Assembly: GCA_021292105.1 (NCBI GenBank)
Contig: CM037867.1
Location: 12,238,183-12,302,182, forward strand
From: Anadara kagoshimensis
Lineage: Eukaryota > Mollusca > Bivalvia > Arcoida > Arcidae
Direction: 5' to 3'
Length of the DNA stretch: 64,000 nt
Part shown: in pieces, positions 1-64,000 of the stretch
Layout: every line of letters begins with the position of its first letter
Position numbering within the stretch: the stretch's first letter is position 1
Translations under genes and position numbers: made by a program
Notes under the pieces: model-generated
The model's database searches: none
What the model was told of the DNA's origin: nothing
The model's input: only the letters and a program-made list of their open reading frames with translations

Positions 1-616
1 TCGATGTTCGTCGAAAGGATCGTCAATAAACAAAGTTTCATCTAATAATTGCTTTTTAATACTACTACACTTGCAATCCTAGAAAGGTATATTGACGTCA
101 AGGATTTCATATTGACCGAATGATTGAACACCTCCAATGAAACCGAAAATGGTATAGTTAAAATTAATAATATATTTTGGATTTGGTCATTCAAACATAT
201 TTCACAAACCTTTTTTATAACCACGGATTATAGTCAGGGGCCTTGGTTTTCGAGGGGTCTGAAGCGCATGGATCCCAGTACCTGATAGGTTCGAGCCCCA
301 CTGGTGGGACAGAGTCTAGTTTAAGAAAGTTTGTCACTTCGATATCTGAAGATTAACGATTTCCTGTGGGTACTCCTGTTTCCTTTGGACATTCTGATAT
401 CCTCAATCTTTTTTTTTTTCTTTTCTTTTGTCTTTTATTGGAATCCTAAATCAATCCTGAAAATGAAAGACTGAGTATAAGTAAAAGAATATTGACTGGG
501 GTGTAAAACTCCATTACTCCAATCCAGTAAAATTGTTTCTAATCGTCATGAAAATCAATCTTGCTTTGCCCAATAACAATATCTTTACCTAACTAAGCCT
601 ATTAACAATGTACACG
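1..616. other. AT-rich non-coding flank with a SINE copy
   Basis: I see no coding exon here. The short minus-strand reading frame of 60 codons at 42-224 has no recognisable content. A diverged SINE copy (listed separately) occupies 238-530. The region is presumably intron or upstream of the RS-protein gene, because the first visible exon of that gene begins with a split codon. Confidence 0.5.
238..530 (+). repeat. tRNA-derived SINE, family B (diverged copy)
   Basis: The head 'ttggttttcgaggggtctga' followed by 'ggttcgagcccca' resembles the A and B boxes of a tRNA-Leu/Ser-type promoter. The middle contains 'gaaagtttgtcacttc' and the end carries the shared tail 'gaatattgactggggtgtaa'. Many copies of this unit recur in the window; this one contains a T-rich insertion near 409-432. 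Confidence 0.6.
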
Positions 617-832
617 TAGAGGTATGTTTAAAGTTTAACTTCGAGCTTACGCAAAAGGGTCAAAGCTCAGCTACCCAGTGACCGAAATATGGATAACTTG
701 TTTCGGAAAAGCTGCTGAGAGAAAGACAATAGTTTGTGATGTTGGTATGGCCATAGATGCCTTGAGATGGCCTACCAATTTGGCATTTATCCGTTGGTTT
801 AGTGTTAAACTTTCGACAGGTCTGTACTGTAC
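617..832. mobile_element. MITE with 'ctgtactgta' ends (decayed)
   Basis: The right end 'gacaggtctgtactgta' closes at 832 and a decayed inverted left end with 'aaagtttaac' lies near 620. The same pair of ends frames copies at 2306-2451, 11384-11575, 11720-11922 and 12816-13033. There is no coding capacity. Confidence 0.5.
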
Positions 833-1504
833 TAAAAACCAAAAAGCATAAAATCGAAGAAGCTTATATTAATGTTTCTCTTGTGTTTGTAGAAGCTATA
901 CTTAATAAGTTTGAACTACTTGAGCTCCCTGTGAGAGTTCTATAGGCATTATATAAGTCTTCAATATAATAAGGTTTTTATCGATAAAACTATATAAAAT
1001 CATATAAAGTATTAATGTTTTATAACTCTTTGTAAGTCGTCAACCTTTGAGATTAATGAGTAGATCACAGACGGTTGTCAACTTACTGTTTTTGATTTCA
1101 GAATCAGTATTTTGACAACATAATTGCTTCGATCAAAACAATGTGATATGTCTGATATGACGTTGTGACTGCTAAGAAAGCGTAACAGAACACTGGTTTT
1201 TTTTATATATTTCGCAGAGGAAAATCATTCTAAATGATTCGTTTTGAAATTAAATTGAATTATTTGAGAGAGTCCGTTCATGTTTCAAAATAGCGACGTA
1301 TTGTTGGTAATTCCACTGAATTTGACACATTTTATTAAATTCACCACTATACGGATGGTTATGATGGAGTAATGAAATTTTGGTAGTTTGATTGGCAATC
1401 ATTTTTTGACACTTCAGTCTCTTCAGAATTTTTGTAAAATGAAGAGTGGAGTGGGGTAATAGAGTTTCATGTCCCAGTCTCTGATTTCCTCCATAACTCA
1501 TAGA

Positions 1505-1580
1505 ATGATCTCATCGATATAAGTGAAAGAATCTTGACTGGGACGTCAAACGCCATTACTCCACATTATTCCACTCTTTT
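1505..1580 (+). repeat. SINE tail fragment (family B)
   Basis: Only the 3' tail of the SINE is present: 'gatataagtgaaagaatctt' followed by a 'gactgggacgtcaaac' segment and 'ccattactcc'. Confidence 0.6.
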
Positions 1581-2305
1581 CTAATTGAACTTTATTTTCT
1601 CGGAAATGCTTACTACTTATTATGTTATAAAATGTCAAAATTAGAGCACGTTTTCTAGTGCATTTCTGTTACGATCAAACATCTCAAAACGAAAGTATAC
1701 CGGTAATCAATTTCAAAATAAGAATATTACTGTTCATATATGTACACTACTGTATTAAAAACGACTAAAACCTACATGGCATTGATGTCATTGTATTGTA
1801 ATTATATTTTTTAAATGTAATTCAAACATATCCCGTGAACTATTGTAATTATGATATTTGTTTTTAAGTTATTATAGGAAATACCGATCATTTCATAAGT
1901 AGCCTTTTTATATGTTTGACCGAAATTTACAATTTCAAACTGGGTCATATAATGAACAAATATTTGAAACTAATTTTAAAGAAGAATTTGCAACCGGCAT
2001 TTAATTACAGTGCAGACGTGTCGAAAGTTTAAAACTGAGCTAACGAAAAGGAGTCGAAGCTCGACTAGAAGCCAAAAAGCTGAATAGATACAGCATACAC
2101 CGAAACATTCAACTTTCACATCATGACAAGGCCAAGAGAATTACAACTTAAAACTTATCTCTAATAGCCACCGAACAAGACAATATACAATGTACTTATA
2201 TTCTTCTCCAATGTCCAGATATTAATGTGTGTGGAAACAATCCACGTGGCCAAGCAAGTGAAGACTTATCCTTTCTGATATGCCTCGTTGCGGTCGTGTT
2301 GTGAA

Positions 2306-2451
2306 GTACAGACCTGTCTAAAGTCTAACACTAAGTTGCTAATGAATTGGTGTCAGATAGACAGCTCGTTGTCGTCAGCTGCAAGCTTTCCACAAGATAG
2401 CTATTTTTGTTACCACTATGTTAAACTTTCGGCAGGACTGTATTGTACCTA
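2306..2451. mobile_element. MITE with 'ctgtactgta' ends
   Basis: The left end 'gtacagacctgtctaaagtc' and the inverted right end 'gttaaactttcggcaggact' flank about 145 bp of non-coding DNA. A left-end-only fragment of the same family ('gtgtcgaaagtttaaaactg') lies at 2008-2080. Confidence 0.6.
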
Positions 2452-2507
2452 TGCTGACAAGACCATTTTCATCATTCAACTTGAAGTTCAAGGGAACTTC
2501 GGTGTCC

Positions 2508-2660
2508 GATTGGTCTAAGACAATGCCGGCGAGTGGATCACATCTAGGTTCTAATCCCGTTGATATACAGATCCTAGTGTGGGAAAGTTTGTAAATTCTT
2601 TTGCTGAAGGTCGGTGGTTTTTTTGGATAAACTGCGATTTTTTCATCTCATCCATTACTA
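2508..2660 (+). repeat. SINE fragment (family B)
   Basis: The copy has 'ttggtctaagacaatg', a B-box-like 'aggttctaatcccg', then 'gtgtgggaaagtttgtaa' and 'gaaggtcggtggtttttt'. It ends shortly before the acceptor of the first visible RS-gene exon. Confidence 0.55.
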
Positions 2661-2715
2661 CACTGCACTCCAGATATTTTTTTATCCATTGTAAATTTCC
2701 TCTTTATCTTCGCAG

Positions 2716-2891
2716 GTAATCCCGCAACACAAGGCAGTTCACATGCCATTACTGAGAACTTTCTTCAGACATACGGCATGGAGTATGTAAATGCAAAGAG
2801 GGTATTTAAAGCCAAATATGGTAAACGGAAGGGACCTAAAGATAATATGACTTTAGCAGATCGTATACGACAGAACAGATACGGAAGTAGT
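2716..2891 (+). CDS. Exon of RS-protein gene (first visible)
   Basis: The acceptor 'tttatcttcgcag' precedes 2716 and the donor 'gtaagtattg' follows 2891. After two bases completing a split codon the exon reads NPATQGSS, then TENFLQTYGMEYVNAK and RVFKAKYGKRKGPKDN, and ends RIRQNRYGSS. It is strongly basic and ends in phase 0. The segment is too short for me to assign a domain. Low-complexity DNA is absent, codon choice looks like real coding sequence, and the frame closes soon after the donor, which supports the boundary. Confidence 0.7.
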
Positions 2892-5041
2892 GTAAGTATT
2901 GGAAAACGCATGCGCAGTTCTGCCAATTCACATACGACACATTTTTGTGAAAAGGATATTTGTATTGACCTGAATGTTACTTTATTTATTGCTAGCATAC
3001 AGTCTTTTTAGCGAAGATGAATATAAAACGGCATTGTTACTTTATTTCATATTGGCCGAAAATTCGTAAATTATATATAGTTTTTTTTAACCTGAAGACA
3101 TATCACAGATCCGCGGCATTTTGTTGAATGCAAACGCTTGTATTATCGCCATTGTTTTGCTTAAACCGTTTTGCATGTATTTTATTATTATTATTAAAAT
3201 GTCAAGCGCGGATTTAAAACAGGACTGGTTTTAACCGTTTAAAGTTATCACTAGGGATTTTATGGGGGATAGTAATGTATAATAAGAATGTTTTCCCAAC
3301 AGAAATGTAATATACAGTAAAATCTCGCTATAATATGCCCCTCCCCCCCCCCTAACTATACAACCTCGCTAATCGCCACTCTAGATCTGTTTTAAAGTCC
3401 AAAAATCGGGTTTTTAACTTATTTTATTTTAATGCCTTCTGCAATTCATTGCCAAAACTCCTTATGATACCAAACCTTGACTAAACAAATGGTTTCAATG
3501 AATCGAGATTATACTGAACTGCATTATAGAATTATACTGGAAATACAAAGTGCAAATTCTTTTTTATAAATGAGGCCGACCGTCCTTGACACAGCTGACT
3601 TATTTAAATATTTCTCTTTAACTATATACATTATTTATTTTTCATTTCGTAATTACAAAATATCGATTTAGAAGTAAGTAATTTCTTGCTGCAGTTCGAC
3701 TAAAAGTTTTTATTATCGAAAAAAAACATTAAAAATTCAATAAGACTACAAACGCGTCACATTTTTATTATACAACGGAAACAGAAAAAAATATATTAAA
3801 AAACCCAAAGAGGATTAAAATATTCTAACTTCATTATATAATGTATGCGTGAAATTGGTGTTCTCAAAACTAATTTGTTATAGAAATGAAGTTAAATTTT
3901 CTTTTTGTTATGGAAGTATGAAAGAATTGGACATTTTTGCACACTGAATAATTCGCTACGCGAATTATGTTACGTGTGCTATTTCCAATTCTTTCATACT
4001 TCCATAACTAAAAGAAAATTTAACTTTATTTCTTATAATTCAATTTATAATTTAAAAAAAACAACAAATAAGTGTATGTGATACTTATGTGTAGTTGGAG
4101 AGGAGCCAATTCTTTCATGAAAAAATAACACAAAAGATCTGACCAATCTAAATGCTTGAAACAAACGAAAATTGAATTATTGACTGTTGATAAAATTGTC
4201 CTACACAAGGGTTTCCGAGTAAGTGATTATTTTGTCACCACGAGTCTTCGGGAAAATAGTTTCACCCGCAATATTATTTTGACACAAATATGAATGCGAG
4301 ATTATATTGACATAAGAAGCAATGTGCAAGATTCTTATTCACAAAAATGGCAGTTCAAGATTCATTTTCAAACAATGATTATTGCATTGAAATTGAAATG
4401 CTATAACAGCACCATTTTCAGTTTTTACGGCATTACGAAATGAAAGTCGCGGTTCTTTCGGGTGGGAATTTAAAATAAACCAGGCTCCGTGTCACGGTAG
4501 GCGTGGCACGATAAAAAAAACACCCTGCTGTATAATGCCATCAGCGCAACGCACAGGAAAAATACTGCACCTTGGCATATAGCCAGCGACGCCTCGATAT
4601 AGGTGACATATTCTTGATTTGCGCGTTAAACACCATTTATCATCTCAAACGACAAACATTTTATTACGAAAAATAGGTTCTGTAAAATTAAGACTGGTAT
4701 AATATGTAATTTAAACCTCTAAGACGGTATCTCTGCTGATGGCTGGTGTCCCGAGGATATCACAAACTCAGTAGACAAGAATTGTGTATTATTGTCAGAA
4801 ATATACTATTGTCTAAATTTGCTGCTAGTTATACCGCCCGCTTAACCGTGACTTTCATTTCGCAATGTCCGTCCGTCCTTCCGTCCTTCCGTTACACCTT
4901 AGGGTACCTATCTCTTATCCGCAACTCCTCCTAAACCCTTCAATGGATTTTCATGAAACTTTCACACAATTTTTGTGATATAATGTAGATGTGCACCTCC
5001 TATTTTAAATTTGATCCGATGGATTTTTTTATGTGGGAGAG

Positions 5042-5074
<33 letters not shown>

Positions 5075-6755
5075 CTCACAGTTTTTAGTTAAAATTTGAT
5101 AGTCCCCAAAAACTACGGTATACTCCCTCATGCAAAGTATTTCCTTAGCTGATTTTGGTAAAATATATATTTTGGGTTTCTTTTCATTGTCTTGGAAAAA
5201 GATTTGGTTTCATAATTTTGGTCCAAGCACTACTGATGAGGAATTGTTTTCCGAAACGGTCGTCTAGTGCTGTAAAATTAAAACTTGTATGGTATGGAAT
5301 TTAAATTCTAGAGCATATAGATATACTAGATATACCTATAGATAGGCATTGATTGACTTTTGTTGGTGTTGAGTGTTAATAATCAGCATCAAGTCTGGAG
5401 TCGAGTTTAATTTTCTGATTGATTAAAGATAGGTATATTTACATAGGTTCATTTAGACACAGGGTTCGTTTAGACATCAGCATCCAGTCGATATCCTATT
5501 TAACAGTATTTACGGTTTATCACCTAGCATCTATTGTTCTCTAATCTTTGTTATGTAAAGTAGTTTGAATGGGAATTTTAAGGCCAAACTTATGTAAAAC
5601 ATGTTAAACATTGATAATCGATATCAAACGCTATTTGCAATCCCAAAAGCAAAGTAAAGATTTGAAAACTAATTTGTCATTGTCCAAATCACAATCTAAA
5701 ACGCACAGCAAAAGATTTGAAAACTAGCAGATTAAGTTAAGCATGGGAACTACCACCAGGGATGTGGGTCCGGGTGCTGCGGGAGGGTAAACACCTTTTG
5801 TATTTCCTTAAAACACTATTCACTAAAGCTTCGTAAGCTTTGGTCTCTAAGGTGTGCTTACAGTACCTGCCATCGCCTAGATTCAAATTAATTCGAGCAG
5901 ATGCTAGTGTGAGAGATCGCTTGCCGAAGGTTGGCGGTTTTCTCCGGGTACTTCGGTTTCATCCACTATCCAAAATTTTTCTGTCTCGATATAATTTAAA
6001 AGTCTTGACTGTGTTAATCAACTCAATTCTCAAGATTGTAAAAACTGACACATTTTACGTCAACATATGAATTTCCACCATAGACGTGAGACAGGGTGCT
6101 CGAGAATTGGAAACACCTCCTGTGTAGGTAGGCACACACACAAAGTGTTACAAAATAAAAATTGTTCATATCTCTGTATCACTTAGGAACTATTTCGCAA
6201 GCAAACAACATGTAAAAGTGGTTGGTTCCACTCTAGCTGGAATTATGTTTTTTAATTATGTTTTTGAGGACATTGTTCTTGACTTGAAATGTTGGATGCC
6301 TGCATATTGCGAAAGAACTTGAAATGTTGGATGCCTGCATATTGCGAAAGAACTTGAAATGTTGGATGCCTGCATATTGCGAACAAGCGGTTTTCTATCT
6401 CTTATGTATACCAAAACTCTGAAAATCGAAATCAGCGTTTGTAGGACTAAACATAACCAATACTTTTTAGTGACTTAACTAAACAACACCGATGTTTAGA
6501 CCTACTATCCTTATACCGAACACTTTGATCGTCTCACGTACCATGTAGACACGTCTACCACGTATTTAGATTTTTTCTTTAGTTTCATTAAAGTTGTCCC
6601 TTTAGTCAGCAGTTACTTATTCATATTTCTCATTACACCCTTCCGTCATTCTGTCAGTACAGCTACTTGTTGTTCAGAGTATATTCATTATCAAAAACTA
6701 TCAAGCACTTTGCGAAACTTATGTTATTACTTACGGAGTTATAAGACCAGAAAAG

Positions 6756-6790
<35 letters not shown>

Positions 6791-9700
6791 TAAGCAGAAG
6801 TTGGGAATCCCCGAGATTTTCTAGAAGTCCTGATGGCTGTTCTTGAAGTTCTATAGTTTTATTGTCTCGTGTTCTTAGTTGCATTGATTGTATTTTAGTT
6901 ACAACTTTCTTATATTTCAAACAAAACTGCACGTAATAATTATTACAACATATGATAAATAAAGGATCTTACATAAGTGCTTGTGTAACATTGATTTTAC
7001 TCCTGGTAGCCAATGGATGATCATTTCTGAGAAATTCTTTCAAAAAGTAACCTATTTTACCAAATTTGTAGAATTTGTAGAAAAATAATTTTAAAAAGTA
7101 CTATAATTTCAAAAATTTCGGAAATTTGGCCAGGCGAGTTGCATAAAAATTTATTCAACGAGTTAAACAATTCATTTTATATACTACATGTATTTTTATA
7201 TATCCAGAATGAAAAAAATCGTAAAAATACAACCTCTCTTTTCTATATAAGGAAATAACTAATTGACCGAAATACATACAAGTCACGTTCACGTGAACAA
7301 AGTCTGCAAAAGGAAATATTACCAGGTTTTAATGTGTATAATACTTAGCAAAACTCTTTTATGCATGTTTCAGCGTAGGAAAAGATTTTAAAAATTTTTA
7401 CACTGGTATTTAATAGGTGCATATACATGTATATGTCTTATCACATGTATATGAGTTAAAAGTGTCTCGTAAGTCTTTTAAGGCGGGATGTCATATGTTT
7501 TAAACTGATTGTACGCATTGTAATTATTTGATTTTTGTATGACTTGTGACACTATAATAAAATACTCATATATGCAGTCAAACCTTTAGATAAAGGCCAC
7601 CCAAGGAAACCAGTTAAAGTAGCCTTTATATACAGGTTTAAATAATATGAATAAAGAACAATTGGGATTCAATTCTACTGGCCTTTATAAGCAAGTGTCC
7701 CTTATATAGAAATGGCTTTAAGGCAGGTTGGACTGTATATATGAAATCTGCATAACAAGTAAGTGCATGCCATGGCTACGGACTAAACGCCTCTATCCCG
7801 CATGTTCGGATAATCAGCACTACAGGAATTGTATAAGCTAAAAATTTAAACACAATTATTTATTTCCCGAAGCTTTTCAGAACACCTAACTATAACAAGC
7901 TACAGCCAAGGTGGAAAGTAGTACACTGACACTTCTCGTAATGGTATAGTCCTATGGCGCAAATAAAGCGTAAATATGCTCCTAATATTCAGACACAAAT
8001 TCAAATTCTTAAGTAAAAAAATGCCAAGTGAACCATAACTTCCTTTACAACGAAAAAGACTTAATTATTAAAAGTAAACTTATGTTAAAACACTTACCAT
8101 TTCTGTAGCTGTTATACGGTGACACAGAAGTGGCAGGAAATATAGTCTTTTTATTTTATGTGTATGTAGTGAAAAAAATATTTTTATTATATAGCAATAT
8201 ATGTTTGTCATAGAAATAAAACAATAAATCTTAAGGTATTAGCGTGCAAATATACAGTGACATGTCAAAATTGATGCAACTTTTTACTTGACGTCATGAA
8301 TTACCATCCTTAATATGAAGCATTTAAAATCAGTTGTAAAATAAAAAATACTGCAAATACTTACCCAAAACTTTCAATATTTAGTGATATGACCCTTTGA
8401 TGTTATAACAGCCTTTAAACGACGGAGAACTGAGTGGTAAAGATCTCTAATATAAGGCACTGTTAAGGATGACCAGATTCTCAAGACTTCATGTGTCAAA
8501 TCTTCTCTTGAATGAATGGTGTTCAATTGTCTCTTTAGTCCCATTTTCAATTATGTTAAGATCAGGAGACTGAGATGACAATTTAAATTGTTTTCAGTTT
8601 TCCATGTAGTTGTCCTCAAAGATGCATGACATGGTGCATTTTTATCCTGGAAGATAAATTCTGAATTTCCAAAATGTTTAACTACAACTGGCCATAAATG
8701 TTCATCTAGTGTATAAATGTACTTATCACTGTTCATATTTCCCTGAATTAGAGTCAATGTACCTACTCCTGAAAATGTGACACACCCCCAAAACATAGCA
8801 CTCACTCGGATGTTGCGACCTCGTTGCCCAACACACTCTGGTCGGTATGCTTCATTCTCTCTTCTCTAAACATACAGACGATTTTCATTTGATATAACCA
8901 CTTGAGTTTCATAAAAAAATATCACTTTTCTCCAGTATTGTCAACTGTCATATTTTCCATTTATTTACACCACCTTACCCTGTGTTTTCTGTTGGTGGCT
9001 GACAATGTGAGGGTCTTCCTAACTCGATGTCGTTTATAGCCATAAAAGTGTAGACTCCTCTGAACTGTCCTGATAGATATTTTCTTTGTTGTTGCCTCAT
9101 TATAATTATCTGAAATTTCTTTCAAAGTCTGCCTCCTGTTTTTCTTCACAGATCGAATTAAAACTCTGTCACCCCTTTCATCAATCACAGACTTCCTCCC
9201 TCTGTTTGAACTATTTTCTATATTTTCCCCTTTATTATATTTGTTGACCAGCCTGCTTATTGTAGATTTGTTTACTGCAAACATTTCTGCCAAATTACCT
9301 TTATTTTTATCAGAGTAGATACAAATTTATAGCAATTTATGTCACTTCTACTGACATTTCGTGTCGTCTGCAATGAAGAGTATAAGTAAGAAAGACAACT
9401 CTAATTTTGTGTAGGGTCAGTTACACACCAAAAAATGTGTTTCAGCCATTCATTTTCATTTTTTCACATTAAGAGTTACAGATGAAAATTGCAGAGACAT
9501 TGCATTTTGATGTCAACAACGTCATGAAAAGTTTCATCAATTTTGGCACGCCACTGTTTATATACATGTCTGCATAACTGAAGACAAAAGATGATATTGT
9601 TCATGCAAATTTCCTTAGCTGGTTTTTGTAAAATATATTTTGTTTCTTTTGGGTTACTTTTCAACATCTTGGAAAAAAGTTTTGGTTTCATAAGTTTGAT

Positions 9701-10579
9701 ACAAGCACTACTGGTGAATTGTATTCCGAAACGGCCGTCTAGTGCTGTAAAACTAAAACTTGTATAATATGTAATTGCACTGTGACTTATGTACAAGAAC
9801 TGGTGCATTATTTTGTAATGCGAGACAAAAGTTGTAGTTTTAGATGAACTGTATTTTGCGATACAATAAAAGGGATATTGAACTGATATTGTGAAATATT
9901 GTCCCTCGTTGATTCAAAATTTCCATAAGCTTACAAGTATAATAATACTTACGCATGTATTACCTATTACGATGTGCGCACGTAATATGAACATATTTTT
10001 CATGTCGCTTCTGTGTCGCCGTAGTTGTATATGTTTGTACGGTTTTTAGAAACAGTTTACTAAAATGCCTCAGCCTCGGAGTTTATGGTAAAACATTTAT
10101 AACAATGAAAATCAATTAGATTCGCATGATGAACAATCCACATAATTATTGATTGTAATGCAATGCCATACCTGTCTGTTTAACGGTTTGTGTATGTTGC
10201 CATGACTACAAATTAGCATTGATACCTGTATAGAAATGTGGTCTTAGGACGTCAAGAATTTTGTCGATAAATATGATTATGTTTTGACTAGCAAATATTG
10301 TTTTACACTTCAGATCACATAAATGTTTGCAGTACATATTATCAGCATTTATCAATCTTTGCTTAACACTAGATCAATTGTTTATTTTTGTCCTGCTATG
10401 ATGTGTTTTCAGTTATCCGACCTTTTTCGGGTGAAGGTCCCGTGCTTTATTAATTTTTTTGTCAAGGTTTCCTTACTGAACTCATTGCAATAAAACTCGT
10501 TTTTATTTCATTTTTAATTTTCTCATACCATAAGAAATTCTGAGATCATATATCAATTTTTTCTTAACATTCTGCATGT

Positions 10580-10621
<42 letters not shown>

Positions 10622-13600
10622 TCTTCTTGTTGTGTTGCGTTTTCGGTTTTACAACATTTCGAAGTCCTATATTTAACGTATTTCCTTAACATTTCATAAA
10701 TATTTTTGCCCCTAGTGCTGTGTTGCATTTTCGGTTCTCCGACATTTTTCGGGTCAACGCATTGCAGTTAAACGTATTTTTATTTTTCCATTCTTTTAAG
10801 AAATTCTTTAATCGCAGACTTACCGTTTTCGATATTAACATGTACAAAGTTGAGGGCATTCATAATTTGGTTATATTTAGATGGACTTGAATTGGCTAAA
10901 ATTCACATTTATCACCATGTGCACAATGATCCTTTTTTTATTTGGTGGAAGATTTAGCGGTACTGTATCAACATGGAAACTGTTAAAATTAGGGAACCAC
11001 ATTAGTGAATACATTTACAGTATTTTGGTGACATTCCCGTGCTAAACGTATTGCAGTAAAATGTTGTGTTTTTCCTATTCTTATATCATAAGACATTCTG
11101 AGATCATAATGAAGTGCGTTCGTCAGCGTGTAACCTTTATTTATACCCTCAGCGTTTGTGGTGAATGGTATGAAAATCGGGTACGTCGTATATTCCGTCC
11201 AATGAAAATTATTGTTCAGCACAAACATAATCGGCACCACGGAATACACAACGCTGAAAGGATTGCATACATACAAAACATACAACTTTAATAGGTCATC
11301 TCATTTCTTTTACAATAATTGGCGCTTCATTATTAACCAATTCTAGGGCATAAGACGACATACACATAACCTATCAAAAGGAGTACAGTACAGAGCATTT
11401 GTCCTAAATTGAAATTTAATAATAAGCTAACGAATTAGTGCCGAATCGGCAGCTCTTCTCGCAACTCCCATCTATCACCCAGAAGTTTTTAAGCAACTTG
11501 CTATCTATATCTCGGTCGCTCGGCAGCTGAGCTTCGACTGCCATTCGTTAGCTCAGCGATAAACTTTCATCAGGTATGCTACCATTTTACAACAAATATT
11601 TTACTGTGGCAGTTGTCTCAGATGCGTCTTTAGCAGTTATGCCAGTGTTATGTAAGTAAAGACATTGTCGAATGATTAACAATACCTAACGAATAAGTGG
11701 CGATTTACGATGCCTCTTTTACAGTATGGACTTGTCGAAAGTTTAACACTGTGCTAACGAAATAGAGCCGAACTTGGCTGCTAGGTGATCGAGATACGGA
11801 AAGCTACCAGGTAAGAAATAGTAGCTGCCGAAAAGATATGGCTTACGGGAGGCCGAGATAAGCTTCTGATTCCGTACTAATTCGTTATCTTAGTGTTAAA
11901 CTTTTGACAGGCCTGTACTGTAGCTATATCATGACAGCTCTACATAAGCTGATATCTATCTCTCGGACACTTTCAATTCTACCTATAACGGTCACTCAGT
12001 AACCGAGCTTCGACTCGTTTTCGTTAACTCGGTGTTAAACTTTTGACAGGTCTAGATCTATACTATAGCTACAGTACAGACTTTTGACAGGTCTAGATCT
12101 ATACTATAGCTACAGTACAGACTTTAGACAGCTCTAGATCTATACTATAGCTACAGTACAGACTTTAGACAGCTCCAGATCTATACTATAGCTACAGTAC
12201 AGACTTTAGACAGCTCTAGATCTATACTATAGCTACAGTACAGACTTTAGACAGCTATAGATCTATACTATAGCTACAGTACAGACTTTAGACAGCTCTA
12301 GATCTATACTATAGCTACAGTACAGACTTTAGACAGCTCTAGATCTATACTATAGCTACAGTACAGACTTTAGACAGCTCTAGATCTATACTATAGCTAC
12401 AGTACAGACTTTTGACAGCTCTAGATCTATACTATAGCTACAGTACAGACTTTAGACAGCTCTAGATCTATACTATAGCTACAGTACAGACATTAGACAG
12501 CTCTAGATCTATACTATAGCTACAGTACAGACTTTAGACAGCTCTAGATCTATACTATAGCTACAGTACAGACTTTAGACAGCTCTAGATCTATACTATA
12601 GCTACAGTACAGACTTTAGACAGCTCTAGATCTATACTATAGCTACAGTACAGACTTTAGACAGCTCTAGATTTATACTATAGCTACAGTACAGACAGAC
12701 TTTAGACAGCTCTAGGTCTATACTATAGCTACAGTACAGACAGACTTTAGACAGCTCTAGGTCTATACTATAGCTACAGTACAGACTTTAGACAGCTCTA
12801 GGTCTATACTATAGCTACAGTACAGACCTCTCGAAAGTTTAACACGAAGGAAATGAATTAGTGCCAAACCGGCAACTCAGATTGGCGCCTGGCTCCAAAT
12901 ATCTCGACAACTGTTATCTATCTCTTTAGGCAGTTTACGTTCACAAGTTAATTCATATCTCGGTTACTCGATTGTCGAGTTTCCACTCCTTTTCGTTAGC
13001 ACAGTGTTAAACTTTCGGCAGATCTGTACTGTATAGCTTACCAGCTCTACGGAAGTTAATATCTATCTCTTTGGCAGTTATCATCCAATTGCTAGCTGTC
13101 AATAACGGTAACCGAGCTTTGACCCATTTTTGTAAGCTCGGTGTTAAAATTTCGACAGGTCTGTACTGTATTTTATTGAAAACATCCTGTTTCGAGAATG
13201 ATACTTTATACAATATAGCTCTTTATTATAAAAAACAAAGTTAGGACTAGGAACGTTATATACGTATAAGCTATCAAAAGAGACTGCGTAATTGCATAAT
13301 ATTCTATAACCTTAAAGCCTAATTTTCAATAATAAATTGTATCACGCCGTTTCATTGGACTAAAGCCTTTGAAATCTTGACAAATAAAATGCATCACAGT
13401 TTTTGATTGGGCTAACCTTTTGAACTATCTCCTATACACAACATACCGTGATTAATTAAAAATTCATTAGAAATATTAGAAAATTCACAATGAAGTATCG
13501 ATTTTGACAAGTGACATTCTTTGAAACAGTAGTTTTACTTTGTTTTACAATTCAATATTTTGATTTGTGGTTCAATATATTCTTGTTGTAAATATTTGCT

Positions 13601-16600
13601 TGATTTACCAACATCAATACCAGAGGGGACAATGGCTGCTTCATCATTTTAAACAAGTTTTCAAATAATCCTTGTCGAAGGGTTTGTTTTGTAGCAAGGT
13701 AGGTATCTATGTGTTGATGTCAGGTATGCATACTGTTATTTTCTGGTTAAAATATTTTATCCTGCTTCTAATTTTATGGTAATCTCAATTTTTTGTGATA
13801 ACGTTACGTGAGAGAGATCAAAATTAATTCAAATTATATCTAAAATGTGAATTTATAGCACCGGTGCTATTAAAACTTCGCCTTGATATTGTTGACAAAC
13901 ATAATGGCCATGTATCCTTAATTATTCTGGATATATTTAAAGTCCTATACTGTTATTCTCAATTTTGATTTCACACGTGGAGGATGTAGCTAGCTAGACA
14001 GCAGTTACTTACCCATCCGGAACACCCGGCCTCAATCCTCTGGATGGAGTTCAGACACTTTACTTAATTTACTAGTTCTTAAAGTTTTGACTTTGCTGTT
14101 GGGATCGGGATTTGAACATGACAAGTATGTTTATGATAGACGTTTGAGCTTGTGCTTTGAACACGATCTGTGTTTTTGATTAATTGTATTGTCATGTGCT
14201 GCTTTCGAATGTATTATTTCATACAAATTCAAAAGCAGCACATGACATTATATATACCTCGTGAGTTAAGGCATGGCCGTTTCACAAGCATTTTTCGATT
14301 AATTCTTCTTGTAAGGTTTAATCAATGGTAATTTGCATCATTGATACAATCTAAGTTAATGAATGGTTTTGAAATTGGGCCACGGTCCTGTTTTTAATAA
14401 AGCTATTTATTGAGGATGGTTTTAACTTCGGATCAGCATGACACAGAAAACGTTGTCCTTTTTATAACCGATTATTTGCTAAAGTCAACAAGAGAAACTT
14501 TGTTCTTACTTGGTAATCGTACTAGTAGTGGCACGATATGATTGTTTTTAAGACTAGGTGTTCGTTGCTCAACCATTCTTCTGTTGACAAAGACTGAATG
14601 TAAATATGGTTGTTATATTAGCTTGATAACATAGTTTGGTTTGAAGACCAAACATTCTTGTTAAAACAATTTTAGAGATGAGGATAGTCATATTATAAAA
14701 TAGATTGCGATTTGTTTGATAAAATAGGCTTTTGTGTATCACCAAACTGGAGTTTAATGCCAATACGGTTGTTACATTAACGTGTAGGTGTGATAATATG
14801 ATCGGTTTTAAGTTGAATTGTTCATATGGCATCATATCAGAGTTGTAATATCAGGATGTTTAAAATATTACGAACTGTAGTTGAATGTAGACATGTAATA
14901 TCAGGGTGTTTAAAATGTTACCATACTGGAATTGAAAGTCAACCTGGTAGCAACATAATAATATGGTTTGTTTTAAAACTAAGTGTTCTTATCTCAACTA
15001 TTCAGCTGAGGCTGTCTATTTTATACTGAAACAGATTGAGCTTTGTCATATAAAATGATAACAAGTGGTACTTTTTCTGAGCACTATGCCTCACTTTCCT
15101 GGTGGAAGTTCACGCAATGAACTTTATTTGTCAGTTTGAAAAAACGTAGTCTTTTGGACTGAAGTTTGGTTATTGATCGGTATATTCGTGTGTTTGGTTG
15201 TTGAAAATGTTATCAAATTGCAATTGAATGACAACATGGTAGTTACAAAAGCGTTATAGTAACCATTTAATCATATTCTTTAATATATATTTGCAGGCGG
15301 ATACATCAGCTAGCAGCTTGGAGAGAAATGACAGTGCTTTTGCAAGTGTAGACATACCAGACTTCGTAAACGGGGATGAGGATAAAAGAACCCCAACTCC
15401 AGAACCAACCATCTCTAAAAGGCAACCAACAAACAGATACCAAAAGGTAGGTGTTATACGGTCTACTAGTGTAGAACTTGATCAATATCCATTACATTAA
15501 GTTAGATGGAACGTTTTGGAAAACGTTTACGTCAGAAATTGCTGGAAAAAATCAACTTGTGTGATTAATGTCGAATAAAATTCAATTTTCAGAACAGATG
15601 TTATGGTATATCATGTGGTACGCCGGCATATAGGTTTATTTGTGGTTTTAACTCGAGTTACAAATGTATTTGTAAGTATTGACAGTCCAGTGCAAAGAAG
15701 CCTAATAGCAACTACCAGCTATTACTAAATAGATAGTGGAGTCTAGTGGAAAAAATGATGTTTTGCGCTCTTGTCAAGATTACAAGAATCTAGTATATCG
15801 AAAATTGATGTCCCTTGTCATGGTACGCAAAATAGGTTAAAGAAACCCTAATTCCACATTGCCCTGAGCACTGAGCACACTGCAATAGTTAAAACTCCTG
15901 TCACTTCACCTATAGCTGGTGACGTATTGATGCAAGTGAAATTTTCTTGATTAGGATGTAAAACCAAATTTAATAATTTCAACAATAAAACCAATCACTT
16001 TTCAGATATAAATTTCTTTCTTTAAATATTACCATACACTTTATATTATATCATTTCAGGACTCGCCTCCGTCAACTTCACATCAACCTGATAATATGGA
16101 AGATACGGCACGAGCAAGGGTAAATAATGTTACTCAATTTAACTTGTGATATTTGGGTTTTTTTAAATTCAAATATTAACATTCGGCCTCAATTTCCTGG
16201 TGGAAGTTCACGTGTTTTACTTAATTTGTCAGTTTCAAAGTTTTCACTTTGCTTTCGGATTTTGATTTGGAAATGGATTGATATGTTCGTTGTTGATGAT
16301 TTCATAAAGTCTCAATATTGGTTTTGATTTTTAACTACATTTTGTAGTTTTCACTATGCTCTTGGGCTTGAGCATGTGCCAGTTTGTTTGTGTTTGATTA
16401 ATTCATATATATATAAATTTCTCTTAGTTCTTAAACAGATTACTGAAAAATGAACATTCGGTGCTTTAATAGTTGCTACATTTTTATGTTTGTCCTCTAA
16501 ATATGCCAACGTGATTTGAATTATTATCACACAACTTCACACATGCTCCCGTCCGCGCCCATAGTCAGGTATTTTATAATTAGTGGTACCAAGACGTATC

Positions 16601-19173
16601 TATCGTTATCTATCTTGTTTTTGCTATATTGATATATCATCATTTCACTATTTCATTAAATTGTTGACCCAGGGATATTGCAAGCCTAGGCTTACCAGGA
16701 CCCTAAAAAGTTTTATGGCCGTCATCACAGTATTGTTGATAAATTTGATGTCTCTGTGTCCAGAATTGCCCTGGATATATTTGAGGTCCCATGGTACCAT
16801 GTTCCTTTCACTCAATTTTGATTACAGACGTGGAAGGTGTAGCTTGCTAAACAGGAGGTGCTTACTCTTCCAGAGCACCCAGCCTCACTTTCCTGGTTAA
16901 AGTTTACATGTTTAATCTAACTTGCTAGTTCCAAAGTTAAAGGGTTTTTTGGCTTCTGGATTGTGATTAGGACAATGATTGGTATGTTTGCTTTTGATTT
17001 AGTTATGCGATAAAGAGAATACCATTCGTTTTGTTTTACTAATTTTAATTACTAACATAATATGAAAAAGGTTGTTTTGCTGTATGCGTTTATTCTGATA
17101 CATGTTTTAGTTTTATATTTGTTTATCATATTTCAGAGGCACATGACGAAACAAGATTCAAGGCGTTCTATGACGTCATCAACACCACCTCTTCCGCCGA
17201 TTAAATCAAATACTCCAAAACAAGACCGAAAACCATCACCATCACGATCAGATAGTCATATGAAACAACGCACTGTCCTACCACCAATCAAACCAAGTAC
17301 TTCTGTTGAACGTCAGGAGGAAGACGATGACCCAACACGTGATCAGGTAATACCACCACGTGATTCTAGGAACTTCGACCCTGACATTGGTGTCGGCGTG
17401 TTGATCATAGGTGGTAAAGATGTTAACCAAAACGACAGAGAGGAACGGCAAAGAGAAAATAAAACTGTGATAGTTCACAAATCTAGAAGTGCATCTCCTA
17501 AAAGATCTCGTTCGAGATCTCGTTCTAGAAAAAAATCTCGTTCCCGATCTCGTTCCAGGAAAAGATCACGTTCTCGATCCCGATCAAACAAACGTAGATC
17601 AAGAAGTCGAAGCATTGATGTTAACGTCATACACGTAGCAAGGTCACATTCACGTGAACGTAAAAGACGAAGTTCAAGTCGACGAAGACGTCATCGATCA
17701 CGAAGTCGGTCTCGTTCTAGAAAAACTCGATCAAATTCTAGGCAAAGGAAACGAGTTGATGTTGCAGTAGTGACAAGAAAATCAAGATCACTTTCAAGAG
17801 GCCGTAGCAGAAGTCGGTCACGTTCTCGAAAACGTTCAAGGTCGCGATCAAAAAGTCGGAAAAAGAAAAAAGCGTTTGCTTCAAGATCCAGGTCATCATC
17901 AAGGTCAAGATCGCGAAATAGAAGAAGGAGTAGATCCTCAAGTAGAGAAGTAGAGGTAAAGATAAAAAACGACCGTCGATCCCGAAGTCGAAAGAGAAAA
18001 AACAGTCGAAGTAGATCTCGATCGTCGAGTTCTAGACGAAATAAAAAAGACAAATCTCGAGGGAGATCTAGAGAACGAAAAAGGAGCAAATCGAAGGAAA
18101 AGACGAAACATAAGAAACGTTCATCAAGCTCAAGGAGGAAGAGAAGTAAATCCAGAGATAGATCCAAGGACAGGAAATCACGATCCAGATCTAGAAGCAT
18201 TGATGTTGACATAAAAGTAGGGAAATCCCAATCGCGAAGTCCTAAGAAGAAGCGAGATAAATCGAAAAGTCGAGCAAAGTCCAGATCAAGGTCCCGTAAA
18301 CGCAACAAGTCTAAGCACAGAAGTAATTCTTCAAGTAGAGACAGGCGATCTGTTTCTGTTGATATAAATGCCGGAAAGTCTAAATCTCGGAAGAAATCGA
18401 GATCACGTTCGAAATCGCCGGTTAAAAAGAGGTCAAGGTCACGTTCAAAATCACCAGCTAAAAAGAGGTCAAAATCACGTGATCGAGATAAAGATAAGCA
18501 CAAGAATCGAAAGCGAAGTAAATCGTCAAGTAGAGATCGTGATTCAGTGGATATTGATATTGATGTTGATGTCAAGAAAAATTCAAAGAAATCTCGGTCA
18601 CCTTCACCGAATAAGAAAAGTTCTAAATCGCGCAATCGCCGGTCTCCAACGCCGTCGCCTTCACCACCGCCCTCTTCTAAAAAGGGTAGAAAAAATTCTA
18701 CACCAGCTCCTGCAGTGGCAGCTGTTGCCGCCAGCAAGAAAAAGCCTAGCGCGGCTGTAGAGAAATCTAGTGCTAATGTGGAATCTTCGGCAAAACCACC
18801 TACCCCACCACACAAATCTAAACCTAAAAATGAAACAGACGATATACCGGCTGCTCTCTCTGCAAATATAAATGTTGATGCCGAAAATGCACCACCATCT
18901 GACACAAAAATACCAAAATCAGACACACCAAAACCAGATAAAAAGGACAAACAGAAAAACAAGGCACCACTGAAAATGGACTCTAAGAAGCCTAAGAAGG
19001 ACGATATGCAAGATGCCATAAAACAATTAGAGGACTTGGCAGACTATAACTTAAATTCATTGACCGGAAAAGGAGACGGTAAATCTCCTGCTCCTAATGT
19101 AGACAAAGCAGTAATGGATAAAGTATTTAAAGAAAATTATCAGAAAGAACTTGATAATTTTTTAAAATCTTAA
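2716..19173 (+). CDS. RS-domain (arginine/serine-rich) protein gene, 3' part, spliced from four visible exons
   Basis: I infer one gene from four phase-compatible exons: 2716-2891, 15297-15446, 16060-16119 and 17137-19173. All have AG acceptors and GT donors and all three visible junctions are phase 0. The visible product is about 806 residues: a basic Lys/Arg-rich segment, a Pro/Thr-rich linker, a long RS domain with many SRSRSR runs, then a Lys/Pro-rich tail ending QKELDNFLKS. RS domains typically mediate splicing-factor contacts and nuclear-speckle localisation after SR-kinase phosphorylation, but no RRM is visible here, so a splicing role is only a possibility. I do not recognise the family. 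Upstream exons are missing because the first exon starts with two bases of a split codon. The 12.4-kb intron could hide further phase-0 exons. A polyadenylation signal AATAAA lies at 19431. Confidence 0.72.
3313..3520. mobile_element. MITE with 'acagtaaaa...tcgctataat' ends
   Basis: The left end 'tacagtaaaatctcgctata' pairs with a decayed inverted right end ('aatcgagattatactgaact'). A second copy, better at its right end ('tcaaggttttactgta'), lies at 43895-44088. TA-flanked short ends suggest a Tc1/mariner-type origin. A C10 run lies inside. Confidence 0.5.
3888..4180 (-). mobile_element. Element ending in a ~140-bp hairpin, copy 1
   Basis: Positions 3888-4027 form a long inverted repeat: 'aagttaaattttcttttt' at the left and its complement at 4027, with an inner palindrome around 'aattcgctacgcgaatt'. 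Reading leftward from 4180 on the minus strand, the element begins near a segment containing 'aagcatttagattggtcaga' and runs into the hairpin. The same layout occurs on the plus strand at 21237-21601, which shows that the hairpin belongs to a larger element. Confidence 0.65.
4436..4632 (+). repeat. SINE body and tail, family A (headless)
   Basis: The copy has the body 'gaaatgaaagtcgcggttct', 'ggcgtggcacgataaaaa', 'cctgctgtataatgccatca' and the tail 'cgatataggtgacatattct'. The tRNA-like head is missing, as in a 5'-truncated copy. Confidence 0.65.
4678..5310 (+). repeat. Dispersed repeat complex with poly(G) tract
   Basis: Positions 5101-5310 carry a dispersed unit whose core is 'actactgatgaggaattgtt' followed by 'ccgaaacggtcgtctagtgc' and 'tgtaaaattaaaacttgtat'. 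Related copies lie at 9605-9775 (plus) and 30185-30310 (minus). A tail fragment of the same unit is at 4678-4730. Between them are a 'gtccgtccttccgtcc' tetranucleotide stretch and a G32 homopolymer (5043-5074). Confidence 0.55.
5043..5074. repeat. Poly(G)32 homopolymer
   Basis: Thirty-two consecutive G residues. It sits in the plus strand of the RS-gene intron. Such tracts can form G-quadruplexes and are also prone to assembly or polymerase error, so the exact length is uncertain. Confidence 0.9.
5710..6160 (-). repeat. LINE 3'-end remnants plus SINE B copy
   Basis: Minus-strand LINE 3' UTR fragments lie at 5710-5805 ('ccgggtgctgcgggagggta') and 6075-6160 ('agacagggtgctcgaga'). A plus-strand SINE family B copy lies between them at 5838-6030, with 'gtgtgagagatcgcttgccg' and 'aggttggcggttttctccgg'. 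Confidence 0.5.
6283..6386. repeat. Three-copy 35-bp tandem repeat
   Basis: Three near-identical copies of a 35-bp unit containing 'gaaatgttggatgcctgcat' start at 6283, 6318 and 6353. The near identity suggests a recent duplication. Confidence 0.9.
6390..7000. other. Non-coding stretch with a poly(A) run
   Basis: No exon or recognisable element was seen. It includes an A31 homopolymer (6758-6788) that is not followed by an obvious duplicated target site. The minus-strand 89-codon reading frame here is created by the poly(T) complement (a run of Phe codons). Confidence 0.5.
7003..7137 (+). repeat. Dispersed ~135-bp repeat ('tggctac' unit)
   Basis: The unit runs from 'cctggtagccaatgg' through 'tctgagaaattctttcaaaa' to 'ggaaatttggcca'. 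Related copies lie at 32258-32405 (plus), 45333-45450 (minus) and, more diverged, near 49165-49300. Confidence 0.5.
7574..7738. mobile_element. Palindromic MITE with 'cagtc(a/c)aacc' ends
   Basis: The left end 'cagtcaaacctttagataaa' and the inverted right end 'aaggcaggttggactgta' flank a centre with 'aaaggccac' and 'ggcctttat' repeats. The family recurs at 39166, 49359, 57808, 61073 and 62333. The ends are flanked by TA, the hallmark of Tc1/mariner-type insertion. Confidence 0.75.
7740..8250. other. Intronic stretch without a recognised feature
   Basis: The stretch is AT-rich. I saw no exon, inverted repeat or tandem array here. Confidence 0.4.
8254..9557 (-). mobile_element. Tc1-like DNA transposon, ~1.3 kb, decayed
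   Basis: The terminal inverted repeats match well: the left end reads 'acagtgacatgtcaaaattg' and the complement of the right end reads 'acagtggcgtgccaaaattg', and similarity continues inward for about 50 bp. The length of 1304 bp is typical of Tc1/mariner elements. The flanks are AT-rich, but the expected TA duplication is no longer exact. The transposase lies on the minus strand and is broken. Confidence 0.88.
8500..9326 (-). pseudogene. Tc1-like transposase, inactivated
   Basis: Two minus-strand frames carry Tc1-like transposase. The upstream part (9326-8961) has the helix-turn-helix region, with NKSTISRLVNKY, then GRKSVIDERGDR, and ends TNRKHRVRWCK; no ATG precedes it and a stop lies just upstream. 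The downstream part (8805-8551) has MFWGCVTFSGVG and FIFQDKNAPCH. The third-motif segment SPDLNIIEN is read in another frame near 8540-8570. Tc1 enzymes use a DDE/DDD triad. Here the position normally occupied by the second Asp before 'NAPCH' appears to be Lys, and at least two frame changes break the reading. It is inferred to be non-functional. Confidence 0.85.
9605..9775 (+). repeat. Dispersed repeat ('ccgaaacgg..gtctagtgctg' unit)
   Basis: This copy is closely related to 5101-5310, with 'ttccttagctggtttttgta', 'caagcactactggtgaattg' and 'ccgaaacggccgtctagtgc'. It begins just beyond the right end of the Tc1-like element. The unit resembles the conserved 3' part of a SINE, but I cannot name the family. 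Confidence 0.6.
9780..10380. other. Intronic stretch without a recognised feature
   Basis: No exon, tandem repeat or terminal inverted repeat was recognised. Confidence 0.4.
10383..11110. repeat. Three diverged local repeats with T40 tract
   Basis: Related blocks begin near 10383, 10625 and 11033. They share 'tccgac.tttttcgggt', 'cattgcagtaaaa' and 'ataagaaattctgagatcat' type segments. A T40 homopolymer (10581-10620) separates the first two blocks. Confidence 0.5.
11384..11575. mobile_element. MITE with 'ctgtactgta' ends (diverged)
   Basis: The left end 'agtacagtacagagcatttg' and the inner 'gctaacgaattagtgccga' match the family. The right side ('ttcgttagctcagcgataaa' followed by 'ctttcatcagg') is decayed. 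Confidence 0.5.
11720..11922. mobile_element. MITE with 'ctgtactgta' ends (well preserved)
   Basis: The left end 'tacagtatggacttgtcgaa' continues with 'agtttaacactgtgctaacg'. The right end is its inverted partner, 'cgttatcttagtgttaaact' followed by 'tttgacaggcctgtactgta'. It is about 203 bp, has no reading frame, and TA lies at both ends. Confidence 0.75.
12039..12820. repeat. 41-bp tandem satellite, 19 copies
   Basis: Nineteen copies of a 41-bp unit containing 'gctctagatctatactatag' and 'ctacagtacagactttagac'. Period 41 is constant except for two late units lengthened by a 'cagac' repeat. Identity between units is very high. The first unit emerges directly from a MITE right end ('gtgttaaacttttgacaggt') and the last runs directly into a MITE left end ('tacagtacagacctctcgaa'), so the array sits between two ends of the same MITE family. 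Confidence 0.97.
12816..13033. mobile_element. MITE with 'ctgtactgta' ends
   Basis: The left end 'tacagtacagacctctcgaa' and the right end 'gttaaactttcggcagatct' plus 'gtactgta' enclose about 218 bp. A right-half-only relative follows at 13034-13171. Confidence 0.75.
13175..13890. other. Intronic stretch without a recognised feature
   Basis: AT-rich sequence with no exon or clear repeat that I can identify. Confidence 0.4.
13895..14145 (+). repeat. LINE 3'-end remnant
   Basis: The fragment contains 'cacacgtggaggatgtagct', 'cccatccggaacacccggcc' and 'ggatttgaacatgacaagta'. These segments belong to a LINE 3' UTR repeated many times in this window. Confidence 0.55.
14185..14253 (+). ncRNA. Pre-miRNA-like hairpin (candidate)
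   Basis: The arm 'tgtcatgtgctgctttcgaa' pairs with 'ttcaaaagcagcacatgaca': a perfect 16-bp core, one mismatch, 4 more pairs, then a loop of about 15 nt. A weaker lower stem adds a few pairs. Size and arm length fit an animal pre-miRNA in the sense orientation of the RS-gene intron. A tiny palindromic transposon remnant would look the same. Confidence 0.3.
15085..15205 (+). repeat. LINE 3'-UTR remnant
   Basis: A short copy with 'gcctcactttcctggtggaa', 'gttcacgcaatgaacttta' and 'cggtatattcgtgtgtttgg'. It lies about 90 bp upstream of the next exon. Confidence 0.5.
15297..15446 (+). CDS. Exon of RS-protein gene
   Basis: The acceptor 'tatatatttgcag' and donor 'gtaggtgtta' bound exactly 50 codons, phase 0 at both ends. 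The peptide starts ADTSASSLERNDSAFASVDI, includes PDFVNGDEDK and TPTPEPTISK, and ends NRYQK. It is Ser/Thr/Pro-rich and looks disordered. I do not recognise a domain. Confidence 0.75.
15835..15965 (+). repeat. SINE family A tail fragment
   Basis: The fragment has 'aactcctgtcacttcaccta', 'tagctggtgacgtattgatg' and 'caagtgaaattttcttgatt', which matches the SINE A tail, in an intron of the RS gene. Confidence 0.55.
16060..16119 (+). CDS. Short exon of RS-protein gene
   Basis: The acceptor 'tatatcatttcag' and donor 'gtaaataatg' enclose 20 codons in phase 0: DSPPSTSHQPDNMEDTARAR. A 60-bp phase-0 exon can be skipped without changing the frame. Confidence 0.65.
16170..16995 (+). repeat. Two LINE 3'-end remnants
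   Basis: The copies lie at 16170-16300 (3' UTR only) and about 16660-16995. The second retains decayed reverse-transcriptase C-terminal peptide, LLTQGYCKPRLTRTLKSF in one frame, followed by the 3' UTR ('gcacccagcctcactttcct'). Both are in the sense orientation of the host intron. Confidence 0.65.
17137..19173 (+). CDS. Terminal exon of RS-protein gene (RS domain)
   Basis: The acceptor 'tatcatatttcag' precedes 17137, and 678 codons are followed by TAA at 19171. It opens RHMTKQDSRRSMTSSTPP with two PPIK segments. An RS domain (about 17485-18660) has long SRSRSRKK runs, and a Lys/Pro/Ala-rich tail ends YQKELDNFLKS. Eight short alternating aliphatic/acidic or polar segments (SIDVNVIHVA, VDVAVV, VEVKIK, SIDVDIKVGK, VSVDINAGK, SVDIDIDVDV and others) punctuate the region. 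The frame stays open 25 codons upstream of the acceptor, but that stretch is the polypyrimidine tract. Nuclear localisation is likely from the basic content; the function is unknown. Confidence 0.85.
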   Translation, partial: RHMTKQDSRRSMTSSTPPLPPIKSNTPKQDRKPSPSRSDSHMKQRTVLPPIKPSTSVERQEEDDDPTRDQVIPPRDSRNFDPDIGVGVLIIGGKDVNQNDREERQRENKTVIVHKSRSASPKRSRSRSRSRKKSRSRSRSRKRSRSRSRSNKRRSRSRSIDVNVIHVARSHSRERKRRSSSRRRRHRSRSRSRSRKTRSNSRQRKRVDVAVVTRKSRSLSRGRSRSRSRSRKRSRSRSKSRKKKKAFASRSRSSSRSRSRNRRRSRSSSREVEVKIKNDRRSRSRKRKNSRSRSRSSSSRRNKKDKSRGRSRERKRSKSKEKTKHKKRSSSSRRKRSKSRDRSKDRKSRSRSRSIDVDIKVGKSQSRSPKKKRDKSKSRAKSRSRSRKRNKSKHRSNSSSRDRRSVSVDINAGKSKSRKKSRSRSKSPVKKRSRSRSKSPAKKRSKSRDRDKDKHKNRKRSKSSSRDRDSVDIDIDVDVKKNSKKSRSPSPNKKSSKSRNRRSPTPSPSPPPSSKKGRKNSTPAPAVAAVAASKKKPSAAVEKSSANVESSAKPPTPPHKSKPKNETDDIPAALSANINVDAENAPPSDTKIPKSDTPKPDKKDKQKNKAPLKMDSKKPKKDDMQDAIKQLEDLADYNLNSLTGKGDGKSPAPNVDKAVMDKVFKENYQKELDNFLKS

Positions 19174-21160
19174 CTTCGGTGGATTATTAGGCCGTTTATA
19201 AGACTGACATCTTCAATGATGAGGTTTTTTCATTTATGCCACTTTATAAATGTTCGGCTATGTTACAAAAAAGGCAGAGCTTGCTATAGCTCTTCAGAGC
19301 ATATGCATGTAATTGGATTTTATAAGTAGTAACCAATGAAAAAACGATCGTGATATGCTATGGCTAAGACACAGGAAACTGGCAATGTTGTTAGTTTATT
19401 CTTAATATTCCAGTTGGAAATGTGTCGATAAATAAAAGGCGGTGATTATTTTGTTGGATAACATCATATGATTAAACTGTGCACATTACTATACATTAGA
19501 ACAAAGATTTCCAATACCACACATCGGGCCGAATGTGAATCGAGAGAGTTTAACATGATGGTTGGATATACAAACATGTATTGAATTGAAAAAAGTGTTC
19601 AGTCATTGTTTGAAAAATTAGTCTGGAATTTATATTTATTTGTTCAACTGTTAGGCGATTTAATTGCTCGTCATTCTTTGCTTTAAGTTACATCAGTTAT
19701 AGAAGAACTTTTATTGAAAAGTATCAATTTTATCAAAAAGATAAATATTCAGGATATTGCTTCTGTGTTGTTAAAGTTTTCAACAAATTATGGCTTTTGA
19801 TCTTTGAATGATGCTGTTAAATACCATTTATATAAGAATATTTTTTTTATTTAGTTGAGTATAAAGGAATAAAACGTTAGACTGTGGAATATCAATATTT
19901 TCTAGAGATTATTAGAAAAAAAGAATAAATATTCAGGATAAATACGTCAGTGGCATTAAAGTATTTAACGAATTATGGATTTGTGTTCATAAATTATTTA
20001 ATGCTGTTTTACATTACTTAAAGAACTTATTTTTGAGAAGTATACGTCTGTTTTGTTGAGAATAAGAAAGAAAACCGTATTTGTTAAATTTATGGAATAT
20101 CAACAAGGTATATAGATATTGTGATGATTGTTAAATCGAAAAGGATATATATTAAACTTTGAGTGAATTATTGTCTGAACATAACAAATAATGTTTTTGT
20201 CCTTAATATTAATAGATATTTTATGTTGATTAACATTGTTAAAATGCTTTGTTGGTAAAAAAAAGTGTTTCTAAACTGCTTGCAAAGGCAATCACCGTTT
20301 GTGTGTTAAATGTTGTAAGAAAAATTTCAAGAAATTTGAAACACTTTCAGGGGATTTCCTCTACATTCTTTGGGACCAGTGCCGTTAAAAGCTACATTCC
20401 CAAAAATTGAGGCTCTTGACATTTAACTTTAGACAAAGGAATTACTTTGCTGTTGGAAAAAATTGTTTCTAAAATAGCTTTCAAACCTTCTCACTGTATA
20501 TGCGTTTAAATGTTATAAGAAAAGATTCTGACTAATCAGAAGTTAAACAAAACTGTAAAGGGGAGATAATTTGCTGCAAAATTGCAAAATTCTTCGGTAG
20601 AAAATTTAACCTTTATATATAAAATATATTTGAAACATGATTCGGAGAACTTCAATTATAAATAAATTCTAGTTTTACTTAGCTAATGTATTTACCAAAA
20701 TTATAAAGTTCTAGACGTCTATGTACTTTGTTCATCGTTTGGAATTTGGAATGAACGGTAAAAGATTGATTCCATAACGGCAAATTAGTTGAACATCTCC
20801 AGTAAAATTGGAGACAGTAAGCTATTTGGTGTACATTATCACTTTTATTGTTCTAGTACAAGTTGTACAAAGATTAATTAAAAATAACCCTTGATTAAAC
20901 ATGCAATTAGCCAATTATATAGCTTTGTGTAAGCATGGTTTATTAAATCATTAATTATTCCAACTATGTCTTTTGCAACTGGGCCCTGGTTCATTTATCA
21001 CCTTTTCAGAACTTTTTTCTGAATTATTTATTGGTAATATAATAGTGCATTATTATGTGTTTTGCTTATGAAATATCTCAAGAAAAGCAACGAAAATCGA
21101 TACAATACAATATCGTGTTTTCAGTATTATCGAATGTACGTATCCAGTGTTCATACTTGT
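19174..21160 (+). other. 3' UTR of RS gene, then AT-rich intergenic DNA
   Basis: AATAAA at 19431-19436 is a plausible polyadenylation signal about 260 bp past the stop codon. A second, AATAAA in 'agaataaatattcagg', lies near 19923. From there to 21160 I see no exon or clear element. Confidence 0.45.
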
Positions 21161-21164
21161 AGTA

Positions 21165-21757
21165 TAAGTAAAGAACATTGACCCGTCCGCTTGACCGTAG
21201 GAATATTTTACACGATAATCCATCCGTTAAATGGGTAATAATTCAATTTTCCTTTGTTTCAAGCATTTTGATTGGTCATATTTTTCTGTTACGTTTGCAT
21301 GAATGGATTGGCACTCAGTGGCGTCATCTTATTATGGATGACGCACAAAGGAATTTGAATTCCTACGACCTAACAATGCTATTTTTACTTGCTATGACAA
21401 TATTGTTATTTAAATTGTTGATTTGTTGTTGAAAAAAAAATTTTATAAAAATTATAAGAGATGAAGTTAATTTTTCTTTTTGTTATGGAAGTATAAAAGA
21501 ATTGGACATTTTGCACACTGAATAATTCGCGTAGCGAATTATGTTACGTGTGCAATGTCCAATTCTTTCATTCTTCCATCACATAAAGAAAAATTAACTT
21601 CAGTCGTATAGTGTTAGGATTCAGTTATTACATAATTATTACAATTTTTCCACGATGTTGACGAAATAAACACCTGCACGTTTCATACACACAAATATAA
21701 TGGTTCATAATAAATATTTAAATTAAGGTCAGGCGAACAGGTCAATGTTGTTTACCT
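21165..21757. mobile_element. MITE ('gtaaacaacattgacc' ends) split by a nested insertion
   Basis: The left end 'aacattgacccgtccgcttg' (21173) and the inverted right end 'caggtcaatgttgtttacct' (to 21757) match the 249-bp element at 59497-59745. The last 100 bp, with 'aataaacacctgc' and 'ataaatatttaaattaaggt', also match it. The extra ~350 bp corresponds to a second element (21237-21601) inserted in the middle. Confidence 0.7.
21237..21601 (+). mobile_element. Element ending in a ~140-bp hairpin, copy 2
   Basis: It starts near 'caattttcctttgtttcaag' and 'cattttgattggtcatattt' and ends with a long inverted repeat at 21462-21601 ('gaagttaatttttctttttg' and its complement), with a tip around 'aattcgcgtagcgaatt'. 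It is homologous to the minus-strand copy at 3888-4180. No reading frame of note. Confidence 0.7.
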
Positions 21758-21825
21758 ATATATAGTGACAGGGTATAAAACATTTTATATTTTGTATATA
21801 TGTATAAAAAAACTCTTATAATAAG

Positions 21826-22025
21826 TCTGTCAGCGATATTGTGGCAGAGTGTTATAAATATGGGTGAGTTTATTATACACAAAAGGTATTAATACCGTGT
21901 TATCGTATACGTATATTCACGCCTTCATGCGTTCATTTGTCAACTCCACCTTTTTATATTAGCCTATATACATTATATAAAACTCTCTATGATTATAAAC
22001 ACTCTGCCACAATATCGCTGACGTA
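21826..22025. mobile_element. Fold-back MITE ('cagcgatattgtggcagagt' ends)
   Basis: Inverted repeats of about 33 bp, 'cagcgatattgtggcagagt' at the left and 'actctgccacaatatcgctg' at the right, flank about 130 bp of AT-rich DNA. Confidence 0.8.
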
Positions 22026-22029
22026 CTAT

Positions 22030-23040
22030 AGTAAAGAATATCTTTTTTTTCAAAATTATTTCTATTAGTAATCACCAAATGGTGTGAAGAATATATTTAT
22101 ATACCCTGAAATCATTATTTTCGTGGTGTCAATTTTTTTGTTGTTTTCCCCTGATACCCTGATCCATAGATTTGCATGTCAACATAATATTATATATTAA
22201 AAACTTTTCTTTACCTTAAATGGAAACCACACACCACGAATTAACCAACACATAAAATGGTATTCTCCTAATACATTTATAATCTTTAATTTCACAGTAT
22301 ACCGGTATGAGACAATTTACATGCGTACCATGTATTCCCTTTATAATTCATGCAGTCAAAGTCTAAATTAAATTATGAATTTGTAATGTTTTCATTGGTC
22401 TATATGAGAAACCTTGGTTTCAAATATCGGTAACGTGAAGACTTACAACTCCCACCTACTGATTTTTAAATTAGGCTGTATGTTTATTGAGCAATGAAGA
22501 ATGATGTAGACGTATTTATATTGTTGTGATGTAAATTTTATATATTTTTATTTGAAAAAATGTCAAAATGGTAGGAACTGCTAAATCTCCTTTCAAAAAT
22601 CCAACTATAAGCGTTGAATCTGATTATAGTTTGGATCATTAAGTATTTTCTCGTAATGATTATCGTACGTACTTTTAATGTAATTCGCTTAGAAAAACGA
22701 GAAATCATTAAATGTAAATCACAGATTAAGCCAAGGAATTTCCCATAGGTGGCGCTTGCGTGAAGTGCGACATGAAGTGACACCTATTGGGACAAAAGTG
22801 ATGCCGACTTTACCATTTTGATGCTACTAATCTATTTGTGTTTTAATAGTAAAAACTTACTTAAAACACAAACCAGCTGCCCATCTTATTTTTCACTCTT
22901 TTTTAATAGTTTCGCCCATCATGTTTTTGTCGCCCCTTGGTCTTTTGCCTTCCAATGCCTATCATTAACGTCTGGTATTCGTTCATTAATTGTGGGAATT
23001 GTTTTTCAAGAGGTTTTAAAAAATACCCAAGGACCAAAAT
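22030..23040. other. AT-rich intergenic DNA
   Basis: No exon or repeat unit recognised. Several 76-81 codon frames occur by chance on either strand. Confidence 0.4.
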
Positions 23041-23054
23041 ATAACTAACAAAAG

Positions 23055-23390
23055 TTAGTTGAGGAAATATTTGCATGAGGGAGTATGTCGTAGTTTTGAG
23101 GATTTTTCAGGTTTTAGCTTGCAGCAAAAAATATTGCATATAAATACCTTCCCGGTTACATTGGTAGTAACGTGGTATGATGGTGTACCCCTTTCTAGTT
23201 GAATCACTGGTTGATTCTGTGACCCATTATTTAAGACGTTATGGGTAGTCACGTGGTACGCTTGTGTACCCCTTTCTAATTGAATCACTGGTTGATTCTG
23301 TGACCCATTATTTAAGACGTTATGGGTAGTCACGTGGTACGCTTGTGTACCCCTTTCTATTATAATAGTCATTTCATCCATAGTTCTCAT
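23055..23390 (-). repeat. 81-bp tandem repeat, open on the minus strand
   Basis: Two full 81-bp units and a partial third start at 23163, 23244 and 23325. Since 81 is a multiple of three, the minus strand reads an uninterrupted 111-codon frame with repeated peptides RGTQAYHVTTHNVLNNGSQ and NQPVIQLE. This may be an exon fragment of an unknown repeat protein or a chance frame over a minisatellite. Immediately beyond it (23050-23110) lies a fragment of the dispersed repeat seen at 5101. Confidence 0.75.
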
Positions 23391-23444
23391 GTTTGATTTG
23401 CTGCTTGATTTTTGGAACCAGTACTCAACATTTGTTTATGGGCA

Positions 23445-23520
23445 AACAACATTGACCCGTCCGCTTGACCTTTCATAGGAAAATCCATATGCGCTGATCC
23501 ACCCACCCGATACATAGGTA
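23445..23520 (+). repeat. Left end of the 'gtaaacaacattgacc' MITE
   Basis: 'ggcaaacaacattgacccgt' and 'ccgcttgacctttcatagga' match the left end of the element at 59497. The inverted right end was not clearly found. Confidence 0.55.
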
Positions 23521-23924
23521 GTGTTTGAATTCAGAGTTTATACATAAACAAAGATGTAGGCGAAAAAAGAACTGTGTTTCTTTCACATAAATGTGCAGGT
23601 CCTGAAGAAATATTTGAAGTGAAACGTAAAGGACAATGTTTATTTTCATACATAAGAGACTAAATCTGAAATGTTATGCCTATATTTTGTTTACAATTTC
23701 ACCATGTAATGGTTCTTGTTTTAGATATACATGTTGTGTTTTTATTGAATTATTAAAATTGTTTCACATTACTTGTTTGTGCTTGGTTCATGGTCCTAGG
23801 TTGGCAAATATATGACATCTTGAATAATTTTGCTTTACTTATATTTAGAACGGAAATATATTAATGCTGAATATATTCAAGAATAATAAACTTAAAAAAT
23901 CCCAATGCCAAACGCAAACTAAAA

Positions 23925-24040
23925 ACTGGCAAATTAAATCAAACACGTGAGCATCCACACGGAAGTGAGACAGGGGACAGGGTGCTCAGAAAGATTGAGC
24001 ACTTCCAGTCCAGATAGCTACACCCGCCACGCAAGAAATT
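23925..24040 (-). repeat. LINE 3'-UTR remnant, minus orientation
   Basis: The complement contains LINE 3' UTR segments; on the plus strand they read 'cacacggaagtgagacaggg' and 'gacagggtgctcagaaagat'. Confidence 0.5.
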
Positions 24041-24259
24041 GAAATTCATAATGAAAGGAAAACAAAATTTTTTGTTAAATCACTTTTTTGACAAATCTGT
24101 CTCTTTCATGTTTAAACCATTCATTCCTTTTTACAGTGTTTCTACATTGATTATAATTGTAGTCTTATTCAGCAAAATTGTTCTTCGTCTTGTAATTAAC
24201 ATTTCATGAAAAAAATTGTACGTGCAGCTGTCACAGATGTATCTGGCTATACATAAGGT

Positions 24260-26500
24260 GATTACTATACCTGAGCATCCGGTCTCGCTATCCTGATGGA
24301 AGTTAACATGTTTTACTTAATTTGTCAGTTTTCAAAGTTTTCTACTTTGCTTTTGGGACTGCGATTTGAACATGAATCGGTACATCTGATTCGATTATCC
24401 TTATTGAGCAATATTATTCAAGATGGGAGATATTCGCCTAAATAGGACCACGTCATCCAACATTTTATGAATAATTTATGTACTTATGTATTTGTATATA
24501 TTGTTAAATATTAAATAGTTCTTATAATATTGCATATCTGTGATCATCAGTTATCCTTATTGAATATCTACATCCGGGTGTTTTGAGAACCCAACAACAA
24601 AAGGTAGATCAACCATTCTGAAATGCATTATGTCAATTTGTAAATGAAAGTGAATTATTTTGAAAATATGGCATTAAGTGATCAGAGCGTGTCAAATTCT
24701 GTTAAAAAATTACTTTAATTCCCAATGGGTAAATACGACATTGTTCGTATTCAAATTCAATATTTTAGAAAAGACCAGTACTAAATTGCTGGAAATTCAA
24801 TTCCTGCGCAAGCTGATTTTGGTGAGAATCGCCATTTACATCTGCGTACTTTTATTTTTCGCCTCGGGGCAAATGCAGGAGAGTTACATAAAAAAAATTG
24901 TGAAACATTCGCGGGATTTTTATTTTCACGTCATCTTACTCTCACGAATTTACGCGATATATATTTTTTTCTGATTTAGTGCAATTAAAAGGATTTTTTC
25001 AGAGAAAAAAATGCATTTTTGAAAGGGATCTACTAAACTTTCTTGTAGGATCTATATATATCTACATACCTACTCGAAACAACTCATGAGAATTGTCTTG
25101 AAATAATGTTCTATTTTTGGTATCTGAATTCAGTAAGCTCTCTGGTAGTAAAATAACATAACAGAAGATCTACGTCTGCTGCTTTTTGTGAAACGGATAT
25201 AATAAAGTTACGTTGTTTCTTAGAAGTTACGTTTTTATTTGCTCTCTCCTTCTCTCTCTCGTGACTCGTGGCACTTACACATATTTTAACAAGATAATAT
25301 TGGAAAGTTAAAGGTTTTGAGTCCCTTTTATATCACACGTGGCGGGTTTGGCTAGTTAGACATGAGGTGCTTACCCTTTCGCTTATCCCGGCCTCATCCG
25401 CGGTACATGTAGTTCATATGTTTAAATTAAATTTGATGGTTTTCAAAGTTTTTTACTTTGCTTTTGAGATTGTGATTAGGACATGGACCGGTATGTTTGA
25501 GTACATTCCATAGTAATGAAAATGTATGACAAACGTGATGACTACAATTTTTCTTTTGTCAACTTTCCTCTTACCTGCTTCTCATTCCCATGCTTATTGT
25601 ATATTTGTTTCACAATTTATACGCTATGGTAGAGCTTGCCCCCGCTATGGCAACTTTATACATCGAAACAGGCTGCTTACAAATAAACTGTTGACCCAGG
25701 GATATTGCAAGCCTAGGTTAATCAAGACCCTTAAAAATGTTTATGGCCATTATCACAGTATTGTTAATAAGTATGGCGTATCTGTGTCCAGGATCACCCT
25801 TGATATTTTTGCATCCAAGAGTTCCATGTTCCTTTTCACATTCAATTTTAATACAAGTGACGTGTAGGTAACTTAACAGGAGTTTACCCATCCGGTGCAG
25901 CCCGGCCTCACTCTCCTGGTTTAAGTTCACATGTTAAATCTAATGTGTCGGTTTCAAAGCTTTTACTTTGCTTCTGAATTGTGATTTGGGCATGGAGTAG
26001 TATGTTTGTTTTTGAATTACAATGCTTAGTTGGATAACCTAAACATCATCAATTATTTTTTCACCAGTGCCATTATCAACACAAACTAAATCGTAATGTT
26101 TGTGATTGATTTGAGCTCTGTTAGCTTAGCAAGATGGTTTGTTTCAATACAGTGTTTCACTGTATTTGGGAACTCTGTTGATAAATATCTTCCAATAGAT
26201 CTTAGTCATTTCTTACAAATATTATACAAAATCTACGCTGCTCTACATTATTATCACAATATTGTTAATAAGTATGTTGTCTCTGTATTTAAAATTGCCT
26301 GTGGTATATTTGGAATCTCATAGTTTCATATTCCTTTCATTCTCATGAATTTTTGTTTCACATGATGAGGATGTAGCTGTCTAAACTGAAACAATTTATT
26401 TATCGGGACTACCGGGGATCACTTCCCTCATGGATGTTCGCATGTCAGTTTTCAAAGTTTTACTTTGCTTTCTAATTGTGGTTTGTACATGACCGGTATG
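24260..26500 (+). repeat. Cluster of four LINE 3' ends, same orientation
   Basis: Copies lie at about 24260-24390, 25310-25510, 25584-26010 and 26185-26500. The third retains a decayed reverse-transcriptase C-terminal segment: FVSQFIRYGRACPRYGNF, then LLTNKLLTQGYCKPRLIK and NKYGVSVSRITLDIF. From recall this resembles the C-terminus of LINE polymerases common in bivalves and other metazoans. Each copy ends in the same 3' UTR ('ggcctcactctcctggttta', 'actttgcttctgaattgtga'). Confidence 0.7.
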
Positions 26501-26999
26501 TTTCTGTCTGTTTAATTAAAATAGAAAACAGAAAAATTTCAACATCACCAAGTACACGACAGAATACAAGTCAAAAGCAGCAAAAGACCAAAAAGACATT
26601 TAGATAGAAACCACTGATTATAAAATTCCTGATTTTGGTCGGCAAAAAGCAATTGCCTTTGAAGTGCTAAGGGAATTTGGCAGACATTAGTTGCCAGCAA
26701 TATACATTTAGCTACACTTTTCATGTTTGAAATCAATACATTATAATGTGGCAAAATCGGGTTCTAACTGCTGTCATCCAACAGTTTATTTCTCCAACTT
26801 GGGGCTAACAGTCAAGATGTGTGCAAATTAAAAATACATTTCTAAGGTCTAGCACTTATATTTTTTAACAAGAAGATATTAAAATATTTCTACTATTTCA
26901 ACCATTGTGGAGCTCCAAGGGGACTTAACCCCTTCAATGACAGATTGGGAGTGATCACAAAGAGCCTATCATCGCCCTGCCTATGGCTCATAAGCTCAA

Positions 27000-28420
27000 G
27001 TGAGCTAAAAGACTAATACATATTTTGTTTCATGAACACTACTAGTTCACCTTTTATTTTCTAACAGAGTCGGTCTTTACATTAACAATGGCAGTATGGC
27101 CAGATTTCAAACAATTACTAGAAAAAGAAAATAACCAGAATAAGAAACACTGATCTCTTAATCTCTAACGTCTGAGGTAATTTTTGTCTAATCTACTACG
27201 ATTGAATATAGTATAACAATACATACTGTAGGAGAACAACGCTATACATCAACATCTGTATCTAATGGAAACGTTACCATGGAAACAAATATATACCATG
27301 CGTTATGCTGATGTTGAAAATGTAACAAAAACATATACACTGCCATCTATAAATTATAATACATGTTTAAAACTGCTATCTTTCATAGAATGAAAGTTTT
27401 CACAAAATTAAATTGTCGAATACATCATTCTGTTAAAGCCGTGTGTTTTTCAGCTAAAAATAGTGTTTTATCTTGAAAATAATAATCCTGAAAGCTTCTA
27501 AAACTACCAAAATATTGTTTTTACTGTTGCATACATTAGACCATTAAGTTAAGAAATCACTTTGAATGCTGCAAAAATTTCAATATTTTAAATTTATAAA
27601 TGAAATTTGACATGGTCGTGATAATATACACCTACGACAAATATAAATGTGTAGTTATTTTTGGATGGCAGTGCACATTTTTTATATTTCAACCATATGG
27701 AAAAATGCATGATGAAATTATCAACATCATACATGTATATTTTCTATGCATTGTCATGTTAGTGCTAAACATGTTTCTCCACATACTCCCAATATTAATA
27801 TATCATATTTTAAACCATAGCGATTTTATACAAATTTTTACAATAAATTGAGATACAAATTGGCAACAAATGAGAATTTTGACTGAAGAGCAAAATTATC
27901 AAAAAATTAGTTTTCAATCTAGAAGGGTTTTTTTTTATTCCCGTCCTTTATTTAGGGGGCATGACAAGTAAACCTGAAGACACTATGCTTATGAATGAAA
28001 AAAACCCACAAAACAAAACACAAAATAAATAGCCATTGGAAATAAATAAATGAAGAGATCTACAAGACAATATATTGCATTAAAGCTGGCTTTTGTCATT
28101 TTGATTTTTCAGATCTATAATTTGGCAGTAATGTTTAATGTATATATTATGCTTAATTAACATTTAAATCTCTTACAATTATTACAAACATACTAAGGAC
28201 ATCAAGATAAACCAACAAGTTGTGAAATCATTTTAGCAGATGCAGACTCATTTAAATTAACATGAGACTGTGTGACGACTCAAACATTTTACTTAACATT
28301 TGACAACATGTTGATTAAATTTAAACAAAAAAATTAATTAACATTTGAAATTAATTTTAATTAACATTGGACGACATATACCTCAATTTAATTAATATTG
28401 AGTAGAGTGGATTAATGGAG
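27000..28420. other. AT-rich intergenic DNA
   Basis: No exon, array or inverted repeat identified. An 83-codon frame at 27600-27851 is hydrophobic and unsupported. Confidence 0.4.
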
Positions 28421-28424
28421 GTAT

Positions 28425-28605
28425 AAACATCAGTAAAGATTCTTTCACTTATTTTGATACTGTCAGTTGGATGATGAGGAAACTGGAGTACCCAGATAAA
28501 ACTACCAACCTTCAGCAATTAAACTTTCACACACTAGGATCTGTCCAAAATTAGTGAGATGCAATGTGTTTGCTAAAGACCACTTGGCCATTGAGACCCC
28601 TTACT
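28425..28605 (-). repeat. SINE family B copy
   Basis: It reads in reverse: the tail complement 'gattctttcacttattttga' comes first, then 'actttcacacactaggatct' and the head complement 'agaccacttggccattgaga'. Confidence 0.65.
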
Positions 28606-28864
28606 TGGGTAAAAGTGAAATAAAAAATATGCAAATAGAAATGAATCACAACCTTAAATAAACATGAGAAGATTTACAAAATGTATACAAATGTTGAAAA
28701 AAACAGAATTCATAAAAAATCAGATCTTGGCACAAGTTTTAAGTAGAGAGATGTTTTTTTAAGAAAAAGTAGACAATCCATTGACAGTCAAAGATCGAAA
28801 TGTTTGAAACAATTGTGTAAAAGTAACGGGAAAACTTTTAAAACAAGCTACTGGCATCTACTGA

Positions 28865-29045
28865 AAACCCTGGCTATAGTAACCACCTCTATATAAAGAC
28901 CACATGTCCATTCATATGACTGATTTAAGGTCACAATGCTCAATATATTGATAAAAAATCCTTAATATAAACCAATTATCTATAAAGTCCATCTGTCTAT
29001 TTCTAAGATCCCATTGGTTGTCTTGATAAACAGATTTTACTGCAC
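28865..29045. repeat. Diverged 'ggccac' MITE relative
   Basis: It contains 'accacctctatataaagacc', 'ctataaagtccatctgtcta' and an ending 'ttgataaacagattttactg'. This resembles the palindromic MITE at 57808 but is strongly diverged. A similar one is at 53286-53478. Confidence 0.4.
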
Positions 29046-29849
29046 TTTCAAAATTTAATAAAGGCTAAATTTAAATATAAAAAGTATATAAAAAAGCAAA
29101 GGCAAACAAAAGTGTAATGCATAAATAGTTCTTTAGAAGTGAAACATTCTAACCCATATTTTGAGCCCTGCACTAAAAAAAGCAATTAACAAAAATAAAT
29201 AAATAAAAAAACTCAATTAAAAGATCATTTTGCAAATCAAAAGTTGCAATGAATCAAAATAAATAAATTGCAGTAACTAAGCTGTGCATTAGTGGTGAAG
29301 CGATAGGCTGGAAAGATTAGAAAATTGCTGAACAGAATAAAATTGGAAGGGGTGCAACTCTGGACGCAGAATTTACACATGTATGCTACATTGTAACTAA
29401 ATAAAGCTAAAATGTTCAGCACCTTGAGAATAAAAGGGGAGATAACTCTACTAAGTCCTACATCTAGATACAATGTACCGGTAGATCAAAAAACCTTTGC
29501 ACCAATTTTGAAGCACTACAAGCTTACAACATATACATGTATATAAAAAGGAAAAACCTCTAATAAATTGTGATACATGAATAAATGTCAAAATACCATA
29601 AATAATTATAAGTAGGAAGCAAAACAAGATTTTTACGGGTTTTTTTTAAAATGATACCCTATTATACCAATGTGTTGCAACATTCTACACATGGACTTTT
29701 GCAACACCCTGCATCTCTTTATTATAGTAAAAGTTCAACAAATTTTACATTTAATATAACAATGATTATGTAATACAAAGTACGGTATAAAGCTATAAAA
29801 CTGTCACATTACAGTGGAACCTGGATATAAAGAAGTGTAACAAACTATA

Positions 29850-29985
29850 GTCATTTACACTTCTGAGCACTCAGCCTCAAATCGCTTGTGGAAGTTCACA
29901 TATTTAAATCCATTTTTCAATTTTCAAACCTTTACTTTGAATTTGGGGATTGTGATTTGAACATGGATTGGTATGTTTGTGTTTG
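29850..29985 (+). repeat. LINE 3'-UTR remnant
   Basis: 'gagcactcagcctcaaatcg', 'tttactttgaatttggggat' and 'catggattggtatgtttgtg' match the LINE 3' UTR seen at 24-26 kb. Confidence 0.6.
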
Positions 29986-30184
29986 ATAAGTATTTTGAGG
30001 TTACAGCCCATAAGACAATTAATATCAAGCCAGACATCTGTTCTTGAATTTTGTATGTGTTAAATAGCAGGTTTGCTCAAAGATATGCCATACAGCCTGG
30101 CTGAGGCTCTAATCCAAGACCCATGAATCACTAGTCCACAACCTTAACCACTAAGCCAAATGTCTCCTTTTTTACAATTCCGTA

Positions 30185-30310
30185 TCAGTAGTGCTAGGAC
30201 CAAAATTGTGAAACAATTTTTTTATTTTACAAAATTTAAGAAAATGCTTAGCATGAGGGAGTATACATTAGTTTTTGAGGAATTTCAAACTTTAACTAAC
30301 AGCCCATGGT
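30185..30310 (-). repeat. Dispersed repeat ('ccgaaacgg' unit), partial
   Basis: The minus-strand relative of 5101-5310, with plus-strand 'atcagtagtgctaggaccaa' and 'gcatgagggagtatacatta'. Confidence 0.5.
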
Positions 30311-30339
30311 AACATGTGCAAATAAAACAACCAAAGCAG

Positions 30340-31245
30340 CATTGGTAAGGAACAGGAGAGATAAAAGAGGAAAAGTTATCTCAAAAAGAAATTGAGAAGA
30401 CTACACCAAATTGAAAATATTTTTGTAGATAACTTTCTTATCGAGAGAGATTGTTAATTTTGCGAGAACTTTCTGTTGTGAATTTATATATCAAGTGAAT
30501 ATTCCCAGAATTAAAAAGCCAATTTAAAACATGCCATGTAATCATGTATGACAATTGAAGTTTTATATAACATGACAAAATGTCTTAGGAAAGGGAGATA
30601 TTGCCTATTGATCACAAATTTTATTATTTACATTGATTGTGGATGTGAATTTACATATTCCTGAGATGAGGCTTAGGGTTGGCATGCAAAATGCGATACT
30701 CGTAAATTTAAGGTAATCTATATTATGTTGGCTCCTTCTTCAGGGAACAATATGAACCTGGTCAAATAAATGCCATCAAAAATCTTCTTTATATTCAGGT
30801 CCTACTGTATCTCTAATGTAAATTACAAAACACACTTAATTATGTAAAATGTTATTAAATTATTAATATTAATACTGAAAAATAATCCTTGCACACCAAA
30901 TAATCAACAATTCATAACTACATATATATGGTAAAGAGAATAACTGAAAACTACAAGTACAGTATAAGTAGAAATGCTTGCTGGTATAAACATTTACAGT
31001 GTAGGCATGAAGTGGATGTTTACTGAAATGCTATTTCGCAGAACCATCGTCAAACAGAAATGCATTTGTAAAATCAAGATCATGCTCTTCTATATGGGCC
31101 TACTTTTTTGGAATTCAAGTATGACAGTAGTGTTCAGGTTAAAGGAACATTTTGTTGACATTGATACGCTATCGTTACAAATGACCAAGCCATGACAATA
31201 CTATGAAAAGTCTTTGACTTTCCTATGCAATAATAAATTTCAATG
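30340..31245. other. Intergenic DNA without a recognised feature
   Basis: AT-rich; no supported exon or element. Confidence 0.4.
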
Positions 31246-31249
31246 TGAT

Positions 31250-31590
31250 GTGGAATGATGGGAGTTTTACACTCCAGTCAAGAATCTTTACCGACAATCT
31301 TTCTCACACTAAGATCTTCTTATATCAGATCCAAGCTGAGGTGATAAATAAGTGGAGCTGGTTAAGAGTTTTTTGCCCCAGTCAAGATTCTTTTCATTTT
31401 AATCAAGGAAGTCAGTTTTAGAATGGTAAGGAAACCAGAGTTCCCATAAAACTACTGCCCTTCAGCAAGTGAACTGATAAACTTTCTCACACTAGGGTCC
31501 GTCTCAAGTGGAATTCTTACCTAGGCATTGAGAGGCTCTGTGATCCATAAGCCTAGACTTGAGACCACTCAGTCACCCTGGCCCTAAATT
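31250..31590 (-). repeat. Two overlapping SINE family B copies
   Basis: Reverse-strand tails occur at 31260-31300 ('ccagtcaagaatctttaccg') and 31378-31410 ('ccccagtcaagattctttt'). The B-type middle 'aactttctcacactagggtc' and the head complement 'ttgagaccactcagtcaccc' follow. Confidence 0.6.
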
Positions 31591-32257
31591 TCAGTGGATT
31601 TATCATTGATGTTGGTCTGGGACATAAAAACCACTATTGGTTTGGGACGGTAACAACCAGGGACATTAATACACAGCAAACAGTTCAAACCTAAACAGTA
31701 TTCTACTAAACCCTATAACATACATATTAGTGCAGATACTACACTTTTTATAGTTTATTCTTATTGCACATTGTATGTACATGTACATTAAATCACTTTA
31801 ATTTTCTGACACCATTTTTTCATTCAATTTTTATACATTTTGATTTTGTGTCCAAATATGAAAGTGATTCAATTTAACCATTTTTTTAAACAACAAAAAA
31901 CAATGTGGTTTGCCGCTGTACCACATGATTAATACCTCTTAACGTTTGTGTGGAACATTTTGGAAAACGATGACGTCACAAATTCCCGGAATAACATCAT
32001 TTTAACGGGAAAAATGTCATCTCATGTCATTCCATATCCAATGGTTCCATATCCAATGGAAATAAGCCTTAGTGGGTATCATGTGGTACAGCAGCGAACC
32101 CCATTTAAACAACAATACAGCCGTAGCAAGTAAAATAGTTAGCATTGCTATGGTGAAGGAATTCAAATGTCTCTGTGCGTATTCCGTAATAACATGACAT
32201 CATTGAGACCCAATCCTTTCATGCATAAATAACAGAAATATATGCTATGTTTCCATT

Positions 32258-32405
32258 CCTGGTAGCCAAAATCGCCATTGGCTACTAATTTCTGAGAAAT
32301 TCTTTCAAAAAGTAACATATTTTAGCAAATTGGTGGAAAAATACTTTAAAAAGGACTATTTTTTCACAAATTTGGGAAATTTGGCTACTAATAATTTTAA
32401 ATTTG
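32258..32405 (+). repeat. Dispersed 'tggctac' repeat
   Basis: 'attggctactaatttctgag' and 'aaattctttcaaaaagtaac' at the start and 'gggaaatttggctactaata' at the end match 7003-7137. It is followed by 'gatatgaccaatcaaaatgc', the outer end of the hairpin-type element, on the minus strand. Confidence 0.55.
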
Positions 32406-32586
32406 TGGAAACCTAGATATGACCAATCAAAATGCTTGAAACAAAGGAGAATTGACTTATTACAAAATATCGTCTTTCACATGGATGGCAGTATGTGTAT
32501 CAAGGAATCATAATGGGCAGTGTAAATGAGAAAATTAATGAAGTGTCATTGAGAATCCCTCTCAGTTAGTATCACAAGATCTGTCT

Positions 32587-33335
32587 AGAAAAGTGTTTAA
32601 CAAACATTGAAAATAACAGAAAATACTTGGCTGATTTCATCAATACATAAATTTTCAAACCTCTACAATGAAGATGAAAATTCTTCAAATTGTCATAAAT
32701 CAGAAACTTTTTGTATAAATTTAAATTGAATTTCTGTGTAAATTTGCAAGGATAATAATAAACGATATATAGATCTGTCAAAAATTCAGCATGACCGGTC
32801 AAAAATTCTCGTTCATTAAGCCTCCTACTTGGAGTCTAAAATACTTGGCTAATATCATTAATACAAAAATTAGAAAACCTAATAAAGGGTGGAAACTATT
32901 CAAATAAGAAATTTTTCATGTAAATTCAAGTTGAAATTTTCTGTGTAAAAATTCAAGTTGAAAATTTGTGTGTAAATTCAAGTTGAAAATTTTTGTGCAA
33001 ATTTTCAAGAATAATTATAATACATGATGTAAAGAGCTGTTGAACATTCAGCATAACTGGTCAAAAATTCTCGTTCATTAAGCCTCCTACTTGGGAGTCT
33101 AAAATACTTGGCTAATATCATTAATACAAAAATTAAAATATGTGATAAAGGGTGAAAACTATTCAAATCAGATTTTTTTTTTGTGTAAATTGAAGTGAAA
33201 TTTTTTTGTAAAAAAATTCACATGGACAACAGTACATAATAAATAGACCTGTCAGTCATTAAGTGTTGCTGGTCTGAAATTCTAGTCCATCCTGCTTGAA
33301 GTCTAAAATGCTTGGCTGGTTTTTTTGATACAAAA

Positions 33336-33340
<5 letters not shown>
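32587..33340. repeat. Tandem repeat, ~205-260-bp units, four copies
   Basis: Unit starts marked by 'ctaaaat(a/g)cttggct' lie at about 32620 (diverged), 32836, 33098 and 33302. Shared blocks include 'ttctcgttcattaagcctcc' and 'attaatacaaaaatta'. The second unit contains an internal triplication of 'aattcaagttgaaaa'. The array ends in an A29 run (33342-33370), 115 bp downstream of the SH3BP5 stop codon, so it may lie within its 3' UTR. Confidence 0.85.
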
Positions 33341-33373
<33 letters not shown>

Positions 33374-33485
33374 GAAATCTGGATACTAATAAATGGTTAC
33401 TAGAAATGGAAATGTTCATTATCATGAAATTAATCCACACAAAATTTTCTGATTTACATAAAGTTGATGACTAAAAATCAAATTT

Positions 33486-34799
33486 TCATAAATGTATGTC
33501 TTCAGAGGGTTTGTCTTCAACCTCAGGTACTGGTTCTTTGGTTTTAATCTCTTTGGTCTCTGTGTCTTTGGTAACCTTTTTTTCATTTTCCCTTCTCTTT
33601 AAAAATTCATCAATATTTGTTAGAGTAGGAGGTAGACTCATTCTATTCCAGTTGTGCCTCTCGATTATAGGTGATGTAATATCATCAACAGACGCATTTT
33701 CAGAAAACTCTAAGGTCAAAAGTTCAACTTGATCATCGTCCAACATTGGCCCTGTACTAGCAATACTCTCGGTATCAGAATTATCAACACTCTCAGGTTC
33801 CGCACCGCTGGGAACACTAAGGGACCGGTCTGTACCTGGATAACCAGGTGATATTTTTCTACCTGGGGACAGTATAGGTAGTTCATTTGTTCTGTTTGAC
33901 TTTCGACGATATGGCACACCTGATTTTTGAGAATGTACAGAGAGAACATCTGGTGTAGAATGAGGTCGATCCTGTGATGACTTTTGACCTTTCCTAGTTG
34001 GGAGTATTGTCTTTGTCTGATAAGATTGGGACAGCGGGTCCATTGTGGGATCAATTTGTAAAATTAAACCTTGGAGTTTTTTCCTATTTCTTGCTGGTGA
34101 CCCTGAAGCTGGAGTTCCTTCCTTTGAACTTGTGGATGCACTTAGAGTGTCTAACCTTGTTTCTTGAGCTACATGCAGTTCCTCGGTATGAAAATTTTGA
34201 CTTTCATTTCTCGGAGACGAAGATAGACTAGAAGGTTTGTCAGAATGAACAGAATCCCTTGGGGATGAAGATAAATATCCATCTCTTGGAGATGAAGATA
34301 AAAGCGTTTTATCTGGCTCATTTTCAGATAAACTAGTTCTTTGTACTCCTCGGACAATTTTACCACGTGGAGAATAAGTGTTTGGGAGGTGCATATATTC
34401 CTCCTCCCACGTGAATTCTGGAATTTCATCAATTTCCGAGAGACTACACTGATCTTCCGATCTATTTTCTATAGCATCCCTGTAACTCTGATTACGAGCC
34501 TTTTCAGGGGATGGATAGATAACTGATGGTAATGATAAATATGAATCTCTAGATTTTTGATAACTATTGCTATATGCAGAATCACATCCCTCTTCACTTT
34601 GCTCTCGACTTGGGGGTGGGGAAGGTGATTCTGAACCAACCCCTGCTCCTCTCACACCTAATTCCTGGTTTTTTCGTTTATCAACTCGCTGTTGATGTAT
34701 TTCATCACTAATCGTTTCCAGATTTCGCAATGCCTCTGAGTACATGGTTTTCGCTGATGAGACGTCTTCTTCCAGCATACTTATACTACGTTTCTGGTC
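33486..34799 (-). CDS. SH3BP5: SH3BP5 exon 7 (terminal, disordered tail)
   Basis: It begins DQKRSISMLEEDVSSAKTMY, finishes the coiled coil with ALRNLETISDEIHQQR, and continues with about 390 disordered residues ending PSEDIHL and TGA at 33488-33486. Visible motifs are SPSPPPSRE (a possible SH3 ligand), LSSSPRD repeats (about 34230-34310) and RKKLQGLIL (about 34057-34083), which fits a JNK docking pattern. The acceptor is 'tttatctttaag'. Confidence 0.94.
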   Translation of the reverse strand, partial: DQKRSISMLEEDVSSAKTMYSEALRNLETISDEIHQQRVDKRKNQELGVRGAGVGSESPSPPPSREQSEEGCDSAYSNSYQKSRDSYLSLPSVIYPSPEKARNQSYRDAIENRSEDQCSLSEIDEIPEFTWEEEYMHLPNTYSPRGKIVRGVQRTSLSENEPDKTLLSSSPRDGYLSSSPRDSVHSDKPSSLSSSPRNESQNFHTEELHVAQETRLDTLSASTSSKEGTPASGSPARNRKKLQGLILQIDPTMDPLSQSYQTKTILPTRKGQKSSQDRPHSTPDVLSVHSQKSGVPYRRKSNRTNELPILSPGRKISPGYPGTDRSLSVPSGAEPESVDNSDTESIASTGPMLDDDQVELLTLEFSENASVDDITSPIIERHNWNRMSLPPTLTNIDEFLKRRENEKKVTKDTETKEIKTKEPVPEVEDKPSEDIHL

Positions 34800-37127
34800 C
34801 TTAAAGATAAATCAATAGTGAGATATTAATAAGTTTTAAATATTTTTATTAGCCCTGAAATTAGTTTCCAATTTCCCCATCTTTGAGTGGGGTTTTATGT
34901 CCCAGTCAAGAATTGTTCACTTATAATGGGCAAAGAAACATAACCATTGACTTTTGCACTCTAGACAACGTGCAGAAAGGGTTCTTCAGCATGCCAAACC
35001 AACCATGACATAGGGCATTAAGGAACCTCTGACTCATTTATAAATGCAGGGTGATTGAAAACCGAACAAATACTACCTTTTTTCAGGTCAGACTAGGTCA
35101 AGTGAGAACCCCAACTTCCCACATACAGAGTGAGCAACCTACCAACTGTATTACCATAGTGGTTTGACTATAAATGTTGACGATAATTTGGCTCTGTGTA
35201 TGAAAAAATATATTCTATTTATGATTTCACTTGTAATTAAACTTAATTTGTATTTTTATGGCATAAACAGCATAATAATGTACTTCAATGTGACTTGAGA
35301 AAGATAACCCCTCAATTTTTTTCAAGATTAATTGTTAAAGTTGCAAAATAACAGAAATACCTTGAATGAAAATGTAACAAATGAACTGTTTTGAAATGGT
35401 GTTCATAGTTACCATAATAATATGAATACCACATCTTTGTATGGCAAACCAGTAACAAAGCACTAAATTGTGGCATTTATATTGACTTTTAACACCATTT
35501 CTGAACAGAGTGAGTAATGGTGTTTAACGTCCCAGTCAAGAATATTTCACTTATATCAAGACGTCACCAGCTATAGGCGAAGGTGCAGAAATTTTGCCTG
35601 TGTGTTGCGCTTGTGGCATTATACAGCAGGGTTCTTTAGCATGCCAAGCCCACCGTGACACGGGACCTCGTTTATTTTAACTCGTTTATTTTAAGTTCCC
35701 ATCCGAAAGAACCGTGACTTTCATTTGGTAATGCCGAGTGCTTGGCGAAAGAATCCATTTCTGAACAGTTCAACTGTTAGTTAATATCTCTCGTCAAGTA
35801 CACTAATGAAAAAAGTTGTGGCATAAATCATATTATGGTGTTTTTCACCAAAGTCAAGATTCTTTCACTTATATCATGGTCAGTTCTTAGATTTTAAATT
35901 AAAATCCATATGAATTTGTAGAGTATATAGTTAAATTCACATACATACCTCCATCATTTGGTTAAACTTAACCTTCATCTCATAATACGGTCTGAAAATA
36001 GAAAATGGTACGTGTGAAACTATTAATTATTCCATTATCAGTAATAAAATAAATAGAAATTATCATCAAATCTAAATACCAAATGCTAAGATATATTTTT
36101 AAAAATATAGCAATGTTTAATTAACAACCCAAAAAGCAAAATTTTTACTTGGGTAAACTTTGTTTATTAACATAGGTGACCAAATGGTCTAAAGTGTGCC
36201 CTTATTAGGGTTCGTACAGACATTTGGACTACAAATTTAAGGTTTTTTTTAGGGTCTTTTCAGGGTCTTATTTGCAAATTAAAGGCCTCATCAAAGGGAC
36301 AATTTTAGCAAAAAAATATTGGTGCAAAGCCAATTAAATCAATAAAACAATTATTTACGTGTCCATAGTAATGACTCTTGAAGTGGAGGTTGAAGTTTGG
36401 CATTCGGTTGGGCCAGATACCTTTAAGTTTAAATTGCCCGTTTCAACATAACTTATCAATTAATTATTTATTGATATCAGTCTATTTGCAACCACTTAAT
36501 ATCAAAATACAGACACCCAACTGGCCAAATTCAAGGGCTTTCAAGGGCCTTCAGGATAAATTCAAGGGCTTTTTAGGGTCAGACTTGTTTTTAGGGTCTT
36601 TTTAGGACAAACCTTAAAATTTAAGGACTTTTCAAGGCCTGTACGAACCCTGCTTATGGATCAGAGCACCTCTCATCACCTAGGTTTGCTTGCTGTAGAG
36701 CCATGGTTTTCTCCAGGCACTCTGGTTTCCTCCTCTATCCATGAACTAACCGTCTCTATATAAGTGAACAATTTTGACTGGGGTGTAAAACTCAATAACT
36801 CCACTCCTTTTTAAAATGTAGAGATTATCTCTTTATATAAAAGCAAATTTTACTGAAATGTTGAAACAGGACCTTCAGCAAGGATTGAATAAATTGACAC
36901 CACAACACCAATAGGTTTAGAAAAAGAAAGTGTGGGTTTGAAAATGTGGTAAAACCCTGATTCATTGCCATTTTGTTCAGTTATAAAAAGGTTTGACAAT
37001 AAAATCAAATAGGGAAGCTTTGTACTGGAGACTTTTGTCTTCTGTAATCACTATTATAGAATTTAGTCAGTTCTGGCAGTATTTTACAAAAGTGCTATTA
37101 GACATCATGGCTCTCTCTCTCTCTCTC

Positions 37128-37179
<52 letters not shown>

Positions 37180-40100
37180 ACCCTTTTGTGAATGGGGCAA
37201 GGTCCTTACAATTGTAAAAACAAGAATCATAATGGCAGATATTGCGAAAAAAATTCCATTAAAGTAAAAGAAAACTCGAAAATACTGTTAAAAGCAAAGT
37301 GAAAATCCGCAAGGTCGTTGTGAAAAACCCATAAGATTTTGAATTGTGACTGGGGCCAAATATTAGCCCAAAAATCCCTGGATATATATAGACAATGAAA
37401 ATGGTGGCTTATGAATGTTAATGGCATACAGGTGGCTACATAATCATTCACTTTTTAGCAGGTAAAAATTACAATAACAATAATTTTAAGCATCCATCAT
37501 TTTATTTCTAACAACTGAAGTACTACGATGCAATATGATAATGCTTTCATTGAGAGAAATAAACCATTCTAACATGACGGAGTATGTTGTAATTAAATGC
37601 ATCTATCATTTTAAACAAATAAGATTACAGATGTTAGGTATTTTTTAAAATATAAAAAATATTTTTGGAAAACCATGCTAAAATACATGTATATCTTAAG
37701 GCTGGGATAAAATAATTTCAAAAGTAAAAGAAAGCCATGGGTATTGTCTATGGAAAATAAATATTTGGTTAAAATATACAGTCAATAAAATCAGTGCAGT
37801 AACATAATCAACACTGAATATTACTTAAAACTTATTTTTTATTACCATTAACACATGCAGCATATTACCTTATTAGACATTCTTAATACATGTAAAAACA
37901 AGTTTTAAAAATTCCTTGTACACAAATTGAAGCCAATCACATCCCAGCAAAGGGAGATAATCCACATGCTTGAAACCATAAACCTGCTACTTACAACATT
38001 GAGAGTTCAAATCGGTTGACAATATCACTAAGTTGGAGAAAACTCCTCCGAATTGATAAACTAGGTGCACAAAGGTAAAATAAAAACCAAAAGTTTATCA
38101 AAAACAAAGTTAAAAAAATTTGTCACTAACAACAAAGAAACGTAATCTATATAGTAAAAAGGAAACATGCAATAACTGAATCAAAGAATGAAGAAACAAA
38201 AAAATCCAACTACACCAACTTTCTTTAAATGTGAAGAAAAGAACCTAAGATTTGCTGAGGGTCAGATTGTATTCTACAGAAAATTTATTACATTCTAACA
38301 AGAAATAGGTCTAAAATGTTAGAGCATAACATTCTCAAACTGCTTTAACAGTTTTTACAAAACTGAAATAAAATTACAAATAGTAAATAAGTCCTGTTTA
38401 CTTACATATTGCCACCCAAAAAAATTCAAATAAAACACTGACAAGATCCTCTTTTGCAATATTTGATTTTGATATGAAAACGTTCCCCAAATTTGATATC
38501 AGAGATGCTTACATCACATAATGAATTGTTTGATGACATCATTTGACATGAAAGTTCTATAATACTGATTTTTCTTATACCTAGAAATCACAAATTCATG
38601 CTGGTCACATGACAAGCTGTTCAGATTCTATGACCATTTTAGTCTATTAAGAGGTATTCCTTGGTGCATGGGGATGTGCATAGCCATTCCCTGTTACACC
38701 TAGCCTTGACTCAAGTACTGGTAAGTGAAAAACAGCAAAATTCATTCAAGTTAATTGGATTTCATGATATGCAGGGTCACAGTGATTCCAGCAATAAATA
38801 CACAAAAAACCAAGTGCAGGGAAGGATGAAATTTGCACAACAATGCACAATGATCTCATTTTCAGAAAAAAAAGTTAGAAAATACACTTGAAAGCAAATT
38901 TATGACAAAGGCATGCTTTGAAAAACTAAAGTGAAAAACTTTGGAGGGGAAATAATGATGCTTGCCACAGTTTAAAATTTCAATTATTGTTTTATCTTAG
39001 GAAATTTTTCAGAGTTGTGCCCCTTTGAAATTTTAATTTTTTTTTCACAACACTTTAATGTAAGAAATTGAAAACTGGAATACTAGTGGAGCTGTTGTTG
39101 TTATTTAAAATGGGGCTAAATATTGGCCATAAAATACCCAGTACACCCTATACATGTATATCCAATACGTCTACAGCGGTCACTTTGGCCTGGTCCATCA
39201 AATGACCACTTTAAACAGGTTGGACTGTACTTAAAATTTCCTTAACCAATGACTTACTTTGATTTACTAATTGCTCTCTTCAGATCTTTCTGTATCTGTT
39301 GTACTCTCTCCTCAGCTTCTTTAAATGCTACTGTAGTTCTCATGTGTTCCTTTTCACTTTCATTTCTTTCTTTTTCTGCCTCGTTTACCTATTGGAAGTA
39401 CAGAAGTTTAGTAAAAATGTGTACACAAATAAACTGTTATCATTTAAATGAGGTAGTGTATAACATTTTGAAACAGAGTGTGGCAAATGCTTGCCTGTAT
39501 GGATGAATAATCACAAAATGCCCAATTCTGTTGTTCACAAGTCAGGAATACGGCATCACCTGACTGACTGTATTTTCTAAGTTGCATGTGTTTATGTTTA
39601 AAAATTATGCTTATAAATAGACAGATACATGCATCTTATAAAGTTGTAACTGACAATGAATATTCTCATATTTTCACAACCAATTACTGTCAATAAGGTT
39701 TTCCTATTGGTCTTGTTTGTGTAACATGTTTTGCTTAGGGTATATGACTTAATTGATTGAATTGGGTATTACATCCCAGTCAAGAATATTTCACTTATGA
39801 GTCATCACCAACTATAGGTAAAGTGGTAGAAATTTTTATGTCTCAGGGCAATCTGAAGGGAGGGTTCTTTAACGTGCCATGCCTGTCGTAATACAGGGCA
39901 TCGGTTTTTAAGGTCTCTTCTGACGGACCCCATGACTTTCATTTCTAAATGCTGAGTGCTTGGCAAAAGAACAGTCACTACCTATTTTCAAGTCTCGAGT
40001 CAGACCTGGCGGGAATTCAAACCCATGACCTCCCACAGACAGAGTGACTGCTCTATCAACTGAACTACCATAGTGGATTTTTCCTACTCAAGAATTAACC

Positions 40101-43076
40101 TATAACTCTTACCTTCATGGTAGCATGATTTAACATTTCTTGCCATGCTGGATCAGATGGTTCCTCACGACACATATAACCCTGTTCAGCTAGCTGCACC
40201 ATTTCTTTAGCAGCTTCGTGCATGCTACATGCTCGCTCATATCTTATTGCCACTTTCTGAGTCTCAATATGAGCCTGATAAATAAAAGAAGGTTTACAAA
40301 ATAATATAAACTAATATTTGTAATAAAATATTTATCTGTTCAAATCAATTTTAATTGCTAGGTGTAGTATGGTCAGTAAAATCATTGAAGTCTGAACTGG
40401 ATTTTGGACAAAATCTGTTATCAGTTGAGTTAGCCTTTGTCCCTCTAAGTACATCAATAGGAATTCAAATCAATTATAGGCTCTTGGTGGAAGAGTGGTC
40501 TAAAGCACAAGGTTACGGGTCACTCACTCTCTTAGCTAGAACCCATTCAGGAGTCAGGATAGAACCTAATGAAGGAATGTTTGCCAGTTTGTTTGCCAAA
40601 AGTCTGTGATTTTATACAGAGTACTCATAAATGTCTTCCTCTATATAAGTGAAAGATGGCCCAATTCTCTACAAGGAGAGATGGAATTGAGTCAAGAAAG
40701 TCATATAAGTGAAAGAATCTTGACTAGGGCATAAAACTGCATTATTCCACTCCTTTTTCCACATTAATAGGAATTTACATCATTTCTGTTACACAACAGT
40801 AACACTCAACAAGACCTGGAATTATTTTTTGCATAAAACATAGGGCTGTATTTCTCAGATCACTGTATTTACCTCCTTGGCCTTATGCCTGGCATCATAG
40901 TATGGCCTTGCCTTCTCTACACATGCTCCAAGTTTCTTTGCAAGTGTGTTTAACTTGTGTGTAGAATCAGATAAAGCCTGTCTGAAAGTCGCCCTTCTAT
41001 CCTATAATACAAATAACAGTTATTTTATTAATTTGAAAGTTGTATATACAGTGATTCATAGTATTACTAATATTCAATAACATCTCCTTTTATTCTGGGG
41101 CCCTTGGTGGCTGAGCAATCCAGTCTCACAAAAACAAAATGCAATCATATCTCATGGCAAAATTTCTTCAAAAGCAAGACTGTTTTTTTTATAAATATTT
41201 ATTATGTACATGTATAATGTACATTTAAATACTGGCTTACAATAAGTGCCCCTCACCGCCTTAGTTCTAATCCCACTTGGGCAAATCTTGGCGTCAGTTC
41301 ACTTGTAGTTGTAGAAGGTAGGTGTTTGTCTCTGAATACTATGGTTTCCTCCATCATCTCAGAACTGACTGCATCATTATAAGTGAAGAAGTTTTGACTA
41401 GTGCATAAACTGTTTAAACACCACTGCTCCACTCCATTCTGTGTTTCTAATATTAGATCTGCCATTTCATTTTCACCATATGGTCAGATTGTCCATCATT
41501 AAAGACAGCTATTTTTTGGAAGGCTATATTTACAAATCTCACTAGATTAAATATTTTATCATTTCAAAATCAATAAAATTTGGATTTCGTTTTAAATTTG
41601 ACTATTTAATTCTAATCAATGAATGATGAAGTTGTATGCATATAATTATACAGGTATAAAAAATATGTGGTAATAACATTTGCCTAAAATTAATCTGGAT
41701 CAACTTTTAACTTACATCTAATTCCAATTCTAACTTGTTAATCTCCTCTGAGGCTTTATTCAGTCTTTCTAATTCACCCTATATATAAAATAAAAAGATT
41801 ATTAAAATACCTGTGTATGGTCATGGGGCTAGATGTTATTTCTAGTGGATGTGGAATTTTAAGTGTTGTAAGTTTTCCTGTACAAGTGATATTATTCCAG
41901 GATTCATAATGTAAACATTAGCCATTTTGTTCCACACACTTGTTTAAAATTATAAAATTTCTTACATGTGTATTGTGTAACAGGAAGGAGTAAAAATGCA
42001 GTGTCAGACTGTGGATGGAACCTGATACCTCCCACACTATAACCGAATGCTCTACCACTGACCTACCAAAACCCACACATCTGTCCAGTTATTTTAGAGT
42101 TTCCCAAGGTCCAAAGTGGGAAACCTGACACAAATTTCCTCAGATGGACTTTATTTGGCCAATAATTGCCAGTCCACCACTTTTAAGGGCCACACTAGCC
42201 ACGAAACTATAACAGGAGGGAGAAAAACAAGGGTCTGAAATGGAATCAAGCTGGGGCCTCCCGTTCTATAGGCGGGTGTCCTACCACTGAGCAACCTACT
42301 AAACCACTAAACACATTACTAAACACTGGCCACATAATTTGTCATGTCTCGCATAGCACTTGTTTTTCAAGGTTTTAGTCATGAAAATCAATAAATTCTG
42401 TATCATGTCATATACTATTGTGACGTATGCATTTTGTTGTAATTAATTAACACAATATGTCTGCTGCGATAGTAAATCCCTATAAGCATATATTAAAAAA
42501 GGTTGCATTTTATCTACTGAGCAACTCGCAGAGATGTTTTATGCATCACGGTATTCATTCAAAATGCAACAAGGCATAAAAAAAATTATAGATTTCGTTA
42601 TCTAAAAACTTGAAATACTAGTGCTATTCCAGACATGAATTATGCAGTAAACATTGACTAACCACCTTTTTATTTGGTTGTCATTTTTATAATTTTCTGC
42701 TGTTCTAATTAGCAAAATGATTCAATTTAAGTTAAATTCATACAATATTTTAATGTAAGGTGAAGAGTATAACTCAGTATTTATTGATTCTAAGGTGGAT
42801 TGAGAACATATTGAGAGCATTATTAAATTAAACCTGGTCTGTACTTTGATGGACATCATCCATCATCCGATCACTGGGTGATGGAAGATAAACTCGACAT
42901 GTCGCTCCATCAGACCTAGTGTTAGAATATGAAAAAGGAAAAATAACGAAAAAGATATAAACAGTCATAAATCCTCAAGATAAATCGTTCTTATTAACCT
43001 GAATTCGTGGATCTAATGCCTCATCTTCCAAATCTTCGAGGTAAGTTGGTGACAGCCGACCTTCACAGTCGGCCAT
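33486..43076 (-). CDS. SH3BP5: SH3 domain-binding protein 5 (SH3BP5/Sab), Rab11 GEF; complete, seven exons
   Basis: Seven minus-strand exons join in phase into a protein of about 639 residues. The N-terminal coiled-coil region (about 20-230) aligns throughout with vertebrate SH3BP5: DPRIQGELERLNKA, LAKKLGACVEKARPYYDAR, DPAWQEMLNHATMKVNEAE, RAISKSKPYYEMK and ALRNLETISDEIHQQR. In the family this antiparallel coiled coil is the Rab11 exchange-factor domain, and the protein also binds JNK and the BTK SH3 domain at mitochondria. The C-terminal ~400 residues are Ser/Pro-rich, disordered and longer than in human SH3BP5 (455 residues). They include SPSPPPSRE near the exon start and three LSSSPR repeats. 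Exons: 43076-42999, 41778-41716, 41001-40873, 40274-40113, 39388-39258, 35991-35949, 34799-33486. Confidence 0.95.
34885..35163 (-). repeat. SINE family A copy (decayed)
   Basis: On the plus strand it reads 'tgtcccagtcaagaattgtt', 'gggttcttcagcatgcca' and finally 'aaccccaacttcccacatac' with 'accaactgtattaccatagt', the complement of the tRNA-like head. It lies in SH3BP5 intron 6. Confidence 0.6.
35512..35755 (-). repeat. SINE family A body and tail
   Basis: Plus-strand 'ccagtcaagaatatttcact', 'gcgcttgtggcattatacag', 'agggttctttagcatgcca' and 'gaaagaaccgtgactttcat'. The head is absent. A 'tttattttaactcg' duplication lies inside. Confidence 0.65.
35949..35991 (-). CDS. SH3BP5: SH3BP5 exon 6 (43-bp micro-exon)
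   Basis: The first base completes the split Lys codon, then PYYEMKVKFNQMME. The acceptor is 'tctattttcag' and the donor 'gtatgtatg'. The phase arithmetic with exons 5 and 7 is exact, and KSKPYYE matches KSKPYFE of vertebrates. Confidence 0.92.
36170..36810 (+). repeat. SINE family B copy interrupted by the 447-bp transposon
   Basis: The left part (to 36205) has 'aaatggtctaaagtgtgccc'. The right part resumes at 36653 with 'cttatggatcagagcacctc', 'cctctatccatgaactaacc' and the tail 'gactggggtgtaaaactcaa'. It is in SH3BP5 intron 5. Confidence 0.75.
36206..36652. mobile_element. 447-bp non-autonomous DNA transposon with 'agggttcgtacag' ends
   Basis: The ends are 'tagggttcgtacag' and 'ctgtacgaaccctg', with inner 'aaatttaagg' and 'tttttagggtctttttagg' repeats. 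Both flanks carry CTTAT (36201-36205 and 36653-36657), a 5-bp target-site duplication. It has interrupted a SINE B copy. The CAGGG terminus and 5-bp duplication would suit a hAT-like element, but no transposase is present. Confidence 0.85.
37111..37178. repeat. (CT)n microsatellite
   Basis: Uninterrupted CT dinucleotides apart from one 'gtcggt' break. It generates the Leu/Ser 'protein' on the plus strand. Confidence 0.95.
37180..39160 (-). other. Part of SH3BP5 intron 5, no recognised element
   Basis: AT-rich intronic DNA. I saw no exon or clear repeat family over this stretch. Confidence 0.45.
39166..39231. mobile_element. Short 'cagtc' MITE remnant
   Basis: The centre 'ggtcactttggcctggtcca' and the right end 'aaacaggttggactgta' match the palindromic MITE family. 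The left end is eroded. Confidence 0.5.
39258..39388 (-). CDS. SH3BP5: SH3BP5 exon 5
   Basis: The 131-bp exon reads VNEAEKERNESEKEHMRTTV through LKRAISKSK, ending with two bases of a split Lys codon. The acceptor is 'cttccaatag' and the donor 'gtaagtcat'. It is highly charged and helical, as expected of the coiled coil. Confidence 0.94.
39764..40077 (-). repeat. SINE family A, nearly full length
   Basis: It runs from the tail complement ('catcccagtcaagaatattt') through 'gagggttctttaacgtgcca' to the head complement, with B-box 'tcaaacccatgacctcccac' and A-box 'ctctatcaactgaactacca'. It lies in SH3BP5 intron 4. Confidence 0.75.
40113..40274 (-). CDS. SH3BP5: SH3BP5 exon 4
   Basis: Fifty-four codons, phase 0, from AHIETQKVAIRYERACSMHE to DPAWQEMLNHATMK. 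The acceptor is 'ttatttatcag' and the donor 'gtaagagtt'. The WQEMLNHAT segment is essentially identical to the vertebrate protein. Confidence 0.95.
40480..40760 (+). repeat. SINE family B
   Basis: Head 'ttggtggaagagtggtctaa', 'tagaacccattcaggagtca', tail 'gaaagaatcttgactagggc' with an extra copy of 'tatataagtgaaaga'. It lies in SH3BP5 intron 3. Confidence 0.7.
40873..41001 (-). CDS. SH3BP5: SH3BP5 exon 3
   Basis: Forty-three codons, phase 0: DRRATFRQALSDSTHKLNTL, then AKKLGACVEKARPYYDAR and HKAKE. The acceptor is 'gtattatag' and the donor 'gtaaatac'. It matches the family segment containing the conserved 'KPYxEAR'. Confidence 0.94.
41098..41440 (+). repeat. SINE family B with an internal insertion
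   Basis: The head 'cccttggtggctgagcaatc' is separated by about 125 bp of unrelated DNA from the rest ('gttctaatcccacttgggca', 'tggtttcctccatcatctca', 'aagttttgactagtgcataa'). Confidence 0.6.
41716..41778 (-). CDS. SH3BP5: SH3BP5 exon 2
   Basis: Twenty-one codons, phase 0 at both ends: GELERLNKASEEINKLELEL plus D. The acceptor is 'tttatatatag' and the donor 'gtaagttaa'. It corresponds to the start of the first long helix of the coiled-coil domain. Confidence 0.92.
41985..42305 (-). repeat. Two tRNA-like SINE heads of a third family
   Basis: Minus-strand tRNA-like heads: the complement of 41985-42065 contains 'gtaggtcagtggtagagcat', and that of 42225-42300 contains 'ttgctcagtggtaggacacc' with 'cgggaggccccagcttgatt'. 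The acceptor-stem pairing of a true tRNA is absent. Confidence 0.5.
42834..42866 (-). CDS. Possible alternative first coding exon of SH3BP5
   Basis: On the minus strand a frame MMDDVHQSTDQ ends CAG before the donor-like 'gtttaattt'. Its phase 0 end would join exon 2 (GELERLN) in frame. The frame is open further upstream (SDGATCRVYLPSPSDR). An acceptor-like 'ctaacactag' lies upstream, but using it would put the exon in the wrong phase after exon 1, so an alternative promoter is the better reading. It could be chance. Confidence 0.25.
42999..43076 (-). CDS. SH3BP5: SH3BP5 exon 1 (start codon)
   Basis: The ATG at 43076 is in context 'cgaggaagatggcc', a good Kozak match (A at -3, G at +4). It encodes MADCEGRLSPTYLEDLEDEA and LDPRIQ (26 codons), ending CAG before the donor 'gttaataag'. 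The DPRIQ ending matches the vertebrate protein at the same place. The donor is not the strongest consensus. Confidence 0.92.
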
Positions 43077-43221
43077 CTTCCTCGAAATTAATCGCATTAA
43101 TCTCAGTTCCAAATTGAAATTAATATTATATTAAAATTGTACAGCATTTTAAAGAAATTTTCCATATATTTTAATATTTAAACTTTAAATATAGCTGATT
43201 ATAATTTTTTATATTAAAAAT
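43077..43221. promoter_or_regulatory. Putative bidirectional promoter region
   Basis: 145 bp separate the SH3BP5 ATG (minus) from a plus-strand ATG at 43222 that opens a 60-codon frame ending at a strong donor. The stretch is AT-rich with 'tatattaaaa' and 'tatattttaatattta'. No further element is recognised; transcription start sites are unknown. Confidence 0.35.
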
Positions 43222-43402
43222 ATGCGTAAAACGTCTTATTTTGTAAATTCGAGTGACAATCTAGTTGAGTTGGAGAGTAACAACCCGGAAGTGTTTCCAA
43301 AAAAGGGATTCCCCTCGAAAATTGAATTTTGTTTACCTGTGTTGTGCTTGGGATTTCCCGAAAATTCAACAAATCAAGGAGAGGAACTTGTGAATAAATC
43401 GG
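43222..43402 (+). CDS. Possible first exon of a divergent gene
   Basis: The ATG-initiated frame reads MRKTSYFVNSSDNLVELESN, then NPEVFPKKGFPSKIEFCLPV, LCLGFPENSTNQ and GEELVNKS. It is followed by the excellent donor 'gtgagtaaag' at 43403. The amino-acid composition is balanced and not low complexity. I do not recognise the protein and could not find the next exon in the remaining 20 kb, so a chance frame is possible. Confidence 0.35.
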
Positions 43403-43894
43403 TGAGTAAAGATGATTAAATTTTTTGATTGTTTTAATTTTGATTTTTGTAAGGTTTGCGCCAAAAATGAGGTTAAAAATCCATAATTTTGTAATGCATT
43501 AATTTTGTAATGTTTTGTTAAAAAATTAGATAAACACAAACAACAACAATGAATACCTGTTTTACCAGTTCACACCTGTAAAAAATGTCAGGAATTTTTA
43601 TTCAAGTTCTAATTGTATAATATTTCACAGTCCTGGTCCTGACAACAAAATTGGTTACTGGTTAGCTGTATTTTAGAGGTAATTTTCTATTTTTAACATT
43701 TTTGAAATAAATCTAATTTTTCGATTCTATAAATTTTTATAATTTGGTCTAACTTTTCTCAAAACAAATGCAACATACAAATGTATAACATCAACATTAC
43801 AATGAAGCACTCTTTTGGAGTCAATTTTCACTGTTTAGTCATTGTTCAATTATAAATATAAGTCACTTTTCCTTAAGGAAACATTCTTTTGAAG

Positions 43895-44088
43895 TACAGC
43901 CTAACCTTGTTATAATGTCCCTCGATTACCTTGCCACTTCCCTTTTTGCACCATAATATTTTGCAGTGCTAAAATTTGTTTCATCTTTTTTTTTCTTTAT
44001 AAGGTTTCCTAAATTTATCACCAAACCTCTTTATATTTACAAAATTTAAATGAACAAATGGTAACAGTGAATCAAGGTTTTACTGTAT
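43895..44088. mobile_element. MITE with 'acag...ttttactgta' ends
   Basis: Left 'gtacagcctaaccttgttat' and right 'gaatcaaggttttactgta', the partner of 3313-3520. Confidence 0.55.
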
Positions 44089-44089
44089 G

Positions 44090-44760
44090 AACATTTACCA
44101 CCACTATATATTTTTTCACAACTGGTTGTAACCATTGTATCAGCAGCTAGTAAGCATATGCATTATGCACCTTTAAAATGCAATATCTAGTTTTAAACAT
44201 CCTTGAACATATACATGTATCATATCTTGTGAGGTCTGTACCATTTCAATCCCCATGGCATTATACATGTATAAAAATGATCAACATTTCATATTACCGA
44301 TAATATTTTCTAAAAGGTTCCTTTAGACACTTGAGACTACTGGAATGTTTTTGAGTCTTGTGTTAACTTAATTTGATTCCTTATATTAAGCAAGAAGCAG
44401 GTGTGTACATATAATGCTTGAGATTTTGAAGAAAGGCAGTCAGACCCCTGAAAAGTCAGGGTAAAATAAAAAAGCCTCGTTTCTTTCATCATAGAGGGAA
44501 ATCTGTGAGGAAAAAATTATGTAACATTCAATATTTTTTGTATGTGTATGTGCCTCCCCTTAGCTAAATCCTAAGAAAAAACCTGTTTGCCTGGAAAATG
44601 ATATGCAATATTTGTTTAGATAATTAGTCTATAGAAAAAATATGAAGAGGAATGTAACTTATAAAACTAATGTATTTATACATGGACATTCATGAAATAT
44701 CAAACATTGCCCTTTTGGATGTAAAATAAGCAGCTAAACAACAGCTTTCTTGACCATAAA
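44090..44760 (+). other. Non-coding stretch without a recognised feature
   Basis: AT-rich; no exon or repeat assigned. Confidence 0.4.
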
Positions 44761-45035
44761 TACCACTACTGTAGCTCAGTTTGTAGAGTGCTTGCTCCAT
44801 ATATGAAAAGGCGGGTTTGAATCCAGCTCTTGTCTGACCAAGACTTTAAAATAGGTAAAGGCTGTTCTTTTAAAAGGATGCCCCATGCATAGCACAGTAG
44901 GTATGGTGGGCTTAAAGAACTATCCTTGCATATTGCCCAAAACACACTGCAGAGATAAAAAAAAACCTGCCACTTCATCAATAGCTGGTGATGTCTTGAT
45001 GTAAGTGAATATTCTTGACTTGAAGGTAACATGGA
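44761..45035 (+). repeat. SINE family A (diverged)
   Basis: Head 'actgtagctcagtttgtaga' and 'ggcgggtttgaatccag', body 'gggcttaaagaactatcctt', tail 'gatgtaagtgaatattcttg'. Confidence 0.7.
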
Positions 45036-45332
45036 ATCAATCAATATATCTATAGTAAAATTGGGATGTAAATAATAATGTTCTAAATAAAACTGATTTA
45101 ATAGCTGTTACTTCATTTCTGTTACAAAACAAAAAAAAAAGTGAGAGATATCATTATCATGATCATATTGATACATGTTGTACTTGTACTTTCACTACAT
45201 TCAGTCTTTATGATCATAAATTTGTCAGATTTAAGATAGAGTTTCCTCCCTTTTGATGATATAAAAAATGCAGATTTTTATGTAGTATTATATACTGGTA
45301 ATGTACATGTACCAGGTTTACACAAATATAAA

Positions 45333-45450
45333 ATTATAAGTAGCCAAATTTCCAAAATTTATAAATAAATAGTCTTTTTTGAAATATTTTTTCACAAATT
45401 TACTTTTTAGAAAGAAGGACTACATTGTAATTGGCAACCATAAATATGAG
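45333..45450 (-). repeat. Dispersed 'tggctac' repeat, minus copy
   Basis: Plus-strand 'agtagccaaatttccaaaat' to 'attggcaaccataaa' is the complement of 7003-7137 and 32258-32405. Confidence 0.5.
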
Positions 45451-45889
45451 GAATAGAAACATATATACATGTATATGATTAGCCATAAGGGGCATATTTG
45501 ACCTCCAAAAATGACCTCCAAAAATGATTGGTGTCGGGCACAATTGAATTATTATACATTAAAAGTGCCCATTAATTTCTGCATTCTTTTAAGCACCATG
45601 AATTGAAATGTTGCTGTTACTGTATTTCAGTGCAGTAAAAAAGTCCAATTTTATGGATTTTCACATTTTGGGTCCTTTTCTGGCATGTTGATAATTTAAA
45701 AATTGTGGAAATCTAGATATATTTACATGTACTCCTTTAAGTGTTGAGTAAGAACAGACATAACAAAATTGAGCAAAGGATACTAGTATGTAGAATTTTA
45801 TCCTTTATTTATTAAGTCTATCAGAAAATACGGTAAGTCACATGCATCATACAGTATAGTGACACTTGCATAGGACTCTGTTTGTCAGA

Positions 45890-46145
45890 GAACCAGGGTG
45901 ACTCAGTGGCAGAGTGGTTCAAGCACACACTCATACAGATCACAGCACCTCACTGCCTAGGATCCACAACTACAGTCCTGCTTTGGCAGATCCTAGTGTG
46001 AGAAAGTTTTTCGGTTCACTTGCCAAAGGTTGGTGGTTTCCTCTGGTCACTCTAGTTTTCTCCACTATTCCAAAACTGACTACATTATTGATTGATATAA
46101 GTGAAGAAATCTTGTTAAGACCTAAAGCACCATTACTCCACTCCA
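45890..46145 (+). repeat. SINE family B
   Basis: Head 'gtgactcagtggcagagtgg', middle 'gatcctagtgtgagaaagtt' and 'ccaaaggttggtggtttcct', tail 'gatataagtgaagaaatctt' and 'caccattactccactcc'. Confidence 0.75.
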
Positions 46146-46279
46146 CTTAGAGAATGATTTTTATTGAGTTGCTCATTTTGAAATCAATACTACATGAAAA
46201 ACCATAAAATAATATGTTATTTAAGATAAACAGTCTGTTTCAGTTATTGAAAAGCATAGACTGAAATGTAATGAATGGT

Positions 46280-46490
46280 GATTTACAGCTGTCAAGATTC
46301 TTTCACTTATATTGGGATAGTTAAGGAAACTGGAGTCCCAGGAGAAAATGTCATCAAACTTGATAAACCTTCTCATTCAGTGGTCTACCCTTGTGATATT
46401 TGAATCTATAGACAGACAGAGGCTAACAGGCCTGTCTTATGTAAGTCTGTGGTTAAAATGCACCACTCAGTCACCAAGGTTCCTTTTTTG
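46280..46490 (-). repeat. SINE family B
   Basis: Plus-strand 'gtcaagattctttcacttat', 'gataaaccttctcattcagt' and the head complement 'caccactcagtcaccaaggt'. Confidence 0.65.
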
Positions 46491-46604
46491 AGTTATACAT
46501 ATACATTTCACAGCTGTTTAAACAGTTGAAGTCCTACTATACAGTAAATTAATTGGAACTAGATAATGTGACAGGTAGAAATGGTTAATGTTATAGTGAA
46601 GTGA

Positions 46605-46845
46605 AGTAATGGTGTTTTACACAAGTTAAGATTCTCTCTATATGATGGGATTAGTTTTTGGATAGTGTTGAAAACTGAATTCGAAGTTCAGAGTTGGAGA
46701 AAACTAGCAAGTAAACTGATAAACTTTCTCATACAAGGATTTTACCAAATGGTATTTGGGCCTTATAGACAGTAAGGGGCGATCATTGAGCCTGTCATCC
46801 ATAAGCCTGTGCTTTACTTCACTTGGCCACCAAGACCCCCTTTCT
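46605..46845 (-). repeat. SINE family B
   Basis: Plus-strand 'tggtgttttacacaagttaa', 'actgataaactttctcatac' and the head complement 'ttcacttggccaccaagacc'. Confidence 0.65.
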
Positions 46846-47384
46846 TTGAGCTGTTACTTAAACATTTAACAGATAATAGCTGTTCACCAATTAATTGTTA
46901 AAATTTAATTTGTTAAAAAATGAAGTACTTAGCTAATGTGACAATATTTTCACCTGTTACTGTGGTTATTTTTATGAATTTAAGAGGTCAATCAACTCAC
47001 TAATGTAAAATTAAAAAATCTCTTGGCAACTTTGTTTTTAAATTTTTTATTTTTTTATATTTGTGTCTTTCATTTAATTACTGTATATTGTAAAAAAAAC
47101 CTCTCTCTATTTCTCTTTCTGTCACACATCATAGAGATCCTTAACATGACATACATGTATGTATAACGTGCATATTGTCTATATAAACATCCTTACATAT
47201 ATATCCCCCAGGGCAAACATCTTAACACAAACTGTCATAACCAATTTATATTTGGGATATTTTCTTAATAAAAGTATATTTTGGTCCTCAGAGGCACAAC
47301 CTTTCTGTGTACAGTCAACAGGTCATAAGATGCTAAATGGTACTTCCGTCAGTCCTGATCAACTGGTTAAGATTTGATATCTGG

Positions 47385-47657
47385 ACCCAGTCCCCAGTTT
47401 AACAATTATTCCTTAGATAAGATTTTCCTTAACTCAAATCCGACAATTTTGACATCTTAATAATATTTTTTTTAATTGTAAAGATATTCGGGAAATTAAG
47501 GTGTCAGTTTGAAGGATTCACTTCAGTTTTTAACATTTGTATTTAGTTTTAATCAAAAATGTTTAGTCTTAGTTCCAAAAATAGATTGTCAAAACTCAAT
47601 AGATTAAAGTTAAGGAAAATTTTAGTTAAGAAATGATTGTGAATCTGGAGCCAGGCC
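47385..47657. mobile_element. Fold-back element, copy 1 of a tandem pair
   Basis: Left 'ccccagtttaacaattattc' plus 'cttagataagattttcctta' is complementary to right 'taaggaaaattttagttaag' plus 'aaatgattgtgaatctgg'. The arms are about 50 bp with a ~170-bp centre. Confidence 0.75.
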
Positions 47658-47910
47658 CCAGTTTCACAATCATTCCTTAGCTAAGATTTTCCTTAACTTA
47701 AATTTAGTAATTATTTGTAATCACTTTTTGGAACTACTGGTGAATATTTTTGTCAAAACTAAATGCAAATGTTTTAATTTAGAAGTGATCTTAAAAATGA
47801 CACCTTAAATTCCTAAACATCTTGAAAATTAACAAAATTATAAAGATTTGAAATTTTGCAAGATTTAAGTTAAGAAAAATCTTAGCTAAGGAATGATTGT
47901 GAAACTGGGA
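47656..47910. mobile_element. Fold-back element, copy 2 of a tandem pair
   Basis: Left 'ccccagtttcacaatcattc' plus 'cttagctaagattttcctta' pairs with right 'taagaaaaatcttagctaag' plus 'gaatgattgtgaaactggg'. The arms are better preserved than in the adjoining copy, with which it shares a boundary. Confidence 0.8.
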
Positions 47911-48164
47911 CTAGTTGTTCAAAACTCTGTTACCTAAAACAAAATGATAGGTAAAAATTAAATTTTTTATCAAAATTAAATATATTCATTACAGGCATAA
48001 AGTTAAATGTACACTTAAATTACTTCTTGACAATAGTAATTAAACTCATTAACTTTAAAACCTAAATCAAAAAAATATTCATTAATACCATGAATACACA
48101 CACATTTTCACTAACCAACTAGATAAGTTAACACAGAGCTTTGAACAACTGTGTCCTTATTCAA

Positions 48165-49005
48165 CTGTCTAGCACATATATTTCAGCTGCCTTGCTTATG
48201 TATTTCAGCTGTCTAGCAAATGTATTTCAGCTATTAACATATGTATTTCAGCTGTCTAGCTCATATATTTCAGCTGCCTAGCTTATGTATTTCAGCTGTC
48301 TAGCAATTGTATTTCAGCTGCCTAGCTTATGTATTTCAGCTGTCTAGCACATATATTTCAGCTGCCTAGCACATGTATTTCAGCTGCCTAACACATGTAT
48401 TTCAGCTACCTAACACATGTATTTCAGATGGCAAGCATGTATTTCAGTTGTCTAGATAGCACGTAAATTTCATTTGCCTTGTCCATGCATTTCGTCTGCC
48501 TAGCACATGTTTTCAACTGCCAAGTTAATGTATTTCAGCTGTCAGACACATGTACATGTATTTCAGCTTTCTTACACATATACATGTTTTTCCTCTGTCT
48601 AGTGCATGTGCCCAGAACCTGTATTTCAGCTGCCTAGCATTTGCATTTCAGCTGTCTAGGACATGAATTTCAGCTGCCTTGTAGATGTAATTCAGCTATC
48701 TAGGGCAGGTATTTAGCTGATAAGGACTACTATTTCAGCTGTTTGTATTTCATATGTATTTCAGCTGTTTAGCATGTGCATTTTACATGTAATTCAGCTT
48801 TTTAGCAGGTGTATTTTAGCCATCTAGAACATGTATTTCACATGTAATTCAGCTGTTTAGCACATGTATCTTAGCTGTCTGGCATAAGTATTTCATATGT
48901 ATTCCAGCTGCCTAGCACATATATTTCAGCTGTCTAGCACATGTATTCTAGCTGTCTAGGACATTATTTCAGCTGTCTAGCACATATATTTCAGCTACAC
49001 ATTGT
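48165..49005. repeat. ~25-bp minisatellite rich in CAGCTG
   Basis: Over 30 degenerate units of the type 'tgtatttcagctgtctagca' span about 840 bp. Most units contain CAGCTG, an E-box palindrome; I count roughly twenty exact ones. The units are diverged, with variants such as 'cagctacc' and 'cagttgtc', so the array is old. Confidence 0.92.
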
Positions 49006-49358
49006 TTTCTTCTATTGTTTTGTCACTGTGAGACCTCTCTCATAGTGTGACATTTATTAATGAGTTTGGACAAAATTTGTCTAAATAGTAATGATAATGA
49101 AAGGATAATATATACCAACACTTGTAAGGTACAAATTCTGGTTTAGTTCTATCTAGCAGATACCTAAAGGCAGGGATGAAGATTAGCAGGGCCCACTAGC
49201 CAATGGCTCCTAAAAATCTATCTTGGCCCCTAAATTTTTACAAATTTTACCTATTCATTACTATTATTACCGGTACTTCTTTTTTTAAGTAAACTGGGCC
49301 ACTAACTCAAAATAGTTAAGCTTCTACCCTGTAAAGGTATTCAGCAGAGTTCCATAAT

Positions 49359-49467
49359 ACAGTCCAACCTGCCTTAAAGGCCACCTCCATATAAGGGCCA
49401 CCTGTCCATTAAGGCCACTTTTACTTGTTCTTCCCTTGGGTGACTTTTATAGACAGGTTTGACTGTA
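49359..49467. mobile_element. Palindromic 'cagtc' MITE, 109 bp
   Basis: Left 'tacagtccaacctgccttaa' and right 'tatagacaggtttgactgta', TA at each end. Confidence 0.8.
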
Positions 49468-49489
49468 GTGATAAATTAATTGAAAGTAA

Positions 49490-49618
49490 TATGGTTCTCA
49501 ACACTAGAATGAACAGTTGTAAGTAGCAGCTAGTCCTGAAGATGGCAGCATAGGTGTCAAATAATGTAGACCAATAAAAATCTTACTACAACTGTTCATT
49601 CTAATGTTGAGAACCATT
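49490..49618. mobile_element. Fold-back MITE, 129 bp
   Basis: Inverted ends 'atggttctcaacactagaat' and 'attctaatgttgagaaccat', with 'gaacagttgtaagta' and 'tactacaactgttc' inside. The centre has 'cctgaagatggcagcatagg'. Confidence 0.8.
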
Positions 49619-49869
49619 TCTTTTAATTAAGTTTGTCTGAAAAAAATCATGACAGTATTAATACCAAGTTTTATCTTTAGTTCATTATTTCAGACAAAAT
49701 AAGAGATATATTCTAAATGAAATGGGGGTCTAATTATGACTCCATTTGTATATGACGTTCTGACGAAATAGGTTTATATATATCATCGTAAAAAACGTCA
49801 GTTGACATGTCAGTCAGGTGAATGGTGGTGTTTTTTGGTCTGTGTATATTGTACTTACAAACTACGATG

Positions 49870-49985
49870 ACATTTACACCATGTTGTACGAATCTCTTTA
49901 TTTTATTACTCGTTCAAGTGGACTATATCCTGTGCCTTCGGTACTTCTCATCTCCTCCTTAAAGAAAACTTGGTCATTAGGATCT
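49870..49985 (-). other. Weak candidate terminal exon on the minus strand
   Basis: The complement reads VFFKEEMRSTEGTGYSPLER and VIK before a TAA. There is no known family, no supported acceptor and no partner exon. It is recorded only because the composition is not low complexity. Confidence 0.12.
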
Positions 49986-50014
49986 TACTAGTATAATTGG
50001 GTTGTAACTTTAAA

Positions 50015-50690
50015 TACGTTTGTTTTGCTATTTGATTCTTTAATTCTCGGAAACTCGCCCATTTTTGCAAATGGAATATTTTTAATGGTAAGTTATCACA
50101 ATTTACAACATTTTTTACAATGACGTCTGCTCATAAATGATGTATTTGTTTTTGCTATTTGAATTTCTATTTCTCAAAAAATCCATTTTTGCATATGAAA
50201 AACTTTTTTTACAGTGATGTCTGCTCATAATTGATGTGTTTGATTTGCTATTTTATTCTTTAATTTTTGGAATTTTGCACATGGAATATTTTTAACGGTA
50301 AGACATAGCAATTTATCTTAAATATTTTGAGTTAAAAACTACATTTAATGGGGATGTCTGCTCATAAATGATACATTTTGTTTTGCAATTTATTTATTTT
50401 TAGGAAACTTGTTCCTTTATTGCACATATTTTTAATGGTGAGTTGTCACAATTTATCTTAATGGTAAATATTTTGAATGAGAAATTACATGTTTTTTTTA
50501 TGTTGTCAACTGCTCATAAATGATTTGTTTGTTTTGCAACTTTATGTCTCGGAAATGTGTCCATTTTTGAAAATGTAATATTTTTAATGGTAAGTTATCA
50601 CAATTCGTTTTAAATATTTTGAGTTATAAATTACAACATTTTTTACAGTGACGTCTGCTCATAAATGATGTGTCTGCTCTTTGTCATTAT
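50015..50690. repeat. Irregular ~95-150-bp tandem repeat, five units
   Basis: The marker 'tgctcataaatgat' recurs near 50127, 50222, 50359, 50511 and 50656. Each is preceded by 'acagtgacgtc' variants and followed by 'tttgttttgc', then 'ggaatatttttaatggtaag'. Confidence 0.75.
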
Positions 50691-50907
50691 CATTCTTGCT
50701 TCTTGTTAGATGGCAATTTTCAAATGTTGACAGGCATGAAGTTTTACTCGTGGGATATTTTTAATAAAAGCAATATATTGCTTACAGTAAAGTCTAAAAA
50801 AACTGACCCCTGAGTAAACTGAAAACTTGTCTAAACTGAACTACAGTGAAAGCTGTGAAAAATGATTTCCAAGTAAACTCAGAATCCATGTAATGTTAAA
50901 CTCGGAT

Positions 50908-51030
50908 ACAGTCAAACTCATCCATAAAGACCAACCAAAAGAACCAGTAAAATGGTCTTTATGAACAGGTGACTCTTATATACAGGTTCAAATAACATGA
51001 ATGAAGAGCAACTGGGATACAATTGTACTG
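50908..51030. mobile_element. 'cagtc' MITE, one end only
   Basis: 'acagtcaaactcatccataa', 'gaaccagtaaaatggtcttt' and 'gaagagcaactgggatacaa' match the left and central parts of 7574-7738. The other end is lost. Confidence 0.5.
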
Positions 51031-51426
51031 AGAGTGAGACTGTGTGCTTCAGTAGATAGGAAGTCCTAGTAGTTACTGGTATAACAGGAATCTTATTATG
51101 AAAATGTAAGTGTTTTAGATTGTGTCTTAAAAGGGTGTGCCACTGACTCACTTTATTAAATAATTGTTGAGGTATTTAATTGGCACTCATCTATTATATA
51201 CACAACCCTTGAGAGAGAAGGATATGCTTGAAGTTAATGATAAATTATCAGCATTTAAAACTCTTCAAAGTAAATAGAAGATTGTGTAAATCCATCGGTT
51301 GTTTTTTCATCCTCATTAGTTTTTACCTCTCAATAGAAGATTGTTTGTGTAAAACTCCTTTTTTTCACCACTCTCTCTCTCTCTCTCTTTCTCTCTAAGA
51401 CTGTGCATATCCACTCTCATTAGTTT

Positions 51427-52904
51427 TTAGCTCACCTGACCGAAGGTCATGTGAGCTTATGGCATAGCGCAGCGTGTGTATGTGTGTGCGTGCGTGCGTG
51501 TGTGCGTGTGTGCGTGTGTGCGTGCGTGCGTGCGTCGTTAACACCTATTTTCGACTTCTCCTCTGAAACTACTGGACAGTTTTTAATGAAACTTTGTCAG
51601 AAGTATATATGGGCCGGTGCAATTCAGATTTGTTCGTGGCGTTGCCATGGCTACCATAACTAGGTCAAGGTGACCTAGGGGTGCAAAAATCTTAAAAAAT
51701 CTTCTTCTCCGAAAGTACTGATTGGAGAAAAAATCTGATGTGATATTTGGCTTCTCTAGGGTCTTAAGCCTATAGTTTGTTCATTTTGTGAAATTCTGAT
51801 AAAAAATAGGTTACGCGTTTTTGCGTTTAATTTTGAAAAAATCGTAAAATAGCTTCAAATTGTTATAACTTGACTATTTGACCAGATAATAACATGGGGT
51901 TTTCAGTTTTGACATCTTCTTGTTAGTATCTTCAAAATGAGGTCAAGGTCAATTGTGAAGGTCGTGACCTAATTTTTTTTACCTCTGATTATAATTATTA
52001 TCTCGAAAACTATAAACTATTTGTATAGGCATGTATATTAGAATGTTGTAGGTATTGGTACAACGATCATTTTGGTGTATAGAAAAAGGTCATGGGTTCA
52101 AAGGTCAAGGTCACAGATGTGAAACAATACTGAAATAGTTAATTATCTCGAAAACTATAAACATTTTGTATAGGCATGTATATTAGAATGTTGTAGGTAT
52201 TGATACAACGATCATTTTGATGTATAGAAAAAGGTCATGGGTTCAAAGGTCAAGGTCACAGATGTGAAACAATACTGAAATAGTTAATTATCTCGAAAAC
52301 TATAAACATTTTGTATAGGCATGTATATTAGAATGTTGTAGGTATTGATACAACGATCATTTTGATGTATAGAAAAAGGTCATGGGTTCAAAGGTCAAGG
52401 TCACAGATGCGAAACAATACCGAAATGGTTAATTATCTCGAAAACTATAAACTTTTTGTATAGGCATGTATATTAGAATGTTGTAGGTATTGATACAATG
52501 ATCATTTTGATGTATAGAAAAAGGTCATGGGTTCAAAGGTCAAGGTCATAGATTCGAAACAATACCGAAATGGTTAATTATCTCGAAAACTATAAACTTT
52601 TTGTATAGGCATGTATAATAGAATGTTGTAGGTATTGATACAACGATCATTTTGATGTATAGGAAAAGGTCATGGGTTCAAAGGTCAAGGTAACAGATGT
52701 GAAACAATACTGAAATGGTTAATTATCTTGAAAACTATTAACTTTTTGTATAGGCATGTATACTAGAAAGTTGTAGGTATTGATACAACAGTTATCATGA
52801 TGTAAAGAAAAAAGTCATTGGGGTTTAGTATTTATGTTGTCTTTAAATCTATCAGCTTGCCATTAGTTATCAGGTGAGCGTATCAGGCCCATGGGCCTCT
52901 TGTT
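51427..52904. mobile_element. Bivalve-type dispersed element with 'ttagctcacctga' end
   Basis: It begins 'ttagctcacctgaccgaagg' and ends 'caggtgagcgtatcaggccc' plus 'atgggcctcttgtt'. The two ends contain the inverted pair 'gctcacctga' and 'tcaggtgagc'. After a GTGC-rich microsatellite (51470-51535) comes sequence of the type 'tttcgacttctcctctgaaa', then six 145-bp repeats. From recall, elements with these ends are widespread in bivalve genomes; no protein frame is seen. Confidence 0.75.
51996..52860. repeat. 145-bp tandem repeats, six copies
   Basis: 'aattatctcgaaaactataa' begins copies at about 51996, 52141, 52286, 52431, 52576 and 52721, a strict 145-bp period. Four copies contain 'ttcaaaggtcaaggtca'. 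The last copy is decayed. Confidence 0.95.
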
Positions 52905-52925
52905 ATCTTTTTCTCTAGTAGACAG

Positions 52926-53250
52926 ACCACTGCAGTAGCTCAGTCCGTAGAGTGCTCACTCTGTAAGTGGGAGGTTGTGGGTCTGATCAAAGACTTGAAA
53001 ATCTGTATTGACTGTTCTTTCACCAAGCACTGGGCATTATGAAATAAAATTCATGGTTCATTTGGACAAGAACTTAGAATAAACAAGGTATCATGTCACG
53101 GGAGGCGTGGTATTATAAAGAACTCTGCTGTATTATGCCATCAGCGCAATGCACAGGGAAAATTTCTGCACCTTTCCCTACTGTTGGCGACGTCTCAATA
53201 TAAGTGAAATATTCTTGACCGGGACCTTAAACATCATTACTCAACTCAAC
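52926..53250 (+). repeat. SINE family A, nearly full length
   Basis: Head 'gcagtagctcagtccgtaga' and 'gggaggttgtgggtctgatc', body 'ggaggcgtggtattataaag', tail 'caatataagtgaaatattct' and 'catcattactcaactcaac'. Confidence 0.8.
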
Positions 53251-53285
53251 TTTAGTAGAAAGAAATGGTTAGCTGAGAAACATGT

Positions 53286-53478
53286 ACGGTAAAACCAGTG
53301 AATTTAAAGACTACCTATGGATCCCGAGAAATATGGAAATATGACTTTAATAGACAAGTTGTCTGCATATACAGGATATTTTTGGTTAAAATATGTTGCA
53401 AAGGGACATTAAAACAGTAGTCTTAGTAGAAAGGTGGTCTTCATATTTAGGTAGTTGCTATAGCAGGTATTACTGTAC
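53286..53478. repeat. Diverged MITE-like segment ('taaaaccagtg...tattactgta')
   Basis: The ends 'ggtaaaaccagtgaattta' and 'agcaggtattactgta' are loosely inverted. The centre has repeated 'agtagaaaggtggtcttc'-like sequence. Confidence 0.4.
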
Positions 53479-53479
53479 T

Positions 53480-54217
53480 TGACAACAGTCAAGTCAAGAA
53501 CAATTTGACACAATACAAGGTAATGAAAGAAAAACAAAAGATAAACACATATTTGGACCACTGATTATGAAAGCAGAGCTACCAACTGAATCAAAACCCG
53601 CAGGTCAAACCTGCATTTCCACATGGATTACTGCTCACCCCCAATAAAAGAGACTGACCCGAAAATGGCCATAAGATTTGAGGATTTGCAGTGTTCATTC
53701 ATTACCAATTGGATCCATCTGTAATCACTGCGAATTTGAGTTACCTAGAACTCTCCAACCCCCTTAGCAGTGAGCCATGTACCGGTGCATTTTGGTTGTA
53801 ACCCACTATTACACAAAATTAGGTTGGCAGCTTTGTGAAAGTCCTGATGTTAGACAGGCAATGGAGTACATGTCTAGTGATATGGTTGTTGTTAAAGTAG
53901 TAATTAGTCGGTCCTCATTTATATAATTCGTTTTACAGCCAGTGTTCCATACATTTAAAAATAGAATCTAGATAAAGACCAATAGCTCTGTCCCCAGTAC
54001 TGTGACCTATATCCACCAAAATTTGTTATGTGGCACATTTTTTCATGTTAATGGTTTACATTTGTACCAAGTTTGATCAAAATCCATCCATGTATAGACA
54101 TGGAAGATATGGAGCTCACACGATATTGAGACGGACGGATGGACGGACAGACAGATAGGATGATTCTTAAATCCCCTTCCCCCTCCAACTTTGTATGCAG
54201 GGAGTGTAATAAACACT
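53480..54217. other. Non-coding stretch with a diverged dispersed repeat
   Basis: From about 54040 there is a segment, 'taccaagtttgatcaaaatc' followed by 'gacggacggatggacggaca', of a kind often seen in molluscan repeats. The rest is unassigned. Confidence 0.45.
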
Positions 54218-54232
54218 AAGTCTTATTTTACC

Positions 54233-54900
54233 TACTCATAATAAAAAACATATTTTATTTGGAATACCTAGCAAAAATAGCATTATAGAAAACATATTGA
54301 TTCTGGCAACAAAATTCTATATTTACAAAAGTAGATGTATTGAGAGTAAATTGTCTTTGAATGCCTTAGTATCATCCTTACATCATATGTATAGAACTGA
54401 AAAATTTTCATCTTTGTGCGATACCAGTCTATACAGTATGGAATTATGGGGGAAATGGCTCCCTCTATTTTCGTAATTATCTAATGAATAAATAATATAC
54501 TTACCGGTATTCTCAATTTTAGAAATCAAGCACATATGCATCCACAATCAAACTTCTAAGGAAGTCTGATAACTTTGGAAGAGATACAACATCGATTGCT
54601 ATATATAATGTCCACGTGGCTATAGGTGCGAGCAAAACAGTTATGATCACAAACGTATGTGTGCTTGGTGACCTATCTTAAAACCAGTTTGTCATTGTTA
54701 ACTATTAATGTACAAGGTCATGATCACGGGTATAGGAAGTCCAGTGTTTTGATAACATAGACACTGGGCTGCCCGTACTGGTGTTATATTTACAATTTAA
54801 AGTTGGTTTAATTGTATATCATGTATTTTATGTCGTATTGTGCTTGTGTTGTTGTGAAATGATATAAATAATTAAATAAAAAAAAAAAAAAAAAAAAAAA
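54233..54900 (+). mobile_element. 5'-truncated LINE with poly(A) tail and target-site duplication
   Basis: An insertion of about 668 bp ends in A23 and is flanked by 'gtcttattttacc' on both sides (54220-54232 and 54901-54913; two more A residues may extend it to 15 bp). The first third encodes the C-terminus of a LINE polymerase (54249-54476). The rest is 3' UTR with 'attaaataaa' just before the poly(A). This is a textbook target-primed reverse-transcription product. Confidence 0.9.
54249..54476 (+). pseudogene. LINE reverse transcriptase, C-terminal fragment
   Basis: The frame is open for 75 codons to TAA, with no start codon: HILFGIPSKNSIIENILILA, then TKFYIYKSRCIESKLSLNAL, ending ELWGKWLPLFS. 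The pattern (short hydrophobic segment, K-Y/F-YIYK, C-terminal KW) matches the tail of LINE polymerases as I know them. The catalytic domains are missing. The frame is intact, so the copy is probably recent. Confidence 0.75.
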
Positions 54901-54913
54901 GTCTTATTTTACC

Positions 54914-56395
54914 AAATAATGAACCAATAAACCCTAATAGTCTATAATATCTTAGACTACAGACCAGTGGATCAAAATGAATTAAACAGTTTACCTGAAC
55001 CCGCAGTCTTGTCTTCTTGTTGTTGCGTATCATAGTTCCAGGTCTGCTAGGAGCACCAAAAAACTAAAGCTCACTCAAAGTACTTGTATAACACTTCTCA
55101 AAATTAAAACTTTGACGTCATTTTGCAAATAAAACAATTAGTAAATTCTAGAAAACAAAGTTCAGTCTGTATTTCTTATCTCCAAAATTGAAAATTTCCA
55201 AATTTTGCAAATAAGTATCTTCTAGAAAGAAGAGTTTAGTCTGTATTTCTTATCACCCAATTGAAAAATTAGGATATAATTTCACAAATAAAGATTCATT
55301 TATGTGAAAATTTCAGCATCTGCATCTCATAAATTCCATCCTCAAAATAAAAACTCAAGTCAGGTGTTATTTTGCAAATAAAAGATCTCCTGATCAAATA
55401 AATTCATATAAAGAGAGGGAAAAAAATAATGTAATTGACAGAATAAATTGTATGATTGCCAAGAAACCAATATAGGAACTGGATTGAGTTTTAACAAGCA
55501 TGCTTGAATTACGATGATGACAGTTTGTCATTATTAGCCGACTGTTCAGTATAGTGAAGTGTAGGATTTAATTAACTTAATGAATTGGGTGCTAAGTTAA
55601 TGTGTAGCTTGGAGCAGTATGTTATAACACACGAATATTGTGTTCATTTTATGAAAAGGGTCTGCATTATGTTAAGGACAATATCCCAGACTGTAGTGAC
55701 AAAATACTCCATATCGGGTTAATATCATGATTGTGACAACATTGCTGCAAGATTTTGATCTTCTTTATCTTTGCTCTGTCTCGGGTTAATATCGGGATTG
55801 TGACGTCATCGCCACAGGGATTCTTATCTTTCTTATCCCAGTATCATGATCCTCCGCATCACGATAAAAAGTGTCTTGTTTGTGTTGTAACTATGATATT
55901 TTAATGTGTAATGTTATATCATTTGATCGGTTTTCAGTTTGCATGAAATCTGTTTTCTGTAAATTAATAATTTTGTTATATAATAATTCTGCTGAGGGAT
56001 TTTGCTGGAGCTGTTTTTTTGTCTTCTATGTTAAAAAAAGATGAATTTTTAACATTTTTAAAATGTCCTATTTCCCAAATTAAATCTGGTCAAAGCTCAG
56101 ATGGTTCTGCAATAAGCTTTTATGAAGTAGAGTATAAAATTCTTTAGCCAGTGTTTTCCATGAGAGGTGGCAACAGGCATATTTGACTGCCTAAACCTCC
56201 AAATTGGCTGGTTCTAATTTATAAAATTGTTTTCAGAAGACCTGAAAATTGTTTTCGGCTTAGAAGCCCCCTTGAATCCTGGCCTGTTGGATTAGTCAAT
56301 CTACCTCTTGCTACAAATTTTAGAGAAATCACTGTTAGCTGAAAAACTTGTACCAGTCCATTGCAATTTAGCTAATTAAAATAACAAGAACACAC
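54914..56395. other. Non-coding stretch
   Basis: AT-rich. Loose repetition of 'cttatc.cc.aa.tgaaaa' and 'ttttgcaaataa' phrases at 55080-55390 suggests an old tandem repeat. No exon seen. Confidence 0.4.
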
Positions 56396-56399
56396 GCTA

Positions 56400-56582
56400 C
56401 TGTGGATGCCTTGATGGTCTGAAGCATCATCTTATGGATCACAACTCTTCTCATCTCCAAGGTTTGAATTCTAATCAGTCAGATCCTGGTGTGAGAAAGT
56501 TTATTTTACGTGATTTTGTTTGCCGAAAGTCTGTTTTTTTCCTCTTGGTCAATCCAGTTTCATCCAACATCCAAGTGAGGAC
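56400..56582 (+). repeat. SINE family B, 5' part
   Basis: 'ccttgatggtctgaagcatc', 'aggtttgaattctaatcagt' and 'ctggtgtgagaaagtttatt'. It stops before the tail, where the next SINE begins. Confidence 0.65.
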
Positions 56583-57150
56583 TTAATGGCCAAATGGTCT
56601 AAAGAGCACTTACAGATTGCAGAACCTCTAACTAACCATCCTAACCATTGCGGTAGCTCAATTGGTAGAGTGCTTGCTCAGTAAGTGGGAGGTCGTGGGT
56701 TTGAACCCCAACCTGGTTTGACCCAAGACTTGAAAGTGGGAAGTGACTGTTCTTTCACCAAACACTCAGCATTACAAAATGAAAGTCATGGTCATTAGGA
56801 TGGGAACTTAAAATAAACAAGGTCCTCTGTCATGGTAGGCTTGGCACAATAAAGAACCCTGCTGTATAATGTCATCAGTGCCACACATGGGCAAAATTTC
56901 TGAACCTTCGACTATAGCTGGCAATGTCTCGATATAAGTGAGAAACATTCTTGAATGGAACGTAAAACACCATTACTCAACTTAACTCTAATTAACCATC
57001 CAGGTTCGAATCTTACTGGGGAAATTCTAATGTGAGAAAGTTTGTCAGTTCACTGAAGGTCACTGGTTTTCTCTAGGAACTCTGGTTATTTCTATCCTCC
57101 CAGAACTGACCAACTCGATATACATGATAAAGAATATTGACTGGGGGAGT
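56583..57150 (+). repeat. SINE family B split by a SINE family A insertion
   Basis: The head 'aatggccaaatggtctaaag' runs to 56641. The remainder resumes at 56986-57001 with 'aaccatccaggttcgaatct', then 'tgtgagaaagtttgtcagtt' and 'agaatattgactgggggagt'. The inserted SINE A lies between. Confidence 0.85.
56642..56985 (+). repeat. SINE family A, full length with target-site duplication
   Basis: 344 bp from 'taaccattgcggtagctcaa' to 'caccattactcaacttaa'. The A box is 'tagctcaattggtagagtg' and the B box 'gtgggtttgaaccc'. It is flanked by a 16-bp duplication with one mismatch (56626-56641 and 56986-57001). This copy defines the family boundaries. Confidence 0.9.
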
Positions 57151-57690
57151 AAACGTAATCACTATCATTGCTACAAAGGATATGTTGTAGTGAGATTCAG
57201 ACTAGTAGGCAATGAGTGACACTTTGATCTTTGATCTTTGATCCATCAGTCAATGTACAAGGACATTCATCTTTAGTGTTTTGTTGCCAATGCTAGGTTT
57301 TACTGTTCCAGTGTTCAATCTACAAGGGGTCCTTGTGCCATTGATCCCAAAATAATAATTTTGTTCCCCAAAAATACTGTCTGTGGGCCAACTGTGACCC
57401 TATCCTTTAAGTCTTAGTTGAGTTTTGAGTAAATCTGGTTCTACCTCTCTTTCATTTATTATATTGTGTTTCTTTGACTTAAACCAACTGCTTAAAGGTT
57501 GCAAGACATAATGTGCGTTAATAAAATGGTGGATCCAACTGCTTCAAGGTTGCAAGACATAATATGACATGCATTAATAAAGAAATACCAATTTCCCAAT
57601 TTTTTGAAAACATGGCCCCTATATTTTTATGGCCTGGGTCAGGATGACTCAACTTAGTACAGTTCTAGATTGAACACTGCTGTTCATGTA

Positions 57691-58100
57691 CATTGTAATT
57701 TTCCCTTCACACACATGAAAAAGTAAGTCTTAATTTTAGTTAAATAACAATTTTTAACAAACGGAAATTATACAAGATGACTCAATGTAATACAAATGAA
57801 TATTGACTACAGTCCAACCTGCCTTAAAGGTCACCTCTATATAAAGATCACATGCTTATAAAGGCCAGTAGAATTGTATCCCAACTGTTCCTTATTCATA
57901 TTATTTGAACTTGTATATAAAAGCCACCTGCCCATGAAGGCCACTTTTACTGGTTCCCTTGGGTGGCCTTTATAGCCAGGTTTGATTGTACATTGTAATT
58001 TGCACTTCACACATGAAAATATAACTCTTAATTTTAGTTAAATAACAAATTTTAACAAACAGAAAATTATACAAGATGACTCAATGTAATACAAATGTTT
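57691..58100. repeat. ~110-bp direct repeats flanking a MITE
   Basis: 57691-57800 and 57991-58100 are about 90% identical ('cttaattttagttaaataac', 'tacaagatgactcaatgtaa'). The MITE at 57808-57990 lies exactly between them. Confidence 0.85.
57808..57990. mobile_element. Palindromic 'cagtc' MITE, 183 bp
   Basis: Left 'tacagtccaacctgccttaa' and right 'tatagccaggtttgattgta'. The centre carries 'aaaggccagtagaattgtat'. It is the fullest copy of the family here. Confidence 0.8.
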
Positions 58101-58214
58101 AACTACTTATATCAGAATTCTGGTGGACAGTGATTTTATTTATTGAGGAAAAGTTTTACTGTATTAATGGTGATATATTTGAAACTGGAAGGTTTTATTT
58201 AAAATGACTTCCTT

Positions 58215-58241
58215 ATACCGATATAACATGTATATATACAT

Positions 58242-58275
<34 letters not shown>

Positions 58276-58285
58276 ATATATATAA
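58215..58285. repeat. (AT)n microsatellite
   Basis: Two long AT runs separated by 'attatat', a potential cruciform. Confidence 0.9.
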
Positions 58286-58794
58286 AAGCATGATTTATGT
58301 GTATATTTGTGGAAGCACTCAAACAATTTTAATTAGAAAATAGTTACTAATCAATTTTTACTATAAAAGGGAAATTGTACATTTAATTTGCATATTAGTT
58401 ATAAAGCTAATTAATGTGATAAGTTGCACAATTCCTGCCACAGTGAGTGAGTAACATACCTGCTGCCATTATATCAGACAAAGGGCAGATATACTGGTAA
58501 GCATATCACTACATGTTTTTGATAAGTTTTTGATAGTTTGGACAAGACCAGGGTGGGGGATGGGGTAACACATTGTATCATTGAGTTACTCTTGGAGCAG
58601 AGCTTTATATAATATTAAAGCGTTTGTAATGGGGTTTTATATACTCTAGTCGAAAATGTTTACTTGTATCAACTATCAAGGCAGTCAGTGTACTAGTAAG
58701 TGCTTTTAATAATTTAAATAATGTTTTGTATCATCAAGTTATGCTGGAGTCAATCTTTATGTAAGATTTGAGTACTTGTACTGGTTATTTGATG

Positions 58795-59005
58795 TTTTAT
58801 GCTTGAGTCAAGAATTTTCACTTATATCAAGGCGGTCATTTATTGAATGGTGGAAGAAATTGAAGTGCCTGGAGAAAATTTGTTGACCTTCGGGAAGCAA
58901 ACTAACAAACTTTCACACATAGGATCTGCTAAATTGGGATTCGATCCTAGAAGTGGCATTGTGATCTGTAAGTGGGAACTTTAGACCGCTTGGCCATCAA
59001 AAGCA
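58795..59005 (-). repeat. SINE family B
   Basis: Plus-strand 'gtcaagaattttcacttata', 'ctaacaaactttcacacata' and the head complement 'tagaccgcttggccatcaaa'. Confidence 0.65.
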
Positions 59006-59496
59006 CCAAACCAATCTTGCTGTTCAGTTGAAGAAAGGATTTCTAAGTTTGTACCCAGTTGTTTCAATAAAGTCAGCAAGGTGACGAAAGTATCCTAATA
59101 TGTTTTTGCAATACACATTACTCCATACTTACTGCCTAACTTTAAAAAAAGTTTCTTCTACTTGTAAACTTACTGAAAGGGCTGCAAAGTACCCTCAACT
59201 TCAATTTTCATTTTGATTGCAAAGCCCAAAAATAACATAATCAAGTCATTTTGAACAGTTCAGTGAATATATGTTTCAAAAGTTTTTACAGGGGTGGAGA
59301 TTGGAAAAGCCATATTAAGTAGTGTACTTATCAGATGGAATGGCCATCACAATTCCACTCATCCAGACTAACAATATGTCGTATTTTTTTAAATCTTGGT
59401 CATCACTGCCAGACTTATTAATATCTCCCACTGTTATTTGTCAAATTAGATTATTTTTCCGTCAACTGAGTCATATATAATAAGTTACATTTAATA

Positions 59497-59745
59497 TAGG
59501 TAAACAACATTGACCTGTCCGTTTGACCTTTCATTAGGAATATTCATATAGGAGGGACTACCCAATACATGGCAGTGTTAAGATCCAAGTAAATACATAC
59601 ACAGTGCAAGGATTTTCTCTATGAGGTGAGTATATCTCATGATGTATACAGAATAAACACCTGTGTTCCTGATACATTGAAGTACTTAGTCCATGATAAA
59701 TATTTAAATAAAAGGTCAAGTGGACAGGTCAAAGTTGTTTGCCTA
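59497..59745. mobile_element. MITE with 'taggtaaacaac' ends, 249 bp
   Basis: Left 'taggtaaacaacattgacct' and right 'aggtcaaagttgtttgccta' are near-perfect inverted ends of about 35 bp that also include 'gtccgtttgacctt'/'aaggtcaagtggac'. It is the complete counterpart of the split copy at 21165-21757. Confidence 0.85.
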
Positions 59746-60014
59746 CAACAAGACGTAATTTATTTATTTGTGACCTGTCATACATTTGTTGTTTTGTTTT
59801 GTTAATTAAGTCTACAGGATACATAAAGAATTATTGAATTTATTGGAGCAAAGCGTCAAGCATTCCTATTTTTCCTATTTCATGAAAAATTCCCATTTTT
59901 TCCTATTTTTAGACATTTTACAATTTTTTTTATTATCCTTAACAGCTGAAATTCAAATTTTTCAGTATCTGAAAAAGAAAAACATGTTTTTTGGCTCCTA
60001 AAATGTAAAATCTT

Positions 60015-60290
60015 TCAAAACTGACAAATTTAATTAAACATATGAACTCCAAACAAAGAAACAAGATTGGGTGCCCTGGAAGGGTAAGCATCTCTTGTTA
60101 AGCTAGTTACACCCATCACTTGTAAAATCAAAATTGAGAATGAAAAGAACATGGAACTGTAGGATGTCAAAAATATCCAGAATAAATATGGATACAGAGA
60201 CATCATACTTATCAACAATATTATGATGATGGTCACCCTTAAGACTTTTTGAGGGCCTTGATTAGCTTAGGCTTGCAAATTAATAAAGCA
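60015..60290 (-). repeat. LINE 3' end, minus orientation
   Basis: Plus-strand 'gggtgccctggaagggtaag' and 'taagctagttacacccatca' are the complement of the LINE 3' UTR. Upstream (60180-60270) is the decayed polymerase C-terminal region. Confidence 0.65.
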
Positions 60291-60542
60291 ATACTTTGTT
60301 GATCATTACTTAAATGTGGAAAATGTTACATTTTACAGGAAATAAAAATTTTCACTACTGGTAATACAAACGGTTACCATAGCAACACTTTGAACAACTA
60401 GTTCCTGGGTCCAGTTCATTTCGTAACTTAAGTGACCACCATAGATTCTAAAAGTGGTAGCAATAGCTGTAACCATGAAGTCTGGATCATGGAAATGAAA
60501 AAAGCTGGTTTCTCAAGTACATCATGTTCAAACTGTTTTTAA

Positions 60543-60852
60543 CCCTCTTGCTGCCAAACAGACATATATGTGTACTCTACCAACAACCTGCCATATGGAC
60601 ATATTATGTCCTTTTAATGGAATTGACACCTCATTGTTAAAAGACTAAAAGATACTCATAATCTTTTGAAAAGTAAGCAAAAATGCAAACTTTTGCCTAG
60701 TGAGATTATAATCTACCATTTACTAATGATGTCATATGACTACAAGCTCGTCTGACATCATAATCTATTGTTGATGTCATATCATTTCGCATTGTGAACT
60801 TCAATTTGGCACTGCCAATGTTGCATTGAAAATTAATTTGGCAGCAAGAGGG
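60543..60852. mobile_element. piggyBac-type MITE, 310 bp
   Basis: TTAA-CCCTCTTGCTGCCAAA at the left and TTTGGCAGCAAGAGGG-TTAA at the right: perfect 16-bp inverted repeats starting CCC inside a duplicated TTAA. This is the signature of piggyBac insertion. There is no transposase; internal 'atgatgtcata' and 'gatgtcatatca' repeats are present. Confidence 0.92.
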
Positions 60853-60864
60853 TTAATTTACTCA

Positions 60865-61165
60865 TTGGCTGAATAGTCTGAAACTATACAGTTACAGATC
60901 ACAGTGCATCTAATCACCTAGAATAGGGCTTGGCCAGATCTTTGTGAAAGTGTGTTAGGTGGTTTGCCAAAGGTCAGTGGTTTCTCTGGGAGATTCTGGT
61001 TTTCTCCATCATCCCAGAAAAGATAAGTCTCAATACAAATTATAGAATTTTGACTGGGATGTTAAATACACATACAGTCAAACCTGTCTATAATGGCCCT
61101 TATATATAGGTGGCCTTTAAGGCATGTTGGACTGTACCATTAATCTACTCCACTCAACTCTGAAA
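60865..61165 (+). repeat. SINE family B interrupted in its tail by a MITE
   Basis: Head 'ttggctgaatagtctgaaac', then 'tttgtgaaagtgtgttaggt' and 'gaattttgactgggatgtta'. The 64-bp MITE (61073-61136) sits in the final tail, and 'ccattaatctactccactc' resumes after it. Confidence 0.75.
61073..61136. mobile_element. 64-bp minimal 'cagtc' MITE
   Basis: 'tacagtcaaacctgtctata' and 'ttaaggcatgttggactgta' with almost nothing between them. A TA duplication is visible in the interrupted SINE tail. Confidence 0.85.
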
Positions 61166-61734
61166 TATCGGAAAAATCATTAATGTTTTATTTAAAACCA
61201 ATACACATGCATGCTTATTGTTTAATGGAAATCCTTTGATATTGGATGTTCTATACCCCAGGTATAAGAAGAAAGTATTATTGCTCTCTGACTATTTTGT
61301 GTGTATTCATACACTATAGATTAAGTTCTGATGTAAATCCGTGAATTGATTTTGTTGCATGATACAAACGCAATGAATTGTAACAGTGAATGCTTTTCTT
61401 AGATCTATAAAATGTGTTGAGATAAATTATTTATATTGAAATTTACCTTATAAGGTAAAATGCAGTTACCGTATTTATCATAATCAATGTTGTGATACCA
61501 ATTTCATGATAAAATTGGTAGATTGGTTGTAATGTTGTTTAACATCACTTTAGCAATTTTCCGCGATTTGTGATTAAATAAAGTTGATTAATCTCTAAGG
61601 ATTAACCCTAAAAATAAGTGTTTGTATGCATGAGATGTACATGTATGTTCTGTTTTCTACCTTATATTAGTGTGCACTAGGATGACTGTAAGGTGCTAGC
61701 TCACAGAGTCAGTTTTCCACAGACAAGCATACCA

Positions 61735-61825
61735 GCACCCATCCCACCCCCCTCCTCCCACACCGACCCTACCACACACACACAAACACACACCAACCCC
61801 CCCATCCCCCCCACCCCATCACATT
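61735..61825. repeat. C-rich/CA simple repeat
   Basis: A stretch of almost only C and A ('ccaacccccccatccccc'), including an (AC)n core. Confidence 0.9.
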
Positions 61826-61910
61826 ATACTGACACCAAGTGAACATGTCAATTATCTGTCCTCTTAATACCGAGTTTCAATGCTAGAAGCAGTATCCCAA
61901 GTTCTAAAAA

Positions 61911-62200
61911 ACCATTGTGGTAGCTCAGTTGGTAGAGTGCTCACTCCGTTAGTGGAAGGTTGTGGGTTAGATCATATCCCAACCTAGGTCTCACCCAAGA
62001 CTTGAAAATGGCACTCGGCATTTCGAAATGAAAGTCATAGTTCTTTCAGATGGGAATGAGGTCCTGTGTCAATGTAGGCATGGCATGATAAAAGCTCTTC
62101 TGTATATGTCATCAGAGCAACACACAGGCAAAATTTCTGCACCTTTGCCTACAGTTGGCAAAATCTCGGCATAAGTTAAATATTCTTGACAAGCAAGACA
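61911..62200 (+). repeat. SINE family A
   Basis: Head 'gtggtagctcagttggtaga' and 'aaggttgtgggttagatc', body 'gaaatgaaagtcatagttct', tail 'ctcggcataagttaaatatt'. Confidence 0.8.
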
Positions 62201-62269
62201 TCTCATTTTATATTGCTTCATTCAACCTAGTTGATGTCAAATGGTATTGGTAACTAGAAACAGTACAGG

Positions 62270-62515
62270 AAACCAGAACAGTGGTTTACTTTATGAGGTT
62301 TCCTCCAACACTCTGAATTCACTGCCTTAATATACAGTCAAATCTGTCTATAAAGGCCACCAAAGGGGATCAGCAAAAGTGGCCTTTATGAGTACCGGTA
62401 GGTGTACTGGTCTTTACAAGCAGGTGGTCCTTATAAAGAAGTGACCTTTAAGACAGGTTGGACTGTAAATAAGATATTCCTTATTGGGGCGAAAAAACAA
62501 TTACTCCTCTCACTT
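62270..62515 (+). repeat. SINE family B remnant interrupted by a MITE
   Basis: 'gaggtttcctccaacactct' lies to the left and 'attccttattggggcgaaaa' plus 'caattactcctctcac' to the right of the MITE at 62333-62467. Confidence 0.6.
62333..62467. mobile_element. Palindromic 'cagtc' MITE, 135 bp
   Basis: Left 'tacagtcaaatctgtctata' and right 'aagacaggttggactgta' with TA at both ends. Confidence 0.8.
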
Positions 62516-62519
62516 TCTA

Positions 62520-64000
62520 TGATGTGATACACTAAGGTATATCTAACGCATCAAGTATGGTAATCTGATAATCTATAATATATATACAAACTGTATATAT
62601 AACTGTATGTAAGATGTTTAAAGGTAAACACTCAGGTAAGAGATGATGATCCAGGTGTGTTATAATATTATTGTTTAATTTATCTTTGAAAAACCTTAAA
62701 AAAAACTTAATCTTTTTTAATGTTGTAGATGTAGGGATTAGTTATCAGTGTTCAATTTAGGATTTTTCAGGATGGGTCTTTTTCAAAAACTTTCTTCTAA
62801 AATGCCACAACATCAATAATTTTGCATTAATATTCAAATTATGTTAATTATGGCCAATTAAGGCCTTAACAATGTTTTTGGCATAATAAGGGATCAATGA
62901 CCCTTTGGCCCCTTCTGGAATGAACACTAGATAATGATATAACATTACTTTATTAAGTGTTACATGCCGGATGCTCAAAATATGTTGTTTACATCATCTT
63001 AAATTATTGATTATAAATTCATAAATTAGATCAATCAGACTTATCGTATGACTTTAGTGCTTTACCATTAATTTGCATATGTTGACAAAATACAATTACG
63101 GGTAATTTGCATATTTTGACACTGTACAATTACGGGTAATTTGCATATGTCGTTAGTTTGAATCAATATATCACATTACAGCTGTCTATTATAGACATAA
63201 CAGTTTGCATATCTTAATCAATCAATGTATCATGTGGTAATGTGTGTGTACTTATATAAGAAATTGATGTGACAAGTTGTTAATTATTTCTGTATCTGTA
63301 TTGTTACCTAAGTGATAGATCAACTTCACTAGTATTCCATTATTGAATTAACAGAAGAGATATTGCTGCTTGTTGTTAGTATATATGTAGCAGGTGTTAT
63401 AGAGGGCGTTCTTCAAGCTCTCTACTGCTTTTGCATTTTTTCGTTTAGGTTGTTCCAATCCAGCACCATTTCGATGAAGAACGAGTTCCTGAATTGTTCA
63501 ATATTGACTCTTTGTAATGATGTTTGCCACTGTACCATGTGAAACCCTTAAGAGTTTGTGCGAAACACTTATTTTCAATAGATATGGAATCACATAAGAA
63601 TATATTTTTCCTATAAAATCGACATAATTCTGGGAATTTAGGATGAGAACATACATGTATTCTAAAATGCTCCACACATTGAACATCAAGAGGCATTGAT
63701 CACATGATACAGCAGTGAACCCCATTGGTAACTTTAGGCATTTTTTACACTCTTTTGTCTACAAGATTGTCTGAATTTAACTGATTGAATGTCTTATCTT
63801 TGATGATTAATTTGGGTCTTGACATTCGATGAAGTCCTCTGCATGCACATGGATGGTGTTGTGTTTACATTGCTAAAAATCAGCATACTTTTAATCACGT
63901 CCATGGTTATTTACGTCAATGAATAGATTTAATTTGTAGCAATATTAGTAAAATGTAATTAATTTGTTTTAAATTTCAGTTGTCCTCTATTAAATTTTGG
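62520..64000. other. Non-coding flank
   Basis: AT-rich. It includes a short repeated phrase 'caattacgggtaatttgcat' (twice near 63090-63145). Two overlapping minus-strand frames of 75-83 codons (63445-63725) are unsupported. Confidence 0.4.

Follow-up and report, generated by a model that had tools for sequence, protein, structure and literature searches.

A single-locus 41-bp tandem array whose unit joins the right end of one MITE to the left end of another

How a tandem repeat comes into being is usually inferred long after its seed has decayed, whereas at the locus described here the seed, the edges and the array can be read together. The question is whether the array arose from the MITEs that enclose it and, if so, how. 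We analyzed a 64-kb window (the whole stretch of DNA under study, G000:C11:12238183-12302182) and searched the genome, comprising 1.115 Gb in 36 contigs. The array and its surroundings contain the following features.

11655..11719, + strand: left-hand portion of MITE B (alignment begins at consensus position 4)
11720..11922, - strand: MITE A, nested in MITE B; score 90 to the consensus, with the host alignment resuming gap-free across it
11923..12053, + strand: right-hand portion of MITE B, which passes into unit 1 of the array at its right end
12039..12827, + strand: tandem array, 41 bp x 19 (TRF, unit list), the sole locus found in the genome
12039..12079, + strand: unit 1, consisting of ACTTTTGACAGGTCT (right-end piece), AGATCTATACTATAGC (16-nt middle, matching neither end) and TACAGTACAG (left-terminus piece)
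12654..12743, + strand: units 16 and 17, each 45 bp with an extra GACA (unit list)
12816..13033, + strand: MITE C, intact; score 161, consensus 1-217, with relatives at 90 and 89% (L009 and L010)
13034..13170, + strand: right part of MITE D, directly after MITE C

In the window, TRF yields a period of 41, 19.0 copies and a 97% match at 12039-12827, and counting the phase of GACAG[GC]T gives 19 units with 18 spacings, sixteen of 41 bp and two of 45 bp. The initial annotation, made from the sequence alone, had described a 19-copy 41-bp array at 12039..12820; the copy number and the start hold, two units are 45 bp long, and the end has been moved to 12827, the last 12 nt of the array being the first 12 nt of MITE C. 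The same annotation placed the flanking MITEs at 11720 and 12816. MITE C does begin at 12816, while the copy at 11720 (MITE A) is not the source of the left edge, which comes from its host, MITE B, split by A.

With 789 bp at one locus, the array is a minisatellite by size, and the term satellite is too strong, as classical satellites form long arrays at several loci. All of it lies in one orientation and does not form the two inverted repeat arms around a core that characterize foldback elements, and the TRF list of the 64-kb window contains no partner array of the 41-bp unit. Its unit shares TE sequence and it adjoins a TE, which makes it a TE-derived tandem repeat. Most likely, the array has no function of its own.

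The MITE family was defined by the best genomic matches of window positions 12816-13171 (2,854 first-look candidates, 40 scored), and a majority consensus was built from 29 loci and two window copies. The consensus element is 217 bp long and has inverted ends of ∼42 bp, starting with TACAGTACAGACC; being short, bounded by terminal inverted repeats (TIRs) and present in many copies, the family consists of MITEs. Many copies begin and end with TA, which may be a target-site duplication, though TA is also the consensus terminal dinucleotide. By likeness, the family may be of the Tc1/mariner type. The left part of MITE D was looked for and not found. The final 8 nt of MITE B's end are missing or altered, and hence B and C are not simply two adjacent intact elements. 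A diverged further copy of the same family, with a score of 84 to the consensus, lies beside the cluster at window positions 11384-11578. The two relatives of MITE C, L009 and L010, are C6 copies ∼1.2 Mb apart; they share identical 25 nt on each side and therefore may sit in a larger duplicated stretch.

The nesting of A in B was examined by joining the flanks of 31 copies (29 loci, A and C), and then those of 10 further loci. A host MITE was restored across the join for A/B in the window, L011 and L032 among the 31 copies, and for L040 among the 10 further loci, marking these as past insertions. Thus, 3 of the 39 non-window copies are self-nested, in addition to A in B, with scores from 66 to 118 compared with a maximum of 14.5 in 400 random window pieces; for MITE B the joined flanks score 68.5 to the consensus (400 random 320-bp window pieces, the same maximum). 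As the loci were picked for their likeness to C and D, this rate is not that of the whole family. One more locus, L023, was flagged as nested and left out of the count, its score coming from one flank.

The array unit is a chimera of 15 nt of the MITE right end, 16 nt that match neither end and the left terminus. The first piece, ACTTTTGACAGGTCT, matches the right end of the family at 14 of 15 nt and is continuous with MITE B at the left edge of the array. At the other edge, TACAGTACAGAC, the first 12 nt of MITE C, matches the left terminus at 12/12 nt and is continuous with C, and this exact piece is present in every unit. Since the unit consists of a right end, 16 nt and a left terminus, the array repeats the junction of two facing MITE ends. 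The initial annotation had proposed this composition, with the array starting in a right end and stopping in a left end of the same family, and self-alignment with the MITEs bears it out: both ends of the unit match and run on into real elements at the array edges. The score of the unit against the terminal repeat is modest. In particular, 0 or 1 of 1000 shuffles score as high as unit 1, and 6 or 8 of 1000 as high as the common unit, while the window unit scores 12 and an unrelated array in L016 scores 11. The case therefore rests on the two edges being continuous with real elements.

No source of the 16-nt middle was found in MITE B, MITE C, the flanks of other MITEs or the TIR. In the flanks of other MITEs (120 terminus hits) the best match was 10/16 (L012, L013 and L034, C's own flank aside), which shuffled spacers often reached, and we consider it a chance match. 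Against five TIR unit types, the middle did not stand out, with 575 to 2660 of 3000 shuffles scoring equally well. By eye, it has a 6/8 likeness to the missing last 8 nt of B, which we do not claim as a match.

The same comparisons bear on whether the right terminal repeat of B could simply have expanded outward into the array, in the manner of the 40- and 43-bp arrays described below, the second half of the unit having later drifted or been converted by the terminus of C. The array is placed as are the expansions at L089 and in the C1 foldback element, its period is close to the 40-43 bp of terminal-repeat expansions, whole-unit alignments of the window unit to TIR units exist, and the 26-nt remainder of the unit matches the five TIR unit types slightly better than chance, 101 to 316 of 3000 shuffles doing equally well. 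However, the middle alone does not exceed its shuffles, and the exact left-terminus piece that continues into C is repeated throughout, so that we regard such an expansion as unlikely. Descent of the whole window unit from a TIR unit was weakly supported and was dropped.

A genome-wide search with the 31-nt core of the repeat, allowing ≤3 mismatches, returned 19 matches, 19/19 of them inside the window array (the reversed control gave 0). The initial annotation had suggested such a search, and no other locus came up. This also concerns the reading in which MITE C was inserted into an older satellite and its terminus resembles the unit by chance. The unit indeed has a TA where C begins; however, the 41-bp repeat was found nowhere else, the sequence to the right of C is MITE D and no array, and 12 exact nucleotides would have to be a coincidence. 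An insertion of this kind is highly improbable. As the array occupies a single locus, lies exactly between facing MITE ends and is partly made of them, it looks caught close to its birth.

The units themselves are uniform, with a mean pairwise divergence of 0.029 per site over the first 41 positions, and near units are more similar than far ones (Mantel r 0.40, reached by 2 of 5000 permutations). Units 1 and 2 read TTTTGACAGGTCT. GACAGCT occurs in all of units 3-19 and TTTAGACAGCTCT in most of them, the exceptions to this common form being unit 4 (CTCC), unit 6 (CTAT), unit 10 (TTTTGACAGCTCT) and unit 12 (ATTAGACAG); the first two units are thus MITE-like and the later ones have shifted together, as noted at first sight. 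At the right end, variants are shared locally, GACA by units 16 and 17, and AGGTCT by units 17-19. The order of the units fits unequal exchange. Distinct variants along the array speak against simple duplication by the assembler, and an assembly error in the number or layout of the units is highly improbable. The unit might instead have been amplified by rolling replication on an excised circle and then re-inserted, a general route named in excerpts of PMC4079207 and PMC12628747, and a single burst would suit the very uniform middle units. Yet a second locus of the unit was not found, the edges are continuous with B and C, and the variants common to units 16-19 suit stepwise local exchange, all of which makes a circular intermediate very unlikely.

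Birth of the array from MITE ends is well supported, and we think it probable that duplication in place across the B-C junction, followed by unequal exchange, made it. For the course of events we infer the following. Two MITEs of the same family would have come to stand tail to head, with the right end of B, 16 nt and the left end of C. This junction, hairpin-capable through its facing inverted ends, would have been duplicated in place once, the duplicated stretch starting at ACTTTT within the end of B and finishing at ACAG within the end of C. The dinucleotide AC is present at both break points (gttaa/AC/tttt in B and tacag/AC/ctct in C), as would be expected from replication slippage or microhomology-mediated repair; a microhomology of 2 bp is weak evidence. 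The junction collapsed to one unit folds at -13.9 kcal/mol (DNA parameters; z -5.6), with 0 of 200 shuffles as good, and a hairpin may have aided slippage there. The argument is limited to the junction, because shuffles form hairpins as good as those of the single 40-, 41- and 43-bp units or of two window units. Through unequal exchange among these early copies, the number of units would then have risen to 19 and the variants TTTA and GCTC would have spread, the two units nearest B retaining the MITE-like form.

A large number of arrays are made of the ends of this family, and the one in the window is an odd case among them. A search with the window array hit two different arrays, L003 (43 bp, ∼61 units) and L004 with L038 (40 bp, ∼5.7 kb). 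When 39 sequences were scanned for arrays containing the TIR, L011 (102 bp x 5.7) and L019 (101 bp x 5.2) were also found, and none at ten further loci; 2 of the 39 non-window MITE loci have a TIR array within ∼1.5 kb. In these arrays the unit is the MITE terminus: consensus positions 1-40 in L004, 1-43 in L003, and 1-102 in L019 and in four of the five L011 units, one of the five being 110 bp long. Units of L011 and L019 can be aligned with each other from end to end, which is explained by both being consensus 1-102. The consensus has TA at positions 44 and 103, right after the 43- and 102-bp units; a rule that units end before TA fits the 43-bp (L003) and 102-bp units and fails for the 40-bp unit of L004 (AA at consensus 41-42). 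Flanks of the L003 and L004 arrays, inspected by eye, contain no directly adjacent MITE, so arrays need not keep an adjoining element. Terminal-repeat hits occur in L005, ∼2.2 kb from the L003 array, and none in L006.

The anatomy of L011 is informative. At L011:1397-2262, the left part of a host MITE is followed by an intact nested MITE, the right part of the host, and then repeats of this right part (102 bp). The nesting sets two right ends in the same direction ∼102 bp apart, which is the unit length, and the array may have arisen by exchange between them.

A foldback element of the Tetris/Galileo type, belonging to the same MITE family, is found on C1 at about 824.6-827.8 kb (L068-L087). 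Its two arms, 43 bp x 52.8 and, in the opposite direction, 43 bp x 20.4, enclose a short stretch of MITE interior, and the element ends in a complete terminus. The two arms share one kind of unit, with divergence of 0.061 and 0.071 within the arms and 0.091 between them (52 and 11 exact-length units). In L088, a MITE whose right end is single has its left end expanded into 51 bp x 20.8, and in L089 a MITE remnant carries 43 bp x 16.4 at its right end. These 43- and 51-bp units outside the window start with the MITE terminus. All other arrays examined are direct repeats of one terminus, and none is a chimera of two elements.

The facing-end configuration, searched as an exact pattern of a right end (TTGACAGNTCT) separated by 4-30 nt from a left terminus, is matched at 13 places, three in the window array and 10 elsewhere (one on C8, two on C13, one on C14, two on C18 and four on C19), the two on C18 being alike, as are the four on C19. 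Among the matches listed, each of the 10 stands as a single junction, with no second match at array spacing. Their count is a lower bound, as the consensus has TCGACAG at this place and the TTGACAGNTCT pattern misses the common form. The direct terminus-terminus pattern, GTTTAACACT-(5 to 25 nt)-TACAGTACAGACC, has 2,142 exact matches genome-wide (1,244 + 898) and 0 in either reversed control. It covers units of ∼40-60 bp with intact ends and leaves out the 102-bp arrays, L003 and the window array; not one match lies in the window. Nine groups make up the 100 listed places, with seven on C1 (one consisting of a single match) and two on C2, and three of the nine were examined in sequence. Together with L003, L004, L011 and L019, these direct junctions strengthen the broader idea that ends of this family seed arrays.

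A possible extension, which we put forward tentatively, is that the family continually gives rise to tandem repeats. Copies would enter TA sites within other family copies and so set two termini, direct or facing, at a fixed short distance. Exchange would then give units reaching from the exact terminus to just before an internal TA, as for 43 and 102 bp, or units across two facing ends, as for the 41-bp unit in the window. Several stages, namely self-nested pairs, foldback elements and free-standing arrays, would thus coexist in one genome.

Satellite birth from MITE ends is already on record, as excerpts of the literature on Xstir, Tetris TIR-220, TE dimers and stem-loop models make clear. 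In Xenopus, the MITE-borne Xstir repeats (Hikosaka and Kawahara 2004) occur as MITE, array and MITE-plus-array forms, with a model in which a stem-loop between two nearby elements yields hybrid segments (described in PMC12628747 and PMC9659126); the repeat source is internal MITE sequence according to PMC12628747 and the TIR according to a table in PMC9659126. In these descriptions the Xstir products are called interspersed, whereas the window unit spans the ends of two elements and has one locus. In Drosophila virilis, repeats in the TIRs of the nonautonomous element Tetris (TIR-220) seed satellite-like arrays (PMC4079207, in part). The C1 foldback element is built like Tetris; TIR-220 units are ∼220 bp long and lie inside the TIR, whereas the window unit is a 41-bp chimera of two elements. 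Neighbouring copies of one element, the TE dimers that result when it inserts twice (McGurk and Barbash 2018, as summarized in PMC12628747), feed tandem expansion; there whole elements stand in tandem, while in the window the junction alone is repeated. Coral CMITEs form tandem arrays for which the authors of PMC2872659 invoke replication slippage, and these consist of full-sized MITEs, unlike the chimera of two ends seen here. A chimeric two-element unit with both parent edges at a single locus is thus an unusual variant, and the spread of array stages within one MITE family is also unusual. No published description of the 41-bp repeat was found in the literature searched, the coverage of which was partial, so that one may exist.

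One family here links MITE self-nesting, foldback arms and free-standing arrays. As the family also supplies many related arrays and no fewer than 10 comparable single junctions, one can ask which junctions amplify, and why.

Elsewhere in the window, TRF reports a second array at 51997-52818 (145 bp x 5.7, 95% match) and a degenerate 22/44-bp array at 48160-48996, and a long open frame at 17056-19173 encodes a predicted protein rich in arginine and serine.
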